From: Polyangia bacterium
GTDB taxonomy: Bacteria; Myxococcota_A; Polyangia; Fen-1088
Direction: 5' to 3'
NCBI GenBank assembly: GCA_036268875.1
Contig: DATATI010000039.1
Span: forward strand, 1 to 64,000
DNA: 64,000 nt
Positions 1-64,000 of the stretch are shown here, piece by piece. Position numbers and translations under genes: made by a program. Within the stretch, counting starts at the first letter, position 1, and every line of letters starts with the position of its first letter. Under the pieces are notes generated by a model. That model searched no databases, was not told where the DNA came from, and saw only the letters and a program-made list of their open reading frames with translations.

Positions 1-207
1 ATCGCTTATTGTCGAAAGAATTCGAGCGAACCATCGTTTCAAGCGAATCCGACATTCAACTATGTATGATACGTCTCATGACGCGCCGCCTGGCATTTGG
101 CTGAGTTATTGCGGCCTTTTCCTGTAGGACAGCCTCTAAGAGCAGGTTGCTGACCTTCGCACCGCGCGTAACGGGATCACCTTGGGAGAAGTGACCAGTC
201 GATAAAA
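1..207. other. Left-edge non-coding stretch
   Basis: I recognise no gene here. The first 130 bases are clearly more AT-rich than the rest of the window. A short plus-strand reading frame of about 21 codons ends at a TAA near 201-203, but it is opened by a stop and has no family I can name. It could be the end of a decayed gene or nothing. Confidence 0.4.
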
Positions 208-429
208 TTAGTTCGGGCGGTTGTCGTTGCGGCCGGGGGTCGGGACCGGCCCGCCGCCATCGGACAGCGACTCGATCATTTCCAGGACGCGCTCGTGCGA
301 GTCTAGGTCCTCGGCGTCAAGCTCCATACGGAACTGCAGGCGCTGCCGCCACGCCCCCATGCAGTAGCCACCGAGCGCGCAAAGCGCACCCGCCAGAACC
401 AGAAACGCGCTCGCCATGCCGCTGTACAT
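208..429 (-). CDS. Small single-pass membrane protein, unknown function
   Basis: This 73-residue protein has one hydrophobic helix at about residues 5-27, followed by a basic stretch (WRQRLQFR) and an acidic C-terminal half. That suggests a short inner-membrane protein with its tail in the cytoplasm. The start is supported by a GGAG-type ribosome binding site about 9 bases upstream of the ATG. It lies 134 bases downstream of the 533-residue envelope gene on the same strand, so the two may be cotranscribed. A 6-bp GC hairpin sits just before its ribosome binding site. I recognise no family. Confidence 0.6.
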   Translation of the reverse strand: MYSGMASAFLVLAGALCALGGYCMGAWRQRLQFRMELDAEDLDSHERVLEMIESLSDGGGPVPTPGRNDNRPN

Positions 430-446
430 TGGTGGGGCTCCTCAAG

Positions 447-465
447 GCCCGGCGACGTACCGGGC
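447..465 (-). promoter_or_regulatory. GC-rich hairpin ahead of the 73-residue gene
   Basis: GCCCGG (447-452) and CCGGGC (460-465) can pair around a 7-base loop. On the minus-strand transcript the hairpin lies just upstream of the ribosome binding site of the small membrane protein gene. It has no U-tract, so it could be a weak terminator, a processing site or chance in GC-rich DNA. Confidence 0.25.
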
Positions 466-563
466 TCCTTCCATAAGCCTCGACGCCTTTTCGCCGCAGC
501 TTTAGACCGGCGGCACCACAATCGTGCGGCCTGCGGCGTCAGACCGCGCGACAACCGGCAGGG

Positions 564-2165
564 CTAGCCTTCGTCGTCCTCTTCGGCGTGCGAACGCTTC
601 TTCGAATGCGAGCCCGCCCCGTCGATGACCACCGCCAGATTCAGCCAAAAAGCGCTGTATCCATCGATAAAGTTGGGCAGCGCGATCGGATCGCCGGCGC
701 CGGCGTGGGTGGTGTAGGAGTAACGGCGCAGGTCGTACCCCACCTGCGCCTCCATCACCGACAGGAAGCGGTACCCCACCATCGCGGTGGCGTCCATGCC
801 CCACACCGAAGCGTTGGGGAAGTACTGCGTCGATTTCAGCTGATAGCGCGCGCCGCCCACGCCGATCACGTTCCGATAGCCGGCGCCCAGGGTCAGCGAC
901 AGATCAGAAGTGAAGGCCAGCCGCACGTCCGCGGCGGCGCGCAGGTAACGGTTGTCCACATCGGGCACGTTGATGTTCGCTCGGCTGGTCTGGGCGCCGT
1001 TGTGAAAGACGAAGGCATGTCGCCCATAACCGCCGGTCAACTCGAGCTGCACCGGCCCGTCCGGCAGGCGCACGCGCAAGCCGCCGAAGAAATCGGTGGT
1101 GGCGGTGGGAAACGTCGATCCATCGGAGGCCTTCGAGGTGATGCCCGACGCGTATTCGATGTTGCCTGTCACGCCGATGTTGCTGGCGGGGCCGCTGGTG
1201 GTGTGCGCGGCCGGATACCACGCCCCGGATGCCCCCAGCGTCGGCGCGCCCGCCATCGAGAACGGCACCAGCGCGCTGCCGGTGGCGGCGGAATAGTGAA
1301 GGTCGCGCCACAGCAGGCGCGGGCCGGCGCCCAGCTCCAGCGCCAGCTTGCTGTTCTGCTCAGACGACGAGCGGGCGCGGCCGGGACGAGCGACGACCAC
1401 CGCTTCGTCGCCGTCGGCGGCGTGGGTGGTGTGGCGGGCGTGCGTGGTTTCCTTCTCGCGGTGGTCGCTGCTGGACGAGATACCCGCTTCCTCCTCCAGA
1501 TCAGCATCGGATTTTCCGTTGTGCGTGGCCGGCGCCGGCTTCTCGGCGGGCGGCTCCTCGGCCACCACCCCGCGCGGCCCAGGCGCCGCCTTTTCGGTTT
1601 CATCGGTGCCGGCGTCATCTTCGTCGTCGTGCTCCGCGGCGGCGACCAATTTCTCGGCGGCGTCCGATTGATGACTGCCAGCACCACCGCCGCCACCACC
1701 AGCGCCCGCTCGCAGCCCCGGGCCCAAGCGCGCCCAGGCCGATGCCTTGATCGCCTCGGCCAGCTTCTTCGGCCCGCCTTCCACCGACCACAATGCTTTG
1801 GCGGTCACCTTGCCCGAGTTGCTGCTGCGAACCACCGCGCCGGCCTTGTGCGCGCCCTCTTTCACCTCGCCGGCCACCACCGCCGTCAGCTTGAGCTTGG
1901 TCGCCACCGCCGCCAGATCGCCGGCCGAGTCGAGACCACGGTGCAGCTTGCTGGCCGCCGCCTCGATCTGTTCGTCCTTGACCACGCTGAAATTGTGCTG
2001 CTCGAGAACGTGGACAATCGCACCGCGCGCCGGCCCCGCCTGGCTGCCGGAGAAGAGCACGCCGACGCGCCCCTTCGCCGCCAGAGCGGCCGTGGACCAG
2101 CAGCAGCCGACCAGCGTAAAGACCACGACCCAACCCCACTTGCCGCTATCGCCCAAAAAACGCAT
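564..2165 (-). CDS. Secreted protein: CsgG/TolB-like N-domain, outer-membrane barrel-like C-domain
   Basis: The 533-residue product starts with a signal peptide (hydrophobic core 12-29, cleavage near AALAAKG). Residues 31-150 have an alternating alpha/beta pattern beginning RVGVLFSGSQ, which resembles the CsgG/TolB-N type domain found at the start of many myxobacterial secreted proteins. Residues 150-270 are a low-complexity Gly/Glu/Asp/His linker. Residues 275-515 are rich in amphipathic strands with aromatic residues (LELGAGPRLLWR, FFGGLRVRLP, AAADVRLAF) and look like an outer-membrane barrel, but the chain ends in a charged tail instead of a terminal aromatic. Function is unknown. The gene is divergent from the barrel/metalloprotease pair on the right. 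Confidence 0.65.
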   Translation of the reverse strand: MRFLGDSGKWGWVVVFTLVGCCWSTAALAAKGRVGVLFSGSQAGPARGAIVHVLEQHNFSVVKDEQIEAAASKLHRGLDSAGDLAAVATKLKLTAVVAGEVKEGAHKAGAVVRSSNSGKVTAKALWSVEGGPKKLAEAIKASAWARLGPGLRAGAGGGGGGAGSHQSDAAEKLVAAAEHDDEDDAGTDETEKAAPGPRGVVAEEPPAEKPAPATHNGKSDADLEEEAGISSSSDHREKETTHARHTTHAADGDEAVVVARPGRARSSSEQNSKLALELGAGPRLLWRDLHYSAATGSALVPFSMAGAPTLGASGAWYPAAHTTSGPASNIGVTGNIEYASGITSKASDGSTFPTATTDFFGGLRVRLPDGPVQLELTGGYGRHAFVFHNGAQTSRANINVPDVDNRYLRAAADVRLAFTSDLSLTLGAGYRNVIGVGGARYQLKSTQYFPNASVWGMDATAMVGYRFLSVMEAQVGYDLRRYSYTTHAGAGDPIALPNFIDGYSAFWLNLAVVIDGAGSHSKKRSHAEEDDEG

Positions 2166-2192
2166 GCGAAACCTTCGCAGGAATTTTTGTAG

Positions 2193-2411
2193 GCATCAAT
2201 CCCCTAATTTTTTCCCCAGATGCGGGGGACTCCCCCACCCGGCCGTCGGGAAATGTGAAGCGCGGCTGACCCGAACGGGGCTGGCGAGGACTCTTATCGC
2301 TCTGGGTGCGAAAAAAACGAACGCTCCGCGCGAAAAATCGCGTCAATTAGAAACAATCCGGCGTGGGGGGGGTTTGCTAGACTGCCGCCTTCGCTGGTTC
2401 GGAGGGGATTC
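2193..2411. promoter_or_regulatory. Divergent intergenic region with strong RBS for the plus-strand gene
   Basis: This stretch separates the minus-strand envelope gene from the plus-strand barrel gene, so it should carry both promoters. A run of eight G at about 2366-2374 and a GGAGGGG ribosome binding site at 2401-2407, just before the GTG start at 2412, are visible. I cannot identify convincing -35/-10 pairs. Confidence 0.4.
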
Positions 2412-3515
2412 GTGACCGAACAAAAGCAGCTGTTTTGTTGGTGCAGCTATGTTCTTGCCGCTGGCCTGTTCGTCAGCGCCGGGTACGCCCGCGCCGACGG
2501 TGGGACGGTCCGCGATGACAGCAATACGCTTTCACTGACCAGCAGCACGGCCAGCAAATCTTGGTGGCAGGAACGATTCGCCGGCTCGTCGATGGAGATC
2601 AACAACTACTTCGGCAGCGGCAGCTTCTATACCAGCGGCTACTCCGATCCCTACGTCGCCACGGCTTTCTATGTGCGCCCGACGATCAAGCTCGGCACCA
2701 AGCGCGAGCTCACGGTGTGGGGCCGCGGCTACCTCGAATACGAATACACCAAGCCCGACAACCCGAACGGCCGGCGCTACAACCCGCTCGACACCTGGCT
2801 GGGGTTGAGCGCGCGGAACCTTTACACCGAAGCGCATTCGAAGATTCGCCTGGCCGGGCTGGTGCGTGCCATCCTGCCGACCTCGTTCGAAAGCCGCTTT
2901 CAGCACATGGTGGTCGGCTTGAGCGCCGGCCTCAGCGTCAACCGGCTCTTCCAGTTCGGCACGCCCGATCCCGCCGGCAAGAAATGGGAGCTGGCCGTGA
3001 GCCTGGGCAGCGCCTTCACCAAGTTCATTCAGACCAGCAAATATCGCGGCGCCTTTGCCGGCGACAGCACCGGCTGCCTGGCCAGCAACCTGAACACCAG
3101 CGGCGGCCTGGTGGGCGCCGGCTCCGAAGGCAGCGCGGCGTCCAGTACCGATCACTGCGGCGGCCCTTTGAACACGAATTTCGGCTTCACCTCATCGCTG
3201 GGCGCAGCCCTGATCCGGCGCCGGGTGTCGCTGGGGGTGACGATGATCGTCATCAACCAGTTCGCCTACGCCGTGCCGGAGGACCAGTTCGCCGCCACGG
3301 CGACCATCAACCGCGGCCGCAGCGACTTCACCTGGGGCCTCATCAGTCTCGGCTACGACATCACCGATCACCTGGGAGTTTCGCTGGGATTGTCCAGCTA
3401 TCAGCCCGCGCTTGATTCGACTTACAACCATCCTCGGTTCCCGTTCTTCGATTTTTCGGGACCGAATGCCAACAACTTCACGCAAGCCTTCGTCGGCGTG
3501 AGCGGAACGATCTAG
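2412..3515 (+). CDS. Outer-membrane beta-barrel-like secreted protein
   Basis: The 367-residue protein has a signal peptide (cleavage near YARADGG, residue 28). The mature part is dominated by alternating hydrophobic/polar strands rich in Tyr, Phe and Gly, as in outer-membrane barrels (TAFYVRPTIKLG, ELTVWGRGYLEYEY, WELAVSLGSAFTKFI). I do not recognise a named porin family. Translation starts at a GTG at 2412 with a strong GGAGG site. Only 10 bases separate it from the large lipoprotein metalloprotease gene, which has its own AGGAGG site, so the two are very likely one operon and may act together at the outer membrane. Confidence 0.65.
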   Translation: MTEQKQLFCWCSYVLAAGLFVSAGYARADGGTVRDDSNTLSLTSSTASKSWWQERFAGSSMEINNYFGSGSFYTSGYSDPYVATAFYVRPTIKLGTKRELTVWGRGYLEYEYTKPDNPNGRRYNPLDTWLGLSARNLYTEAHSKIRLAGLVRAILPTSFESRFQHMVVGLSAGLSVNRLFQFGTPDPAGKKWELAVSLGSAFTKFIQTSKYRGAFAGDSTGCLASNLNTSGGLVGAGSEGSAASSTDHCGGPLNTNFGFTSSLGAALIRRRVSLGVTMIVINQFAYAVPEDQFAATATINRGRSDFTWGLISLGYDITDHLGVSLGLSSYQPALDSTYNHPRFPFFDFSGPNANNFTQAFVGVSGTI

Positions 3516-3525
3516 GAGGAGCCAT

Positions 3526-6500
3526 ATGATCCGCCGGAACCGGTCTCAGAAGCTGTCCCCTCGTGGACCATCGATCGTCCTGGCGCTGGTCAGCGTCGGG
3601 ATCGGCGCCCTGGCGGCGCTGGCCGGTTGCGCGGGTCAAGGCGACGTCGATCGCTCGCAGCCCGACAAGGTCGATAAGGCCATCTTCTTCAACGCCGACG
3701 GGACGCCGAAGATCTTCTATTACCGGCCCACCATCGTCGACGTGCCGCCCACCACGGCCGGCGCGTTCGAAGGAATGATGGGCAACATGGACAAGATCTA
3801 TTTCGTCATCAACGAGACGACCCTGGTCGGCTATCGATCATATGACTATGTCCCCGGCACCCAGAACGGGATCACGGGCGGCGCCAACAACACCGACACC
3901 CCGATCGTCGTTTTCCCGATCAAATCGCACTTCGACGTCAAGCGCGAGTACAACCCGGGCACCGGCGAGCAGACCAATGTCATCAGCGAGAACACCAGCG
4001 ATCGGCCCTGGGATCAGCGACAGTACATGCGCCTTGATTGGTCGCCGGTCTCCGACGCCGACGTCTCCAGCCAGTTTCGCCCCATCGTCACCCCCGACTA
4101 CTTCGAGATCACCGAGAAGGGCGCCATCGGCCCCGACCTCAACGCCTGCGCGGCGTTCAACGTGGTGCCGTTCGACGACGCGTCATGGGATTGCGGCAAC
4201 TCGGAGATCAAGGTCCGGCATTCTTTCATGGCGGTGAAGCCGTCGACGTACACGGCGATGGATTACCCGGACCGCGCGCCGCTGCTGGACGCCAACGGAA
4301 AACAGATCAGCGTCATCCCGGCCAACAACGACTTTCCTTGCAACGCCCAGACCCTGGCGCAATCGGCCGGCATGTACAACGGCGCCGACTGCGGCCCGGC
4401 CACCGTCGACCAGTTCGCGAAATTTGGTTTCTTCCGCACCGTCCGCCAGACCTATGACCGCCGCGAAGGCGCCACCGAGGACGGCCGCCTTTATTACATC
4501 AACCGCTGGAACATCTGGGGCCCGGACGTCGACAAGCTGAACACCGACGGCAAGGTGATGACCGACAGCAGCGGCGCGCCACTCAAGCGCCACAGCACCA
4601 AGCCCATCGTCTTTTACACCAACGTCGAATGGCCGACCGACGACCCGGCCATGTTGACCACCGCCCAGACGGTGGCCGCCGACTGGAACGAGACCATGCG
4701 CGAGACGGTGGCCTCGTTGGAGCTGACCGAGGCTGACACCGGCCACGTCGTCGACTTTGGCGAGCTGCAGACGCGGCTGGCTGACGTCAACCCGAACACG
4801 CGCATCGAGGACGTGGTCCTGCTGAAGCAGAACAGCTGCAACGTCAAAGACGTGCAGGCCTTTCTGAACAGTTATCCCGACCTCGCGCAGATCGTGCAGA
4901 ACAAGGCGGACATCCCCTACGGCGCCACGCCCATCGACACGTCGAAGATCGACACCACCAACCTGGTGCAGGCCTGCTCGATCCTGGAGGCGACCACCGC
5001 CAACCTGAAGGACACCGACCCGAAGAAGTTCACCTGGCAGCGCAACGGCGACTTGCGCTACTCGTTCTTCCACTGGGTCGACAAGCCGCAGGTCGCCGGG
5101 CCGCTGGGCTTCGGCCCGTCGTCCGCCGATCCGGAGACCGGCGAGATCATCTCGGCCGGCCTTTATATCTACGGCGCCGCGATGGACACCTATGCCCAGA
5201 TGTCCGCCGATACCGTCGAGCTTCTGAACGGACAGATCTCCGTCGACGACATCCTGTCGGGCAAGACCATCCTCGACGTTTTGCAGAGCACGAGCAAAGC
5301 CCACCAGGCGATGTCCGCGCAGGCGTTGACCGCCGAGGCGAAGGCCTACGCCAACGCCATGGCCCAGCCGAACAACAAGAACCGCCTCATCCCCATCGCG
5401 CCGGGCGCCAGCGCCGCCAAGATCGAAGCGCTGAAGGGCACGCTGCTGGAGCGCCAGCTGATGAACGAGGACATCCTGCCGGCCGTGCTCCCGCCCGACG
5501 CCAATCCCGTCGACCCGGACGCGCTGACCGACGCGCAATACGAGGCCGCACGCCCGGCGAACTGGTTGACGCAAAAAGCGCGCGACAAGCGCCGCAACGA
5601 CTTCATCAAGCAAGGTCAGAACGGCTGCGTCTACAAGGCCGAGTTCGCCGACGATGCCATCCTGGGCTTGGCGCTGGAGCTCAAGCGGCAAGGTCTCAAC
5701 AAGGATCAGATCTTCTCCGCGCTGCGCGCTTCGATCTTCCGCAGCGTCTCCGACCACGAGATGGGCCACACCATGGGCCTGCGCCACAACTTCTCCGGAT
5801 CGACCGACGCCCTCAACTACAAAGACGACTTCTGGACCATTCGCACCACCAAGCCGCAAGCCGAGTGGGCGACGGACAGGTTGACCGAGAACCAGTACTC
5901 GACGGTGATGGACTACGGCTCGCGCTTCAACAGCGACGTCAACGGGCTCGGCAAGTACGACCACGCCGCCATCCGTTTTGGCTACGGCCAGTTGATTGAT
6001 CTGATGCCGGCGTCGACCGCCGACGGCGCCACCGGTCTTGGCCTGCAGAACTTCATCTTCACCTCCGACTACACCAAGCTGCCGACGTTCGTCGGCGGAA
6101 TCAACAACCTGAAGGACGGCAGCATCGCCCGCTACGCCACCATCAACGCCAATCTGTCTGCCGCCTATTCCGATCCGACCTTCGCCGGCGGCGGCTTTTT
6201 GACCATGGAGCGACCGTACAAGTTCTGCTCTGACGAGTACGTCGGCAACCTGGACTGCAAGCCGTGGGATCAGGGCGCCAACCAGACCGAGATCGTGGAC
6301 AACACGATCGATATGTTCAAAAACTACTACCTGTTCAACGCCTACAAGCGCGGCCGCATCAACTGGTCGATCGACGGGTACATGTCGCGCCTGACCGATC
6401 GGTACTTCGCCCGCTACACGGAAGCGTTCCAGTTCTATTACTACCTGGCCGGCGCGTTTGCGGGAACCGATCTGGCCAACGATCTCCTGAAGGCGTCGGT

Positions 6501-7524
6501 CGATTCACTGAACAGCCTGGGCGACATCATGCAAACGCCGGAGCCGGGTATGCACTGCCCGACCAGCGCCAGCCCCAACGTGATGGTGCTCCCCTCCCCC
6601 AGCGGGGCGAACGCCTGCACCACCGGCCAGCCGACGATGAACATCGACATTCCCGACGGAAAGCCATACTTCATCGACTTCACGGGCGATTACTATTACC
6701 GCATCACCAGAGCCGGCTCGCTGTACGAAAAGCTGGCCGCCTTGGAGTCGCTGACCAACACCGAGGCGCAGTTCTTCCGCGTCGACACCTTCGCCGACTC
6801 GAACCGCTACTCGATTAACTACTATCGGGTGTTCAAGGACGAGATGCTGAACCTCTTCAGCGGCGTCATTCGCAACGATCCGTCGACGTACGGCGGCTAT
6901 GTCGCGGGCACGCAGTACAACGCAACGCCGGTGGTGGATCTGAGCATCTGGGGCAAGGCGACGTACGACATGCCGGTTTACATGCTGCCCACCACCAAGC
7001 GCGTGGATTCGCCGGTCAACAAGACCATCGAGTACTACGCCCTCGGCCTGGCGCTGTCGCAGCTGGATACCACCTGGGACAGCGCGCTGGATATTTCGAA
7101 CTATCTGCTCGTCACCCAGAAGGGCGCTGTCGACGACACGACCTTCACCGTCCCCGTGCACGAGTTCACCCACCCGGTCAGCGGCATCACCTACCGCGCC
7201 CCGCAGTTCGACGACAAGCACGTCGGCGTCGGCGTGCAGGTTATCGACGATCTGAACGTGCTGGTGGGTAAGCCGGGTGTAAATGGAACGATGCCGGGAA
7301 GCTACGGAACCTATGGCTACACCAATTCCGACACCACAGTGACCCAGACGGCGATCCCGGACTGGAACACCGCAAAGGCCGCGCTGGACGCCGCCAAGGC
7401 CTCAGGCGATGCAGCGACATATCAAAATGCCAACAATGCCTTCCAGGCGGCCGATTTCTGGCTGTCGTACAAGGTCGACCTGCTGAACGACCTGCGCAAC
7501 TTCCGGAAGGCGTTCGGGTACTAA
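3526..7524 (+). CDS. Large lipoprotein zinc metalloprotease (met-zincin, DUF4953-like)
   Basis: The 1332-residue protein starts after an AGGAGG site. Its N-terminus has a positively charged segment, a hydrophobic core and a lipobox (LAGC, Cys at about residue 36), predicting a lipoprotein. The active site is HEMGHTMGLRH at residues 744-754, the extended HExxHxxGxxH zinc motif. A downstream STVMDYGSR segment looks like the Met-turn, followed by LGKYDHAAIRFGYG as in the DUF4953/met-zincin family. All three zinc-binding His and the catalytic Glu are present, so it should be active, probably on extracytoplasmic proteins or peptides. It is cotranscribed with the barrel gene upstream. After the TAA the frame stays open for 21 codons with a Gly-rich composition. 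Substrate unknown. Confidence 0.85.
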   Translation: MIRRNRSQKLSPRGPSIVLALVSVGIGALAALAGCAGQGDVDRSQPDKVDKAIFFNADGTPKIFYYRPTIVDVPPTTAGAFEGMMGNMDKIYFVINETTLVGYRSYDYVPGTQNGITGGANNTDTPIVVFPIKSHFDVKREYNPGTGEQTNVISENTSDRPWDQRQYMRLDWSPVSDADVSSQFRPIVTPDYFEITEKGAIGPDLNACAAFNVVPFDDASWDCGNSEIKVRHSFMAVKPSTYTAMDYPDRAPLLDANGKQISVIPANNDFPCNAQTLAQSAGMYNGADCGPATVDQFAKFGFFRTVRQTYDRREGATEDGRLYYINRWNIWGPDVDKLNTDGKVMTDSSGAPLKRHSTKPIVFYTNVEWPTDDPAMLTTAQTVAADWNETMRETVASLELTEADTGHVVDFGELQTRLADVNPNTRIEDVVLLKQNSCNVKDVQAFLNSYPDLAQIVQNKADIPYGATPIDTSKIDTTNLVQACSILEATTANLKDTDPKKFTWQRNGDLRYSFFHWVDKPQVAGPLGFGPSSADPETGEIISAGLYIYGAAMDTYAQMSADTVELLNGQISVDDILSGKTILDVLQSTSKAHQAMSAQALTAEAKAYANAMAQPNNKNRLIPIAPGASAAKIEALKGTLLERQLMNEDILPAVLPPDANPVDPDALTDAQYEAARPANWLTQKARDKRRNDFIKQGQNGCVYKAEFADDAILGLALELKRQGLNKDQIFSALRASIFRSVSDHEMGHTMGLRHNFSGSTDALNYKDDFWTIRTTKPQAEWATDRLTENQYSTVMDYGSRFNSDVNGLGKYDHAAIRFGYGQLIDLMPASTADGATGLGLQNFIFTSDYTKLPTFVGGINNLKDGSIARYATINANLSAAYSDPTFAGGGFLTMERPYKFCSDEYVGNLDCKPWDQGANQTEIVDNTIDMFKNYYLFNAYKRGRINWSIDGYMSRLTDRYFARYTEAFQFYYYLAGAFAGTDLANDLLKASVDSLNSLGDIMQTPEPGMHCPTSASPNVMVLPSPSGANACTTGQPTMNIDIPDGKPYFIDFTGDYYYRITRAGSLYEKLAALESLTNTEAQFFRVDTFADSNRYSINYYRVFKDEMLNLFSGVIRNDPSTYGGYVAGTQYNATPVVDLSIWGKATYDMPVYMLPTTKRVDSPVNKTIEYYALGLALSQLDTTWDSALDISNYLLVTQKGAVDDTTFTVPVHEFTHPVSGITYRAPQFDDKHVGVGVQVIDDLNVLVGKPGVNGTMPGSYGTYGYTNSDTTVTQTAIPDWNTAKAALDAAKASGDAATYQNANNAFQAADFWLSYKVDLLNDLRNFRKAFGY

Positions 7525-7598
7525 ACCGGCGGAACCGCGGGTGGCGGATCGGGCGGAACCAGCGCCGACATCCTCCTGACCAAACAATAACCTCGGCG

Positions 7599-10211
7599 TC
7601 AGCGAATCTGGATGTCGTAAGGCAATCGCGCCTCGATGCCGGCGCCGTTGCCGGCGAGCAACGGCAACAGCAAGCGCAACGGAGCGCCGCCGACGGCGCG
7701 CAAAAGGCGGGTGGGAAAATCCGCCGCCGCGGCGGCAGTCGCCACCGGTGCCGGCGCGTCGTCGTCGCTGGCTTCGATGTTGAGGCCGGTCAGCTTTTGC
7801 AGCGTGCTGGGCAGCGGGCGCGGCAACACCGTCATCTCGGCGAAACCGCCGCGGCCGATCGGAACGCCACCCAGGCGCGTGGCCTGATCGATGGCGGCGC
7901 CCAGACCGCCGATGGTGTCGACCAAACCCAGCGCCAGCGCCTGTGAGCCGGTCCAGACGTGGCCGCGGCCGATGGCGTCCACCCCGGCGGCGTTCAGACC
8001 GCGCGCGCGGCGGCCTTGCACCACAGTGTCGACGAACAGCTCGTAAAAATGCTTGATGCGATCGGCGGCCAGCTTCATCTCGTCGGGCGTCCAGGGGCGA
8101 TACGGCGACATCAGATCGGCGTATCGCCCGCGCAGATACGATTCGAACGACACGCCCAAGGTGGCGGCCAACTTCTTGACGTCCACCTTGTAAGCGAAGA
8201 TGCCGATCGATCCGGTGACCGTCGACGATTCGGCCAGGATGGTGTCGGCGCCCGCCGCGATGTAGTAGCCCCCCGACGCCGCCACGTCGCCCATCGACAC
8301 CACCACCGGCTTGCCGGCCTTGCGCAGCTGCTGCACGGCGCGCGCGATGACGTCGGAGGCGAACGCCGAACCGCCCGGGCTGTTGACCCGCAACACCACG
8401 GCGCCGATGCCTGGGTCGCGTCGGCACTGGTCCAGCGCCGTGACCAGCGTGTCCGAGCCAGACACATCGCCCAGACCCAGCGGGAAATCCTGGCTGGGAC
8501 CGTCGGCGATGGTGCCGTCGACCAGCACCACCGCCACCCGCCGGCCGCCCCAGCGCTGCGGACGCTGCGGCGACTGATCGGGATCGCTGACGTGCAGCCC
8601 GCGCTGACCGCTCAGCGCCGCCAGCACGTCGTCCAGAGTATTTTCGTCGCTGACAGCGTCGATCAGCCCCGCTTTCTGCGCGTCCAGCGGATCCAGCGAT
8701 CCTTGATCAACCACGGCCCGCACCTTTTCGTCGGTCATGCCGCGCGCCGCCCGCCCTGTCACCACAGCCTTCAGCACGCGCCCGTAAACGTCGTCCAGAA
8801 GCTGGTTCTTGTTTTCGCGCACCGGCGCCGACTGCTGGTTCATCACGAACGGCTCCATCGCGCCCTTGTATTCGGCGATGCGCACCAGGTCGACGTTCAC
8901 GCCCATGCGATCCATCAGCCCTTTGTAGAAGGTGACCGTCTGGCCCAGCCCCCGCAGCGACACCTCGCCAGCCGGGTGAACGATGATCCCGTTGCACGCG
9001 CTGGCCAGGTAGTAATCGCGCGTGGCGGGGAAGGTGGCGTACGCATACACCGGCTTGCCGCGGCCGCGCAGCGCAGCCACCAGCTCGCGCACCTCTTCGA
9101 TGCGGCCCCAGCCAATCTGAAGATTTTCGATCTTCAGCAGCACACCGGCCACGCGTTCGTCGTTGGCGGCGGCGCGCAGGGCGCGCACCACCTGCAGATA
9201 CCCGCGATCGCTGTCGACGCCGTCCAAATTGATGCGCTCGATCTTCCGCGGGGCGAACAGCGCCGGGTAACGATCGCCGCTGACCCGCACCACCAACGCC
9301 GCCCCACTGCCCGAATCGCCGACGCCGGGACGTCCCGAGCGCATGGCCACCGCCGCACCCACACGGTCGAGATCGAACCAGAAACCGGCGCTGCCGCGGT
9401 AATAGCCGTTCGAGGCGAACGCGTGGTCGGTGTTCCCGGGGATGCTCTCGAAGTCGGCGAACAACCGCAGGCCGTCGGTGATCCGCGCCGCCAAGCGGAC
9501 CCGCGCCAAGACGCTTTTCCAGGGATCGTCCTCGGTGTGGCCCGAGCCCAAGGCCAGCTCGAACCGATCGGTGCCGGTCGGGCGCAGAGCGATCTCGGCG
9601 ATCCACTGGCGCTGCAAGATGGGCTGGTTGTTCGCAGTGGGCGCCGACAGATCGCGCAGCGTCACGCCCAGCGCCAGGTGCGGGCCGGGGCGCAGGCTGA
9701 CGCCGGCGTCGAAGGTGTTGAGGCCACTGTAGAAGCCGCTGTAGAGGTGTGCCCAGTCGATGCCGAGCGCAAAGCCCCCACCCAGCTTCAAGGCGTACGA
9801 AAGTTGGAACTTGGTGTGACTGTCGATGCCCAGCGCGTCGGTTCGGGCCACGCCGGAAAGGCCGATGCCCAGGGCGCTGCGAAACACCACCGGCGCCGCC
9901 AACAACAAACCGACCCCGCGCCCCGGCAGCGGCGCATCGGTGCTGGACGCGTCGCCGGCCAGCACCAGGCTGGATCCGTTCAGCAGGCCCAGCTGCGCCG
10001 GGTTCAGCTCGATGCCCGAAGCGTCGGCGTCGCCGGCCACGCCGCTGCCCGGGATATACACCCCTTGCGTGGCGCGATAACCGATGAGGGCGTCGGTCGA
10101 TTTTTTGGCTTGCGCCTGCGCGCGCGCCCCGCTGGCGACGACGGCCGCGACGGTGATGACGATGGCCCACGCGATCCCGGCCGGCGAACAGAGGCGGCTG
10201 TCCTTGGTCAT
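7599..10211 (-). CDS. sppA: Signal peptide peptidase SppA (67K type) with extra N-terminal barrel-like region
   Basis: This 870-residue membrane-associated serine protease is predicted to cleave leftover signal peptides. Residues 1-34 form a signal peptide. Residues 40-310 are strand-rich (FQLSYALKLGGGFALGIDW) and not part of normal SppA; they resemble an outer-membrane or FadL/PorV-like domain. Residues 325-780 hold the tandem SppA repeats. The catalytic Lys-Ser dyad is present: Lys449 in EYKGAMEPF and Ser646 in AASGGYY. Usual SppA length is about 620 residues; the extra length is mainly the N-terminal domain. The start is supported by a GGGAGA site. It is divergent from the SCP2-like gene. 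Confidence 0.85.
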   Translation of the reverse strand: MTKDSRLCSPAGIAWAIVITVAAVVASGARAQAQAKKSTDALIGYRATQGVYIPGSGVAGDADASGIELNPAQLGLLNGSSLVLAGDASSTDAPLPGRGVGLLLAAPVVFRSALGIGLSGVARTDALGIDSHTKFQLSYALKLGGGFALGIDWAHLYSGFYSGLNTFDAGVSLRPGPHLALGVTLRDLSAPTANNQPILQRQWIAEIALRPTGTDRFELALGSGHTEDDPWKSVLARVRLAARITDGLRLFADFESIPGNTDHAFASNGYYRGSAGFWFDLDRVGAAVAMRSGRPGVGDSGSGAALVVRVSGDRYPALFAPRKIERINLDGVDSDRGYLQVVRALRAAANDERVAGVLLKIENLQIGWGRIEEVRELVAALRGRGKPVYAYATFPATRDYYLASACNGIIVHPAGEVSLRGLGQTVTFYKGLMDRMGVNVDLVRIAEYKGAMEPFVMNQQSAPVRENKNQLLDDVYGRVLKAVVTGRAARGMTDEKVRAVVDQGSLDPLDAQKAGLIDAVSDENTLDDVLAALSGQRGLHVSDPDQSPQRPQRWGGRRVAVVLVDGTIADGPSQDFPLGLGDVSGSDTLVTALDQCRRDPGIGAVVLRVNSPGGSAFASDVIARAVQQLRKAGKPVVVSMGDVAASGGYYIAAGADTILAESSTVTGSIGIFAYKVDVKKLAATLGVSFESYLRGRYADLMSPYRPWTPDEMKLAADRIKHFYELFVDTVVQGRRARGLNAAGVDAIGRGHVWTGSQALALGLVDTIGGLGAAIDQATRLGGVPIGRGGFAEMTVLPRPLPSTLQKLTGLNIEASDDDAPAPVATAAAAADFPTRLLRAVGGAPLRLLLPLLAGNGAGIEARLPYDIQIR

Positions 10212-10238
10212 TCGAAATCTCCCGATAGAAGGACCGGG

Positions 10239-10244
10239 AGTATA
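10239..10244 (-). promoter_or_regulatory. Possible -10 element for sppA
   Basis: On the minus strand this reads TATACT, a five-of-six match to the sigma-70 -10 box, about 28 bases upstream of the sppA ATG. There is no convincing -35 at the expected distance, so this is tentative. Confidence 0.3.
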
Positions 10245-10258
10245 GTCGGCCTTTCTTC

Positions 10259-10903
10259 ATGAGCAGCAGTTGGGATCGCCCGCCAGCCGGGATCGCCGTC
10301 GCGGATTTTTTTCGCGATTGGCTGCCCCAGGCTTTCCGTGCCTCGGGACGAACGGCGCCCGCTGATGCGCCGGTGGTGCGCGCCTCGCTGTCCGGCGAAG
10401 GGGGCGGCGCCTGGGAGCTGAACGCGCAGGGCGACGCGCTTTTGGTGCGCGCCATCGATCGCGACGCACGTTCGAACGCCTCCGACGACGCGCCCGACGT
10501 GTGGCTGCGCCAGAGCGCCGCCGATCTCCTGGCCGCCATCAGCCCCGACCCCGATCCCGATCTCCCCGAGCTCTTGCCGCCGGGCTGGAGCGTGCTGGAT
10601 CTGCTTTTTCTCGATCCGCGCGACATCCAGCTTTTGCGCCAGGTCTCCGGCCGCGTGCTGGTCGAGGTGTCGGGCCGGCGGCGGCGGCGCTGGGCCTTTG
10701 ACGTCGGCTTCGGACCGAGCGGCATCAGCGCCGGCCGTCCCCGTTCGACCATTCGTCTGGACGGCACCACCTTCGATGGCCTGCGCCGCGGAACCATTCC
10801 GCCCATGCAGGCTCTGCTGGACGGACGCCTGAAACTGGAAGGCGATCGGGCGCAGGCGATGCAGCTACTGCTGCTTCTCGGCAGCCGGCTGTCCCGGCGC
10901 TAA
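10259..10903 (+). CDS. SCP2 sterol-binding-like domain protein
   Basis: The 214-residue soluble protein has a C-terminal segment (about 160-212) containing a Gly-rich strand followed by MQALLDGRLKLEGDRAQAMQ and a leucine-rich helix. This is the signature end of SCP2/sterol-transfer domains, which bind lipids in a hydrophobic tunnel. The N-terminal 60 residues are not recognisable. Whether it binds a lipid is inference. Its 3' end overlaps the convergent kinase gene by 39 bases, and its start lies 47 bases from the sppA start. Confidence 0.6.
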   Translation: MSSSWDRPPAGIAVADFFRDWLPQAFRASGRTAPADAPVVRASLSGEGGGAWELNAQGDALLVRAIDRDARSNASDDAPDVWLRQSAADLLAAISPDPDPDLPELLPPGWSVLDLLFLDPRDIQLLRQVSGRVLVEVSGRRRRRWAFDVGFGPSGISAGRPRSTIRLDGTTFDGLRRGTIPPMQALLDGRLKLEGDRAQAMQLLLLLGSRLSRR

Positions 10904-13900
10904 CGGCAGATCTTCGCCCGACTGCACCGGCTGCGGGTTGTTCAGATCGTCGCCGGGCGCCACCGGACGCGGGGCCACCGCCCGCCGCCGCGGGCGCCGC
11001 GCTTCATCGCCCGCCGCGGTCGTCGCACCCGGCAGGTGCGCGCGCACCCGGGACAGCGCCCGCTTGACGGTGGTGTCTCCCGGACGCAAGGCCAGCGCCT
11101 TTTGCAACGGCACCACCGCATTCGCCCAGTCGCGCGCCCCGGCCAGCGACAAGCCCAACAGCGCCTGCCCGTCGGCATCGGCGGCGGCGAACCGCAGTGA
11201 TTCGCGGGCCCAGTCGGCGGCCTCGGCGGCCTGACCGGCGCCGAGGGCTGCCTCGCCTCGCTGCCGCAACGATCGGGCAAACGCCTCGGCGTTGGCCGCG
11301 GCACCGTCGACGGTGCGGGCTAACTCGAACAAAACGACCGCCTCTTCGCGCTTGCCCGCGGCCACCGCCGCCGCCGAACGCGCCTCGAGACCGGTGGCCG
11401 CCGCGCGCGCCAGCTCGTCCGCTGCCGGTTGCGCGCCATCCTGGGCCAGCGCGGCCAGCGTCGCTTGCAGCGCGGGCACGTCGGCGGCGCCAAAGGTCGG
11501 GCGGCGGACCAGAGCGCTCGCCTGACTGGTCAGCGCCGCCACGCGCGCCGTCCGTTCACCCGCTGCGTTGGTCTTGGCCACCGGCGCCGACGCGGGCGTC
11601 GTCGACGTTGTCGCAGTGGCGGCCGTGATCGCCACCGACGACGGCGCCGCAGGCTGTCCGCGCAGCCAGGGAATGCGCTGATACGCCACCGCCGAGACGA
11701 TGCCCACCACCGCCAGCACCGCCATGGTCGCCACCACGCGCATGCCCGACGCAGGCGACACCACCGGCGCCGCGCGCGGCGCGGTCAGATCCAACGCCCC
11801 ACCGGCGCCGGCCGGAACCAGCCCGCGCGGCACCACCACCAGCGGCGGCGGCGTCGGCGTCGGCGAGCGGCCCATCAGCGTGCTGGTGCGGGCGGCCGAG
11901 ACATCGATGGTCCCGGCCAGACGCGCCAGCCCGACCAGCGCGCCTGTCATGGGCGTCGGTAGCGGCGGCACGCCCAGCGCGTTCGGATCGCCGCCGCCCT
12001 CTTCGGGCGAAGAATCCAGGGCAAAGTTGCGGCGAAACGAACCGCTCGGCGTCTCGGTGCGGGCCGGATCGCGAAAGCCCAGCAGATCGGCGACGGCGCG
12101 GGGCCGGCCCCACAGGCTCTTGGTCAACTCGTATTCCAGCTGGGCCATGGTCTGATAGCGCTGCGACGGATCACGATGCAACGAGCGCAAGATGATGTCG
12201 TCCAGGTCGTCCGGCAGGGTGGGCAGAATCTCGCGCGGGCGCCGCAGCACCGACGGTGACGGGCTGGCGCCGGCCGCGCCGTCAGGTTGCACCCCGCCCA
12301 GGTGCGGCGGCGAGCCCAGCAGCATCTCGTACAGCAAGGCCCCGACTGAATAAATATCCGAGCGGCGATCGGCCGGCTCGCCGGTGGCTTGTTCGGGCGC
12401 CATGTACTCCGGCGTGCCCATGGCCATCCCGGGGTTGGTCAGCCGCCGCGAGTTGCGGTTCAAGCTGCGGGCGATGCCGAAGTCCAGCACCTTGACGAAA
12501 TCCGCCTGCCCGTCGCGCGACACCAGAAAAATATTCTCCGGCTTCAGATCGCGGTGGATGACCCCGGCGGCGTGGGCCGCGTGCAAAGCGCGGCAGATCT
12601 GAATGGCGATCTGCACGGCGCGCTCGGGTTCGATCCGCCGTTCCAGCGACAACACGTCGGCGAGATCGATGCCGTCGAGGTGTTCCATCGCGAAGTAAGC
12701 GCAGCCCTCTTCGGTGGTGCCGAAGTCGGTGACGTCGATGATGTTCGGGTGGCCGATGCGCGACGCCGCCCGCGCCTCGCGCCGAAATCTTTCCACCAGA
12801 TCCTGCTGCCGCGAGAACACCGGGTGCAGGATCTTCACCGCCACGCCCTTGCCGATGCCGACGTGCTCGCCGGCGTAAACCGTGCCCATGCCGCCCTCGC
12901 CGATCTGGCGGAGGATGCGATAGCGGCCGTCGATGACCCGGCCGATGAAGCTGGGCGGCGGGCCGTTGGGCACGGGCGTGGACGTCGGTCCCGTACCGCT
13001 GGACGTGGCTGTGCGCCACACCTTGGTCGGCTCTTCCCCTTCCGCGACAGGCAGGGGCGCGGCGGTGGCGGCCGACGGTTGCGGCGTCGCTGGGTTGGGT
13101 CGGTCGCGCGGCGTCGGCGTGAGGTCCGCGGACGGCTCGATTTCTCCGTGCAGCACCGAGATGCGGGCCTTGAGCAAACGCTCGCGTTCGTCGTGCTCCT
13201 CGCGAATGATCGACCCGTAAAGGCCCCGTAAAAAATCGGCCGCCCGTTCGGCGTCGGCGCGAGGGGCGACGTGGGCGATGGCCTCGGACAGGGCCAGCCG
13301 CATCTCGTCGGCGCTTTGAAAGCGCAGGTTCCGGTTCGGGGCCAGGGCACGCATGGCGATGGCATCCAGCTCGGGCGTGATCCACGGGGCGCGCATCGAC
13401 GGCGGCAGCGGCTTCGGATGCCGCACCATCGACAGCGCGGTGACCGGATCGACGTTGGCCAGCTGAAAATACTGCTGGCCGGTCAAGAGCTCCCACAGAA
13501 CGATGCCCAGGCTGTAGATGTCCGTGCGCGCGTCGGCCACCTCGCCGCGGGCCTGCTCGGGCGCCAGATAGGACGCCCGCCCGAACACCACGCCGGGCGA
13601 GGTGTGTTCCTGCTTCAGCACGCTGCGCGCGAGGCCAAAGTCAGTCAGCTTCACCTCGCCGAAATAACTGAGGAGGATGTTCGGCGGGGCCACGTCGCGA
13701 TGAACCAGGTGCAGCTCGCCGTAGCTGTGCACGTAGGACAGCGCGCGGGCCAGCTCGCGTACGATGTGCAGCGCCACGTCGAGGGGGATGCGGGTGCGGG
13801 TACGGACGCAGCGGTTCCAGATCTCGCGCAGGTCCTTGCCTTCGATCAGCTCCATGGCGATGTAGAACTCGCCATCCACGTCGCCGGCGTCGAAGGTCAG

Positions 13901-14125
13901 CACCAGATTGGCGTGCGACAGCCGCAGCACCACCTTGGCCTCGTCCAGGAATCGGTTCGCCTTGGCCCGATCGGTCTTCTCGGTCAGAACCTTCTTGATG
14001 ACGCAGAGCTTTTCAAACCCACCGACCTCGCCGGCGGCAGCGACGTAGATCTCCCCCATTCCGCCGCGCGCCAAGGGCTTGAGCAGGACGTATTTGCCGA
14101 ACCGTTTCGGGTACCGTTCCGCCAT
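10865..14125 (-). CDS. Dual-kinase-domain Ser/Thr protein kinase with TM and TPR-like tail
   Basis: I use the ATG at 14125 (MAERYPKRFG), which follows a GGGAAG site, rather than a TTG seven codons upstream. Numbering from that TTG: kinase 1 spans about 15-290 (GGMGEIY loop, Lys51, HRD 149-151, DFG 169-171, LAPE) and kinase 2 about 403-680 (GEGGMGTVY, Lys438, HRD 531-533, DFG 555-557, MAPE). A Pro/Thr-rich linker follows. One membrane helix lies at 803-822. A helical, TPR-like periplasmic part (865-1040) and a Pro-rich tail complete the protein. Both kinase domains keep all catalytic residues; kinase 1 has the unusual HRDVAPPN catalytic loop. It is a paralogue of the next gene upstream, 85 bases away. 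Confidence 0.9.
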   Translation of the reverse strand: MAERYPKRFGKYVLLKPLARGGMGEIYVAAAGEVGGFEKLCVIKKVLTEKTDRAKANRFLDEAKVVLRLSHANLVLTFDAGDVDGEFYIAMELIEGKDLREIWNRCVRTRTRIPLDVALHIVRELARALSYVHSYGELHLVHRDVAPPNILLSYFGEVKLTDFGLARSVLKQEHTSPGVVFGRASYLAPEQARGEVADARTDIYSLGIVLWELLTGQQYFQLANVDPVTALSMVRHPKPLPPSMRAPWITPELDAIAMRALAPNRNLRFQSADEMRLALSEAIAHVAPRADAERAADFLRGLYGSIIREEHDERERLLKARISVLHGEIEPSADLTPTPRDRPNPATPQPSAATAAPLPVAEGEEPTKVWRTATSSGTGPTSTPVPNGPPPSFIGRVIDGRYRILRQIGEGGMGTVYAGEHVGIGKGVAVKILHPVFSRQQDLVERFRREARAASRIGHPNIIDVTDFGTTEEGCAYFAMEHLDGIDLADVLSLERRIEPERAVQIAIQICRALHAAHAAGVIHRDLKPENIFLVSRDGQADFVKVLDFGIARSLNRNSRRLTNPGMAMGTPEYMAPEQATGEPADRRSDIYSVGALLYEMLLGSPPHLGGVQPDGAAGASPSPSVLRRPREILPTLPDDLDDIILRSLHRDPSQRYQTMAQLEYELTKSLWGRPRAVADLLGFRDPARTETPSGSFRRNFALDSSPEEGGGDPNALGVPPLPTPMTGALVGLARLAGTIDVSAARTSTLMGRSPTPTPPPLVVVPRGLVPAGAGGALDLTAPRAAPVVSPASGMRVVATMAVLAVVGIVSAVAYQRIPWLRGQPAAPSSVAITAATATTSTTPASAPVAKTNAAGERTARVAALTSQASALVRRPTFGAADVPALQATLAALAQDGAQPAADELARAAATGLEARSAAAVAAGKREEAVVLFELARTVDGAAANAEAFARSLRQRGEAALGAGQAAEAADWARESLRFAAADADGQALLGLSLAGARDWANAVVPLQKALALRPGDTTVKRALSRVRAHLPGATTAAGDEARRPRRRAVAPRPVAPGDDLNNPQPVQSGEDLPLAPGQPAAEKQQ

Positions 14126-14210
14126 GTCTTCCCGGGCCAGAACCAACCGAATCGTAGAACATCACGGGCGGCCAGGCGAGCCATTCCCGCGACGAAAACG
14201 GTGGGTGCGT

Positions 14211-17200
14211 TCACATTCTCTTGTTCGCCAGCACCAGGCCGCTGCGGGCGCTGGCGTTGCCGGGGTCCAGCTTCAGGGCGTCTTCGTAGGCCCTGGCCGC
14301 TTCTTTGTACTGATTCAGCCGGAAGTGAGCGTCGCCAAGCAGGACCCGGGCCCGCACGCCCCCGCCGCGATCGGCGGCCAGCTGGGCTGATCTCACCGCG
14401 TCACCGTAGTGTTTTTCTTGGAAGGCGATCTCGGCCAGGCCCACCAGCGCGGCCGCCTTGTCGCGACGCGACTTGGTCAGCTTGGTGAAGATCTCGCCTG
14501 CCTCCACGAAGCGCTCGGCGCGCAGGAGGCGCTCGCCTTCATCCAAGAGTTTGCGGTTGTCCGCGGCGCTGGGACCGCGGGTGGCGCGCGATGTGGCGGC
14601 GCGGGGGGAATCGCCTTCGTCCTTGGCCACCGTTGCTTCCTTGTCTTTGTCCCGGTCTGCCTCGGCGGCTTGCGCTTTCTTGGCTTCATCCTTGGCGGCG
14701 GCGATCGCCGGATCGGGCGCCGCCACCGCGGGCAAAGGCTCGGCCGCCGCGGACACGGCCGGGGACGGGGCGGCCGCCATTGCCGTTTGCGACGCGGCGC
14801 TGGTGTCCGGTCGGTGCTTGGCGTGGCCGGCCCCGAAGACCACCGTGAAGGCCAGGGCCAATCCCACCGTGCCGCCCGCGGCGACGATGGTGACCTTCTT
14901 GCGATCCCAGGTCCGCACGCGCGCCGCCAGGCCGGCCAGGCTCAGCGCTGGCGCCGGCGCATCGACGTTCAGCGGACGCGGCGTGCGCAGCGGTCCAAGG
15001 TCCCGCTCGGTGCGCGGCTGCATGGGAAAATACACCGTCAACAGGCGCTGGATCTCTTGTTCCAGCTCGACCATGGTCTGCGGCCGTTCCGCTGGATCCT
15101 TGGCCAGCGCGCGCATGATCAGCGCCTCGATTTCGGGCGGCACGTCAGCGCGCAGCGCCGACAGCGGGGCCGGAGATTGGTTGGCCTTCTTGTGCAGGAT
15201 CTCCATGAAATTCGAGCCCTCATAAGGGGGGTTGCCCGTCAGCATCTCGTAGAGAATCCCGCCCACTGCATAAATATCCGAGCGCGGATCGGCCGGCTTG
15301 CCCGCCGCTTGCTCCGGCGCCATGTACTCCGGCGTCCCCATGGTCATGCCGGGATGGGTGAGACGCCGCGACGACTGACCCTGGCCGTTCTTGTCTTCGC
15401 GCTCCGGGCTCTTGGCGATGCCGAAGTCCAGCACCTTGACGAAGTCCTTTTGTCCGTCGCGCGACAGGATCAAAACGTTCTCTGGCTTCAGATCGCGGTG
15501 GATGACGCTGACGTCGTGCGCGGCCTGCAAGGCGCGGCACACCTGCGCGGTGATCAGCAGGGCGCGGGCGACGTCCAGGCGCTTCTCGCGGAAGATGATC
15601 TCGCCCAGCTCCTTGCCTTCGATGTACTCCATCACGAAGAAGAAGGCGCCATCGTCGGTGGTGCCCGAATCGGTGACGTCGACGACGTTGGGGTGCGAGA
15701 TCTTCGAGGCCGCCCGGGCCTCGCGGCGCAGGCGTTCCACCAGATCCGGCGTCTGGCTGTACGCCGGGTGCAAGATCTTCAGGGCCACGCGTTTGCCGAT
15801 GTCGATGTGCTCGGCTTCGTAGACGCGGCCCATCCCGCCCTCGCCGGACAGCCGCCGCACCTGGTAACGGCCGCCGATCACCGACCCCACCACCGACGAC
15901 GATTTGCCGGCGGCGTTGCCTTCCGATTGTAGCAACGAGGACGACAACGACGCCGGCTCTGACGGCGACGACGGATCCATTGTCTTCTTGTTCAGGCGAT
16001 TGTCGTGGCGGCCAGGGCCGGCGACCACGGTGCCCCGCTCGCGGCGCGCCTCCACCTCGCCCTCGGCCTTCGCCGCCGGCATGGTGGGGGCGGTGGGGGC
16101 CGGCGGCGAAGTGAGTTTATTGGCGACGGGCGGGCGCGGCGGCGGGGCTTTTCCTGGCAGGGGCGGCGGCACGGGAACCGCCGCGGCGGGAGGACGCGGG
16201 GGCGGCGACCTGGCCGCTCTCGCCGCGCCGCCGTCGGCGAAGGCCTCGAGCGCTTCCTTCATTTGCTCTTCGCGCTCGCGCCGTTCGCTCTCGATGTCCT
16301 CGTCGTAAAGATCGCGTAAAAATTTCGAGACCCTCACGGCGTCCGTGGCGGGAGCGGTCTGGGCCAGGTAGGCCGCCAGATCTTGCCGCAGCTCCTCACA
16401 GTTGGCGTAGCGATCCTTGAGCTCGGGCGCCAGCGCCTTGCCGGCGATGCGATCCAGCTCGGCCGGCACGCGCGACGCCTTCTTCGACGGCGCCACCACC
16501 ACCGGGTTGCGCACCCGGTTCAAAAGCTCGTCGGCCGGCGCGTCCTGCCCGTTCGGGCCCGGCTTGGTCGACGGGAAAACCTGGCGGCCGGTCAAGAGTT
16601 CCCAAAGAATGATCCCCGCCGCGTAGAGATCCGTACGCGCGTCCAGCGGCTCGCCGCGCGCTTGCTCGGGCGACATATAGCTGACCTTGCCGTAGATGAT
16701 CCCGGGCGCGGTCTTTTCCAGCTTCAACGTCGACGCAGCCAGACCAAAGTCGGTCAGCCTCACCTCGCCGCTGTACGACAGCAGCACGTTGGGCGGTGAG
16801 ACGTCGCGATGAACCAGCTTGATGTCCCCGAACGTGTGCGCGTAGTGCAGCCCGCGCGCAAGCTCCTTGACGATGTGCGCGGCGACGTCGATGGGAAAGG
16901 CGATCCCTTTTTTCGCGCACCGGTTCCAGGTGTTGCGCAGGTCCCGCCCTTCGACGAAGTCCATGGCCAGATAGATCTCGCCTTCGACCTGCCCCGAATC
17001 GAACACCGGCACCAGGTTGCCGTGTGAAAGACGCACCACCACTTTCGCTTCGTCGCGAAACCGCGCCAGATATTCCTTGTCCGCCAGGTGCGGCAGCACG
17101 GTCTTGATGACGCACAGCTTGGCCGTCTCTTGGGTGCCCGAGAGAGCCAAATAAAGAGCGCCCATTCCGCCGCGCGCCAAAGGCCGCAGCAGAACATACG

Positions 17201-17228
17201 ACCCGAACCTCCGGGGAAAGCCGGTCAT
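14211..17228 (-). CDS. Second dual-kinase-domain Ser/Thr protein kinase with TM and TPR tail
   Basis: The start is taken at the ATG at 17228 (MTGFPRRFGSY), matching the paralogue; a frame extension to 17345 would overlap the divergent regulator's promoter region. Numbering from that extension: kinase 1 is about 48-330 (GGMGALY, Lys81, HRD 179-181, DFG 199-201), kinase 2 about 490-770 (GEGGMGRVY, Lys523, HRD 616-618, DFG 640-642). A membrane helix lies at 818-838. A charged Ala/Lys/Asp linker leads to TPR-like repeats at 925-1040. Both kinase domains look catalytically complete. Kinase 1 again has a variant HRDVSPPN loop, so the two N-terminal kinases form one subfamily and the two C-terminal kinases another. 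Confidence 0.9.
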   Translation of the reverse strand: MTGFPRRFGSYVLLRPLARGGMGALYLALSGTQETAKLCVIKTVLPHLADKEYLARFRDEAKVVVRLSHGNLVPVFDSGQVEGEIYLAMDFVEGRDLRNTWNRCAKKGIAFPIDVAAHIVKELARGLHYAHTFGDIKLVHRDVSPPNVLLSYSGEVRLTDFGLAASTLKLEKTAPGIIYGKVSYMSPEQARGEPLDARTDLYAAGIILWELLTGRQVFPSTKPGPNGQDAPADELLNRVRNPVVVAPSKKASRVPAELDRIAGKALAPELKDRYANCEELRQDLAAYLAQTAPATDAVRVSKFLRDLYDEDIESERREREEQMKEALEAFADGGAARAARSPPPRPPAAAVPVPPPLPGKAPPPRPPVANKLTSPPAPTAPTMPAAKAEGEVEARRERGTVVAGPGRHDNRLNKKTMDPSSPSEPASLSSSLLQSEGNAAGKSSSVVGSVIGGRYQVRRLSGEGGMGRVYEAEHIDIGKRVALKILHPAYSQTPDLVERLRREARAASKISHPNVVDVTDSGTTDDGAFFFVMEYIEGKELGEIIFREKRLDVARALLITAQVCRALQAAHDVSVIHRDLKPENVLILSRDGQKDFVKVLDFGIAKSPEREDKNGQGQSSRRLTHPGMTMGTPEYMAPEQAAGKPADPRSDIYAVGGILYEMLTGNPPYEGSNFMEILHKKANQSPAPLSALRADVPPEIEALIMRALAKDPAERPQTMVELEQEIQRLLTVYFPMQPRTERDLGPLRTPRPLNVDAPAPALSLAGLAARVRTWDRKKVTIVAAGGTVGLALAFTVVFGAGHAKHRPDTSAASQTAMAAAPSPAVSAAAEPLPAVAAPDPAIAAAKDEAKKAQAAEADRDKDKEATVAKDEGDSPRAATSRATRGPSAADNRKLLDEGERLLRAERFVEAGEIFTKLTKSRRDKAAALVGLAEIAFQEKHYGDAVRSAQLAADRGGGVRARVLLGDAHFRLNQYKEAARAYEDALKLDPGNASARSGLVLANKRM

Positions 17229-17365
17229 GCCGCGATTCCAGTCGGCGATCTTATCAGTTTGTGCAAGTGCGGACAGTTCATCCCCTTTGCGTGGACGGCC
17301 TCGTCCCGCCAGTGCTAAGTTTGCGGATTCTGCCGGACTGCGCATCAGACCGGAAGGACTTGGAG

Positions 17366-18796
17366 ATGCCGGAAGAGCACCTGTTGGTCATCGACGATAG
17401 TCCCACGGTACTAAAGGTCATTGAGGCGACTCTGACCAGGGCCGGGTACTTGGTGAACACAGCGGCGGCCGGCGCGGACGCTTTGGCGCTGGCCCGCGCG
17501 GCTGGCGGTACGACACCGGCGCTGATCCTGCTCGACTGTGGCAGCCCCAGCCTGGACGGCGCCGCCTTTTGCCGACAACTGGCCGAGGATCGTCGAACCG
17601 CCCGCGTTCCAGTGGTTTTGATGGCGCCGAAGGGCGAAGACCTCGAAGAGACGTTTTCGAAGGCGCCGAACGTCGTCGACTACATCACGAAACCATTTTC
17701 GCCTGAAGCCTTGCAGGCGGTCGTCTCACATGTCGTCGGTGCGCGCATGCAGACACCGCCGCCAGCAGGCGCGGCCGCGTCTTCCGAAACCGCCGGCGGT
17801 CCGGCGAGTCAGCTGGCCCGCGCCGCCGTCAGCGATGCTCTCTCGCAATCAGCGCTGCCCGTCCCGGCCACGCGCGGCGTCCGCTGGATAACCTTGCGCC
17901 AGGGTCTGGTGGAACGCTTGCAGTTCGTGCAGTGCGAATCATCGGGAAAAATGGAGCTGGCCGATCTGGTGCAAAGCGCCCTGGACGATCGAACGTTGGA
18001 GCGGCTGTGGACCCTGGCGCCGCCCGACGCTGGCCCCACCGGCGGCGAATCGTTCTCCCTCACCGGTGATCTGGGAACGCTGGGGATCAGCGAGGTCTTG
18101 CTGATGTTGCAGGAGCAAGGACAGACCGGCTGCTTGCGGGCGCAACGGGCGGCCGCGCGGGTAGAGATTTTTTTCCGCGGCGGGCACATCGACTTTGCCG
18201 CCGCCGTGGGCGTGGCGGAAGAATTCCTCCTTGGTCGCTTCGCCCTCGCCGCCGGCGACATCAGCCAGACCGTGTTGCAAACCATCCTGAACGAGCGGGC
18301 TAGAACCGCCGGCAGACCGAAGCTATTCGGCGCCGACCTGGTGGCGCGCGGCGTGCTGACTGAAGCGCAGCTGCGCCAGGCGATGACCCGGCAAACCGCC
18401 GAGCTGGTGTACGAGGTGCTGCGCTGGACCGAGGGGCGCTTCACCTTTGCGCGCCAGGATGCCTTGCCCGAACTGGCCCAAAGCGCGGCGCTGGAGATCG
18501 CTGTCGACACCCTGCTCCTGGAAGGTTACCGCCGCGTCGACGAATGGCGGATCATCCAGCGTGAGATCGACAGCTTTGATCTGGTGTTCGTGCGCAACGA
18601 AGGCAAGCTGGCCGACGTGGCCCGCGGCAAGCTGACCCGCGAAGAGATCGCCGTCCTGGAATCCGTCAACGGCCGCAGCACCGTGCGCGACATCATCCGC
18701 GATCTGCGCATGGGTTCATTCGACGTCTCGAAGATCCTGTTCCGATTGCTGCGCACCAAGCTCGCCCGCCGGCGCGTGGCGCCGATCGCGGTTTAG
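17366..18796 (+). CDS. Response regulator receiver fused to DUF4388
   Basis: I choose the ATG at 17366 (MPEEHLLVIDDS) because the receiver domain begins there and AAGGA precedes it. The 476-residue protein has an N-terminal CheY-like receiver (1-120) with acidic pair IDDS, phosphoacceptor Asp in LILLDCGSP and the conserved Lys in TKPF. A Pro/Ala linker follows, then a DUF4388 (PATAN-like) domain at about 220-330 (GDLGTLGISEVLLMLQ, TGCLRAQ) and a C-terminal helical region. DUF4388 proteins are common in myxobacteria, in signalling roles that are not well defined. It is divergent from the two dual-kinase genes, with 137 bases between starts. Confidence 0.85.
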   Translation: MPEEHLLVIDDSPTVLKVIEATLTRAGYLVNTAAAGADALALARAAGGTTPALILLDCGSPSLDGAAFCRQLAEDRRTARVPVVLMAPKGEDLEETFSKAPNVVDYITKPFSPEALQAVVSHVVGARMQTPPPAGAAASSETAGGPASQLARAAVSDALSQSALPVPATRGVRWITLRQGLVERLQFVQCESSGKMELADLVQSALDDRTLERLWTLAPPDAGPTGGESFSLTGDLGTLGISEVLLMLQEQGQTGCLRAQRAAARVEIFFRGGHIDFAAAVGVAEEFLLGRFALAAGDISQTVLQTILNERARTAGRPKLFGADLVARGVLTEAQLRQAMTRQTAELVYEVLRWTEGRFTFARQDALPELAQSAALEIAVDTLLLEGYRRVDEWRIIQREIDSFDLVFVRNEGKLADVARGKLTREEIAVLESVNGRSTVRDIIRDLRMGSFDVSKILFRLLRTKLARRRVAPIAV

Positions 18797-18906
18797 GTGT
18801 CGACGATGGGCGACGATCGGACGATCGATCGTTGGGTGGGTAGCGCGCGCCCCACCTTGAACAGATCACCCTGATTGTCGCCTCGACTTGAAAATGAAAA
18901 GCGCGC
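18797..18906. terminator. Convergent intergenic region with weak hairpin
   Basis: Two genes end towards each other here. GGTGGG (18835-18840) can pair with CCCACC (18851-18856) around a 10-base loop, and a 12-bp perfect palindrome ACGATCGATCGT lies at 18821-18832. No U-tract follows on either strand, so termination is only suggested by position. Confidence 0.3.
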
Positions 18907-19869
18907 TCACTCGTGCCCGAGCAGGCCCAAGCGCGCCGCCGTCGTCTCGAACAGCGTCTTGATGGCCAGGGCATAGGCGCCTTCGCCGCGGCCGCGCACG
19001 CCGAAGCGGGGATCGTAAAGCTCGCCGCCGCGGGTCTCGCGGATGCGGTGCAAGACGCGATCAGCTTGCAGCGGCAAGTTGGTGCGCAGCCGCTCGGAGA
19101 AGACGTCCTTCACCGAGCCTGGCAGGCGCAGCAACACGAATCCCGCTGACTGCGCGCCCGCCGCGCGCGCCGCCGTCAGCACTTTTGGAATGTCCTGGTC
19201 GTTGAGCCCGGGAATGATCGGCGCGACGTTCACGCCGACGGAGATCCCGGCCCCCGCCAGCTTTTCAATCACCCGCAGCCGCCGCGCCGGCGTCGGCACA
19301 TATGGTTCGATGGCCCGCGCTTTCTCCTCGTCCCAGAACGGAATGCTCACCCGCACGTGCACCGACGCGGCCGCGGTCAGTGCCGTCAGCACGTCGATGT
19401 CGCGTTCAACCAACGCCGACTTGGTGATGATGCCGGCGGGGTTGCCGTGCTGGGCGCAGACCTCCAGACAGCCGCGGGTCAGTCGATACGAAGCCTCGAG
19501 CGGCTGATAGCAGTCGGTGACGCCGCTGAAGACCACCGTCTCCTTGCGCCAGCTTTTCTTGGCGAACGCCTTGCGCAGCAACGCCGGCGCGTCCGGCTTG
19601 ACCACGATCTTGCGATCAAAGTCAGTGCCCGCGCCCATCCCCAGATATTCGTGTGACGGTCGGGCATAGCAATACGCACAGCCGTGAAAGCAGCCGCGGT
19701 ACGGGTTCACGCTGTAGGTGAAGCCGACGTCCGGGCTGTCGTTCTTGGCCAGGATGGTGCGCGCGTGGTCTTCGTAGACGGTCAGGCGAACCTCCGGTGC
19801 GCCTTCCAGGTAGACCACGTCCGTGGTGGCCCACGGGTTGGGCGGATTGGACAGCGCCAGCGGTCTCAC
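18907..19869 (-). CDS. PA0069-family radical SAM protein (spore photoproduct lyase-like)
   Basis: The 320-residue protein has the radical SAM cluster motif CFHGCAYC (Cys-x3-Cys-x2-Cys) at about residues 59-66, within the family hallmark YSVNPYRGC...YARPSHEYLG. This family (PA0069/Rv2578c type) sits close to spore photoproduct lyase in sequence but its substrate is not established. Downstream motifs FSGVTDCYQPLE and SIPFWDEEKARAIEP fit the family. The length is slightly short of usual. It is a standalone gene, convergent with the response regulator, and followed upstream by the frameshifted reductase. Confidence 0.85.
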   Translation of the reverse strand: MRPLALSNPPNPWATTDVVYLEGAPEVRLTVYEDHARTILAKNDSPDVGFTYSVNPYRGCFHGCAYCYARPSHEYLGMGAGTDFDRKIVVKPDAPALLRKAFAKKSWRKETVVFSGVTDCYQPLEASYRLTRGCLEVCAQHGNPAGIITKSALVERDIDVLTALTAAASVHVRVSIPFWDEEKARAIEPYVPTPARRLRVIEKLAGAGISVGVNVAPIIPGLNDQDIPKVLTAARAAGAQSAGFVLLRLPGSVKDVFSERLRTNLPLQADRVLHRIRETRGGELYDPRFGVRGRGEGAYALAIKTLFETTAARLGLLGHE

Positions 19870-19956
19870 CGGGCAAAAGTCTAAGACTGAACAAAGGTTC
19901 AGTCAAGACGAATCGCGGTTTTTCCCGAGAATAATCGGCCAAACGCCCCCCAGCGT

Positions 19957-20938
<982 letters not shown>

Positions 20939-21051
20939 TCACGGCAACGCGCATCGCCATCGGCGGGGGCGACAGAAGCGCGGTTTTTCTGCGGGCCAGC
21001 GCCGGCCTTCACTTGCCGCGACCACGGTGGAATCGTAATGTGTCGCCCCTC

Positions 21052-22242
21052 ATGGCCGGCCAATTCGACGAATTTGCACGTCTGGCCTCGCTTCCGCCGT
21101 ACGTTCTGGCCGCGGTCGACGAGCTGAAATCCCGGCTGCGCGCCGAAGGACACGACGTCTTCGATTTCGGTCTGGGCAACCCCGACGGCCCCAGCCCGGT
21201 CGCCGTGATCGAACGCCTGACCACCGAGGTCCGCCGCCCCGGTAACCAACGCTATATGCCGTCGAAGGGCCTGCCCGAAGTGCGGCGCGCGATCTGCGAC
21301 TGGTACCAGCGGCGCTATCAACAGACCTTCGATCCCGACAAGGAATCCGTCGTCACCATCGGCGCGAAGGAAGGACTGGCGCATCTGCTGCTGGCCCTGG
21401 TCGGTCCCGGCGACTGCGTGCTGTCACCCGACCCGTGCTATCCGATTCACCGTTACGGCGTGATCATCGCCGGCGGCGAGCCGGTACCGGTGGCGGTGCG
21501 GCCCGGCGGCGATCACTTCGCCGCCATCGAGGCGGCGCTGGGCAAGGCGCCGCGCAAGCCGAAAGGGTTGATCGTCAACTTCCCGCACAACCCGACATCG
21601 GCGACGGCGGACCTGGGTTTTTATGCCCGCGTCGTTGCGCTGGCCCGTCGCGAGCACCTGTGGGTGATCTCCGATCTGGCGTACGCCGATCTTTCTTACG
21701 ACGGCCAGTCGGCGCCCAGTATCTTTCAGGTGCCGGGCGCGCGCGACGTGGCGGTGGAATTTTTCACCGTGTCGAAGAGCTACTCGATGCCGGGCTGGAG
21801 GGTGGGCTTCTGCGTCGGCGGCGAACGTCTGGTCGGCGCGCTGACGACGATCAAAGGTTATCTCGACTACGGCATCTTCGCGCCGGCCCAGCTGGCGGCG
21901 GCCACCGCGCTTTCCTCGTGCGACGCCGACGTGGTGGCCAACCGCGATCGCTATCGCCACCGTGCCGAAGTACTGGTGCGCGGCCTCGGCGACGCCGGCT
22001 GGTCGGTCGACAAACCGATCGCCTCGATGTTCGTGTGGGCGGCGGTCCCGGCCTCGCACCGGCACCTGGGCGCGGTGGGCTTTGCCTCGGCCTTGCTGGA
22101 AAGAGCCAAGGTGGCGGTGTCGCCGGGCCTGGGCTTTGGCCCGGGCGGCGAGGGGTACGTGCGCTTCGCCCTGATCGAACCCGACCAGCGGGTGGCGAAA
22201 GCCTGTGCCGCGATTGGCAAATTCCTGCGCGAGCCGGTCTAG
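21052..22242 (+). CDS. PLP-dependent aminotransferase class I/II (AlaC / LL-DAP aminotransferase-like)
   Basis: The 396-residue fold-type I aminotransferase transfers an amino group between an amino acid and a 2-oxoacid. Family marks are FGLGNPDGPSP near the N-terminus, DPCYPIHRYG, NFPHNPTSA, SDLAYADL, and the PLP lysine in SKSYSMPGWRVGF. The sequence is closest in feel to alanine transaminase AlaC and to LL-diaminopimelate aminotransferases; I cannot separate these. I prefer the ATG at 21052 over an upstream TTG at 21013 because conserved sequence begins right after it. It is transcribed alone, divergent from the frameshifted reductase. Confidence 0.85.
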   Translation: MAGQFDEFARLASLPPYVLAAVDELKSRLRAEGHDVFDFGLGNPDGPSPVAVIERLTTEVRRPGNQRYMPSKGLPEVRRAICDWYQRRYQQTFDPDKESVVTIGAKEGLAHLLLALVGPGDCVLSPDPCYPIHRYGVIIAGGEPVPVAVRPGGDHFAAIEAALGKAPRKPKGLIVNFPHNPTSATADLGFYARVVALARREHLWVISDLAYADLSYDGQSAPSIFQVPGARDVAVEFFTVSKSYSMPGWRVGFCVGGERLVGALTTIKGYLDYGIFAPAQLAAATALSSCDADVVANRDRYRHRAEVLVRGLGDAGWSVDKPIASMFVWAAVPASHRHLGAVGFASALLERAKVAVSPGLGFGPGGEGYVRFALIEPDQRVAKACAAIGKFLREPV

Positions 22243-22264
22243 GAACCGGGTTTCGCAACAACCT

Positions 22265-22293
22265 TTGACAACAGAACGTCGTTCCAGTAAAAA
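22265..22293 (+). promoter_or_regulatory. Candidate sigma-70 promoter of rplM-rpsI
   Basis: A perfect -35 box TTGACA (22265-22270) is followed after 17 bases by TAAAAA (22288-22293), a four-of-six -10. The rplM ATG is at 22303, so transcription would start within a few bases of the start codon and give a nearly leaderless message. Confidence 0.5.
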
Positions 22294-22302
22294 CCCCGCT
22301 CC

Positions 22303-22758
22303 ATGCCTGCGACACCTTCGCGCACCAATCGTACGACCTTCCAGGCCAAAGAACCTTACGCGCGCGCGTGGTTCGTCGCCGACGTCGAGGGCAAGACCCT
22401 CGGACGCGCGGCCACCAAGATCGCGGACGTGCTGCGCGGCAAGCACCGCGCCTCGTTCACGCCTCACGTGGACGCCGGCGACTTCGTCGTCGTGGTGAAC
22501 GCCGAGAAGATCAAGCTCACCGGCAAGAAGATGGACATCAAGCTTTATCGCGACCACTCGCTGTTTCCCGGCGGGTTGCGGACGCAGACCGCGGCGCAGC
22601 TGCTGGCGCGTCACCCCGAAGATTTGGTCAAGCGCGCCGTGTGGGGCATGTTGCCCAAGGGACCGCTCGGCCGTCGTATCTACAAGAAGCTGAAAGTGTA
22701 CGTCGGGGCGGCCCATCCGCACGAGGCACAGCAGCCCAAACCCCTCGCCCTGTCCTAA
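22303..22758 (+). CDS. rplM: 50S ribosomal protein L13
   Basis: The 151-residue protein is an L13: [42 protein letters not shown] and [14 protein letters not shown] are all diagnostic. It binds 23S rRNA early in large-subunit assembly. It carries a 10-residue N-terminal extension and a short C-terminal tail relative to E. coli L13. There is no clear Shine-Dalgarno sequence before the ATG, which fits the nearly leaderless promoter. It is followed 14 bases later by rpsI, the classic L13-S9 operon. Confidence 0.97.
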
Positions 22759-22772
22759 CGCGGAGTCCGTCC

Positions 22773-23171
22773 ATGCCTGATCCAGCGAAGAGCATTTACG
22801 CCACTGGCCGCCGCAAGCACGCGGTGGCGCGTGTCTGGTTGCAGCCGGGCTCCGGCAAGATCGAGATCAACCGCCGCACGCTGGAGGATTACTTCGGCCG
22901 TGAGACGTCGCGCATGGTCTTCCGGCAGGCCTTCGAGCTGACCGAGACCTCGGGAAGCTTCGACGTCTTCGTGAACGTGTCGGGCGGCGGCCTTTCGGGC
23001 CAGGCCGATGCGATTCGCCATGGCGTTTCGCGCGCGCTGATCAAGGTCGAGCCGACGTACCGCCCGGCGCTGAAGAAGGCCGGCTACCTGACGCGCGATG
23101 CGCGCCAGAAAGAGCGCAAGAAGTACGGCCAGCGCGGCGCTCGCGCCCGCTTCCAGTTCAGTAAGCGGTAG
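22773..23171 (+). CDS. rpsI: 30S ribosomal protein S9
   Basis: The 132-residue protein is S9: [20 protein letters not shown] at the N-terminus, [15 protein letters not shown] in the middle, and the conserved C-terminal tail ending [11 protein letters not shown], whose last Lys-Arg reaches the P-site tRNA. The ATG at 22773 is preceded by GGAG eight bases upstream. It is the second gene of the L13-S9 operon. Confidence 0.97.
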
Positions 23172-23303
23172 GTCTTCACTTCGATCGCGACGGCGGCCGA
23201 CGATCGTGGCCGGTGCTGGAAGGCGAGGCCGAGAATCCGGACGGAATGGCGAATGGATCCACGTTAGCGCGGGGTGAGGGTCCGGCCGGGTTACACTGTC
23301 TCC

Positions 23304-24719
23304 GTGAGGCATCGGCTGCTCACTCGGCTGTTGCTGGGGACGTTGGTGCCGACGGTGGCGGCGCTGGGCGTGTTCGGGGTGCTGGCGCACGAGGTGGCGC
23401 GGCGATCGCTGGAAGACGAGCTTGGGCGGCGCCTGGGCACCGCCGCCGCGGGTGTGGCGCTGACGGTACTGCCAGACCAACTGCGCGAGCTTGGTCCCGG
23501 CGATGAAGATTCGCTGACGTACGCCAACGTGGGGCGCAAGCTGAAGGTGGCGCGTGAACGCCTGGACGTCCGGCGGGTGCTGGTGGTGGCGGCCGATCTC
23601 ACTGGACGCGGCGACACCGACGGCCGCGTGGCCCTGGGCGCGCCCGCGCACGAGATCAGCGCCGATCATTCGGAGATTGAAAAGGCGCGCAGCGGAACGC
23701 CCAGCGCTTCGTTGCTGTTCGTTGGCCACGATCAGCTTCCGTACAAACGCGCCTACGCGGTGATCGGCACGCCGGGCGCCGGCGCCGCCGGGTTCGCGGT
23801 GGTGGAAGGCAGCGCCGATTATTTTCGCGTGCTGGCCACCTTTCGACGCTGGCTGGTCACCGGCGGGCTGGTGGCGCTGCTGGTGGTCCTGGCCATCACC
23901 GTGGTCCTCGCCCGGCGCATCACCGATCCGGTGGCACGGCTGGCGGGCGCGGCGGCGGCCATCGGGCGCGGCGAGCTCGAAACGCGCGTGCCGGTCGAAC
24001 GTCGCGACGAGATCGGTCTGCTCGCCAGCACGCTGGACGACATGCGCGCCTCGCTGCGCGCGCGCGACGAACGGCTGCAGATGATGCTGGCCGGGATCGC
24101 CCACGAGGTGCGCAATCCTCTTGGTGGCCTGGAGCTTTACGCCGGCTTGCTGCGTGATGCGCTGGGCGATCAACCAGACCGCCTGCAGGAAGTGGCGCGC
24201 ATCGAACGCGAACTTTCCTATCTCAAGACCGTGGTCTCGGAGTTTCTCGATTACGCCCGCCGCCCGCCGCTGGATCTCTCTTCCGTTGCGCTGGCGCCGC
24301 TTCTGGCCGAGGTGCGCGAGCTGGCGGCTGCCGCCGGGACTGCCACCGTCGAGGTGGCGGCGGTCGATGGCATCACGGCACACGCGGACGCCGGCCAACT
24401 GCGCCGCGCGCTGCTCAACCTGGCCCGCAACGCCGTCAGCGCCGCCGGCGGCCGCAGCGACGGTCAAGGCCGGGTGACGTTGGCCGCCGCCCGCGCCGGC
24501 GATCGCGTGCGCGTCGAGATCATCGACAACGGGCCCGGCGTTCCTATCGATCTTCGCGACAGGATCTTCACGCCGTTCTTCACGACGCGCGAAAAAGGCA
24601 CCGGCCTGGGCCTGGCCTTTGTGCGCGAGATCGTGCGCGATCACGGCGGCGACGTCGTGGTGGACGGCGCGCCCGGCGGCGGGGCTCGCTTTCGCCTCGA
24701 TCTGCCGTCAGGATCTTAG
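23304..24719 (+). CDS. Membrane sensor histidine kinase (HAMP, HisKA, HATPase_c)
   Basis: I take the GTG at 23304 (VRHRLLTRLLLG), right before the first membrane helix. The 471-residue kinase has TM1 (about 8-30), an extracytoplasmic sensor of about 150 residues, TM2 (WLVTGGLVALLVVLAITVVL), a HAMP domain, the phosphorylation His in AGIAHEVRNPLGG, an N-box LLNLARNAVSAAGG, a G1 box IDNGPGVP and GTGLGLAF. All catalytic elements are present. No response regulator lies next to it. It begins a run with the deacetylase, LMF-like and MFS genes, separated by 5, 1 and -4 bases. Confidence 0.9.
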   Translation: MRHRLLTRLLLGTLVPTVAALGVFGVLAHEVARRSLEDELGRRLGTAAAGVALTVLPDQLRELGPGDEDSLTYANVGRKLKVARERLDVRRVLVVAADLTGRGDTDGRVALGAPAHEISADHSEIEKARSGTPSASLLFVGHDQLPYKRAYAVIGTPGAGAAGFAVVEGSADYFRVLATFRRWLVTGGLVALLVVLAITVVLARRITDPVARLAGAAAAIGRGELETRVPVERRDEIGLLASTLDDMRASLRARDERLQMMLAGIAHEVRNPLGGLELYAGLLRDALGDQPDRLQEVARIERELSYLKTVVSEFLDYARRPPLDLSSVALAPLLAEVRELAAAAGTATVEVAAVDGITAHADAGQLRRALLNLARNAVSAAGGRSDGQGRVTLAAARAGDRVRVEIIDNGPGVPIDLRDRIFTPFFTTREKGTGLGLAFVREIVRDHGGDVVVDGAPGGGARFRLDLPSGS

Positions 24720-24724
24720 CCGTC

Positions 24725-25753
24725 ATGCCCACGCTCATCACCACCGACGCGCGCATGCTGGATCACAATGCCGGCCCCGGGCACCCGGAGTCACCGGCGC
24801 GCCTGGCCTGCCTGCTGCGTGATCTTGCCGACTACCCTATCCTCGGCACCACCGTGCGCTCGGCCCGCGCCGCCACCGACGCCGAGATCGAAACGGTGCA
24901 CGGCGCCGCTTACTGCGCCGGCTTGCGCGCCGTCGCCGGGCGCGCGGTGCAGCTGGATCCGGACACCGCGCTTTCGCCGGGCAGCTACACCGCCGCGCGC
25001 CTGGCCGCCGGCGCCGCCGTCGAAGCGGTGGACGACGTGTGGCACGGACGGGCCGAAAATGCTTTCGCCCTGGTGCGCCCGCCCGGCCACCACGCCGAAC
25101 GCTCACAGGCGATGGGCTTTTGTCTCTTCAACAACGCCGCCATCGCCGCCGAGGCCGCCCGTCGCCTGGGCGCCGCGCGAGTGATGATCCTCGACTGGGA
25201 CGTGCACCACGGCAACGGCACGCAGCACATCTTTCAAAGCCGGCGCGACGTCCTTTACGCGTCGTCGCACCAGTTCCCGTTTTATCCCGGCACCGGCGCG
25301 CCCGACGAGATCGGCACCGGCGATGGCGTCGGCTTCACCGTCAACTGCGCGCTGCCCGCCGGCCAGGCCGACGCCGACTACGGCGCGGTTTTTCACGACT
25401 TGTTCCTGCCCGCCGGCCGCGCCTTCAAACCCGAGATCATCATCGTGTCGGCGGGATTCGATCCGCACGCCGCCGATCCGCTGGCCCAGATGCGCGTCAC
25501 CGAGCACGGCTTTTCGGCGATGGGCACGGCGATGAAGGCGCTGGCCGACGAATGCTGCGGCGGCAAGCTGGTCCTCCTGCTGGAAGGCGGCTACGACCTG
25601 CACGCCCTGCGCGATTCGGTGCGCACCTGTTTGGACGTGCTGACCGGCGCGCGTGACGATTTTCCGCATGGCGTGGGACCGGCCGCCACTGCAGCCGTGG
25701 CGGCCACGCGCAACGCCCTGGCCCGGGTGGGCCTGGCTTTGCCGCGTACCTGA
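24725..25753 (+). CDS. Histone deacetylase family / acetoin-utilisation-type deacetylase
   Basis: The 342-residue zinc enzyme removes acyl groups from lysine or polyamine amines. The fold marks are PGHHAERSQAMGFCLFNNAAI, the metal site DWDVHHGNGTQ (Asp and His ligands), and SAGFDPHAADPLAQM (second Asp ligand). The catalytic His pair is in RPPGHHA. The active site looks complete. Bacterial members include AcuC, acetylpolyamine amidohydrolases and HDAHs; I cannot tell which substrate applies. It starts 5 bases after the histidine kinase stop and is followed one base later by the LMF-like gene. Confidence 0.9.
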   Translation: MPTLITTDARMLDHNAGPGHPESPARLACLLRDLADYPILGTTVRSARAATDAEIETVHGAAYCAGLRAVAGRAVQLDPDTALSPGSYTAARLAAGAAVEAVDDVWHGRAENAFALVRPPGHHAERSQAMGFCLFNNAAIAAEAARRLGAARVMILDWDVHHGNGTQHIFQSRRDVLYASSHQFPFYPGTGAPDEIGTGDGVGFTVNCALPAGQADADYGAVFHDLFLPAGRAFKPEIIIVSAGFDPHAADPLAQMRVTEHGFSAMGTAMKALADECCGGKLVLLLEGGYDLHALRDSVRTCLDVLTGARDDFPHGVGPAATAAVAATRNALARVGLALPRT

Positions 25754-25754
25754 C

Positions 25755-27272
25755 GTGTCGTTCGCGCCGCAAACGTCGCCGCCCGATTCGGCGGACGCCG
25801 AAGACGCCGCGCTGGCCACTCGCATCGGACGGATGCTGGGCGGCGGATCGGGGCCGCGGATGGCGCGGCTGTTTCACCGGCTGCTCGCCCTCATCTTCCT
25901 CATTGCCTGGATTTCACTGGGCGTGCAGGTGCGCGTGCTGATCGGCGCGCGGGGTCTTCTGCCGGTCGCCGACGTGTTCGCGGCGGCGCATGCCGACCAA
26001 CCGGCGGTCTCGTTCGCCGATTTTCCGACGCTGCTGTGGCTGGCCCACGGCGACGCGGTGCTGGTGGCCGGCACCATCGTCGGCGCGCTGCTGGCCTTGC
26101 TGGCGCTGGCTGGCCTGCGGCCGCGCCTCTGCTTCGCGCTGTCGACGATCCTGTATTTCAGCTATGCCACCGCGGGTCGGCTGTTCCTGTCGTTTCAGTG
26201 GGACAATCTGCTTCTCGAGTGCGGATTCCTGGCGGTGTTCCTGCCCGCTGATCGCCCGTCGCCGGCCATTCATTTTCTGTTTCGGGTGCTGCTGTTCAAG
26301 CTGTACTTCGAATCTGGGATCGCCAAATGGCAGTCGAATCTCCACGACTGGCAGGACGGCAGCGCGATGACGGTTTACTACGAGACCGCCCCGCTGCCGA
26401 CGGCGCTGGCCTGGTTCGCTCACAACCTGCCCGCCTGGTGGCACCACGTCGAAAGCCGCGCCGTGCTGCTGCTGGAGCTGGTGGTCCCGTTCGCCATCTT
26501 CGGAACGCGCCGCGCGCGCCTCTGCGCCGCCGTCGCCTTCACCGGGTTTCAGATCTTGAACATCGCCACCGCCAACTACGGGTTCTTCTGCTATCTGGCG
26601 CTGGCCCTGAACGTGTTCCTGCTGGCTGATCCGGCGCGCCTCGAGGACGAAGAGGCGCCGCTTTTGCCGCCGCCCACGCTGGCGCGCCGCGGGCTGGTCG
26701 CGCTCGGTGTGACGGCCTTCCTGGGGGCGTCGTTGATCGAAGCGCTGTTTAACTTCAGCGACGGCGGACCTTTGCTGGCGCGTTTTTCGGGCGTCTTCGC
26801 GCTGACGCAACGGACCCGCGTCGTGAACACCTATCATCTCTTCGCGGCCATCACCCGTGAACGCATCGAGCCCGAATTCCAAACCCTGGACGCCGGCGCT
26901 GATCTCGCCGACCAGGGTGCCTGGCGCGCACACGATCTGTGGCACAAGCCGGGCGATCCCACCCGCCGCCCGGACTTCGTCGCGCCGCACCAGCCGCGCG
27001 TGGATTTTCAGCTGTGGTTCCACGGCCTCAGTTTTCGCCGCCGGCCTGCATACATGGCGGTGTTGCTCGAACGAATGTGCGAGGATGCGCCGGCTGTGCA
27101 GCCGCTGTTTCAATCGCCGCTGCCGCCGCACCCGGCGGCGGTGCGCGTGGTTTACTGGCAGTATCACTTCACCGCGCCCGGCGATGCGCCATCGTCGGCG
27201 GTGAAAGCCTGGTGGCGCCGCGATCGCGTGGCCACCGCTGCGCCCATCCTCTGTCCCCCCGCTACACCATGA
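25755..27272 (+). CDS. Lipase maturation factor (LMF)-family membrane protein
   Basis: The start is a GTG one base after the deacetylase stop, so translation is probably coupled. The 505-residue protein begins with a soluble 40-residue segment. It then has multiple membrane helices (LLALIFLIAWISLGVQV, LCFALSTILYFSYATAG, LLLELVVPFAIFG, LCAAVAFTGFQILNIATANYGFFCY) and a large C-terminal domain with FSGVFALTQRTRVVNTYHLF and VDFQLWFHGLSFRR. This is the LMF1 family layout. In animals LMF1 helps lipases fold in the ER; the bacterial role is unknown. Confidence 0.85.
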   Translation: MSFAPQTSPPDSADAEDAALATRIGRMLGGGSGPRMARLFHRLLALIFLIAWISLGVQVRVLIGARGLLPVADVFAAAHADQPAVSFADFPTLLWLAHGDAVLVAGTIVGALLALLALAGLRPRLCFALSTILYFSYATAGRLFLSFQWDNLLLECGFLAVFLPADRPSPAIHFLFRVLLFKLYFESGIAKWQSNLHDWQDGSAMTVYYETAPLPTALAWFAHNLPAWWHHVESRAVLLLELVVPFAIFGTRRARLCAAVAFTGFQILNIATANYGFFCYLALALNVFLLADPARLEDEEAPLLPPPTLARRGLVALGVTAFLGASLIEALFNFSDGGPLLARFSGVFALTQRTRVVNTYHLFAAITRERIEPEFQTLDAGADLADQGAWRAHDLWHKPGDPTRRPDFVAPHQPRVDFQLWFHGLSFRRRPAYMAVLLERMCEDAPAVQPLFQSPLPPHPAAVRVVYWQYHFTAPGDAPSSAVKAWWRRDRVATAAPILCPPATP

Positions 27273-28504
27273 GAAAAGCATCACTCGGCACCCTGTTTTT
27301 GACGGTCTTTCTGGATCTGCTCGGCTTCGGGCTGGTCATTCCGTTTCTGCCGGGCGTGGCCCGGAACCTGGGCGCCAGCGACTTCGTGGCCACGCTGCCG
27401 GGGGCGGTCTACTCGCTGATGCAGTTCCTGTTCGTGCCCATCTGGGGACGGCTGTCGGATCGCATCGGGCGACGACCAGTTTTACTGGTCAGCATCGCCG
27501 GCTCGGCGATCGGGATGGCGGGCCTGGGCCTGGCCAACAGCCTGGTCTTCATCTTCGTGGCCCGCATTTTCAGCGGCGTGGCGACAGCGAACATCGCTGT
27601 GGCGCAGGCGTACATCGCCGACGTGACGCCGCCAGAGCGCCGCGCGCGCGGCATGGGCATCATCGGCATGGCGTTCGGCCTGGGGTTCATCATCGGCCCC
27701 TTCGTCGGTGGCGAGCTGGGACACTTCGTGATCCTGGGCCATCCCGGCGCGCTGGCCGCTTTCGTCGCGTCGGGTCTGTCGCTGGTCAATCTGCTTTTGG
27801 CCCTGCGCACGCTGCCGGAATCGCTGCCCGCCGAGGCGCGCGGAAGATCCGTCCGTCGGGCGACGCCGCTGGATTTCGAGCAGATTCGGCGAGCCATTGC
27901 GCTGCCCGGGGTAGGCGCGGCGATGGCCATCAGCTTCATGGTGGTGTTCTGGTTCGCCGGCATGGAGCAGACGTTCCGGCTTTTCACGGAAGACAAGTTC
28001 GGCATGTCCGACGTCGGCACGGGGCGCCTGTTCGGCCTGGTGGGCGTCGTGGCGGCGACGGTGCAAGGTGGGCTCATCCACCGGCTGACCCGGGCATTCG
28101 GCGAAGTGAAGCTGGTGCGCAGTGGGATCGTCTGCCAGGCGTTCGCCTTCGCCCTGCTGGGCGTATCGCCGCAGCTGGGCGGCTGGTCGCTGGTCGGCAT
28201 CTACGCCGCGTCGGGCCTGATCGCCCTCGGTAGTGGATTGGTGACGCCCAGCTTGTCGTCGTACGTGTCGCAGAAGACGACGCGCGACGCGCAAGGCGTG
28301 ACGCTGGGCTCGTTGCAATCAGCGTCGGCGCTGGCCCGCGTGCTGGGGCCGGCCTGTGGCGGCGTCTTCTATGCGGCGATCAACCCCAGCGCGCCGTATC
28401 TGCTGGGCGCGGCCGGCATGATCCTGGCGGCATTCGTGGCCTTGCGCTTGCGGGCGGTGGCGCCGGCCGCGGCGACGGCCACCGCGACGTCAAGCGCGGT
28501 CTAG
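27269..28504 (+). CDS. MFS transporter, TetA/TCR-like
   Basis: The 411-residue transporter has about 12 hydrophobic helices. It begins FLTVFLDLLGFGLVIPFLPG and has the MFS signature loop GRLSDRIGRRPVLL between helices 2 and 3, and APPERRARGMG-like sequence (VTPPERRARGMGIIG) before helix 5, as in the Tet/multidrug drug:H+ antiporter group. The ATG overlaps the LMF gene stop (ATGA, 27269-27272). The substrate cannot be told from sequence. It is the last gene of the histidine kinase run and is followed at once by a GC hairpin. Confidence 0.88.
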   Translation: MRKASLGTLFLTVFLDLLGFGLVIPFLPGVARNLGASDFVATLPGAVYSLMQFLFVPIWGRLSDRIGRRPVLLVSIAGSAIGMAGLGLANSLVFIFVARIFSGVATANIAVAQAYIADVTPPERRARGMGIIGMAFGLGFIIGPFVGGELGHFVILGHPGALAAFVASGLSLVNLLLALRTLPESLPAEARGRSVRRATPLDFEQIRRAIALPGVGAAMAISFMVVFWFAGMEQTFRLFTEDKFGMSDVGTGRLFGLVGVVAATVQGGLIHRLTRAFGEVKLVRSGIVCQAFAFALLGVSPQLGGWSLVGIYAASGLIALGSGLVTPSLSSYVSQKTTRDAQGVTLGSLQSASALARVLGPACGGVFYAAINPSAPYLLGAAGMILAAFVALRLRAVAPAAATATATSSAV

Positions 28505-28512
28505 GTGGTGTT

Positions 28513-28529
28513 CGCACCGAAAGGGTGCG
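28513..28529 (+). terminator. Hairpin after the MFS gene
   Basis: CGCACC (28513-28518) and GGTGCG (28524-28529) pair around GAAAG. It lies 9 bases after the MFS stop codon. No T-run follows, so it may act with Rho or as an RNA-stabilising end. Confidence 0.35.
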
Positions 28530-28576
28530 GCTGTCTGCCCTCACAAGCAGTTCCCAGGAGGTCCGGATGGGCGTCG

Positions 28577-28873
28577 ATGGGCATTCCCGTCTTCGTTGTC
28601 GGAATCGGCTCGGGGGCGGACGCCCAGACGACGCTCACCGCGATGGCGGTGGCCGGTGGCCAGCCCCAGGCAGCGGATCCAAAGTACTACCCGGTTTCCA
28701 GCACCGCCGAGCTGGTCTCCGTCCTGGAAACCATTGGCGGCATGATCGGCAAGTGTTCCTTCGGGCTAGGAAGCCAGCCTCCCGATCCCACCAACATCGC
28801 CGTCTACGGTGATGACCTTCGCATTCCCGACGTCAAGGCGCTCTTTGGTTGCCCGGGCGTGCTGATTCCGTAG
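28577..28873 (+). pseudogene. C-terminal remnant of a VWA-domain protein
   Basis: The frame encodes IPVFVVGIGSGADAQTTL followed by AVAGGQPQ, YYPVSSTAELVSVLETIGG and MIGKCSFGL. This matches the last third of a von Willebrand factor A domain (strand 5, strand 6 and final helix) and the start of the tail seen in myxobacterial secreted VWA proteins. The metal-binding DxSxS and the first 100 residues of the domain are absent, and the sequence upstream in frame is not VWA-like. It therefore looks like a truncated relic. The C-terminal 30 residues are unlike a usual VWA tail and may be shifted. Confidence 0.6.
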
Positions 28874-29821
28874 TTACTTGAGGACCGGACCGGGCGTGTT
28901 CTCGTCGCGGCGCACGGACACCCGGTTGCGGCCCGAGCGTTTGGCCTCGTACATCGCCTTGTCCGCCGCCGCCAGGAACGCCGAATCGTCGCGAATGCTG
29001 GGATCCGGAATGGCCGAGACGCCGATGCTGACGGTGACCGGGATGTTGCGCCCCCCGAAGGTGAACGTGCGCGCCTGAATGGTGGTGCGCAGACGTTCCG
29101 CCACCACCAGCGCGCCCGGCAGGTCGGTGCCGCGGCAAAGCACGGTGAATTCCTCGCCCCCGAAGCGAGCCAGGATGTCTTCGGTCCGCACCAGCGACGC
29201 CAGCATCACCGACAATTCGGACAGCACAAAGTCACCGGCGGCGTGGCCGCAGCTTTCGTTGATCTTCCGGAAAAAGTCGATGTCCACGAAGATCAAAGCC
29301 AGCGGCGTGTTGTGCCGGGTGGCGTAGGCGAATTCCTTGTCCAGGCAGTCGGTGAAGTATTTGCGGTTGAACACCTTGGTCAGGCCGTCGCGCAACGCCG
29401 ACTCGAACATCTGGCGCTGGAACACCTCGTCCAGGTGATCGTGATAGGTGAAGCGCAGGATGGTCGTCGAGCCGACCATGATCTTGTCGCCGTCCGCGAG
29501 CTCGCGCCGATCGATGCGCGTGCCGTTACAGAACGTGCCGTTGGTCGACCCAAGGTCCTGCAACACCACCCGGTTGCCTTCGAACAGGATCTGGCAGTGC
29601 TCGCGCGAGACGCCTTCGTCGTTCAGGCGCAGCGTGACCTTGGGGCCGCGCCCGATGACCGTCTTTTCACCCTGCACCTGATACATCTCGCCGGCGCTGA
29701 CCCCGGCCAGCACCACCAGGTAGGCGCGGTTGCGCTTGTCACCGTCGGGCGCGCGATCGGGCGGCACCGCAGGCTGTGTGCGGGTGATGTGCTGCTTGGG
29801 CGGATCGCCCTCCCCTGCCAT
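28874..29821 (-). CDS. FHA-domain diguanylate cyclase (FHA-GGDEF)
   Basis: The 315-residue cytoplasmic protein has an FHA phosphothreonine-binding domain at about 45-125 (VIGRGPKVTLRL, GVSREHCQI, LGSTNGTFCNG) and a GGDEF domain at 140-305. The cyclase active site is GGEEF, with DGLTKVFNRKYF and FVDIDFFRKIN upstream. The product-inhibition RxxD motif (RTED) is five residues before GGEEF, so it should make c-di-GMP and be feedback-controlled. FHA domains read Thr-phosphorylated partners, so one of the Ser/Thr kinases could feed it; that link is inference. It is the third gene of an operon after sixA. Confidence 0.9.
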   Translation of the reverse strand: MAGEGDPPKQHITRTQPAVPPDRAPDGDKRNRAYLVVLAGVSAGEMYQVQGEKTVIGRGPKVTLRLNDEGVSREHCQILFEGNRVVLQDLGSTNGTFCNGTRIDRRELADGDKIMVGSTTILRFTYHDHLDEVFQRQMFESALRDGLTKVFNRKYFTDCLDKEFAYATRHNTPLALIFVDIDFFRKINESCGHAAGDFVLSELSVMLASLVRTEDILARFGGEEFTVLCRGTDLPGALVVAERLRTTIQARTFTFGGRNIPVTVSIGVSAIPDPSIRDDSAFLAAADKAMYEAKRSGRNRVSVRRDENTPGPVLK

Positions 29822-29871
29822 CTTGTAATTTTACCGCGAAACGCACCGCGCGCCTATCCGGGGGGCCGCCG

Positions 29872-30354
29872 CTATTGTCGCTGTCGCTTGCCCGACGCAG
29901 GCTCGATGCGCCAGCGAAAACGGCCGGCACCGGCAGGACCATCGGCGAGGCGGATGCGGATGGCCTCGGACTTTTTCAGGGCCGGGACGCCGCCCACCCC
30001 CAACAGAGCCGCCGCCGCCGCCGACAAGATCGGCTCGTGCGCCACCAGCGCCACCGACGACGCGTCGGCGTGCTGGCCAAGCAGCGCGCGAATGCCCGCC
30101 ACGTCCGCGTCAGGGATCAACGCGCGGGTGACGACGATGGCGCCGCGGTAGTTGACGGCGGCGGCCACGATCTCCGCCGTTTGCACCGCACGGGCCAGCG
30201 GGCTGCTGATGATCAGCGAGAAGCGAACCCCCTGATGGCAAAGCGCGCGGCCCACCCGTCGCACGTCAGCGCGGCCACGTTTGGTCAACGCCCGTTCCTC
30301 GTCGCGCGGGGCGCGTGCCTCGGCCTCGCCGTGGCGAATCAGCGTCACGCGCAT
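29872..30354 (-). CDS. sixA: SixA-type phosphohistidine phosphatase
   Basis: The 160-residue protein belongs to the histidine phosphatase (phosphoglycerate mutase-like) fold. The catalytic RHGEAE motif is at residues 7-12, followed by LTKRGRADVRRVG, SSPLARAVQTAEI and the second catalytic His in VAHEPILS. SixA removes phosphate from histidine in His-containing phosphotransfer or PTS proteins. It lies 9 bases downstream of the winged-helix-like gene and 50 bases upstream of the FHA-GGDEF gene. Confidence 0.88.
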   Translation of the reverse strand: MRVTLIRHGEAEARAPRDEERALTKRGRADVRRVGRALCHQGVRFSLIISSPLARAVQTAEIVAAAVNYRGAIVVTRALIPDADVAGIRALLGQHADASSVALVAHEPILSAAAAALLGVGGVPALKKSEAIRIRLADGPAGAGRFRWRIEPASGKRQRQ

Positions 30355-30363
30355 GCGACGCCG

Positions 30364-30954
30364 TTATGAACTGTGCGAGCTGGTGTCGCCCGGCCCGGAC
30401 GGCGGCGCTTCCGACGCCGGTGACGAGACCGCCAGCGCGGCTGGATCCGGCACCGCCTCGTTGGACGGCACGCTGGACGTGCCGGCCGCCGCGACCACCG
30501 GAGCCGGCCCTGGATCGATACCGGCCTTCTTCAAGGCGGCCAGATAATGATCGCGCTCGGCGATGGCAGCCAGCAAGCGCTGGCGCATCGTATCGTTGTT
30601 CTGTTTGAGCCGAGAGATCTCCGACAGGTCGCGCTGCCGGGTGGAATCGACCTTGGACGCCCGCGCGAAGGCCTTCAGGAACTCGGCCTGAGTCATCTCC
30701 ACCATCGGCGTGGCGCGATAGCGGCCGACGTCGGCCTTGTCCAGATACCCTTCCGCGGCCAGGCCCAGCAGAGCCTTGGAGACCCCAGGCTCGCCGGCGC
30801 CGATGGCCAGCGCCACGTCGACGGGCGTGAAGGCGTCGTTGGTCCCCGCCAATCGTTTGAGTTCATCGAACAGCTCTTGCCGATCGACTTTAGCCCCTCC
30901 TTCCGAACCACCGAAGGAGCTTTTGCCACCCGAGTGGCTTCGCTTTAGGCTCAT
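30364..30954 (-). CDS. Winged-helix-like plus coiled-coil protein, unknown function
   Basis: In this 196-residue protein, residues 22-80 look like a small winged-helix unit (ELFDELKRLA, TPVDVALAIG, VSKALLGLAAEGYLDK, GRYRATP). Residues 95-140 form a likely coiled coil (ISRLKQNNDTMRQRLLAAIAERDHYL). Residues 145-196 are disordered and rich in Pro, Ala and Ser. The N-terminus is Ser/Gly/Lys-rich. It may bind nucleic acid or act as an adaptor; I know no named family. It leads the operon with sixA and the FHA-GGDEF cyclase. Confidence 0.65.
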   Translation of the reverse strand: MSLKRSHSGGKSSFGGSEGGAKVDRQELFDELKRLAGTNDAFTPVDVALAIGAGEPGVSKALLGLAAEGYLDKADVGRYRATPMVEMTQAEFLKAFARASKVDSTRQRDLSEISRLKQNNDTMRQRLLAAIAERDHYLAALKKAGIDPGPAPVVAAAGTSSVPSNEAVPDPAALAVSSPASEAPPSGPGDTSSHSS

Positions 30955-31045
30955 CGAGGCATCTCCTTGTCGCTGTGACGGCCTGCCTTATACCACCAAT
31001 CGGTCGTGGGCAGGCGCATCGATGCGGGAGAGGGAAGGCAGAGCC

Positions 31046-32152
31046 CTAGCGACGCTTGCGCCGTTTGCCACCGCCGCGGGCTGGCGAGGACGGCGCTGTG
31101 GCCGCCCCGTCGCCGGCGGCCAGGGCCGGCTGCTGCCACAAGCGCAGCGACTGCGGATCGCGCCGGTAGCGGCGCACCAGGTACACCAGCAGGGCCAGAC
31201 CCAACGCCACCGAGATGATCCCGATGAACTGCGACGTCGACAACGGTCCGACGTTGCCGCGCTGGTCGTCATCGCGGACTATCTCGATGAGTGGGCGCAT
31301 GATGCCGTAGCCCAGCACCCAGCCCAGAAAGACCTGCCCGGAGAACTTGCGGTATCGGCGCAGCAGCATCAGCAGACCGAACAAGGCCAGCCCCACCAGC
31401 GCTTCGTAGATTTGCGTCGGGTGCACCGGGTACGACCACAAGGCATCGCGCGAAAGCCCGAAGTCCTGCACGTGGTGTTTCCAGGCCGGACTGTCCTTGG
31501 GAAAACGAATCGCCCATGGCAGATCGTCGCTACGCGCGCCGAAGTCACACCCGAACAACAGGCAGCCAACGCGGGTGATGGCGGTGCCCAGCACCACCTG
31601 CGGCGCCGCCACGTCGGCCCATTTGAGAAGCGGGATCTTACGCTTGTGGCAGCCGTACCAGCTGGCCAGAAAGCCGCCGATCATCCCGCCGTAGGCCACC
31701 AGCCCGCCGCGGTTGACCATGAAAATCTCGAAAAAATTGTTGAAGTCGCTGAGATTGGTAAGGACGTAAAGCAGCCGCGCCCCGACGATCGCCCACACCG
31801 CCGTCCACATATAGATGGCCGCCGCATCGTCCTGGCGAATGCCGTCTTCCTTGGCCAGACGCATGGCCAAAAACCAGCCGACGATCAGCGACGTGCCCAG
31901 CATGACGCCGTACGAGTAGATCGGCACCGGCGTCCAGGGATGGGAAAAGCCGGCTCCCGACGGAAACCACGAGCCCGACTTGAAGCCGATCAGCAACTCG
32001 GCGCCCGCCAGCATGTAAAGCGGCGTCGAGCTGCGCGGCCGCTTGGGATCGCGGCGGCGCTGGATGGTGTCGTAGACGAGCGTGCCCACCGCCAGCACCA
32101 ACGCCACCACAAACAGAAACTTGGAGGGAATGTTGATCAGTACCGGCCGCAT
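31046..32152 (-). CDS. lgt: Prolipoprotein diacylglyceryl transferase
   Basis: The 368-residue inner-membrane enzyme attaches diacylglycerol from phosphatidylglycerol to the lipobox Cys of prolipoproteins. Family marks are PIYSYGVMLG, VGARLLYVL, GGLVAYGGMIGG, RVGCLLFGCDFG, HPTQIYEAL and a YGIMRPLIEIVRDD segment near the end. It has an N-terminal extra helix and linker, making it longer than typical Lgt (about 260-300). Its substrates would include the lipoproteins seen here (metalloprotease, peptide-binding protein). It lies downstream of dnaK behind a GC hairpin. Confidence 0.95.
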   Translation of the reverse strand: MRPVLINIPSKFLFVVALVLAVGTLVYDTIQRRRDPKRPRSSTPLYMLAGAELLIGFKSGSWFPSGAGFSHPWTPVPIYSYGVMLGTSLIVGWFLAMRLAKEDGIRQDDAAAIYMWTAVWAIVGARLLYVLTNLSDFNNFFEIFMVNRGGLVAYGGMIGGFLASWYGCHKRKIPLLKWADVAAPQVVLGTAITRVGCLLFGCDFGARSDDLPWAIRFPKDSPAWKHHVQDFGLSRDALWSYPVHPTQIYEALVGLALFGLLMLLRRYRKFSGQVFLGWVLGYGIMRPLIEIVRDDDQRGNVGPLSTSQFIGIISVALGLALLVYLVRRYRRDPQSLRLWQQPALAAGDGAATAPSSPARGGGKRRKRR

Positions 32153-32189
32153 GTCTCGGGAAAGCTAACAGATAGCCGGGCAGTGTGCC

Positions 32190-32219
32190 CGCGCCGGAGG
32201 GCCTTACCGCTCCGGCGCG
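32190..32219. terminator. GC-rich hairpin between dnaK and lgt
   Basis: CGCGCCGGAG (32190-32199) pairs perfectly with CTCCGGCGCG (32210-32219) around a 10-base loop. It lies about 90 bases beyond the dnaK stop and 38 bases before lgt on the minus strand. No U-tract follows, so it may be a Rho-assisted terminator, an attenuating structure or an mRNA end. Confidence 0.45.
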
Positions 32220-32308
32220 CTCAAACATTCCTATCTCAACCAGGTCGTGACCCACCTTGCGGGGTGAAGATGGGGCTCATAGGAGGGCGCAAGCCCGCCC
32301 ACGACTCT

Positions 32309-34243
<1,935 letters not shown>

Positions 34244-34309
34244 TGTGGGATTTCCCTTCGGGGTTCTCTGCTTGGTGGTTTCGAAAATGATTGCGAGGCG
34301 TTGCAACCA

Positions 34310-34354
34310 CAACCTCACGAGGTTGGAAGCTAAGCACCTGCCCCCAACCGTCAA
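34310..34354 (-). promoter_or_regulatory. Candidate dnaK promoter with inverted repeat at the start site
   Basis: On the minus strand, TTGACG (34349-34354) and TAGCTT (34327-34332) are spaced 16 bases apart. Overlapping the expected start is a 7-bp inverted repeat CAACCTCACGAGGTTG (34310-34325). This is the position where a repressor would act. It is not the HrcA CIRCE sequence. Confidence 0.4.
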
Positions 34355-34385
34355 GCAAACTGGCGGCGCCTTGGCGCCTTGGCCT

Positions 34386-34562
34386 TCACTTGACCTGAAA
34401 GGGGATGTTGGCTGTTCCCGCGTGGCCCTTGCCATCCAGAGCATAGACATACGCCCGGAAATTCCCGGCGGCCGTCGGCGCGGGAATGGCCAGCATCGGA
34501 GCGGCGGTCCACTGCGACAGCCCCACCCGCGCCGGGCGCGAACCGGACCAGGCGAAGGTCAT
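34386..34562 (-). pseudogene. C-terminal remnant of a beta-sandwich (glycosidase-type) protein
   Basis: A 58-codon frame ends [19 protein letters not shown], then TANIPFQVK. This looks like the last strands of an Ig-like or beta-sandwich domain as found at the C-terminus of some secreted glycoside hydrolases (YRLFVYVYDGxGxAATANIPF type; from memory). The rest of the gene is absent, because the sequence upstream on this strand is lhr's regulatory region and antisense. I treat it as a relic; it could also be a chance small ORF. Confidence 0.4.
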
Positions 34563-34621
34563 GGCATCGAGGTGGGGCAGGATTCGCCGGCGACGCCCAG
34601 GTCGGGCTGAGTCTCCAATGT

Positions 34622-34637
34622 CCGATCGTACGATCGG
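34622..34637. promoter_or_regulatory. Perfect 16-bp palindrome upstream of lhr
   Basis: CCGATCGTACGATCGG is a perfect palindrome, 36 bases before the lhr ATG. A palindrome of this length in a promoter region is a typical site for a dimeric repressor. No known consensus is matched. Confidence 0.4.
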
Positions 34638-34672
34638 GTTGGCGCGCGGGCGCGAATCGCTATACTGAACGG

Positions 34673-37600
34673 ATGTTTCATCCGGTGGTCTCGGCCTGGC
34701 TTTCGCGGAAGTTCGAGGGGCCGACGCCGGCGCAGGAAAAAGCCTGGCCGCTGATCGCCGACGGGCGCGACGTGCTGGTGACGGCGCCGACCGGATCGGG
34801 CAAGACGCTGGCGGCGTTCCTGGCTTGTCTCGACCGCCTGATCGTCGAGGCGATGGATCACGACGGCGTGCTGCCCGATCGCACCGCCATCCTTTACGTG
34901 TCGCCGCTGAAGGCGTTGTCCAACGACATCCGCCGCAACCTGGAAGAGCCGCTGGCGGAGCTGCGCGACCTGGCCGTCGTGCTCGGTTACCCGGCGCCGC
35001 CCATTCGCACTGCCGTGCGCACCGGCGACACCACCGCCCGCGAACGGCGCGAGATGACCCGCCGCTCGCCGCACGTGCTGGTGACCACGCCCGAGTCGCT
35101 GTACATCCTGCTGACGTCGGACTCGGGCCGCAAAGGGCTGCGCGATGTGCGCACGGTGATCGTCGACGAGATCCACGCCGTGGCGGCCGACAAGCGCGGC
35201 GCTCACCTGGCGCTGTCGCTGGAACGCCTGGAGGCGCTGGTGACCGGCGCCGGCGGCCAGCTGCAGCGCCTGGGTCTGTCGGCGACGGTGAACCCGTTGT
35301 CGGTGGCCGGGCACCTGCTGTGCGGCGCCGGCCGCCCCCAGCCGACGGTGGTCGACGTCGGCCAGCGCCGCGACCTGGACCTCGGCATCGAAGTCCTGCA
35401 GGACGAGCTGGGCGCCGTCTGCACCAACGAACAATGGGGCGAGATCTACGACCGCCTGGCCGACCTGGCCCGGGCGCACCGATCAACGATCGTCTTCGTC
35501 AACACGCGCCGCCTGGTCGAACGCCTGGCCCATCACCTGGGCGAACGACTGGGCGAAAACGTGGTCGCCGCCCACCACGGCAGCCTGTCGCGCGAACGCC
35601 GCCACAAGGCCGAACGCCGCCTGAAAGACGGCGAGCTCAAGCTGGTGGTAGCGACGGCGTCACTGGAGCTGGGCCTTGACGTGGGCGCGGTGGACCTGGC
35701 TTGTCTGGTCGGCTCGCCGCGATCGATCGCCACCGGGTTGCAGCGCATCGGACGCTCGGGCCACGCGCTGCAGGCGACGCCGAAGGGCCGGCTGTTTCCG
35801 CTGACCCGCGATCAGCTGGTGGAATGCGCGGCGCTGGTGCGGGCGGCGCGCCGCGCGCAGATCGACGCCATCGCCTTGCGCGACGCCCCGCTGGACGTGC
35901 TGGCGCAGCAGATCGTCGCCGCCTGTTCGTGCGAGGACTGGGATGAAGACGCGCTTTACGCCGTCTGCAAGAAGGCCGCGCCCTACGCCCATCTGGAACG
36001 CGCGCAGTTCGATCAGATCGTCGACATGCTGTCAGAGGGCATCGCCACCAGCCGCGGGCGTTCGGGCGCCATGCTCCACCGCGACGCGGTCGCGCGCCGG
36101 CTGCGCGGGCGGCGCGGGGCGCGCCTCGGCGCGCTGACGTCGGGCGGGGCCATCCCGGACAACGCCAACTACAACGTGCTGCTGGAACCCGAAGGAACGT
36201 TAATCGGCACGCTGGATGAAGATTTTGCCATCGAGACCCTGGCCGGCGACGTGATCCTGCTCGGCAATTCATCGTGGCGGGTGCGGCGGGTGGAAGCGGG
36301 CGTGGTGCGTGTCGAGGACGCCGCCGGCGCGCCACCAACGATTCCGTTCTGGCTGGGCGAGGGCCCGGCCCGCACGCGCGAGCTGTCCGCCGAGGTGGCG
36401 GTGCTGCGCGAGGAGGCGGTCATCCCCACGCCCGCCGACGCGCCCGCGGCCCGCGAAGCCGTGTTGACCTCGCTGATGCAAAGCTGCGCCCTCGATCGCC
36501 GCGGCGCCGATCTGGTGCGCGATTACCTGCGCGCCGGCCAGGCCGTGCTGGGCGCCGTGCCGACGCAGACGCGCCTCATCGCCGAAAGATTTTTCGACGA
36601 GGGTGGCGGCATGCAGCTGGTGATTCACGCGCCCTTCGGCGGGCGCATCAACCGCGCCTGGGGCATGGCCCTGCGCAAGAAGTTCTGCCGCAGCTTTGAT
36701 TTCGAGCTGCAGGCCGCCGCCACCGACGACGGCATCGTGCTGTCGCTGGGCGCGCAGCACAGCTTCCCTCTGGAGGTGGTCTTCCAGATGGTGCGGCCCG
36801 ATGACGTCGACGAGACGCTGACCCAGGCGGCGTTGCAGGCGCCGATGTTCGAGACCCGCTGGCGCTGGAACGCCATGCGCGCGCTGGCTCTGCTGCGCCA
36901 TCAGGGTGGCCGGCGCGTCCCGCCGCAGATCCAGCGCATGCGGGCCCAAGATCTGATCGCCGCGGTTTTCCCCGCCCAGCTTGGCTGCCAGGACAACCAC
37001 GGCGGAGGCGCCATCGAAGTTCCCGATCATCCGCTGGTGCGCGAGACCGTGCGCGATTGCCTGACCGAGGCGATGGACGCCGCCGGCCTGCGCGCGATGC
37101 TGACCGATCTTTTGGCCGGGCGGATCGAGACGATCTGTCGGGACGTCGTCGAGCCGTCGGTGTTCTCGCACGAGATCTTGAACGCCAATCCGTACGCGTT
37201 CCTCGACGATGCGCCGCTGGAAGAACGGCGCACGCGCGCGGTGGCGGTGCGGCGCGGCCTGCCGGCCGACGTCGCCGATCGCATCGGCGGTCTTGATCCC
37301 GAGCGCATCGCCGAGGTGGTGGCCGAGGCGCAGCCCGACCTGCGCGGCGCCGATGAGCTGCACGACTTGCTGCTGGATCTCGGCGGCCTGCCCGAAGCGC
37401 TGGCGGTGGCGCGCGGCTGGGAGCCGTTCTTCGCCGAGCTGGTCGACGCCCGTCGGGCGGCGCGCTTGCTGGGCGGCCCAGGGGATGTCCCGCTGTGGGT
37501 GGCCGCCGAGCGCCGCTCGCTGGCGGCGACGGTGTGGCCCGGCCGCGCCTTCTCGCCCGACGTCGTCGAGCCGCCCGCCCGCCGCGCGCCTGTCTGGACC

Positions 37601-39013
37601 GAACGCGACGGCGCGCTGACCGAAGTGGTGCGCGCGCACCTGCACCTGGTCGGCCCGACGACGGTCACGCGTTTGGCCGCGCGATTGGATGTCCCGGCGT
37701 CCGACCTGGAAGCCGCGCTCGCCCGCGTCGAGATGGAAGGCGGCGTCCTGCGCGGGCAATTCAACCCTGAGATTGGCGCTGGTGAGCTGCAATGGTGTGA
37801 TCGCAGGCTGCTGGCCCGGATCAACCGCCGCATGCTGGACGGCCTGCGCCGTGAGATCGAACCGGCGACGACGGCCGAATATCTGCGCTTCTTGCTGGGC
37901 TGGCAACACGTGCGCCCGGGAACGCAGCTGGCCGGACGCGCGGGCCTGGCGCAGGTGGTGGCGCAGCTGCAAGGCTTCGAGCTCGCCGCCGGCGCCTGGG
38001 AACGCGACGTCTTGCCGACGCGGGTGATCGGCTACGATCCGTCGTGGCTTGATGCCCTTTGCCTTTCGGGCGAGGTGGCGTGGGGGCGCCTGGCACCGCG
38101 CGAGGCGGCCAGCGCGCCCAGCCGCGCGGCGCCCATCGCTTTGGTGCAGCGGCGCGATCTGCCGTGGCTTTTGTGCCCGCCACTCGACGACGGCGCCACC
38201 GGTTTGTCGACCGCCGCGCAGGACGTGCTGCGTTTTCTCGGCACCGCCGGGGCCAGCTTCACCGACGAGATCATCCACGGCGCCGGCCGCCTGCGCAGCG
38301 AGGTCGAGGACGCGCTGTGGGAGCTGGTCAGCGCCGGCCGCGTCACCGGCGACGGCTTCGGCGGCTTGCGCGCGTTGATCTCCGCTACCCAATCGCGCGG
38401 CGGCGCCCGCGCCCGCTGGCACGCGCGCTGGACCCGACGCACCGGCGGTCCGGTCGGCGCCGGCCGCTGGGCCTTGCTGCGCGCCCCGAACCGTCCGTCG
38501 TCCGACACTGACAGCGACAGCGTCACCGACAGCGAGGATCTGCACGAAGCCTTCGCCCGCCAGTACATCAAACGATATGGCGTGGTCCTGCGCGACGTGC
38601 TGGCCCGCGAGCCGCACGCGCCCGCCTGGCGCGATCTGCTGAAGGTCTACCGGCGCCTGGAGATGCGCGGCGAGCTGCGCGGCGGACGCCTGGTGGGCGG
38701 TTTCGTCGGCGAGCAATTCGCCGCCCCCGAAGCCGTGGAAGCCTTGCGCGCCGTGCGCCGGCAATCGGCCCACGCCAAGGACGGCCAGCCGCTGCCGGGC
38801 GAGGTGGTGCGCTTGTCCGCCTGCGATCCGCTGAATCTGGTCGGCGTCGTGACGCCGGGCCCGCGCGTGCCGGCCACCCTGGCCAACACCGTCACCTTCC
38901 GCGATGGCGTCCCCGAGGCTGTCTTTCCCGAGCCGGCCTTTGCTGTACAATCGCCCGGCGTGACTTATCAAGCGATCGCTCCGGCCGGGTCCGGGCTGCA
39001 CGACGAGCTGTGA
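34673..39013 (+). CDS. lhr: Large helicase-related protein Lhr
   Basis: The 1446-residue superfamily-2 helicase shows Walker A APTGSGKTLAAF (Lys44), DEIH box VIVDEIHAVAADKRG, motif III LSATVNP, motif IV STIVFVNTRR, VAAHHGSLSRERR, and motif VI GLQRIGRSGH. The Lhr-core extends to about residue 900 with the winged-helix and beta-barrel parts, followed by a C-terminal Lhr region of about 500 residues. Lhr is a 3'-5' ATP-dependent DNA translocase and helicase active on forks and RNA:DNA hybrids; mycobacterial Lhr is DNA-damage-induced. It lies behind a 16-bp palindrome and overlaps the following PAS-GGDEF gene by 4 bases (GTGA). Confidence 0.95.
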   Translation: MFHPVVSAWLSRKFEGPTPAQEKAWPLIADGRDVLVTAPTGSGKTLAAFLACLDRLIVEAMDHDGVLPDRTAILYVSPLKALSNDIRRNLEEPLAELRDLAVVLGYPAPPIRTAVRTGDTTARERREMTRRSPHVLVTTPESLYILLTSDSGRKGLRDVRTVIVDEIHAVAADKRGAHLALSLERLEALVTGAGGQLQRLGLSATVNPLSVAGHLLCGAGRPQPTVVDVGQRRDLDLGIEVLQDELGAVCTNEQWGEIYDRLADLARAHRSTIVFVNTRRLVERLAHHLGERLGENVVAAHHGSLSRERRHKAERRLKDGELKLVVATASLELGLDVGAVDLACLVGSPRSIATGLQRIGRSGHALQATPKGRLFPLTRDQLVECAALVRAARRAQIDAIALRDAPLDVLAQQIVAACSCEDWDEDALYAVCKKAAPYAHLERAQFDQIVDMLSEGIATSRGRSGAMLHRDAVARRLRGRRGARLGALTSGGAIPDNANYNVLLEPEGTLIGTLDEDFAIETLAGDVILLGNSSWRVRRVEAGVVRVEDAAGAPPTIPFWLGEGPARTRELSAEVAVLREEAVIPTPADAPAAREAVLTSLMQSCALDRRGADLVRDYLRAGQAVLGAVPTQTRLIAERFFDEGGGMQLVIHAPFGGRINRAWGMALRKKFCRSFDFELQAAATDDGIVLSLGAQHSFPLEVVFQMVRPDDVDETLTQAALQAPMFETRWRWNAMRALALLRHQGGRRVPPQIQRMRAQDLIAAVFPAQLGCQDNHGGGAIEVPDHPLVRETVRDCLTEAMDAAGLRAMLTDLLAGRIETICRDVVEPSVFSHEILNANPYAFLDDAPLEERRTRAVAVRRGLPADVADRIGGLDPERIAEVVAEAQPDLRGADELHDLLLDLGGLPEALAVARGWEPFFAELVDARRAARLLGGPGDVPLWVAAERRSLAATVWPGRAFSPDVVEPPARRAPVWTERDGALTEVVRAHLHLVGPTTVTRLAARLDVPASDLEAALARVEMEGGVLRGQFNPEIGAGELQWCDRRLLARINRRMLDGLRREIEPATTAEYLRFLLGWQHVRPGTQLAGRAGLAQVVAQLQGFELAAGAWERDVLPTRVIGYDPSWLDALCLSGEVAWGRLAPREAASAPSRAAPIALVQRRDLPWLLCPPLDDGATGLSTAAQDVLRFLGTAGASFTDEIIHGAGRLRSEVEDALWELVSAGRVTGDGFGGLRALISATQSRGGARARWHARWTRRTGGPVGAGRWALLRAPNRPSSDTDSDSVTDSEDLHEAFARQYIKRYGVVLRDVLAREPHAPAWRDLLKVYRRLEMRGELRGGRLVGGFVGEQFAAPEAVEALRAVRRQSAHAKDGQPLPGEVVRLSACDPLNLVGVVTPGPRVPATLANTVTFRDGVPEAVFPEPAFAVQSPGVTYQAIAPAGSGLHDEL

Positions 39014-39945
39014 GCGCCGGCGCGCACGCCGACGGCCCCGATGCGCGGCTGCTAGAGTCCGCGCTGGCCCTCGTCGCCGACGCCGTCTTCATCACCGACG
39101 GCGCCGGCCATGTCACCTTCGCCAACGCCGCCTTTGGCAAGCTTTACGGTTACGACCAGCGCCAGGCCGGCAATCTGCCCGTCAGCGCCCTGGGGCCGCA
39201 CGAGATCGCCGGCGAGACCGTGCACCGGGCGCGCGACGGTCGGGAGATTCCCGTGCGACTGATCCGGACGCCGACCGGCGCGGCGGGCGATCGGGCTGGC
39301 TGGATCTACGTCGCCCATGATCTCAGCCTAGCGCGCCGCCAAGACGACGCCCTTCGCCGCGCCGAAGAAGCGCTCGCCGCCCAGCGCGCCGCCCTTCAAG
39401 AGCTGGCCGTGCGCGACGAGCTGACCGGCCTTTACAACCACAAAGAGATGCAGCGCCTGCTGGCCGAAGAGGTCGGCCGCGGCCGTCGCTACCGCCGGCC
39501 ATTGTCGTTGCTGCGCCTCGAGGTCGACGGCTTTCGCGACCGCGTCGCGGCTCAACACGGCGAGCGTGCCGCCGACGCCGTCCTGCGCGCCATCGCCGAG
39601 CTCTTGCGCACCAACTTGCGCCCCATCGATCGCCCGGCGCGCTTCACCGGCGACGAACTGGCCGTGATCCTGCCTGACACTTACGCCACCGACGCCGTGC
39701 AAGTTGCCGAACGCCTGCGGTCCCTGGTCGCCGCGCTGTCGACGCCGGTGATCACCGACGGTCGCGAGGGCCAGAACAAGAAGACGTTGAAGGTGACCTT
39801 AAGCCTGGGCGTCGCCGGCCTGAACGAATCAGAAGGCTCCAGCGACCAACTGATCCGCGCCGCCGGCTATGCCCTGGGCGAAGCGAAAGGCCGCGGCCAG
39901 AACTGCGTCGTCACCTTCGTCGACCTGGGCGTCAAGAACGACTAG
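39010..39945 (+). CDS. PAS-GGDEF protein with degenerate cyclase site
   Basis: The GTG start overlaps the lhr stop, so translation is probably coupled. The 311-residue protein has a PAS domain at 14-105 (LVADAVFITDGAGHVTFANAAFGKLYGY), a short coiled coil (105-135) and a GGDEF-fold domain (135-305). DELTGLYNHKEM is intact, but the metal-binding strand reads EVDGF instead of DIDHF and the active loop is TGDEL instead of GGDEF. The RxxD I-site (RPID) is kept at the standard spacing. Loss of catalysis with a kept I-site is the pattern of c-di-GMP receptor proteins (such as PopA). The link to helicase function is inference. Confidence 0.85.
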   Translation: MSAGAHADGPDARLLESALALVADAVFITDGAGHVTFANAAFGKLYGYDQRQAGNLPVSALGPHEIAGETVHRARDGREIPVRLIRTPTGAAGDRAGWIYVAHDLSLARRQDDALRRAEEALAAQRAALQELAVRDELTGLYNHKEMQRLLAEEVGRGRRYRRPLSLLRLEVDGFRDRVAAQHGERAADAVLRAIAELLRTNLRPIDRPARFTGDELAVILPDTYATDAVQVAERLRSLVAALSTPVITDGREGQNKKTLKVTLSLGVAGLNESEGSSDQLIRAAGYALGEAKGRGQNCVVTFVDLGVKND

Positions 39946-39958
39946 CCGAGCGCGCGCT

Positions 39959-41191
39959 TTATTCGTCGCTGTCGTCCTTCATTCCGTGCAACAGACGGGC
40001 CTTCACCCGGGTGAACTGCCGTTCTTTGTAATGCTCGTGGCTGTTCTCGCCGCTCTCGTTCAGCTCAGCGGTGCGGGCGTCGATGATCTGGAACTCGGTG
40101 AGGACGAAGACCACCGTGCCATAGTCGGCGAACAGTGGATCGCCGGGCGGGCGGGCAATGAAGCGATCGATGCGCACCGGTAGATCAGCGACGAAGTTGA
40201 TCACCCGATAGCCGGGGCCAGAAAATTCATTCTGCGGCGACGGCTTCTTGTCGGCGGCCACGGCGGCCAGATCCAGCACGTCAGGCAGGAACTTGGCCAG
40301 GGCCGGCGAGCGCGACAGGGTCTCGCGCACCTTGATGACGTCGTTCACCGACTGTCCCGGGATGACATAGTTGAACGGAACCAGCCGCTGCACCACCTCG
40401 CGCAGCACGAACAAAAGCTGCTCTTCCGAATTGGTGATCATGCGAAAACGCAGCTTGTCGTAGACGTCGGCGGCGATGGATTCCTTCTTGGCCAAGAGCT
40501 TGGTGATCAGGCTGTCGGCGTGCTTGCGGCTCCATTCGAACTCGACCACCTGGCAACCGACACTCTTCACTTCTTCGACGGTACGCAGAACCTTGTCCTC
40601 GACCAGGTGAAAGATCTGGTCGCCTGATACCGCCAGCTTGGTCAAAAGCTCGCGTCCCGCCAGGTGATGCATGACGTGCATGACTTTGAGGACCACGCAG
40701 GCCTGAGTCCGGCGTTTGCCCTTTTGCGAGGCGATGAGCAGCAGATCTTGCGGCGGCACGCCGCTGGCGATCTCCTCGGGGATCTGAAAGCCCAGGTGCC
40801 GCTCGAGGTACTCGACGGCCTGCTCGCGCAGGGCCGCCAGGCGTCGCATGTCATCTTCATCGCGCGGGTCCATCTCGTTGACGCGCAGAAAGCGCTCGAC
40901 CTCGGCGCGATCGGTGAAATACAGCCGGTGCCAATCAATGACCGACCCGCCCCGGAGGAGGTTCCGGATGGCGGTCAGATCCGCCAGGGTGAAGTCTTCG
41001 TAGCGAACTTTGCGAACCGGGGATGGCGGTGCGCCGGGGGGATGCGGCTCGGCCGACGGCGCAGCGTTCGCGGCGTTTGTCGCGGGCGGTTCCAAGCGTC
41101 TCTCTTTTCCGCCGCGCGCTGCGGGGGAAACCGCGCCGGCAGAGGCGAGTCTAGGACTGCACCGCAAACCAGAGCAAGGAGAACGCTTCAA
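39959..41191 (-). CDS. TIGR04552-like protein with RelA/SpoT-like nucleotidyltransferase fold
   Basis: The 410-residue frame opens at a TTG; the conserved part begins near residue 60 (VRYEDFTLADLTAIRNLL), so the real start may be later. I recognise the family as TIGR04552 from memory. The C-terminal half reads like a diverged (p)ppGpp synthetase: KKESIAADVYDKLRFRMI (compare DxxGxR, Asp245), NDVI, GYRVINFVADL (compare GYxSxH, Tyr328, His replaced by Asn), and TEFQIIDARTAELNE...SHEHYKE (compare EvQIRT...AE...HxxYK, Glu366). Whether it makes any nucleotide is unknown. A candidate promoter lies about 130 bases upstream. The 3' end faces the PAS-GGDEF gene, 13 bases away. Confidence 0.75.
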   Translation of the reverse strand: MKRSPCSGLRCSPRLASAGAVSPAARGGKERRLEPPATNAANAAPSAEPHPPGAPPSPVRKVRYEDFTLADLTAIRNLLRGGSVIDWHRLYFTDRAEVERFLRVNEMDPRDEDDMRRLAALREQAVEYLERHLGFQIPEEIASGVPPQDLLLIASQKGKRRTQACVVLKVMHVMHHLAGRELLTKLAVSGDQIFHLVEDKVLRTVEEVKSVGCQVVEFEWSRKHADSLITKLLAKKESIAADVYDKLRFRMITNSEEQLLFVLREVVQRLVPFNYVIPGQSVNDVIKVRETLSRSPALAKFLPDVLDLAAVAADKKPSPQNEFSGPGYRVINFVADLPVRIDRFIARPPGDPLFADYGTVVFVLTEFQIIDARTAELNESGENSHEHYKERQFTRVKARLLHGMKDDSDE

Positions 41192-41319
41192 CCGGCTAAT
41201 TCATTTTACCTTTTGGGACGCGAAGGGGCCGGCTGAGAGAAACCGTTGCCCAAAACAGGGCACCGGCGAAAAGGGCCATGGAAAGACAGCCAATGACGGA
41301 AATCATGGTCTTGGATGAC

Positions 41320-41348
41320 ACTATCCTACCTGTAGGTTTTTCTGTCAA
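41320..41348 (-). promoter_or_regulatory. Sigma-70-like promoter for the TIGR04552-like gene, inverted repeat in spacer
   Basis: On the minus strand TTGACA (41343-41348) and GATAGT (41320-41325) are separated by 17 bases. The spacer contains the inverted repeat CCTACCTGTAGG (41325-41336). An operator lying between -35 and -10 suggests tight control, for example by a repressor or a spacer-distorting activator. Confidence 0.5.
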
Positions 41349-41436
41349 GATTGGGCGCCGCAAAAAGCGACCATTGGTCGGCACGGCTGACAGGGGATGC
41401 CGTCAGGTGCTGCTTGGATTACGATCCGGACGCGCC

Positions 41437-42513
41437 ATGCTTTTCCGCGGGCCCGTCACGCTGATCTTGCTGGCTGCCGCCGCCACCGCGACGGTCGCGG
41501 GGGGTGCGATGGCCGCCGACCCGGGGTCGGCCAGCGTGGCGTTCGACGAAGCGCAGGCCTTAAGCGCCGCCCAGCGTCCGGCCGACGCGGCGGCCAAGCT
41601 GGACCGGGCGGTGGCGATGGACCCGACCTTCGCCGACGCCTGGTTCGCCCTCGGCGTGGCCCGCCGCCGGGTCGGCCAGTGCCCGTTGGCCGTCACCGCC
41701 TATCGTCGCTACGCCGAGCTCCGGCCGACAGAGGGCGAACCATATTACGGCATGGGCCTCTGTCTGCGATCGATGGGCGATCGGCGCGCCGCCATCGACG
41801 CGATGGAAAAATATCTGGCCCTGGAGCAGCGGCCGTCGGCGCAAAAGTGGACCGACAACGCTCGGGCGGTGGTCAGCGCGTTGCGCGCCGAAGAGAAACC
41901 GACGCCCGCCATGGCGCCTTTGCCGTCGCCGCCCGCGCCGCCGCCCACGCAACCGCCCGCGCCGTCGCCGCCGGCGGTTCCACCGCCGACGTCGCTGCCG
42001 ACCATCCCGCCCGCGCCCAGCCCAGCCGCAGGCATCTACGCCGACGCGCAAAGCCTGCGCGACAGCAGCCGCATCGAAGACGCCATCGCCCGTTTTCAAC
42101 AAGCCATCGCCATCGACCCGAACCTCATGCCAGCGCGAGCGGCGCTGGGTGAATTGCTGCTGAAGATTCGCCGCGACGATCAAGCGGTGGCGGTTTTCCA
42201 AGCAGCCGTGCGCCAGAATCCGGGTTACGCGCTGGCCTGGTACAACCTCGGCTTCACCCTGCGCGAGCTCGGCCGCTGGCCGGCGGCGATCGACGCCTAT
42301 CAGGCGTATATCAAGTTGCGGCCGACCGATCCGGATCCCTACTACGGCCTTGGCCGTGCCCTGCAACGCCTGGGACGCGGCGACGACGCGCGCATCGCTT
42401 TCCAGACGTACCTTTCGCTGGAAAAACGGCCCAGCGAAGACAAGTGGGTCAAGCAAGCGCAGGCAGCGCTGATCGAGCTGGGCGCACCCGCCCCGGCCGG
42501 CGGCGTCCGCTAA
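41437..42513 (+). CDS. Secreted TPR-repeat protein
   Basis: I choose the ATG at 41437 because it gives a clean signal peptide (MLFRGPVTLILLAAAATAT, cleavage near AMAADPG); the frame is open another 53 codons upstream without sense. The 358-residue product has TPR repeats at about 30-150 (AVAMDPTFADAWFALGVARR, CPLAVTAYRRYAELRPT), a Pro-rich linker (about 160-200), then a second TPR set (220-350; AIAIDPNLMPARAALGELLL, AVRQNPGYALAWYNLGF). Each set ends with a similar YLxLExRPSxxKW motif, so the halves are duplicated. Likely a periplasmic protein-protein adaptor. It converges with the UbiB-like gene. Confidence 0.8.
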   Translation: MLFRGPVTLILLAAAATATVAGGAMAADPGSASVAFDEAQALSAAQRPADAAAKLDRAVAMDPTFADAWFALGVARRRVGQCPLAVTAYRRYAELRPTEGEPYYGMGLCLRSMGDRRAAIDAMEKYLALEQRPSAQKWTDNARAVVSALRAEEKPTPAMAPLPSPPAPPPTQPPAPSPPAVPPPTSLPTIPPAPSPAAGIYADAQSLRDSSRIEDAIARFQQAIAIDPNLMPARAALGELLLKIRRDDQAVAVFQAAVRQNPGYALAWYNLGFTLRELGRWPAAIDAYQAYIKLRPTDPDPYYGLGRALQRLGRGDDARIAFQTYLSLEKRPSEDKWVKQAQAALIELGAPAPAGGVR

Positions 42514-44192
42514 CGGCGACGGCCCGGGCGGCCGGCTAGCCACGAGAAGAAAAGCAGCACGCCGCAGAACGCGGCGGCCACCGTCGCCAGCATTTTCGCG
42601 CGGGGCTGTCCGCGGCCGTCGAAGACCACGGCCAGGGTGGTCGCGGTGGCGCCGACGACGCCCCACAAAAGCTGCTGGCCAGCGTGGTACAGCATGCGGG
42701 CGTTGTCGTCGACGTTCTTGAGGCGGATCTCCAGCTGCCCGCGCAGCGCCCGATCCATGAACCGCTGCAGCTCGCCGGGCAGCGACAGCGCGGCCAGAGC
42801 CATCTCGCGCGACGCCTCGACCACCACCTCGGACCATTGCTTGCGCTCGCCGAGCAGGAAATGTTGCAAATACGGTTCAATAACCGTGCTGGGATTCATC
42901 TCTGGATCCAGCGTGGTGCAGACCCCCAGCAAGAGCAGCAGCGTGCGTTCCAGCAGGATCCATTCTTTCGGGATGTGAAAGGCGTCGCGCAGATCCGCCA
43001 GGCTGACGTTGAGATCGCGCAGATCCAGCAGGCTGGCGATGCCGCTGTTCGGTTCGAACTTCAGATCTTTCAGCGAGAAACCTTCGATGGAAATCTGCGC
43101 CCGCATCTTCTCGTGAAAGTAATGCACGACGCGGTCGAAGACCTCCGGGTCGGCCCGGCGAGAGATGAAGCCCATCTCTTTCATGGCCGCGACAATGCGG
43201 GTCGAGTCGCGGGTCATCGCCCCTTGCACGAACATCATCATCCCGCGCCGCATGGTCTCCGACACCCGGGCGGTGGCGCCGAAGTCCAGGAAGACGATGG
43301 TCGGCAGGGCGCTGTCGTTGTCCTGGGCGGGCGCCTGCAGCAGCAAATTCCCCGGGTGTGGATCGGCGTGATAAAGGCCGTCGACGAAGATCTGCTGGCA
43401 GTAGGCTTCGACGCAGAGGCGGGCGGCCTGGCGGCGATCGATCTTCTTGGCGGCCAGACCCTCGCTGTCGCTCACCTTCACGCCGTGCATCCATTCGGTG
43501 GTCAGAACCCGCGCCGTGGAGAACTCCGGCATCACGCGTGGGAAGCGGACGTTCGGCCGTCCCATAAAGTTGGCGCTGATGCGCTGGATGGCCGCCGCCT
43601 CCAGCCGAAAATCCAGTTCGGCCAGGACCATCTCGCGGATCTCGCCGTAGATGGTGTCGAAGCCATAGTCGGGCATGAACCAGCGCAGGACGCCGAAGAT
43701 GCGTTTCAGCGCTTTCAGGTCGGTGCGGACGGTCTCCTCGATGTCGGGGTACTGGACCTTCACCGCCACGCGGTCGCCCGAGGGCAGGCGGGCGATGTGC
43801 ACCTGACCGATCGAGGCCGACGCGACCGGCTGGCGCGCGAATTCGTTGAAGACCTGGTCGGGCGAGCGGCCAAATTCCTCGCGCACGCGGGTCTCGATGT
43901 CTTCGTAGGGGCGTGGCGGAACCTGGTCTTGCAGGCGGCGAAGCTCCTCGCGAAAGGCGTCGGGCAGAAAGTTGGCCATGATGCTGATGAGTTGGCCGAC
44001 CTTGATGAAGAGCCCCCCCAGACGAATGATCGCCGCTTCGATGCGGCGGGCGTTGCGCTGGTGCTTCTGCAGCGTCACCCGCGCCAGGGAATCGGCGTTG
44101 CGAAAACGCCGCGACACCGCCAGGCCCAGATACGAAACCACCACCTGCGCGGTGACGAAGTAAGCGGTGAGCAGGCGCGAGCGACGGGCCAC
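42510..44192 (-). CDS. ABC1/UbiB-family atypical kinase (AarF-like)
   Basis: I take a GTG at 44192 (VARRSRLLTAYFVTAQ), since upstream sequence overlaps the divergent gene and is not UbiB-like. The 560-residue protein has the UbiB marks: KVGQLISIMANFLPD (KxGQ motif), ASASIGQVH Ala-rich loop, Lys in VAVKVQYP, HADPHPGNLL and FLDFGAT. C-terminal hydrophobic helices (LLWGVVGATATTLAVVF, ATVAAAFCGVLLFFSWL) anchor it in the membrane. UbiB proteins support ubiquinone or isoprenoid-lipid metabolism and have ATPase activity. No ubi genes are adjacent, so the precise role is open. Confidence 0.9.
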   Translation of the reverse strand: MARRSRLLTAYFVTAQVVVSYLGLAVSRRFRNADSLARVTLQKHQRNARRIEAAIIRLGGLFIKVGQLISIMANFLPDAFREELRRLQDQVPPRPYEDIETRVREEFGRSPDQVFNEFARQPVASASIGQVHIARLPSGDRVAVKVQYPDIEETVRTDLKALKRIFGVLRWFMPDYGFDTIYGEIREMVLAELDFRLEAAAIQRISANFMGRPNVRFPRVMPEFSTARVLTTEWMHGVKVSDSEGLAAKKIDRRQAARLCVEAYCQQIFVDGLYHADPHPGNLLLQAPAQDNDSALPTIVFLDFGATARVSETMRRGMMMFVQGAMTRDSTRIVAAMKEMGFISRRADPEVFDRVVHYFHEKMRAQISIEGFSLKDLKFEPNSGIASLLDLRDLNVSLADLRDAFHIPKEWILLERTLLLLLGVCTTLDPEMNPSTVIEPYLQHFLLGERKQWSEVVVEASREMALAALSLPGELQRFMDRALRGQLEIRLKNVDDNARMLYHAGQQLLWGVVGATATTLAVVFDGRGQPRAKMLATVAAAFCGVLLFFSWLAGRPGRRR

Positions 44193-44231
44193 GGTCTGGC
44201 GGAGAATAGCCCAGAGCGCTAACCTTCGCTT

Positions 44232-44633
44232 ATGGATGAACGGCGCAAGACCGGCGAGGTCGTTCCTCTGGAAGCGCCACCCACCGACGAGAGCGGCGGG
44301 CCGCACGCGACCAGTGACGGACCCGCGACTGGTGCCGAGGATCGCACCGGCGGCGATCGCCTGGAGCGCGATCGGGGCCTCAGCGATTTCGTGCGCCGGG
44401 CGGTTTCGGCGGGCGTGGGCGCCGCCAGCCGGTCCAAGGACGACATCATGCGGGTGGCGGCCGGCGAGATGCGTTCGTGGCTGGAACACCTCGACTTCAA
44501 CAACGAGCTTTTGAAGACGCTGTCAAAGATGGTCATCGAGGTGAAGACGGAGATCCGTTTTCGCCCGACGGACGACGGCAAGATCGTGCCCGACACCGTC
44601 AACGACGTGAAGGTCAAGCCGAGCAAGCCGTAG
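44232..44633 (+). CDS. Small soluble protein, unknown function
   Basis: The 133-residue protein has a disordered, charged first 45 residues and a compact C-terminal half (about 48-130) predicted to be helical, then a beta-hairpin (LSDFVRRAVSAGVGAAS, MRSWLEHLDFNNELLKTL, MVIEVKTEIRFRPTDD, VNDVKVKPSKP). The pattern looks like a conserved myxobacterial hypothetical protein, but I cannot name a family. It is divergent from the UbiB-like gene, with about 40 bases between starts, and converges with the GAF-GGDEF gene. Confidence 0.6.
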   Translation: MDERRKTGEVVPLEAPPTDESGGPHATSDGPATGAEDRTGGDRLERDRGLSDFVRRAVSAGVGAASRSKDDIMRVAAGEMRSWLEHLDFNNELLKTLSKMVIEVKTEIRFRPTDDGKIVPDTVNDVKVKPSKP

Positions 44634-44661
44634 GGCCCGGAACTGTCGCGCGCGGCGACCG

Positions 44662-46842
44662 TTATCGCGCGGCGGCCGCTTTGGGCTTGGGCTTGTCGAC
44701 CTCGGCGAAGCAGACGGTGCGGTTGCGGCCGCCGTGCTTGGCGGCGTAAAGCGACTGGTCGGCGCGCGCGATGATGTCGGCCTTTACCTTGGCGTCGACC
44801 GGATAGCTGGCCACGCCCAGCGATAGCGTGGCCTTGAACGGTCCCTTCGACGACTGGAAGGCCTGCTGGCCGACCTCGACGCGGATGCGTTCGGCCAGCA
44901 GGCGCGCGCCGTCCTTGTCCGTTCCTTCCAAAACGATGGCGAACTCTTCGCCGCCGTAGCGGGCGACGATGTCGATCTTGCGGGCGCGGCCGTTCAGGAT
45001 GGCCGCCACCTTGCGCAGCACCTCGTCGCCGGTCGGATGGCCGTAGCTGTCGTTCACCTTCTTGAAGTGGTCGATGTCGGTGAGGATCAGCGACACCGGG
45101 AACTTGTGACGATCCGCGCGTCCCAGCATGGCGGAGAACCGCTCCTGGAACGTGCGGTGATTGACCAGGCCGGTGAGCCCGTCGGTGGTGGCCTGTTCTT
45201 CCAGGGCTTGATACATGTGCGCGTTCTGCAGCGAGATGGCCACCTGGTTGGCGATCACGCCCAGCATCTCGCGCCGGTCCGACGGAAACGCGCCCGCCCG
45301 CCGGGCCGCGACGGTGAAGGTGCCGATCACTTGATCCTTGATCAAAAGCGGCAACACCAGCAGCGATTCCAGATCGCGGATGCGCATCGGGTGCGAAAAC
45401 ACCGGGACGTCACGCTCGCGCCATTCGCCGCCGGCGGGCAAGGCCAGTTTGTTCTTCGCCACCATCGACACCATCGACGACGGATCAGCGTGCGTGGTGC
45501 CGTCCAGCTTGTCGGCCCACTGTCCGACGGCGCGCCGGATGGTGTGCGAGGCGCGGCGGGCGTCGTAGGTGGCGATGGCGGCAAAGTCGAACTCGCACAC
45601 GCCGCGCGCGCCGGCGATGGCGGCGTCGTACACCTCGGCCAGGGTCAGCGCCTGGTTGAGCTCGGCGGAGGCGCGATAGAACCGTTCGTGTTCGTGCTTC
45701 GAACGCTCGACGGCCTGGAACACCCGTTCGGACTGCACCACGCGCACCGCCTGATGGGCCGCGCTGACCATCAGGCCGGCGTCTGATTCGGTGAACGGCC
45801 GCGCTTCCTTGCGATCGGCCACCAGCACCCCGCGCAAGGTCATGCCTTCGACCACGGGCACACCCATGAACGCCGCCACCTCGGCCGGGCCGTTGTAATA
45901 CGGCAGCAGCGACAGCTTGGGCGCGTCCAGCGCGAAGGTGCGCGCATCTTTCATGATCGCGCCCAGCGCGCCGGTGCGCGCCGGGATGGGCGCCTCGGCG
46001 ACGTGAGTGGATTCGGTGCAGAGCTCCTTGACCTTCAGCTTCTCGCCGCTTTCGTCCAGCCACAGCAAGGCGCAGGTCTGCAGGTCCATCGACTTTTTCA
46101 GCAGGTCAAGAATGTAGAAAAGCTGCTGGTGGATGGTCTCGATCGATCCCTGCGACAGCTTCTGCTCCTCCTCGGCACGCGAACGAACCCGGCTGTCAGC
46201 GGACAGCGACGTCGAGATCAGACGGAAATCGCGCGCCTCTTGCTTCATCGACGCCAGCTCTTCGTCCAGGCGGCGGCGGCGCTCGCGGCGCTGGCGCGAG
46301 ACCTCGGCGTGCAGGAAGACCACGTTCAGCAAGGCGAAGATGGCGATGAAGCCGGCGTGCGAAAGAAAATCCGCCGACGCCGACGGACCGGCGCTGGGCC
46401 GAAACGACAGCACCGCTTCGAAACCGATCGCCGCGGCAGCCAGCGGCAGGCCGACGGCCAGCTGGTGAAACGTCACCAGGAAGCTGACCACCGCATAGAC
46501 CAGCGGATGCACGGGTGAGGACGTGCCGCCCGAGACCGCCAGCAGCACGTAGACCACGGTCAAAAGCAGGATGCCGAGCTCCGCGTCGGACAGCGCTTCG
46601 CGCCGGGGCGAGCGCCGGCGCTCGGCGGTGCGCACCCGGGCCGAGATCCTCGTGCCCAGCAGCAACGTCAGCAGGCCGGCCGCGCCGGCCAGCCGCAGAT
46701 CACCGCCGGGCTGGCGCAGGTCGCAAAACCACCCTTGCCATAGCAAAGCCAGCAGTGCCCCGCAGATGACGAATCCCAGCGTGGAGCGCAACGTCCGCCC
46801 GACGGCGTAGGTGATGCGCTGGCGAATTTTGGCCGCTCTCAT
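44662..46842 (-). CDS. Membrane GAF-GGDEF diguanylate cyclase
   Basis: The 726-residue protein has about six hydrophobic helices in the first 180 residues, a coiled coil (about 185-235), two GAF-like domains (about 240-375 and 400-545), and a C-terminal GGDEF domain (555-715). The cyclase motifs are complete: TDGLTGLVNHRTF, LTDIDHFKKVND, ARYGGEEFAIV, and an RxxD inhibition site (RKID) at the right spacing. It should make c-di-GMP in response to signals bound by the GAF domains. It begins 9 bases after ftsB and probably shares its transcript. Confidence 0.9.
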   Translation of the reverse strand: MRAAKIRQRITYAVGRTLRSTLGFVICGALLALLWQGWFCDLRQPGGDLRLAGAAGLLTLLLGTRISARVRTAERRRSPRREALSDAELGILLLTVVYVLLAVSGGTSSPVHPLVYAVVSFLVTFHQLAVGLPLAAAAIGFEAVLSFRPSAGPSASADFLSHAGFIAIFALLNVVFLHAEVSRQRRERRRRLDEELASMKQEARDFRLISTSLSADSRVRSRAEEEQKLSQGSIETIHQQLFYILDLLKKSMDLQTCALLWLDESGEKLKVKELCTESTHVAEAPIPARTGALGAIMKDARTFALDAPKLSLLPYYNGPAEVAAFMGVPVVEGMTLRGVLVADRKEARPFTESDAGLMVSAAHQAVRVVQSERVFQAVERSKHEHERFYRASAELNQALTLAEVYDAAIAGARGVCEFDFAAIATYDARRASHTIRRAVGQWADKLDGTTHADPSSMVSMVAKNKLALPAGGEWRERDVPVFSHPMRIRDLESLLVLPLLIKDQVIGTFTVAARRAGAFPSDRREMLGVIANQVAISLQNAHMYQALEEQATTDGLTGLVNHRTFQERFSAMLGRADRHKFPVSLILTDIDHFKKVNDSYGHPTGDEVLRKVAAILNGRARKIDIVARYGGEEFAIVLEGTDKDGARLLAERIRVEVGQQAFQSSKGPFKATLSLGVASYPVDAKVKADIIARADQSLYAAKHGGRNRTVCFAEVDKPKPKAAAAR

Positions 46843-46851
46843 CCGCCACCG

Positions 46852-47211
46852 TCACTGCGTGCGCGGGCGCGCCGGCGGCGCCGGGAACACCGACGGCGGT
46901 TTGGCGGCGGCGCCTGGGCGAGACAGATCGACGATGATCTCGCCCGGTCGAACCCAGCCTAAGTCGGTGCGGGCCACACGTTCGATGGCGCCGAGATCGG
47001 ATCGCAAGGCATCCGCCTCGCGTGCCAGCTTCTCGTTCTCCGCGCGCAGATCAGCGTTGTGCTCGCGTAAGCCGCGCAGATCGCGCCGCAGCTGCAGCGT
47101 GCGCGCCAGGCCGGACCGCGCATAGACGTGGTACGGAATATACGCCAGCGCGAACGTCACCGACGCCGCGGCCACGATTCGGCCCACCCATGTCTTGGTT
47201 TCGCGGCGCAT
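46852..47211 (-). CDS. ftsB: Cell-division protein FtsB / septum formation initiator family
   Basis: The start is the ATG at 47211 (MRRETKTW), as the extra 15 codons upstream are not FtsB-like. The 119-residue protein has a short cytoplasmic segment, one membrane helix (IVAAASVTFALAYIPYHVY), a coiled coil (TLQLRRDLRGLREHNADLRAENEKL, split here by 20-residue limit: LREHNADLRAENEKLAREAD) and the closing segment IERVARTDLGWVRPGEIIVDL. This is the FtsB/DivIC layout, which acts with FtsL and FtsQ at the divisome. A Pro-rich tail follows. Confidence 0.85.
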   Translation of the reverse strand: MRRETKTWVGRIVAAASVTFALAYIPYHVYARSGLARTLQLRRDLRGLREHNADLRAENEKLAREADALRSDLGAIERVARTDLGWVRPGEIIVDLSRPGAAAKPPSVFPAPPARPRTQ

Positions 47212-47301
47212 GGCCCCTCGCCCATGCAGTATCGGGGGGGGCCCTGCCAAGGGCAATTTTTCCTCCTGGCGGCGGCCAGGCGGCTTTCGGACGGGCCGCC
47301 G

Positions 47302-47574
47302 TTAGGCGGGCTCGCGAGAGATGCTCTCGCCGTTAGGCAGGTCGACGCGGTCGTTCGGCATGCGTCGCAGGCGTTCGCGCAGATCGTCCCGCAGCTCGCG
47401 GCCCGGCTTCGGCGCCAGCATCAAGGCGATGCCCGCGCCCACCAGCAGGCCGACCCCGAATGTCCCCAGCGAACCAGCCAGCCAGGCTCCGGTCGACTGC
47501 TTGGTCTCGAGACCGAGCATTTCCAAAATGTCGTCTTTATCCAGTTTGCGCAGATCCTTCAACGTCGTCATCAC
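47302..47574 (-). CDS. YtxH-like small membrane protein
   Basis: The 90-residue protein has one Gly/Ala-rich membrane helix at about 35-53 (LGTFGVGLLVGAGIALMLAP) followed at once by KPGRELRDDLRERLRR, the pattern of YtxH-type general-stress proteins (GxxxGxxxAPxxGxxxR). Its ATG overlaps the stop of the gene upstream (47571-47574). It is the last of five small envelope genes. Confidence 0.7.
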   Translation of the reverse strand: MMTTLKDLRKLDKDDILEMLGLETKQSTGAWLAGSLGTFGVGLLVGAGIALMLAPKPGRELRDDLRERLRRMPNDRVDLPNGESISREPA

Positions 47575-47996
47575 GGCACCTTCCCCTCGTTGTTTTGTCG
47601 TCCCCGGCCGCGGCCTTTGCTGGGTTCATCCGCGTCGCCATCACCGCCACCCATTATGTTGCTGACCAGGCTGGCGGCTTCGTCGTTCAGCAGCGGCACC
47701 AGCGCCAGGCGAACGCCCAGTTTCAAACCCAACCGCACCAGGCGGCCGGTCAGCGGCGTGAAGAAGCCGCCGCCCAGGATGTAGCCCACGCCCACGGCCG
47801 CGGCCAACGTGCCGTAGGGATTGCGGTTGAGGCGCCCTTTGAGGTCCAGCGTCTGGCCGACGTCCGAAAACACATCGCGCGTACGCGACCAGGCGTCGTT
47901 CGCTTCATCCTCGACACGGGACAGCTGGCGCTTCAAGGCGTTGGTGGTCCGGCCGTCTTTTTCGCCGCCGGCGCGCGCGTTCGATTCGGATGGCAT
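47571..47996 (-). CDS. Small membrane-associated protein, unknown function
   Basis: I take the ATG at 47996 (MPSESNARAGG). The 141-residue protein has a charged N-terminal coil (LKRQLSRVEDEANDAWSRTR), two amphipathic or hydrophobic stretches (GTLAAAVGVGYILGGGFFTP and LGLKLGVRLALVPLL) and a disordered Gly/Arg/Asp-rich tail. I recognise no family. Its place between the DUF883-like and YtxH-like genes suggests the same envelope or stress role. Confidence 0.6.
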   Translation of the reverse strand: MPSESNARAGGEKDGRTTNALKRQLSRVEDEANDAWSRTRDVFSDVGQTLDLKGRLNRNPYGTLAAAVGVGYILGGGFFTPLTGRLVRLGLKLGVRLALVPLLNDEAASLVSNIMGGGDGDADEPSKGRGRGRQNNEGKVP

Positions 47997-48007
47997 GCGT
48001 CCCCCTT

Positions 48008-48202
48008 TCACCGACGGGCGATCCGGCCGACGATGTAGCCCAAGGCCAGCGCGCCCAGCAGACACTTGCCGGGATTGGCCTTGATGTAATCGATGACCTC
48101 TTCGTTCATGGCGCCCAGGCGTTTTTTCGCCTGCTCGACCTGCGGCCGAACCCGGTCCTCGAACTCGCGGGCTGTTTCTTCCAGTTTTTCTGCGATCTCC
48201 AT
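48008..48202 (-). CDS. DUF883/ElaB-YqjD-like membrane protein
   Basis: The 64-residue protein is an amphipathic helix (EKLEETAREFEDRVRPQVEQ) followed by a C-terminal membrane anchor (KCLLGALALGYIVGRIARR). This is the layout of ElaB/YqjD (DUF883), tail-anchored proteins of stationary phase that bind ribosomes in E. coli. It is 30 bases downstream of the DUF3618-like gene. Confidence 0.65.
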   Translation of the reverse strand: MEIAEKLEETAREFEDRVRPQVEQAKKRLGAMNEEVIDYIKANPGKCLLGALALGYIVGRIARR

Positions 48203-48232
48203 GATCCGTCCTCCCTCACTGTTTGCGAACGT

Positions 48233-48463
48233 TCACCCGTTTCCGCGTCGCCTTCGCCCCCACAGAAAACCGAGCACGAACGCCGCGCCCAGAAACGTCG
48301 TTGGCCGGGCCCGGATCCACTCGCGCCAGTCGGTACGTCGGGCCACCTCGTCACGCAAGGCCAGGACGGACATCGCCACCTGTTCGCGCGTTCGTTCGAT
48401 CTCCGCCTCGGTGCGGGTCACGTCGTCGCTCACCGGGGTTCTCACGTTCGACTGTTCGGCCAC
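48233..48463 (-). CDS. DUF3618-family small membrane protein
   Basis: The GTG at 48463 lies inside the end of the upstream DUF1469 gene (22-base overlap). The 76-residue product contains the DUF3618 signature TRTEAEIERTREQVAMSVLAL and a C-terminal anchor (RARPTTFLGAAFVLGFLWG) with an Arg-rich end. DUF3618 proteins usually sit beside DUF1469 and DUF883 proteins in envelope-stress clusters, as here. Confidence 0.75.
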   Translation of the reverse strand: MAEQSNVRTPVSDDVTRTEAEIERTREQVAMSVLALRDEVARRTDWREWIRARPTTFLGAAFVLGFLWGRRRRGNG

Positions 48464-48939
48464 GTGGTCCCTCCGCCCGAAGTCTGCGCCGTGGACTCGC
48501 CTCCGGCCAACACGCGATCGCCGCTGGTGATGCCGTTTCCAGAGCGGGCGCCGGTCAAGGCGCCCACGCTGCGCTGAACTTCGTTGACGCTGTCGCGCAT
48601 CAGCGGCTGGGACGTGCGCAACTTCGACACCACCACCGCGGCGGCGATGGCGCCCACCAAGACATGCCCACCGGCCACCGCGAAAAACGAATAAGCCAGC
48701 GGCATCCAGCGCGACAGCAGCACGGCCAGGCCAATGCAAGCCAATCCGTAGGCCAGAACGAACACCGCCGCCACCAGCAGCAGCACGGCCAGCGACCGCC
48801 CGTAAGTTTTTATGTCGGCCTGGAACTCCAGCCGAGCCAGCTTCATGTGCTCGGAGATCAGGCGGCCGATGCCGTCCATCGTCTCGCGCACCAGGCCCAA
48901 AAGCCCTTCATTTTCTGCCTTGAAACGCACCTCGCTCAT
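48442..48939 (-). CDS. Phage-holin-like DUF1469 (YqjE-type) membrane protein
   Basis: I choose the ATG at 48939 (MSEVRFKAENEGLLGLV); the longer frame is not related. The 165-residue protein has an N-terminal amphipathic part (VRETMDGIGRLISEHMKLAR), two membrane helices at about 50-72 and 78-105, and a polar Gly/Ser-rich tail. This fits DUF1469 (Pfam holin_3-type, YqjE), which despite its name is not phage-derived here. It heads the five-gene run of small membrane proteins. Confidence 0.8.
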   Translation of the reverse strand: MSEVRFKAENEGLLGLVRETMDGIGRLISEHMKLARLEFQADIKTYGRSLAVLLLVAAVFVLAYGLACIGLAVLLSRWMPLAYSFFAVAGGHVLVGAIAAAVVVSKLRTSQPLMRDSVNEVQRSVGALTGARSGNGITSGDRVLAGGESTAQTSGGGTTWPNSRT

Positions 48940-49004
48940 CGCTGCTCCCGTCCGCTTGCAAATCCTAAGCACGTCGTCCCAAGACGACAAGCAGCCGTCA
49001 TGCC

Positions 49005-49637
49005 TCAGCGTGACTTCTGAGCTTTTGCGGCCAGCAGGTCGAGCGGTCCCGGACAAAGGTCGCGCATCTTGCAGGTCGGGCATTGGGCGCCGCGCCAGAT
49101 CTGGTCGTAAAGACGCTGCACCTGGTCCAAAAGGCCGTCGTCGCGGGTGACGAATCCCAGCTCGAAGTTGCGCCGCCCGGTACCCTTTGCGCCCAGGCCC
49201 GCGCCGGTCCAGTTGGCGCTGCCCAGGTACAAAAGCGCACCGTCCACCACCACCGCCTTGAAATGCAGCCGCGGGCACAGGCGCAGCTCCAGGCCGCCTT
49301 GGTACAGACGTCTGTGGCGATCGTACTCGGCTCGGAAGGCGCGCGAGGGTGGCGCGGCGTGTAGGATGCGCAGCTCGACGCCCTTGCGCGACAATTCGTC
49401 GAAGCGTTCGATGATCGATCGGTATTGCGCCCGGGCGGTGCGCGGCCGCCCGGGAACGGCCCTTGTGTCCTCGACCATCAGCTCTTTCAGGTTGGCGGTG
49501 GCGATCCACACGCTACGGCCGGCGTCCATCACCGCGCCGACCACGGCATCATAGTGACCGCGCCCGCCCAGAAACTGCATCCGGTAAAGCCGCGCCGGAT
49601 CGACAAAGTCCACGACGTTGACCGGGCCTTCAGGCAT
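49005..49637 (-). CDS. Phospholipase D-like protein with one HKD motif
   Basis: The ATG at 49637 (MPEGPVNVVDF) overlaps the rmuC stop by 8 bases. The 210-residue protein has one PLD catalytic motif, LHFKAVVVDGALLYLGSANW (His-x-Lys, Asp, GSxN), so an active enzyme would need to dimerise, as Nuc and MitoPLD do. The tail carries three Cys in CPTCKMRDLC, uncommon for PLD proteins, which may bind metal. There is no signal peptide, so a cytoplasmic nucleic-acid role fits the coupling to rmuC better than lipid cleavage, but that is inference. Confidence 0.8.
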   Translation of the reverse strand: MPEGPVNVVDFVDPARLYRMQFLGGRGHYDAVVGAVMDAGRSVWIATANLKELMVEDTRAVPGRPRTARAQYRSIIERFDELSRKGVELRILHAAPPSRAFRAEYDRHRRLYQGGLELRLCPRLHFKAVVVDGALLYLGSANWTGAGLGAKGTGRRNFELGFVTRDDGLLDQVQRLYDQIWRGAQCPTCKMRDLCPGPLDLLAAKAQKSR

Positions 49638-51060
49638 CCAGTTCGCTGGGCGGCAGCGGCGGCAAGGGTTCCACCGCAGCCAGGGCGCGCGGACGCGCGT
49701 CAACCTGCGGGCGCAGCGGCAAATCTTTCTTGCCCTTGGCGCCCAGCTCTTCCAGCTTGCGGGCCTTGCCCATCACGCGCGCCTCCAGCGACGCCATCGC
49801 GCCGTTGTAGTGCTTGACCGACATCCCGATGGCGTTACCCACTGCGGTGAAGTGCTCCATCAGCGTGGCCAGGCTGTCGTATAGCTCGCGGCCGCACCGG
49901 CTGATCGCCTCGGCGTTCTCGGCGATGCGCTCCTGCCGCCAGCCATAGTGCACGGCCTGCAGCAAGGCGATCAACGTCGTCGGCGTGCACACGAACACCC
50001 GCTGGGCCACGCTCTCCTCGATCAGCGACGGCATCTGTTCCAGCGCCGCGCCATAGAAGATCTCGCCGGGCAGGAACATGACCACGAATTCTGGGGTGAC
50101 CCGGAACTGCTCCCAGTAGCTCTTCGCCGCCAGCTTGGTGACGTGGGCCTTTACCTGCGCGGCATGCTGGCGCAACTTGGCGGCGCGTTCCTCGTCGGTG
50201 GTGGCCTCCAGCGCTTCCAGGTACGCGCCCAGCGGCGCCTTGGCGTCAACCACCAGGTTGCGGCCACTCGGCATGCGCACCACCAGATCCGGCCGCAGCC
50301 GCCCGTCGTCGGTCATCACCGAGGCCTGCAAATCGAAGTCGCAATGCTCGACCATCCCGGCCAGCTCGACCACGCGACGCAGTTGAATCTCGCCCCAGCG
50401 CCCGCGCACCGCCGGCGCCCGGAGCGCGTTCACCAGGTTGCCAGTCTCGACCTTCAACTTCTCTTGCGTCGACGCCAGCGCCCGCACCTGTTCGGTCAGG
50501 ACGCCGTAAGCTTGGCCGCGCTCTCGTTCGATGGCCTTCATCTGCAGGTCGACCCGCTCCAGCGATTCGCGCACCGGGCGGACCATCCCTTCGATGACCT
50601 GGCTGTGGGCGTTCTTCTGCGCTTCGAAATCGGTGGCCGCTTCCTGGCGCAGCGAACCCAGCCGTTCGGTGGCCAGGGTCAAGAAGCCTTCGTGGCTGTT
50701 TTGCAGGGCTTGCGCGGCCAGTGCCTGGAAGGTGTCACCCAGCTTCAGCTTGGCGTCGTCCAGCAACAGCCGCTGCTGATCCAGATTGCGTCCAAGCTCG
50801 GCGGCGCGCGCGCCATCGGCCACCCGCTCGCGTTCACTGGCGCGCAGTTCGTCTTCCAGCAAGTCGGCGCGAGACTGGATCTGCGCTCGCTGTTCGCGCA
50901 GGGCCTCCGCGGTGGCGGCGGAGGCGCGCGCTCGGGCCTCGCCCTCGCGCAGGGCGGGCTCCAGCGCCGCCCGGATTCGCGCCGTTCCCACCATCCAGGC
51001 CGCCCAGCCCCCGAGACCAGCGCCGACCAAGAGCGCCGCGCAGAGAAACGCCAGTTCCAT
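49630..51060 (-). CDS. rmuC: DNA recombination protein RmuC
   Basis: The 476-residue protein has an N-terminal membrane helix (FLCAALLVGAGLGGWAAWMV), a long coiled coil (30-180) and the RmuC nuclease-like domain (about 200-420; RGRWGEIQLRRVVELAGM, LRPDLVVRMPSGRNLVVDAK, EFVVMFLPGEIFYGAAL). RmuC limits recombination at inverted repeats and resembles restriction-type nucleases. It leads the minus-strand run and is divergent from the mevalonate operon. Confidence 0.95.
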   Translation of the reverse strand: MELAFLCAALLVGAGLGGWAAWMVGTARIRAALEPALREGEARARASAATAEALREQRAQIQSRADLLEDELRASERERVADGARAAELGRNLDQQRLLLDDAKLKLGDTFQALAAQALQNSHEGFLTLATERLGSLRQEAATDFEAQKNAHSQVIEGMVRPVRESLERVDLQMKAIERERGQAYGVLTEQVRALASTQEKLKVETGNLVNALRAPAVRGRWGEIQLRRVVELAGMVEHCDFDLQASVMTDDGRLRPDLVVRMPSGRNLVVDAKAPLGAYLEALEATTDEERAAKLRQHAAQVKAHVTKLAAKSYWEQFRVTPEFVVMFLPGEIFYGAALEQMPSLIEESVAQRVFVCTPTTLIALLQAVHYGWRQERIAENAEAISRCGRELYDSLATLMEHFTAVGNAIGMSVKHYNGAMASLEARVMGKARKLEELGAKGKKDLPLRPQVDARPRALAAVEPLPPLPPSELDA

Positions 51061-51205
51061 AGCCCCGAAGACTATCCACTTGTTCAGGTCCCCACAAGAA
51101 AAACACCAGAATCGGCAGGTACCTGCGCGGGCGGGTATGTTTCAATATATTTTGAACGAATCGGCGACACCTTGTCGTCGGCCGGGCACAGTTCTATAGG
51201 TGGCA
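51061..51205. promoter_or_regulatory. Divergent promoter region of rmuC and the mevalonate operon
   Basis: This gap contains a perfect 12-bp palindrome GCAGGTACCTGC (51115-51126) and, 15 bases on, an AT-rich inverted repeat TTCAA-N6-TTGAA (51141-51156) with TATATT at its centre. Both are plausible regulator sites for the first genes on each side. A GG-rich ribosome binding site AGGTGG (51198-51203) precedes fni. Confidence 0.45.
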
Positions 51206-52282
51206 ATGACATTCATGTCCGACGGTGGAATCAGGCAAAGGAAGGCGGACCACATTGCCATCGCGGCGTCGGGGCAAGCGAATTTTCATCGGCCACCGCT
51301 GCTCGACGACGTGCACCTGATCCACCGGTCGCTGCCCGAGCTGGCGGTGAGCGAGATCGATCTGTCCACGCAACTTTTGGGCCGCCGAATCGCCGCGCCG
51401 TTGTTGGTCACCGGCATGACCGGGGGGACGCCGGAAGCGGCGGCGCTCAATTGCGAGCTGGCCGGCGCCGCGCAAGACGTGGGTATCCCGTTCGGCCTGG
51501 GCAGCCAGCGGGCGATGCTGCTCGATCCGTCGCTGACCTGGACCTATGACGTCCGGCGCGCGGCGCCCGAGGTTTTTCTGCTGGCCAATTTTGGCGTCGT
51601 GCAACTGGGCCAGATGACGACACTGGCGGTGCGCGAGGCGCTGGCGCGCGTACAGGCGAACGCCCTGTGCATTCATTTGAACCCGGCACAGGAGATCGCT
51701 CAGCCGGGCGGCGATCGCGATTTTCGCGGTTGCCTGCAGACCATCGCCCGCCTGTGCGGCGAGCTGGACCTGCCGATCATGATCAAAGAAACCGGCTGCG
51801 GGATCTCGCCGGCGGTGGCCCGGCATCTGCAGTCGGCGGGGGTGCGGGCCATCGATGTCTCGGGCAGCGGCGGCACGTCGTGGACGGCGGTCGAATCGCA
51901 GCGTGCGCAAGGTGCCGACCGGGCGCTGGGGTTGGCACTGTGGGATTGGGGCATTCCGACGGCGGCGGCGATTGGCTGGCTGACCGATGCCGGCTTGCCG
52001 GCGGCCGGCGTCGAGCTGGTGGCCTCTGGCGGGATCCGCAGCGGCCTCGACGCCGCGCGGGCGCTGGCCCTGGGCGCGGTGGCGGCCGGCGTGGCGCAAC
52101 CAGCGCTGAAGGCGGTTCAAGACGGCGGGCGCGACGGCGGGCGCGCGTTCTTGAATCAACTGATCGACGGCATCCGCGCCGCGGCGCTGCTCACCGGCGT
52201 CAAGCGCGCCGCGGAGCTGACGCGGGCCCCGCGGGTCATCACCGGCGAGCTGCGAGAGTGGCTGGCGCAGAGGCCAGAATGA
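51206..52282 (+). CDS. fni: Type 2 isopentenyl-diphosphate isomerase (FMN)
   Basis: This enzyme interconverts IPP and DMAPP using FMN. The fold marks are RKADHI near the N-terminus, [46 protein letters not shown] and [11 protein letters not shown], all present. Three in-frame starts (GTG 51200, ATG 51206, ATG 51215) lie around the AGGTGG site; I use 51206 but 51215 has better spacing. It is the first gene of the mevalonate operon and overlaps mevalonate kinase by 4 bases (ATGA). Confidence 0.93.
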
Positions 52283-53193
52283 CCACCGCAGTGCTGGGCC
52301 GCGGGTTCGGCCACGGCAAGCTGATACTGATCGGCGAACACGCCGTGGTTTACGACCACCCGGCGCTGGCCGCCGGGATCAGCGTCGGCATCCGCGCGGA
52401 AGCGGTCGCTGGCGACGGCGCGCTGACGGCGCCGGCCTGGTCGGTCAGCGCGCGCGCCAACGACGGATCGGCGGTGGGGCGGGGCCTCGGCGCCATCTTG
52501 AAGCGGCTGGGCGTGGGCGAACTCGACTTTCATTTGGACGCGGCCTTGCCGGCGCGGGCGGGCCTGGGCAGTTCGGCGGCGATGGCGGTGGCGGTGGCGC
52601 GCGCAGCCGCGCAGGCGCGCGGCCGGAGCAACGACGCCGGCGCCATTGCCGACGCGATCGCCGACGCCGAGACCGTGTTTCACGGTTCTCCGTCGGGGAT
52701 CGACGCCGCCGCGGCCAGCCTGGGCGGCGTCGGTCGCTTCCGACGCGCCACCGGCTGGCAGGCGGTCAAGGTGCTGCAGCCGATGACCATCTGCGTGGGG
52801 CTGACCGGTCGTCCGCGCGACACCGCGGCGCAGGTGGCCACCGTCGCCCGCCTGCGCGAGCGCACGCCGTCCGTCGGCAAAGTGCTGGCGCTGATCGGCG
52901 AGCTTTGCCCCGCCGCCGAGCACGCCCTATCCGTCGGCGACATCGACGGCCTTGGTCGTTTGTTCGACGTCGCTCACGGATTGTTGGCCGCGCTTCGGGT
53001 CTCGTCGCCTGAAATTGAAACGCTGGTGCACGGCGCGCGCGCGGCCGGGGCCATCGGGTCCAAGCTGACCGGCGCGGGCGGCGGCGGCGCGGTGATCGCT
53101 CTCGCCCCCGGTCACGAAAAAGACGTACTGGCCCGCTGGCGGCGCGACGGCGCTGACGGATTCTTGGCGGAGATCCGCGAGGCGCAGCCGTGA
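52279..53193 (+). CDS. mvk: Mevalonate kinase (GHMP kinase)
   Basis: The 304-residue GHMP kinase phosphorylates mevalonate. Motifs: [20 protein letters not shown] (substrate and start of fold), [17 protein letters not shown] (ATP-binding P-X3-GLGSSA), [12 protein letters not shown] (catalytic Asp), and [15 protein letters not shown]. These fit mevalonate kinase, with the order of the operon supporting it over other GHMP kinases. Coupled to fni upstream and mvaD downstream (GTGA). Confidence 0.92.
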
Positions 53194-54200
53194 GCGGCGC
53201 CGGTGGCGCCTGCACGGCGGCGGCGGGAACGAACATCGCCCTGGTGAAATACTGGGGCAAACGCGATCCGGCCCTGAATTTGCCGGCCACGGGCAGCCTG
53301 TCGTTGACGCTGGCCGAGATGGGCACGCGCACCACTGTGCGCTTTGGCAACGGGAGCAGCGGCGGCGCGGGTGGCGATCAGGTCCGTTTGGGCGGCGCGC
53401 CCGCCGATGAGCGCTTCGCCTTTCGGGTCAGGCAGTTTCTGGATCTCGTTCGCCAGCAGGCGGCCATCAGCGCGCCCGCCGAGGTCATCACCGAAAATTC
53501 CGTGCCCACCGCCTCGGGTCTGGCCTCGTCGGCGTCGGGATTCGCCGCGCTGGCCCTGGCGGCATCGCGCGCCGCCGGGTTGACCCTGGCGCCGTCGGCG
53601 CTGTCCATGCTGGCGCGCCAGGGGTCTGGTTCGGCGGCGCGCTCGATCTTCGGGGGCTTCGTCGAGATGGCGCGGGGCCAGCAACCCGACGGAAGCGACT
53701 GCTTTGCCCGCCCGTTGGACGCAGCGCCGGCGTGGGAGCTGCGGCTGGTCATCGCGGTGACGGCGGCCGGGCCGAAGCCGCTCGGCTCGACGGCGGCGAT
53801 GGATCGCACGGCGCGCACGTCGCCGTTTTTTCCCGCCTGGGTGGCCGGCAGCGACGGCGATCTCGGCGACGCGCGCGCGGCCATCGCCGAGCGCGATCTG
53901 GAACGCCTGGGCCGCGTCGCCGAGCGTAGCGCCTTGCGCATGCACGCCACGGCGATGGCCGCGGACCCGGCCATCGTCTACTGGAACAGCGCCACGCTGG
54001 CGGCGATGCACGCCGTTTACGATCTGCGCGCCGCCGGTGTTGCCGCGTACTTCACCATCGACGCCGGTCCGCACGTCAAGGTCCTGTGCACCGCCGCCGA
54101 CGCCGACCGGGTAACGGAGGCGCTGGGCGCCACCGCCGGCGTCCACCGCACCGTCGTCGCGTCGCCTGGCCCGGGAGCGCGGGTGGTAGAAGCATCGTGA
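53190..54200 (+). CDS. mvaD: Diphosphomevalonate decarboxylase
   Basis: The 336-residue GHMP-fold enzyme makes IPP from mevalonate diphosphate by ATP-dependent decarboxylation. The family marks are NIALVKYWGKRDPALNLPAT, TASGLASSASGFAALALA, RQGSGSAARSIFGGFVEM and the catalytic Asp in TIDAGPHVKVLC. The GTG start overlaps the mevalonate kinase stop. Together with the next gene it indicates the classical, not the archaeal, mevalonate route. Confidence 0.95.
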   Translation: MSGAGGACTAAAGTNIALVKYWGKRDPALNLPATGSLSLTLAEMGTRTTVRFGNGSSGGAGGDQVRLGGAPADERFAFRVRQFLDLVRQQAAISAPAEVITENSVPTASGLASSASGFAALALAASRAAGLTLAPSALSMLARQGSGSAARSIFGGFVEMARGQQPDGSDCFARPLDAAPAWELRLVIAVTAAGPKPLGSTAAMDRTARTSPFFPAWVAGSDGDLGDARAAIAERDLERLGRVAERSALRMHATAMAADPAIVYWNSATLAAMHAVYDLRAAGVAAYFTIDAGPHVKVLCTAADADRVTEALGATAGVHRTVVASPGPGARVVEAS

Positions 54201-54219
54201 TGACGCCGAGGCAGCAGCG

Positions 54220-55185
54220 ATGAGCCGCACGACGCTGCGCGGACACCCGGTGGTACAGGCGCCGGGAAAGATCTTTCTCGTCGGTGAATACGCCGTCCTG
54301 GAAGGCGGCACCGCAGTGGTGGCGGCGGTGAACCGTCACGTGGTCGGGCAATTTCTCGACGAATCGGATCACCCGTCGCCGGTGGTCGCCGAAGCGGTCA
54401 AGCTGACCATGGCCGCCCTCGGCGACAAGGGTGCAGCGCTGCCCCAGGGAACCGTACTGATCGACTCCAGCGCGCTGTCGGGCGACGGTCAGAAGCTGGG
54501 CCTGGGATCCAGCGCGGCCTGCGCGGTGGCGGCCGTCGGCGCGATGATGGAGTTCGCCGGCGTTCCGCTGGCCGGAAACACCGACCTGCTGTTTTCCCTG
54601 GCCGACACCGCACACCGAGCGGCCCAGGGTGGGCTTGGCTCGGGGGCAGACGTGGCGGCGGCGGCCTACGGCGGCACGCTGTGGTACATGCGGCCGGGCG
54701 GCGGCGTCCCGGTGATTCGCAAGCTGCCGTCTTTGACCTGCGTCGAGCTGGTGGTCTTCGCCGCCGGCGAGCCCAGCTCGACGGTGGATCGGGTGCGCGC
54801 AGTGGCCGAGCTGGGCCGGCGCGCGCCTGAACAGCACCGCTGGCTGATTACCGAGCTGCGCCGCGCCGCTGATTCATTCATAGAATCGATGGCGGTGGGC
54901 GACGGCCGCCGGGTGATCGCGGCAGCGCGGGCCGCCGGACAGCTCATGGCGGCGCTGGGCCGGGCCGCTGACGTCAGCATCGTGACGCCGGCCTTGCAGC
55001 GAGCGGAAAAGCTGGCCGAAGACCTGGGCGGTGGGGCGAAGCCATCGGGTGCCGGCGGCGGCGACGTGGGCGTGGCTTTCCTGCCCGATCGGGCGGCGGC
55101 GGCGCTGTTCGCCACCCGCGTCGGCGCCGCGGGCGTGAAGGTTCTGGATCTCAGCATCGACGAGCAAGGGGCTCTTCGGCGGTAG
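54220..55185 (+). CDS. Phosphomevalonate kinase (GHMP kinase)
   Basis: The 321-residue protein has GHMP kinase marks: GKIFLVGEYAVLEGGTAVVA, LGLGSSAACAVAAVGAM, QGGLGSGADVAAAAYGG and KPSGAGGGDVGVAF. Its pattern (EYAVLEGG and GSGADVA) is that of bacterial phosphomevalonate kinases. It supplies the diphosphate for mvaD. It lies 19 bases after mvaD and 26 bases before the HMG-CoA reductase gene. Confidence 0.9.
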   Translation: MSRTTLRGHPVVQAPGKIFLVGEYAVLEGGTAVVAAVNRHVVGQFLDESDHPSPVVAEAVKLTMAALGDKGAALPQGTVLIDSSALSGDGQKLGLGSSAACAVAAVGAMMEFAGVPLAGNTDLLFSLADTAHRAAQGGLGSGADVAAAAYGGTLWYMRPGGGVPVIRKLPSLTCVELVVFAAGEPSSTVDRVRAVAELGRRAPEQHRWLITELRRAADSFIESMAVGDGRRVIAAARAAGQLMAALGRAADVSIVTPALQRAEKLAEDLGGGAKPSGAGGGDVGVAFLPDRAAAALFATRVGAAGVKVLDLSIDEQGALRR

Positions 55186-55211
55186 CGTCACTTAAGGCAG
55201 CGAGGAAACTC

Positions 55212-56465
55212 ATGTCCGACCTTGGCAGCACACAGAAAAACGGTTCCCGCATCCCCGGTTTTTATCGGCTGACGGTGGAAGAACGGCGCCAGGCCTTGCG
55301 GGTGAACAGCGATCTGTCGGAGAGCGATCTGGTCACGCTGGAGCAAGGCGGGATCGACACCCGCGGCGCCGACCGCGTGGTGGAGAACGTGGTCGGCGTC
55401 TACGCGCTGCCTCTCGGCTTGGGCCTGAACTTCCAGGTCAATGGCCGCGACTATCTGGTGCCGATGGCCGTCGAGGAGCCGTCGGTGATCGCCGCGGCGT
55501 CGAACGCCGCCCGCATGGTGCGCGAGGGCGGGGGTTTTGTCGCCGAGGCCGACGAACCGATCATGACCGCGCAGGTGGAGCTGGTCGGCGTCAGCGATCC
55601 CGACCGCGCCCGCGAACGCATCGGACGCGCCAGCGCCGAGCTTTTGCAACTGGCCCACAGCGCCCTGCCCCGGCTGGCCGCCCGCGGCGGCGGCGCGCGC
55701 GCCGTCGAAGTGCGCACCTTCCCGGACCGGATCATCGTTCACATCCACATCGACTGCCGCAACGCCATGGGCGCCAACATGGTGAACACCGTCGCCGAGG
55801 CGGTGGCTGATCGACTGGCCACGCTGGCCGACGGACGGTCGGGGCTGCGCATCCTGACCAACCTGTGCGATCGGCGCTGCGTGCGGGTGAAGGCGCGCGT
55901 GCCGCACCGGACGCTGGCCACCGGCGAGCTTGACGGTGTGGGCGTGCGCGACGGCATCGTGGCGGCGTCGCGCTTCGCCGAGGACGATCCATACCGCGCC
56001 GCCACCCACAACAAGGGAATCATGAACGGCGTCGACGCGGTGGTGATCGCTACCGGCAACGACTGGCGCGGGGTGGAAGCCGGCGCGCACGCCTTCGCTT
56101 GCACCGGCGGCCGCTATCGCCCGCTGGCGACGTGGGCGGTCGACGGACCGAGCGGCGATCTGATCGGCCGGATGGAGATGCCGATGGCGGTGGGCACCGT
56201 GGGCGGCACGCTGCAGGTCCACGCCGGCGCGCGCCTGGCGCAGAGGATTCTGGGTGTCACGTCGTCGACCACGCTGGGCATGCTGATCGGCTGCGTCGGC
56301 ATGGCGTCGAATCTGGCGGCGCTGCGCGCGCTGGCCAGCGACGGGATCCAGCGCGGGCACATGGCCCTGCACCGGCGAGCCACCGCGTCCTTGCGGCGGG
56401 TAGACGAGCCGCTGGCGACGGTGTCCGCCACCGAGCCCGTGCCGGTGGTAGGGTCTCGGCCATGA
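55212..56465 (+). CDS. mvaA: Hydroxymethylglutaryl-CoA reductase, class II
   Basis: The 417-residue enzyme reduces HMG-CoA to mevalonate. It begins with the class II leader SRIPGFYRLTVEERRQAL. The active-site residues are seen: Glu in MAVEEPSVIAAAS, Asp in IDCRNAMGANMVN, Lys in HNKGIMNGVDA, and a C-terminal His in GHMALHRRAT. These all match class II (often called degradative) HMG-CoA reductases, although here the operon shows a biosynthetic role. No HMG-CoA synthase lies in the window. Overlaps the next gene by 4 bases. Confidence 0.95.
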   Translation: MSDLGSTQKNGSRIPGFYRLTVEERRQALRVNSDLSESDLVTLEQGGIDTRGADRVVENVVGVYALPLGLGLNFQVNGRDYLVPMAVEEPSVIAAASNAARMVREGGGFVAEADEPIMTAQVELVGVSDPDRARERIGRASAELLQLAHSALPRLAARGGGARAVEVRTFPDRIIVHIHIDCRNAMGANMVNTVAEAVADRLATLADGRSGLRILTNLCDRRCVRVKARVPHRTLATGELDGVGVRDGIVAASRFAEDDPYRAATHNKGIMNGVDAVVIATGNDWRGVEAGAHAFACTGGRYRPLATWAVDGPSGDLIGRMEMPMAVGTVGGTLQVHAGARLAQRILGVTSSTTLGMLIGCVGMASNLAALRALASDGIQRGHMALHRRATASLRRVDEPLATVSATEPVPVVGSRP

Positions 56466-57487
56466 TTCGGCAGATCTTGCGCGACGGGCGGGAGGGCGTG
56501 GACGGACCGGCGGCGCGCGCGGCAGCCATGACGGGCGCGCTGCGCGGGCCCAGCGGACGGCCGCCGATTCCCTGGCTGGATCCGCCGGGTGGGCCGTGGA
56601 CCGTCGAGCGCGCCTACAAATACTGCGAGGACTTCGCCCGCGCCCACACCGAGCGCTTTCCGGTGGCGTCGCGCCTGGTGCCGGCCGAGATGCGGCCGCA
56701 TCTGATCGCGCTTTACGCTTTCGCCCGCAGCGCCGACGATTTCGCCGACGAGCCGCAGTACGAAGGCCGGCGCATCGAGGCGCTGGATCGCTGGCAAGAG
56801 GAACTGGACCGCTGCTTTCACGGCGAGGCCGATCACCCGGTGTTCATCGCCCTGGCCGACACCATCGAGAAGCGCGACCTGCCGCTGCCGCCGCTGGGCG
56901 ACATGTTGACAGCGTTTCGCATGGACCTCGACGTCACCCGCTACTCGACCTTCCAGGCGCTGCGCGGGTACACGGCGCGCTCGGCCGATCCGGTGGGGCG
57001 TCTGCTGTTGTCGCTGTTCGGCTACCGGCAACCGGAGCTGTTTCGTTTCGCCGACGAGATCTCCACGGCGCTGCAGCTGACCAACTTCTGGCAGGACGTG
57101 GCCGCCGACGCCGCCCGCGGGCACATCTACATTCCGGCCGAGGATCTGCACTTTTTCGGCCTCACCGAAGCCGACGTGCGGTCGCTCAAGCCCAGCAAGA
57201 CCATGCGCAATCTCCTGCGCTTTGAAGTGGCCCGCACGCGCGCCCTGTACGAACGCGGGCGGCCGCTGCTGGAAATGCTGGGGAACGACCTGCGCCTGGA
57301 GCTGACGCTGATCTGGCTTATCGGCACGGCGATCCTGGACAAGATCGAATCCGTCGACCACGACGTGTTCACCCAGCGCCCGGAGATCAGCAAGCGCGAC
57401 AAGGCGCTGATCATGGCCCGCGCCGCCAAGCAATGGGCCTCCAACCTGGATCTCAGCGCCCTGCGTCGGTTGTGGCCCAGCGACTGA
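56462..57487 (+). CDS. hpnC: Squalene/phytoene synthase family, HpnC-like
   Basis: The 341-residue trans-isoprenyl diphosphate synthase joins two prenyl diphosphates. The Asp-rich motifs are ARSADDFADE and QDVAADAARGHIYIP; FPVASRLVP...RPHLIALYAFAR matches HpnC. In the hopanoid-type three-enzyme route HpnD, HpnC and HpnE act together, and no HpnD or HpnE is here. It could instead be a stand-alone squalene or phytoene synthase. Translationally coupled to HMG-CoA reductase. The N-terminal 40 residues are an extension; an internal ATG (MTGALRG, residue 23) is possible. Confidence 0.8.
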   Translation: MIRQILRDGREGVDGPAARAAAMTGALRGPSGRPPIPWLDPPGGPWTVERAYKYCEDFARAHTERFPVASRLVPAEMRPHLIALYAFARSADDFADEPQYEGRRIEALDRWQEELDRCFHGEADHPVFIALADTIEKRDLPLPPLGDMLTAFRMDLDVTRYSTFQALRGYTARSADPVGRLLLSLFGYRQPELFRFADEISTALQLTNFWQDVAADAARGHIYIPAEDLHFFGLTEADVRSLKPSKTMRNLLRFEVARTRALYERGRPLLEMLGNDLRLELTLIWLIGTAILDKIESVDHDVFTQRPEISKRDKALIMARAAKQWASNLDLSALRRLWPSD

Positions 57488-57494
57488 AGCGACG

Positions 57495-58817
57495 TCAGGT
57501 CTTCTTCGCCCGCAGCGCCGCCAGCCGCGCGCCCACTTCCGCTTCACGCCCCGACGACGACGGCTGGTAGTAACGACGGCCGCGCAACGCTTCGGGCAGG
57601 TATTCCTCGACGACGAAGTGGCCTTCGTAGTCGTGTGGATATTTGTATCCGTCGCCCTGACCCAGCGATTTTTGCAGCGGCGTGCTGGCGTTGCGTAGGT
57701 GCAGCGGCACCGGCAACCCGCCGTGCGCGTCGACATCGGCCTTGGCCGCGCCATACGCCGTGACGGCGGTGTTGCTCTTCGGCGCCGCCGCCAGGTACAG
57801 CACCGCCTGGGTCATGGGCAGAGTGCCTTCCGGCAGGCCGATGAAACGAAACGCCTCCATCGCCGCCACCGCCACGCCCAGCGCCTGCGGATCTGCGTTG
57901 CCCACGTCTTCGGCCGCAAAGATGACCATGCGGCGCAAGACGAACATCGGGTCTTCGCCGGCCTCCAGCATGCGCGCCATCCAGTACACGGCGGCGTCCG
58001 GATCGGTGCCGCGCAGACTCTTGATGAACGCGCTGACCACGCCGTAGTGTTCGTCGCCGGCCTTGTCATAGAGGATCGTGCGGCGCTGCAAGGCCTCTTC
58101 GACGACGGCGGGGGTGATCAGTTTGCGGCCGGCGGCGTCGGCGGCGGCGATGGCGGCCGCCGCTTCCAGCGTGGTCAATGCGCGCCGGGCATCGCCGCGC
58201 GCCTCGCGGGCCAGCAGGGTGCGCACCTCGTCGGGCACGTCCAGCGGCAAGCCGCCCAGGCCCCGCTCGCCGTCGCCGAGGGCGCGATCGATCACCACGC
58301 GCAGATCGTCTTCGGTCAATGCCTTCAGCACGACCACCTTGGCCCGCGACAGCAGCGCCGCGTTCACCTCGAATGATGGGTTCTCGGTGGTCGCGCCGAT
58401 CAGCACCACCGTGCCGGCTTCCACGTGCGGCAAAAGAGCGTCCTGCTGGGCCTTGTTGAAGCGATGGATCTCGTCGATGAACAACACCGTGCGCTCGCCG
58501 CGCTCGTCGCGGTGAACGGCCGCCTCGGCGACGGCCTCGCGCAGATCCTTCACGCCGGCCATCACCGCCGACATGGCCACGAACCGCGCTTGCGCCTCGC
58601 TGGCCAAAAGCCGCGCCAAGGTTGTCTTCCCCGTGCCCGGCGGTCCCCACAGGATCAGCGACGGCAGCGCCTTGGCGTCCAGCGCCCGGCGCAACAAACG
58701 TCCGCTGCCCAGCAACTGCTGCTGTCCGACATATTCGCCCAGCGTGCGCGGCCGCATCCGCTCCGCCAGCGGCTGTCCGCGCCTGTCCTTGCTGGCCGCC
58801 CGGGCAAAAAGGTCCAT
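57495..58817 (-). CDS. rarA: Replication-associated recombination protein A (RarA/MgsA)
   Basis: The 440-residue AAA+ ATPase acts at stalled forks with SSB. Marks: PLAERMRPRTLGEYVGQQ, Walker A LWGPPGTGKTTLARLLA, Walker B FIDEIHRFNKAQQDALLPHV, sensor GATTENPSFEVNAALLSR, and the C-terminal MAKS/tetramer region ending YKYPHDYEGHFVVEEYLP. It runs convergent with the mevalonate operon, only 7 bases away, and is followed upstream by the peptide-binding lipoprotein gene. Confidence 0.96.
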   Translation of the reverse strand: MDLFARAASKDRRGQPLAERMRPRTLGEYVGQQQLLGSGRLLRRALDAKALPSLILWGPPGTGKTTLARLLASEAQARFVAMSAVMAGVKDLREAVAEAAVHRDERGERTVLFIDEIHRFNKAQQDALLPHVEAGTVVLIGATTENPSFEVNAALLSRAKVVVLKALTEDDLRVVIDRALGDGERGLGGLPLDVPDEVRTLLAREARGDARRALTTLEAAAAIAAADAAGRKLITPAVVEEALQRRTILYDKAGDEHYGVVSAFIKSLRGTDPDAAVYWMARMLEAGEDPMFVLRRMVIFAAEDVGNADPQALGVAVAAMEAFRFIGLPEGTLPMTQAVLYLAAAPKSNTAVTAYGAAKADVDAHGGLPVPLHLRNASTPLQKSLGQGDGYKYPHDYEGHFVVEEYLPEALRGRRYYQPSSSGREAEVGARLAALRAKKT

Positions 58818-58826
58818 GCGGTGAAC

Positions 58827-60485
58827 TTAGCGCTGTTTTTCTTTCGTCGCCCTGGTGAGGCCGCCCAGGCCCGCCGTCGGGCTGACGCGATAGCCGCGTA
58901 CGGTCCGGCGCGCCGCCACCACGTTGTCCTCGTGCCACAGCGGCAGCATCGGCAGATCGTCGGCCAGCGCCCGCTGCACCTGCGCGTACAGCGGACGGCG
59001 CGCCGCCAGATCGCGCACGGCCGCCGCTTGATCCAGCCAGCTATCGACGGCGCGGTTCTTGTAGTGAAACCGATTCTTGCCGTCATAGTGCGTCTCCGCG
59101 GTGGGGATGCGCGACGAATGAAAGAACGGGCGCAGCATGTCGGGTTCGATCACGTCGGTCACCTGCAGCGACAGCAGCTGGAAATTTCCCTTGTTCACGT
59201 CGTCGATGAACGTCGCCAGATCGAACGGCCGCACGTCGATCTCGATCCCCACGTCCAGCAACTGGCGGGCGATCACCTGGGCCAGGGCCACGCGAAACCG
59301 TTGCGCGCTGGTCTTCCAGGTCAGACGCAAACGCGGCAGCGGGCCGTCACCATCGGGATCGGGATAACCCGCTTCGTCCAAGAGGCGCCGCGCCCGCGCC
59401 GGATCGTAGGTCCACCGCGTGACGTCGCCGCTGTACGCGACGTTCGAGGGATCAAGCATGCCCGTCGCCAGCACCGCGTGCCCGCGCAGCTTGGCCGCGA
59501 TGATCTGCGGCCGGTTGATGGCGCAAGCGATGGCCTGGCGCACGCGCACGTCCGACGTGCCGGGCGCGCTCAGGTTGAAGCCGATGTAGGTCAGCATGGC
59601 GCTTTTGCCGTAGCTGACGGTCAGGCGCGGATCTTTCTCGAACGTCTCCAGCACCTGCGGCGGAATGCCGTTTTGGATCAGATCGCCGGAGCGTCCCATC
59701 AGCGCCAGAAAGCGCGCATTGTCGTCGCGGATGGTGCGCACGACCACACGGTCGATGGTCGGTGGCACCCGGGCGAAGGGATTTCGCTCCAACTCCAGAC
59801 GATCCGCGGCGCGCGCCGCCACCCGAAACGGTCCGGCGCCTTGCGGTTCGGCGGCGGGATCAAACGGTGGCAGCGGCGCGCCGGCGCGGACTGCGGCGCG
59901 CACGGCGTCGTCCTGCGGCTCGGCGCGCCGGCGATCGACGATGCCGAAATCGAGGTCGGTCAGAAACGGGGCCCGCGGCCGCTGCAGGCGAAAGCGCACC
60001 TTCTGCGGCGACACCACGTCGACGCCGGCCAGGATCTCGTTCCACGCCTTGCGGTAGGGGCTGCCCAGCGCCGGATCGCGGACCGACGAGAAGGTGTACT
60101 GCACGTCATCCGCGTCGACGGCGCGACCGTCAGCGAAACGGGCATCGGCGCGCACCGTGACCAGATACGAAAGCTCGCTCTCGGCGTCGATCGATTCGGC
60201 CAGGGCCAGCAGCGGGCGCGCCTCGGCGTTGTCGACGCTGACCAGCCCCGGAGCCACCAGGCGGGAGATCTTCACGTCCCATGATCCCAGCGTGAAGCGC
60301 GGATCGACGCGCTTGATGGGCGCTTCGTTCAGCAGCACCAGTTCATGCGGCGAATCCTCCGGACGCTGGCAACCGGACGCGATGGCAAATGATCCGAAAA
60401 AAGCCGCCCAAAGTAGAAGGGCCGGCCACTGGATGTTAAGTTGACCGGACGTTGTCGCGCCTGGCCGTAACTCCCGGTTTCCCAT
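58827..60485 (-). CDS. Peptide-binding lipoprotein (SBP family 5, OppA/DppA-like)
   Basis: I take the ATG at 60485 (MGNRELRPGATTS); longer extension is antisense to dacB. The 552-residue protein has a signal segment with lipobox AIASGC at about residue 39, so it is probably a lipoprotein. The SBP_bac_5 fold shows in LVTVRADARFADGRAVDADD, VRIRLQRP-like, IGFNLSAPGTSDVRVRQAIA and PYDPARARRLLDEAGYP-like segments. It binds peptides or related substrates for an ABC importer or acts as a signal receptor. No permease or ATPase gene is adjacent. Its start overlaps that of divergent dacB by about 34 bases. Confidence 0.88.
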   Translation of the reverse strand: MGNRELRPGATTSGQLNIQWPALLLWAAFFGSFAIASGCQRPEDSPHELVLLNEAPIKRVDPRFTLGSWDVKISRLVAPGLVSVDNAEARPLLALAESIDAESELSYLVTVRADARFADGRAVDADDVQYTFSSVRDPALGSPYRKAWNEILAGVDVVSPQKVRFRLQRPRAPFLTDLDFGIVDRRRAEPQDDAVRAAVRAGAPLPPFDPAAEPQGAGPFRVAARAADRLELERNPFARVPPTIDRVVVRTIRDDNARFLALMGRSGDLIQNGIPPQVLETFEKDPRLTVSYGKSAMLTYIGFNLSAPGTSDVRVRQAIACAINRPQIIAAKLRGHAVLATGMLDPSNVAYSGDVTRWTYDPARARRLLDEAGYPDPDGDGPLPRLRLTWKTSAQRFRVALAQVIARQLLDVGIEIDVRPFDLATFIDDVNKGNFQLLSLQVTDVIEPDMLRPFFHSSRIPTAETHYDGKNRFHYKNRAVDSWLDQAAAVRDLAARRPLYAQVQRALADDLPMLPLWHEDNVVAARRTVRGYRVSPTAGLGGLTRATKEKQR

Positions 60486-62215
60486 TGAGACCGTCGCGTC
60501 GCCCGTGCCGCGCGAACGGACCGACGGTGACGCTGGCCCTGACGCTGGCACTGGCATGGGCGCTTGACGGTGTTGCGTCGGCGCAAATGTCCAAGCGTCC
60601 GCTGGCTCCCGCGCCGACGACAGCGGCGGCGGCGACCTCCACCGCGCCACCGCCGGTGAACGCGCCACTGCCACCGACGGCGACACCCCCGGCGGCGCCG
60701 CCAGCCGCGGCCGAACCGGAGGTGCTGGTGGGCAAGCCCAGCGGCCGCCCGGTGCTGGCGAACGCAGCGCGCCCGCCGACGGCGGCCGATCTGCCCAAGC
60801 CGCCGCCCAAAGATCCCGCCGCCCGCCGCGAGTGGCTGCGCACGCAGCTGGACGAGGTGTTCGGCGCGCCCAGCCTGGCAAAAGCCAAGGTCGGCGTGAT
60901 GGTGGTGGAAGCAGACACTGGCAGGAAGGTTTACGCACGGTCCGACAAGACGCTGCTCAATGCCGCGTCCAACGTCAAGATCGTCACGTCGGCAGCGGCG
61001 CTGGGCATGCTGGGTCCGGAGTACCGCTGGAAGACCACGCTGTCGGCGGCGGTTCCGGCGTCGGGCCCGCTGCTGGGCCCCGGCGGCGAGCTGGGCGGCG
61101 ATCTTTACGTACGCGGCTTCGGCGATCCCACGCTGACCACGCAGGATCTGAACGCGATGATTGCCGACCTGGCGTCGCTGGGGCTGCGCAAGATCGCCGG
61201 CGGGGTGGTGGTCGACGAGACCTTCTTCGATCACGCGCACGTCGGGCCGGCGTACGATCAGAAGAACGAATCGTATGCTTCGCGCGCGCCGTCGTCCGCC
61301 GCGTCGCTGAACAACAACGTCGTGGCGGTGACGATCGTCCCGGGGCCCAGCCCCGGCGTGCCGGCGCGCGTGCTGCTGGAACCGGCGTCGCCCTACTTCA
61401 CCGTCAGCGGCCGCATCGTCTCGTCAGGCGAGGGACCGGCGGCGCACACCGTGGAGACGCAAGACGACGGCCACGGCCACACGGTCATCGTCGTCGGCGG
61501 CCGCGTGCGCGCTGGCGGCGAAGCCCACACGCTGCTTCGGCGGGTGGTGGATCCGCCGGCGTATCTGGGGAATACCCTGCGCCAACTTTTGGATCGGCGC
61601 GGGATCTCTGTCGGCAAGCCGGTGCGGGTGGCGGCGGCACCAGCACAGGGTCTGCGCATTCTGTCGACGCATGAATCAGCGCCGCTGGGCGTGGCCGCGC
61701 ACGATCTCAACAAGCGATCGAATAACTTTGCCGCCGAGCAGGTGCTGCGTACGCTGGGGGCCGAGGTGGTGGGCCGGCCGGGCAGCTGGGATCACGGCCT
61801 GGAAGCGGTCGCTCGCTATCTGGTCACCGCCGGCGTGGCGCGCGGCAGTTATCAGATGACCAATGGTTCGGGCCTATATGAATCGAACCGTTTCTCGGCC
61901 GAGCAAATCACGCAGGTCCTACGGGCGGCGACGCGCGATTTTCGCATTTCTGCCGAGTTTTTGGCCTCTCTGGCTGTGGCCGGCACCGACGGAACCATCG
62001 CCCATCGCATGACCGGCACACTGGCCGAGCGATTCGTCAGAGCCAAGACAGGAACGCTGGCCACCGCGAGCTGCCTGTCAGGGATCGCCGGATCGCCCGG
62101 CCATATCCCGCTGATTTTCTCGGTGCTGATGAACGACGTGGCCAGTGCGGGTGAGGCCCGTCGTCTCCAGGATCGGGCTGCTGAACTGCTGGTCGCTTAT
62201 CTCGAAGCGGAATGA
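60452..62215 (+). CDS. dacB: D-alanyl-D-alanine carboxypeptidase/endopeptidase (PBP4, DacB)
   Basis: The 587-residue periplasmic enzyme has a signal peptide (core TLALTLALAWALDG, cleavage near ASAQ) and an Ala/Pro-rich linker to about residue 120. The PBP4 domain carries the three penicillin-binding motifs: SxxK as SNVK (Ser173), SxN as SNN in KRSNNFAAEQ, and KTG in RAKTGTLATAS. It trims peptidoglycan cross-links and stem peptides. The frame is open from 60452; a GTG at 60527 just before the signal core would avoid overlap with the divergent gene and may be the real start. Confidence 0.9.
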   Translation: MSRLAVTPGFPLRPSRRPCRANGPTVTLALTLALAWALDGVASAQMSKRPLAPAPTTAAAATSTAPPPVNAPLPPTATPPAAPPAAAEPEVLVGKPSGRPVLANAARPPTAADLPKPPPKDPAARREWLRTQLDEVFGAPSLAKAKVGVMVVEADTGRKVYARSDKTLLNAASNVKIVTSAAALGMLGPEYRWKTTLSAAVPASGPLLGPGGELGGDLYVRGFGDPTLTTQDLNAMIADLASLGLRKIAGGVVVDETFFDHAHVGPAYDQKNESYASRAPSSAASLNNNVVAVTIVPGPSPGVPARVLLEPASPYFTVSGRIVSSGEGPAAHTVETQDDGHGHTVIVVGGRVRAGGEAHTLLRRVVDPPAYLGNTLRQLLDRRGISVGKPVRVAAAPAQGLRILSTHESAPLGVAAHDLNKRSNNFAAEQVLRTLGAEVVGRPGSWDHGLEAVARYLVTAGVARGSYQMTNGSGLYESNRFSAEQITQVLRAATRDFRISAEFLASLAVAGTDGTIAHRMTGTLAERFVRAKTGTLATASCLSGIAGSPGHIPLIFSVLMNDVASAGEARRLQDRAAELLVAYLEAE

Positions 62216-62412
62216 CCAGCGACGCTGCCGTGCTGTCGCGCGCGCGAAACGTAAGTCTCACCATCGACCGTTGGCTCCGCCTTTTCCTCGCCGCGCTGAA
62301 GGCGAAGCCTTGCTTTCTCCTCGGGCGCTAGCTTGTCCCAACCTCTCCCTCCTCCATCGTAAAGAGCGTCAAGCCACTCAGCGGATCGCGGACTAATGTG
62401 ACGGATCTGCAT
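62197..62412 (-). CDS. Small hypothetical protein, 71 residues
   Basis: The ATG at 62412 has a strong GGGAGGG ribosome binding site 6 bases upstream, the best reason to call it. The product starts MQIRHISPRSAEWLDALYDG and has a helical middle (WDKLAPEEKARLRLQRGEEK). Its 3' end overlaps the dacB end by 19 bases on the opposite strand. I know no family. A strong hairpin lies about 60 bases upstream. Confidence 0.5.
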   Translation of the reverse strand: MQIRHISPRSAEWLDALYDGGGRGWDKLAPEEKARLRLQRGEEKAEPTVDGETYVSRARQHGSVAGHSASR

Positions 62413-62870
62413 GCTGCTACCCTCCCCAGTTGATGACTCTCCCGACGTCCGATCGTACAAGAAAATTGATCGTGCGGGGAGTGCCGAAAACCGTTTTCGC
62501 CCCGCACGACCGTCGCCTCGCTCCCATCCCCTCTTCACCCTCCCTGCTTCGTCGATCCAGGCCTTCAAGCTCTCGCGTCCTCGTTCGTTCTGCCCCCTCG
62601 CTGGTCGCCCTCTATCACTGTCGTTCGCGTTCGCGCTGTGCCCAACTCCCACCTGCCTGCCGCAAATCCCACTTGCTCCCACCCTTGCCCAGCTCACTGT
62701 CCTCCGGCATCTCCTTGAAGGCTCACTGTGAATAACCGAACTGATGACCAAGTAATTCCCCAGAAATCATCTCGCCACCTGTACTAATTATTATTAGCGA
62801 CCCAATGTTTCGGCCGTCTTTCGGAGTGACACTTTGTTTGTTAATTGCGTACAGGCCGACCAGCAAGAGC
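62413..62870. other. Gene-poor stretch with AT-rich island
   Basis: No gene is supported here. Bases 62520-62720 are strikingly pyrimidine-rich on the plus strand (CTC/CCC runs). Bases 62740-62850 are markedly AT-rich compared with the rest of the window (AATTATTATTAGC, TTTGTTTGTTAATTG). Open frames crossing it have no recognisable content. It adjoins the methyltransferase relic. Confidence 0.5.
62470..62509. repeat. Strong two-part inverted repeat (hairpin)
   Basis: TCGTGCGGGG (62470-62479) pairs perfectly with CCCCGCACGA (62500-62509). Inside, CGAAAA (62485-62490) pairs with TTTTCG (62494-62499) around a 3-base CCG loop, leaving AGTGC as a one-sided bulge. It lies upstream of the 71-residue gene on the minus strand. 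It may be a structured leader, an ncRNA end or the remnant of a small repeat element. Confidence 0.6.
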
Positions 62871-63277
62871 TTACGGCCGCTTCCAGCACGATGTTGAACG
62901 CATCTCAGCGGCCCGTCGAAAGCGCGTGAAGCCGCCTTCTGCAAGGACAACGTGGCGCAACCGCGACTCTCCGGCCTGCGCGCCCAAGGCCGGCTCATTC
63001 GCCCCTAACGAACACGGCACACAGAACATCGTGGAGGCAGGGTAATGGAGCCGACCCACCGGGTTCAGGTTGTCTTCCACTTTGCCGTGCGCGAATGGGT
63101 CCACCAACAACCAAGTTCCCTCACTGGCCAGTGACTGGCGGATGTGTTTGGGGCGCCCCCCGGATCGGCCATGTCGTGCAAACAATCAAAGCAGGCCACC
63201 AGATCGCAATTTTTCCCTGGGAAATCCTGGGCCCGCGCCACTTCAAAGCGCACCCGATCGCCGACGCCCGCTTCCAT
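62871..63277 (-). pseudogene. Decayed class I SAM-dependent methyltransferase
   Basis: Two frames carry consecutive parts of one protein: VRFEVARAQDFPGKNCDLVA, CFDCLHDMADPGGA (63277 down to about 63160), then HIRQSLASEGTWLLVDPF, EDNLNPVGRLHYPASTMFC, LGAQAGESRLRHVV and GGFTRFRRAAEM to about 62900. This is the C-terminal half of a methyltransferase of the kind with a helix-turn-helix N-domain (from memory). The first shift is repaired by one extra C in a CCCC run; another near 62895 disrupts the end (expected FNIVLEAR). The N-terminal half, including SAM motif I, is missing behind an in-frame TAA. A genuine relic. Confidence 0.7.
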
Positions 63278-63551
63278 GCTGGCTTACACGCTGAGCGCAG
63301 CCGCCGAGATGGACCTGCGCGACGGCCGGCGCGAAGACGCCCGCACCAAAGCCACTGAGCCCTGACCGCTGCCAGCGCCGTGCGCCGTCCCAGCCAGGTA
63401 ATTCGAAGCCCCCGACGCCGAGAGCGTGCCCAAGGCGTTTCGCTGCGCCCCGATCAAATTCAAGCGGGTCTGGATCGCCGACCTGTACGGCCCGACGTGA
63501 CGCAACCGCCACCTTGAATTCGGGGGACGTTTCTCGCAGGATGTCGGCGCG
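63278..63551. other. Relic-like spacer before gcvT
   Basis: I find no intact gene. Two short plus-strand frames end in protein-like sequence: one about 63276-63365 (MLAYTLSAAAEMDLRDGRRE then a short tail and TGA), the other about 63439-63500 (VPKAFRCAPIKFKRVWIADL and TGA). Both may be C-terminal scraps of lost genes; I cannot name either. Confidence 0.3.
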
Positions 63552-64000
63552 ATGACGACCGAGACCGGAGAGCCAAAGTCCGCCACGGGCAAAGGTTCTC
63601 TTCCCCCGCCGAAGAAAACCCCGCTGGGCGAGGCGCATCGCCGCCTTGGCGCGAAGATGATCGACTTCGGCGGCTGGTGGATGCCGGTCAGTTACCCGTC
63701 GGGGATCATCGAGGAACACCGCACCACCCGCAGCGCGGTGGGCGTGTTCGACGTCTGCCACATGGGCGAGGTGCACTTCAAGGGCCCGCGCGCCGCCGAG
63801 GCGGTGCAGCGCCTGGTGACCAATGACGTGGGCAAGCTCGGCGACGGGCGGGCGCTGTACGCCATGTCCTGCTGGCCGGCGGGCGGCATCGTCGACGATC
63901 TGATCGTCTATCGCTTTGGCGCCCAGCATTTTCTGATCGTGGTCAACGCCGCCAACGTCAGCAAAGACGTGCGCTGGTTCCGCGAGAATGTGGGCAACTG
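63552..64000 (+). CDS. gcvT: Glycine cleavage system T protein (aminomethyltransferase), 3' truncated by window edge
   Basis: The ATG at 63552 opens a frame of 149 codons that runs off the window. After an 18-residue leader the sequence reads [76 protein letters not shown] and [12 protein letters not shown]. This is the folate-binding N-terminal domain of GcvT, which transfers the aminomethyl-derived one-carbon unit to tetrahydrofolate. I see no glycine riboswitch in the short upstream region. Downstream genes (gcvH, gcvP) would be expected beyond the edge. Confidence 0.95.

Follow-up and report, generated by a model that had tools for sequence, protein, structure and literature searches.

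The window analysed here, a stretch of 64,000 nucleotides from a Polyangia bacterium (contig DATATI010000039.1), carries on its reverse strand an open reading frame (ORF) that raises the question of which reaction its product may catalyse. The ORF matches the NCBIfam model TIGR04552 over profile positions 2-351 of 352 (E 1.7e-99; 333.5 bits against a cut-off of 125) and gives a full-length match to the sister model TIGR04562 (317.4 bits, cut-off 140), both of which are NCBIfam subfamilies without a functional name. A literature search revealed no functional study of TIGR04552, in agreement with the earlier note on this DNA, which knew of no tested function; in the literature covered, the family is named in one paper only, in a mutation table (PMC9888234), and TIGR04562 was not found to be named. 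The sequence and structure comparisons described below suggest that the TIGR04552 protein is likely an ATP-dependent 3'-pyrophosphokinase, a distant and probably active relative of the (p)ppGpp synthetases. The features of the ORF are collected in Table 1. Most homologues begin to align at residues 43-66 and GGAAAAGAGAG lies directly upstream of a second TTG, so the true start is perhaps downstream, and this second TTG may be a likelier initiation codon than the first TTG of the ORF.

Table 1. Features of the TIGR04552-family gene and of its product
Feature	Positions	Strand	Basis
TIGR04552-family ORF	39959..41191	(-)	410 aa counted from first TTG
Alternative start TTG	41095	(-)	378 aa; GGAAAAGAGAG directly upstream
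N-terminal all-helical domain (predicted)	40556..40990	(-)	residues ~68-212, ~140 residues; model blocks pLDDT 79-98
RelA/SpoT synthetase-fold (nucleotidyltransferase) domain (predicted)	40010..40630	(-)	residues 188-394 (model residues 121-327); VIA-align and Foldseek
R222-K223-xxx-S227-xxx-K231-xxx-K235, putative ATP-phosphate motif (RelSeq RxKxxxSxxxK)	40487..40528	(-)	K223, K231, K235 65/65; S227 63/65; R222 57/65
D245-xxxx-R250, putative Mg Asp and adenine-stacking Arg	40442..40459	(-)	both 65/65; correspond to RelSeq D264/R269 and SaRelP D107/R112
P278-G-Q-S-x-N283, family-specific motif opening the acceptor-side insert	40343..40360	(-)	N283 65/65; P278 63/65
Variable acceptor-side insert	40232..40342	(-)	alignments
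N321-x-F-S-xxx-Y328-R-V-I-N332, counterpart of the PKxNxYxSxH G-loop	40196..40231	(-)	N321 65/65; Y328 64/65
E366-F-Q368-I-I-D371, counterpart of RSH EVQIRT	40079..40096	(-)	E366, Q368, D371 65/65; E366 matches RelSeq E323
N378-E-x-G-x-x-S-H385-x-x-Y388-K389-x-R-Q392, counterpart of RSH AExGxAAHWxYK	40016..40060	(-)	Y388, K389, Q392 65/65; H385, G381, R391 64/65

Relationship to RelA/SpoT synthetases and predicted fold

Homologues were gathered from 189 Myxococcota genomes and by a genome-wide scan, and 65 of these were aligned. Taken alone, the window protein scores below the Pfam cut-off of 27 against PF04607 (RelA_SpoT; E 0.012, 16.3 bits), and a search of the PDB with it as a single sequence found no relative. 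When the members were scanned individually, PF04607 was matched at E<=1 by 62 of the 65, with a best E of 6.8e-8, and one member that is 45% identical to the window protein (L002) clears the Pfam gathering score, with 29.7 bits over PF04607 positions 4-112 of 113. With at least one member above the Pfam cut-off, the superfamily link is already implied by the databases for some sequences, where it has remained latent. A PDB search with the family profile returned RelSeq (E 5.6e-4) and YwaC/RelP (2.1e-3) as top matches, in alignments that line up the K-S-K, D-R, EQ and H..YK segments. Comparison of the family with 27 myxobacterial long-RSH synthetase domains by hhalign, a profile test of the kind that the earlier note had proposed, gave P values of 7.5e-8 to 2.7e-8, whereas the control with a reversed profile gave 0.021 and the 20 controls with shuffled columns gave 0.13-0.72. 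By profile comparison, the TIGR04552 family is homologous to the RelA/SpoT synthetases. The description of the protein as a divergent RelA/SpoT-like enzyme from a family that is uncharacterised is thus borne out by the controlled profile-profile comparison, by the family-wide Pfam matches and by the fold, and the five segments originally aligned by eye are all present, in order and conserved across the 65 homologues. What the present analysis adds is that the whole family belongs to the superfamily, with the ATP half intact, the acceptor half rebuilt, and a core-gene rather than toxin-like behaviour.

The AlphaFold2 model, which was built on an alignment of 65 fairly similar family sequences, has a mean pLDDT of 87 and a pTM of 0.85. 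A Foldseek search of the PDB with this model gave RelP as best match (E 6.3e-5, probability 1.00), and the 24 PDB matches at E<0.001 are all RelP, RelQ, Rel and related entries of the GTP pyrophosphokinase family. With VIA-align, RelSeq aligns to the model with a Z score of 13.0 (rmsd of 3.0 over 125 residues) and RelA and RelQ with a Z score of 12.8, the RelQ comparison being one suggested at the outset, while most RSH synthetases give Z scores of ~10-13 over 118-150 residues. DNA polymerases, which belong to the wider nucleotidyltransferase superfamily, reach Z scores of at most 8.8. Against a library of viral structures, the model resembled polyvalent phage proteins, RelA/SpoT and Tas1, all with weak scores. 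The protein is therefore predicted to carry the RSH synthetase fold, as matched in the model.

The synthetase-fold domain is preceded by an all-helical domain in which Asp86 and Cys165 are invariant among the 65 homologues and His172 and His176 are near-invariant. These four residues may together make up a metal or ligand site; Cys165, His172 and His176 are placed along a single long helix (i, i+7, i+11). Modelled separately (pLDDT 84), the N-terminal domain has no PDB match at E<0.001, its best structural resemblance being to RbcX-like helical proteins, which match weakly (best Z of 5.8 with an rmsd of 12.7). Pfam recognised no HD hydrolase, TGS or ACT domain in the window protein. A reading of the N-terminal half as an HD hydrolase was set aside, as there was neither a Pfam HD match nor a significant PDB match, searches in which a fold match could be missed. 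Since no HD domain was recognised, the suggestion that the protein may degrade a nucleotide appears unlikely.

Donor and acceptor sides of the putative active site

In SaRelP, the phosphates of ATP are held by K80, S84 and K88, the adenine is stacked by R78 and R112, and the ribose is bound by H190; D107 and E174 are the Mg ligands, and Y151 of the G-loop is critical for the guanosine nucleotide (PMC5794853). The aligned counterparts in the window protein are Lys223, Ser227 and Lys231 (ATP phosphates), Arg250 (adenine), Asp245 and Glu366 (metal), His385 (ribose) and Tyr328 (G-loop). Lys223, Lys231, Asp245, Arg250, Glu366, Gln368, Tyr388 and Lys389 are invariant in all 65 aligned proteins. The assignment of His385 follows from the Glu-to-His spacing, which at 19 residues is identical to that of RelSeq. 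The counterpart of the other adenine-stacking arginine (R241/R78) is shifted by one residue and is lost in 8 of the 65. The conserved ATP-site residues are also kept in a paralogous branch that is 24-28% identical to the window protein. Because the residues expected to bind Mg-ATP are invariant, or nearly so, even in such distant paralogues, the donor half of the site looks functional.

Major differences from the canonical enzymes are found on the opposite, acceptor side. In the canonical RSH of the same phylum, the P-K, N, Y, S and H of the G-loop motif and the E, Q and R-T of EVQIRT are invariant (27/27). The TIGR04552 family lacks PK at the aligned place of PKxNxYxSxH, and EVQIRT has become EFQxxD, such that Arg-Thr is replaced by an aliphatic residue and Asp. 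Position 370 is Ile, Leu, Val or Met in 64 and Cys in one of the 65, followed by Asp371 in every case, where the canonical RSH have Arg-Thr in 27/27. Asn283 and Asn321 are both invariant and specific to this family. The distance from Asp245 to the G-loop Tyr is 83 residues, compared with 44 in RelSeq and SaRelP (+39), which confirms the longer middle insert noticed at first sight, and a second insert extends the Tyr-to-Glu spacing to 38 residues from the 15 of RelSeq (+23). The initial observation that one His has been replaced by Asn is more qualified: the substitution is real at residue 332 of the window protein but clade-specific, since this position, the His place of GYxSxH, is still His in 30 of the 65 homologues, with Asn in 26, Gln in 7 and Asp in 2. 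In a divergent branch (L006, L009, L012, L015, L022, L023 and L028), VKPSRSRN and SIQFTCRQ replace VIPGQSxN and VINFVVD. The alignments suggest that the acceptor pocket has been rebuilt by the two inserts together with the fixed changes EFQxxD, Asn283 and Asn321. As the acceptor half of the active site is changed, the product cannot be read from the sequence.

Compared with RelSeq, RelA and Rel, the TIGR04552 protein presents the same fold, the same order of motifs and the same set of Mg-ATP residues (K, S, K, D, R, E, Q, H and YK) as proteins with PF04607, but differs in having no recognised HD, TGS or ACT domain, in its changed PKxN, IRT and, often, His, and in possessing two inserts and a separate helical N-terminus. 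It resembles RelP (SAS2) and RelQ (SAS1) as a stand-alone synthetase without a hydrolase, with ATP-site residues as in SaRelP (PMC5794853), although members of the TIGR04552 family are larger, with ~340-380 residues, which include the N-terminal domain and the inserts, in contrast to the ~200 of RelP and RelQ, which are homotetramers of a lone synthetase domain.

Proposed reaction and the identity of the acceptor

In the proposed mechanism, Lys223, Ser227, Lys231, Arg250 and His385 would hold Mg-ATP and Asp245 and Glu366 would position the metal; a nucleotide stacked on Tyr328 would receive the beta,gamma-pyrophosphate of ATP on its 3'-OH, and AMP would be released. GDP/GTP or some other nucleotide may serve as acceptor, because the pocket appears to have been rebuilt by the two inserts and the fixed changes, and we regard GDP/GTP and something else as about evenly balanced. 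A regulatory function or a part in choosing the acceptor is probable for the N-terminal helical domain and the inserts. The most likely role of such an enzyme would be that of a second, chromosomally fixed alarmone-type synthetase acting alongside the single canonical long RSH.

Two narrower forms of this explanation can be distinguished. In the first, which we hold only tentatively, the protein is a plain (p)ppGpp synthetase, that is, a lineage-specific small alarmone synthetase using ATP and GDP/GTP, whose divergence is regulatory only. The retention of the G-loop Tyr in 64 of the 65 homologues and of all the catalytic residues is in line with this reading, and an accessory synthetase is plausible because most genomes have one canonical PF04607 protein only. 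Moreover, a genus represented by two incomplete genomes has a TIGR04552 protein while its canonical RSH was not found. Against it, all members of the family have other residues in place of R327-T328 and the PK, which do not vary among canonical RSH, and large inserts flank the G-loop.

In the second form, which seems possible to just the same degree, pyrophosphate would pass to a different acceptor, whether adenine nucleotides, to give (p)ppApp, another small nucleotide, or an RNA 3' end. The combination of a kept donor half and a rebuilt acceptor half speaks for this form, and the earlier suggestion that the protein may make another nucleotide becomes likelier given the changed acceptor side. 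Precedents exist within the superfamily, where adenosine nucleotides are used by known members (PMC12691689) and CapRel acts as a tRNA pyrophosphokinase (title of PDB 7ztb). Nothing, however, points to any particular acceptor, and the makers of (p)ppApp are described as toxins (PMC12691689), whereas the TIGR04552 gene shows no toxin-like behaviour.

A sensor or regulator that has lost catalysis and binds ATP or alarmones would account for the degenerate acceptor motifs and for the additional N-terminal helical domain. This possibility appears improbable, since both metal-binding carboxylates and the lysines expected to contact the ATP phosphates are present in 65 of 65 proteins, including the paralogues at 24-28% identity, and such residues would not be expected to persist in a dead enzyme.

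Distribution, inheritance and genomic context

The TIGR04552 family is present in 119 of the 189 sampled Myxococcota genomes, usually as one copy, while 14 well-known control genomes gave no match. Of the 18 genomes in the GTDB family to which the window belongs, 16 contain it, and the two without a match are 70% and 87% complete. Of 40 relatives of an Archangium sp. genome (G193; L102), 38 have a member, and that genome itself contains three paralogues. The genome from which the window derives has one canonical long RSH at a separate location on C74, the only protein that TIGR00691 finds in this genome; it lies downstream of an apparent guanylate kinase gene. Most of the genomes examined likewise have a single canonical PF04607 protein. 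In two genomes of one genus (G082 and G117; locus L134), a TIGR04552 protein is present, whereas searches with PF04607 and TIGR00691 gave no canonical RSH, which may reflect a gap in the assemblies (87% and 84% complete) or a substitution of the family for RSH in these organisms. Across 12 genomes, pairwise distances between the TIGR04552 proteins rise in step with those between the RSH proteins (Spearman 0.92, Mantel p 5e-4; Spearman 0.89 when the divergent paralogue is left out). No family match was obtained in phage, plasmid and viral collections or with PADLOC, and no constant neighbour was found across 39 related loci. Such a pattern fits a chromosomal gene passed on vertically and does not fit a toxin-antitoxin module.

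A toxSAS- or CapRel-like toxin of a toxin-antitoxin or defence system, an option raised in the earlier note with its mention of a toxin-like derivative, shares the superfamily and the catalytic fold (CapRel, 7ztb, matches the predicted model with a Z score of 8.2), but such an identity is very improbable for a gene that mostly occurs once per genome, follows the core genome in its divergence, has no constant neighbour across 39 related loci that could be its antitoxin and gave no match in the phage, plasmid and viral sets or with PADLOC.

In Myxococcota such as Myxococcus, starvation leads to multicellular development, for which (p)ppGpp is the classical trigger. That most of these genomes carry a conserved synthetase-fold enzyme that is unstudied, and that it is recorded in Bdellovibrio too, suggests that the alarmone network of Myxococcota and predatory Bdellovibrio may have a missing member. 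It is conceivable, if unlikely, that the family constitutes a housekeeping class with the RelA/SpoT fold that transfers pyrophosphate to an acceptor other than GDP/GTP and provides both groups with a second nucleotide signal or an RNA modification; if true, this would be a previously unknown signal or modification beside (p)ppGpp.

The record outside Myxococcota is DOE51_RS08710 of Bdellovibrio sp. NC01, annotated as a TIGR04552 family member, in which a single-base indel was among the high-frequency mutations (>75%) of line B during experimental evolution with one prey (PMC9888234). As the indel rose to high frequency in one line, the gene was probably dispensable under those conditions in this single event, and its loss may have been favoured under a steady supply of prey or the indel may have hitchhiked. 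The RSH census of 2011 kept in its trees only matches below E 1e-5, and its main text does not contain 'Myxococc' (PMC3153485).

In other lineages, the gene lies near Mfd, Lon, Hsp33, NifU or a sigma-54 activator, while its neighbours in the window encode an Lhr helicase, a PAS-GGDEF protein, a TPR protein, an ABC1 kinase and a GAF-GGDEF protein. As shared neighbours recur in few loci only and differ between lineages, no functional link was drawn from the neighbourhood. An ORF of 133 residues between the ABC1-kinase and GAF-GGDEF genes (44232-44633 (+)) has no Pfam match at 1e-5, and at 60694-60786 (-) ARAGORN calls a 93-nt tRNA-Ala with the anticodon AGC, which is unusual in bacteria and possibly a false call. 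Two diguanylate cyclase (GGDEF) genes are located less than 4 kb from the TIGR04552 gene, one of the PAS type (39010-39945 (+)) and one of the GAF type (44662-46842 (-)), and the former shares 4 bases with the end of the Lhr-type helicase gene (34673-39013).
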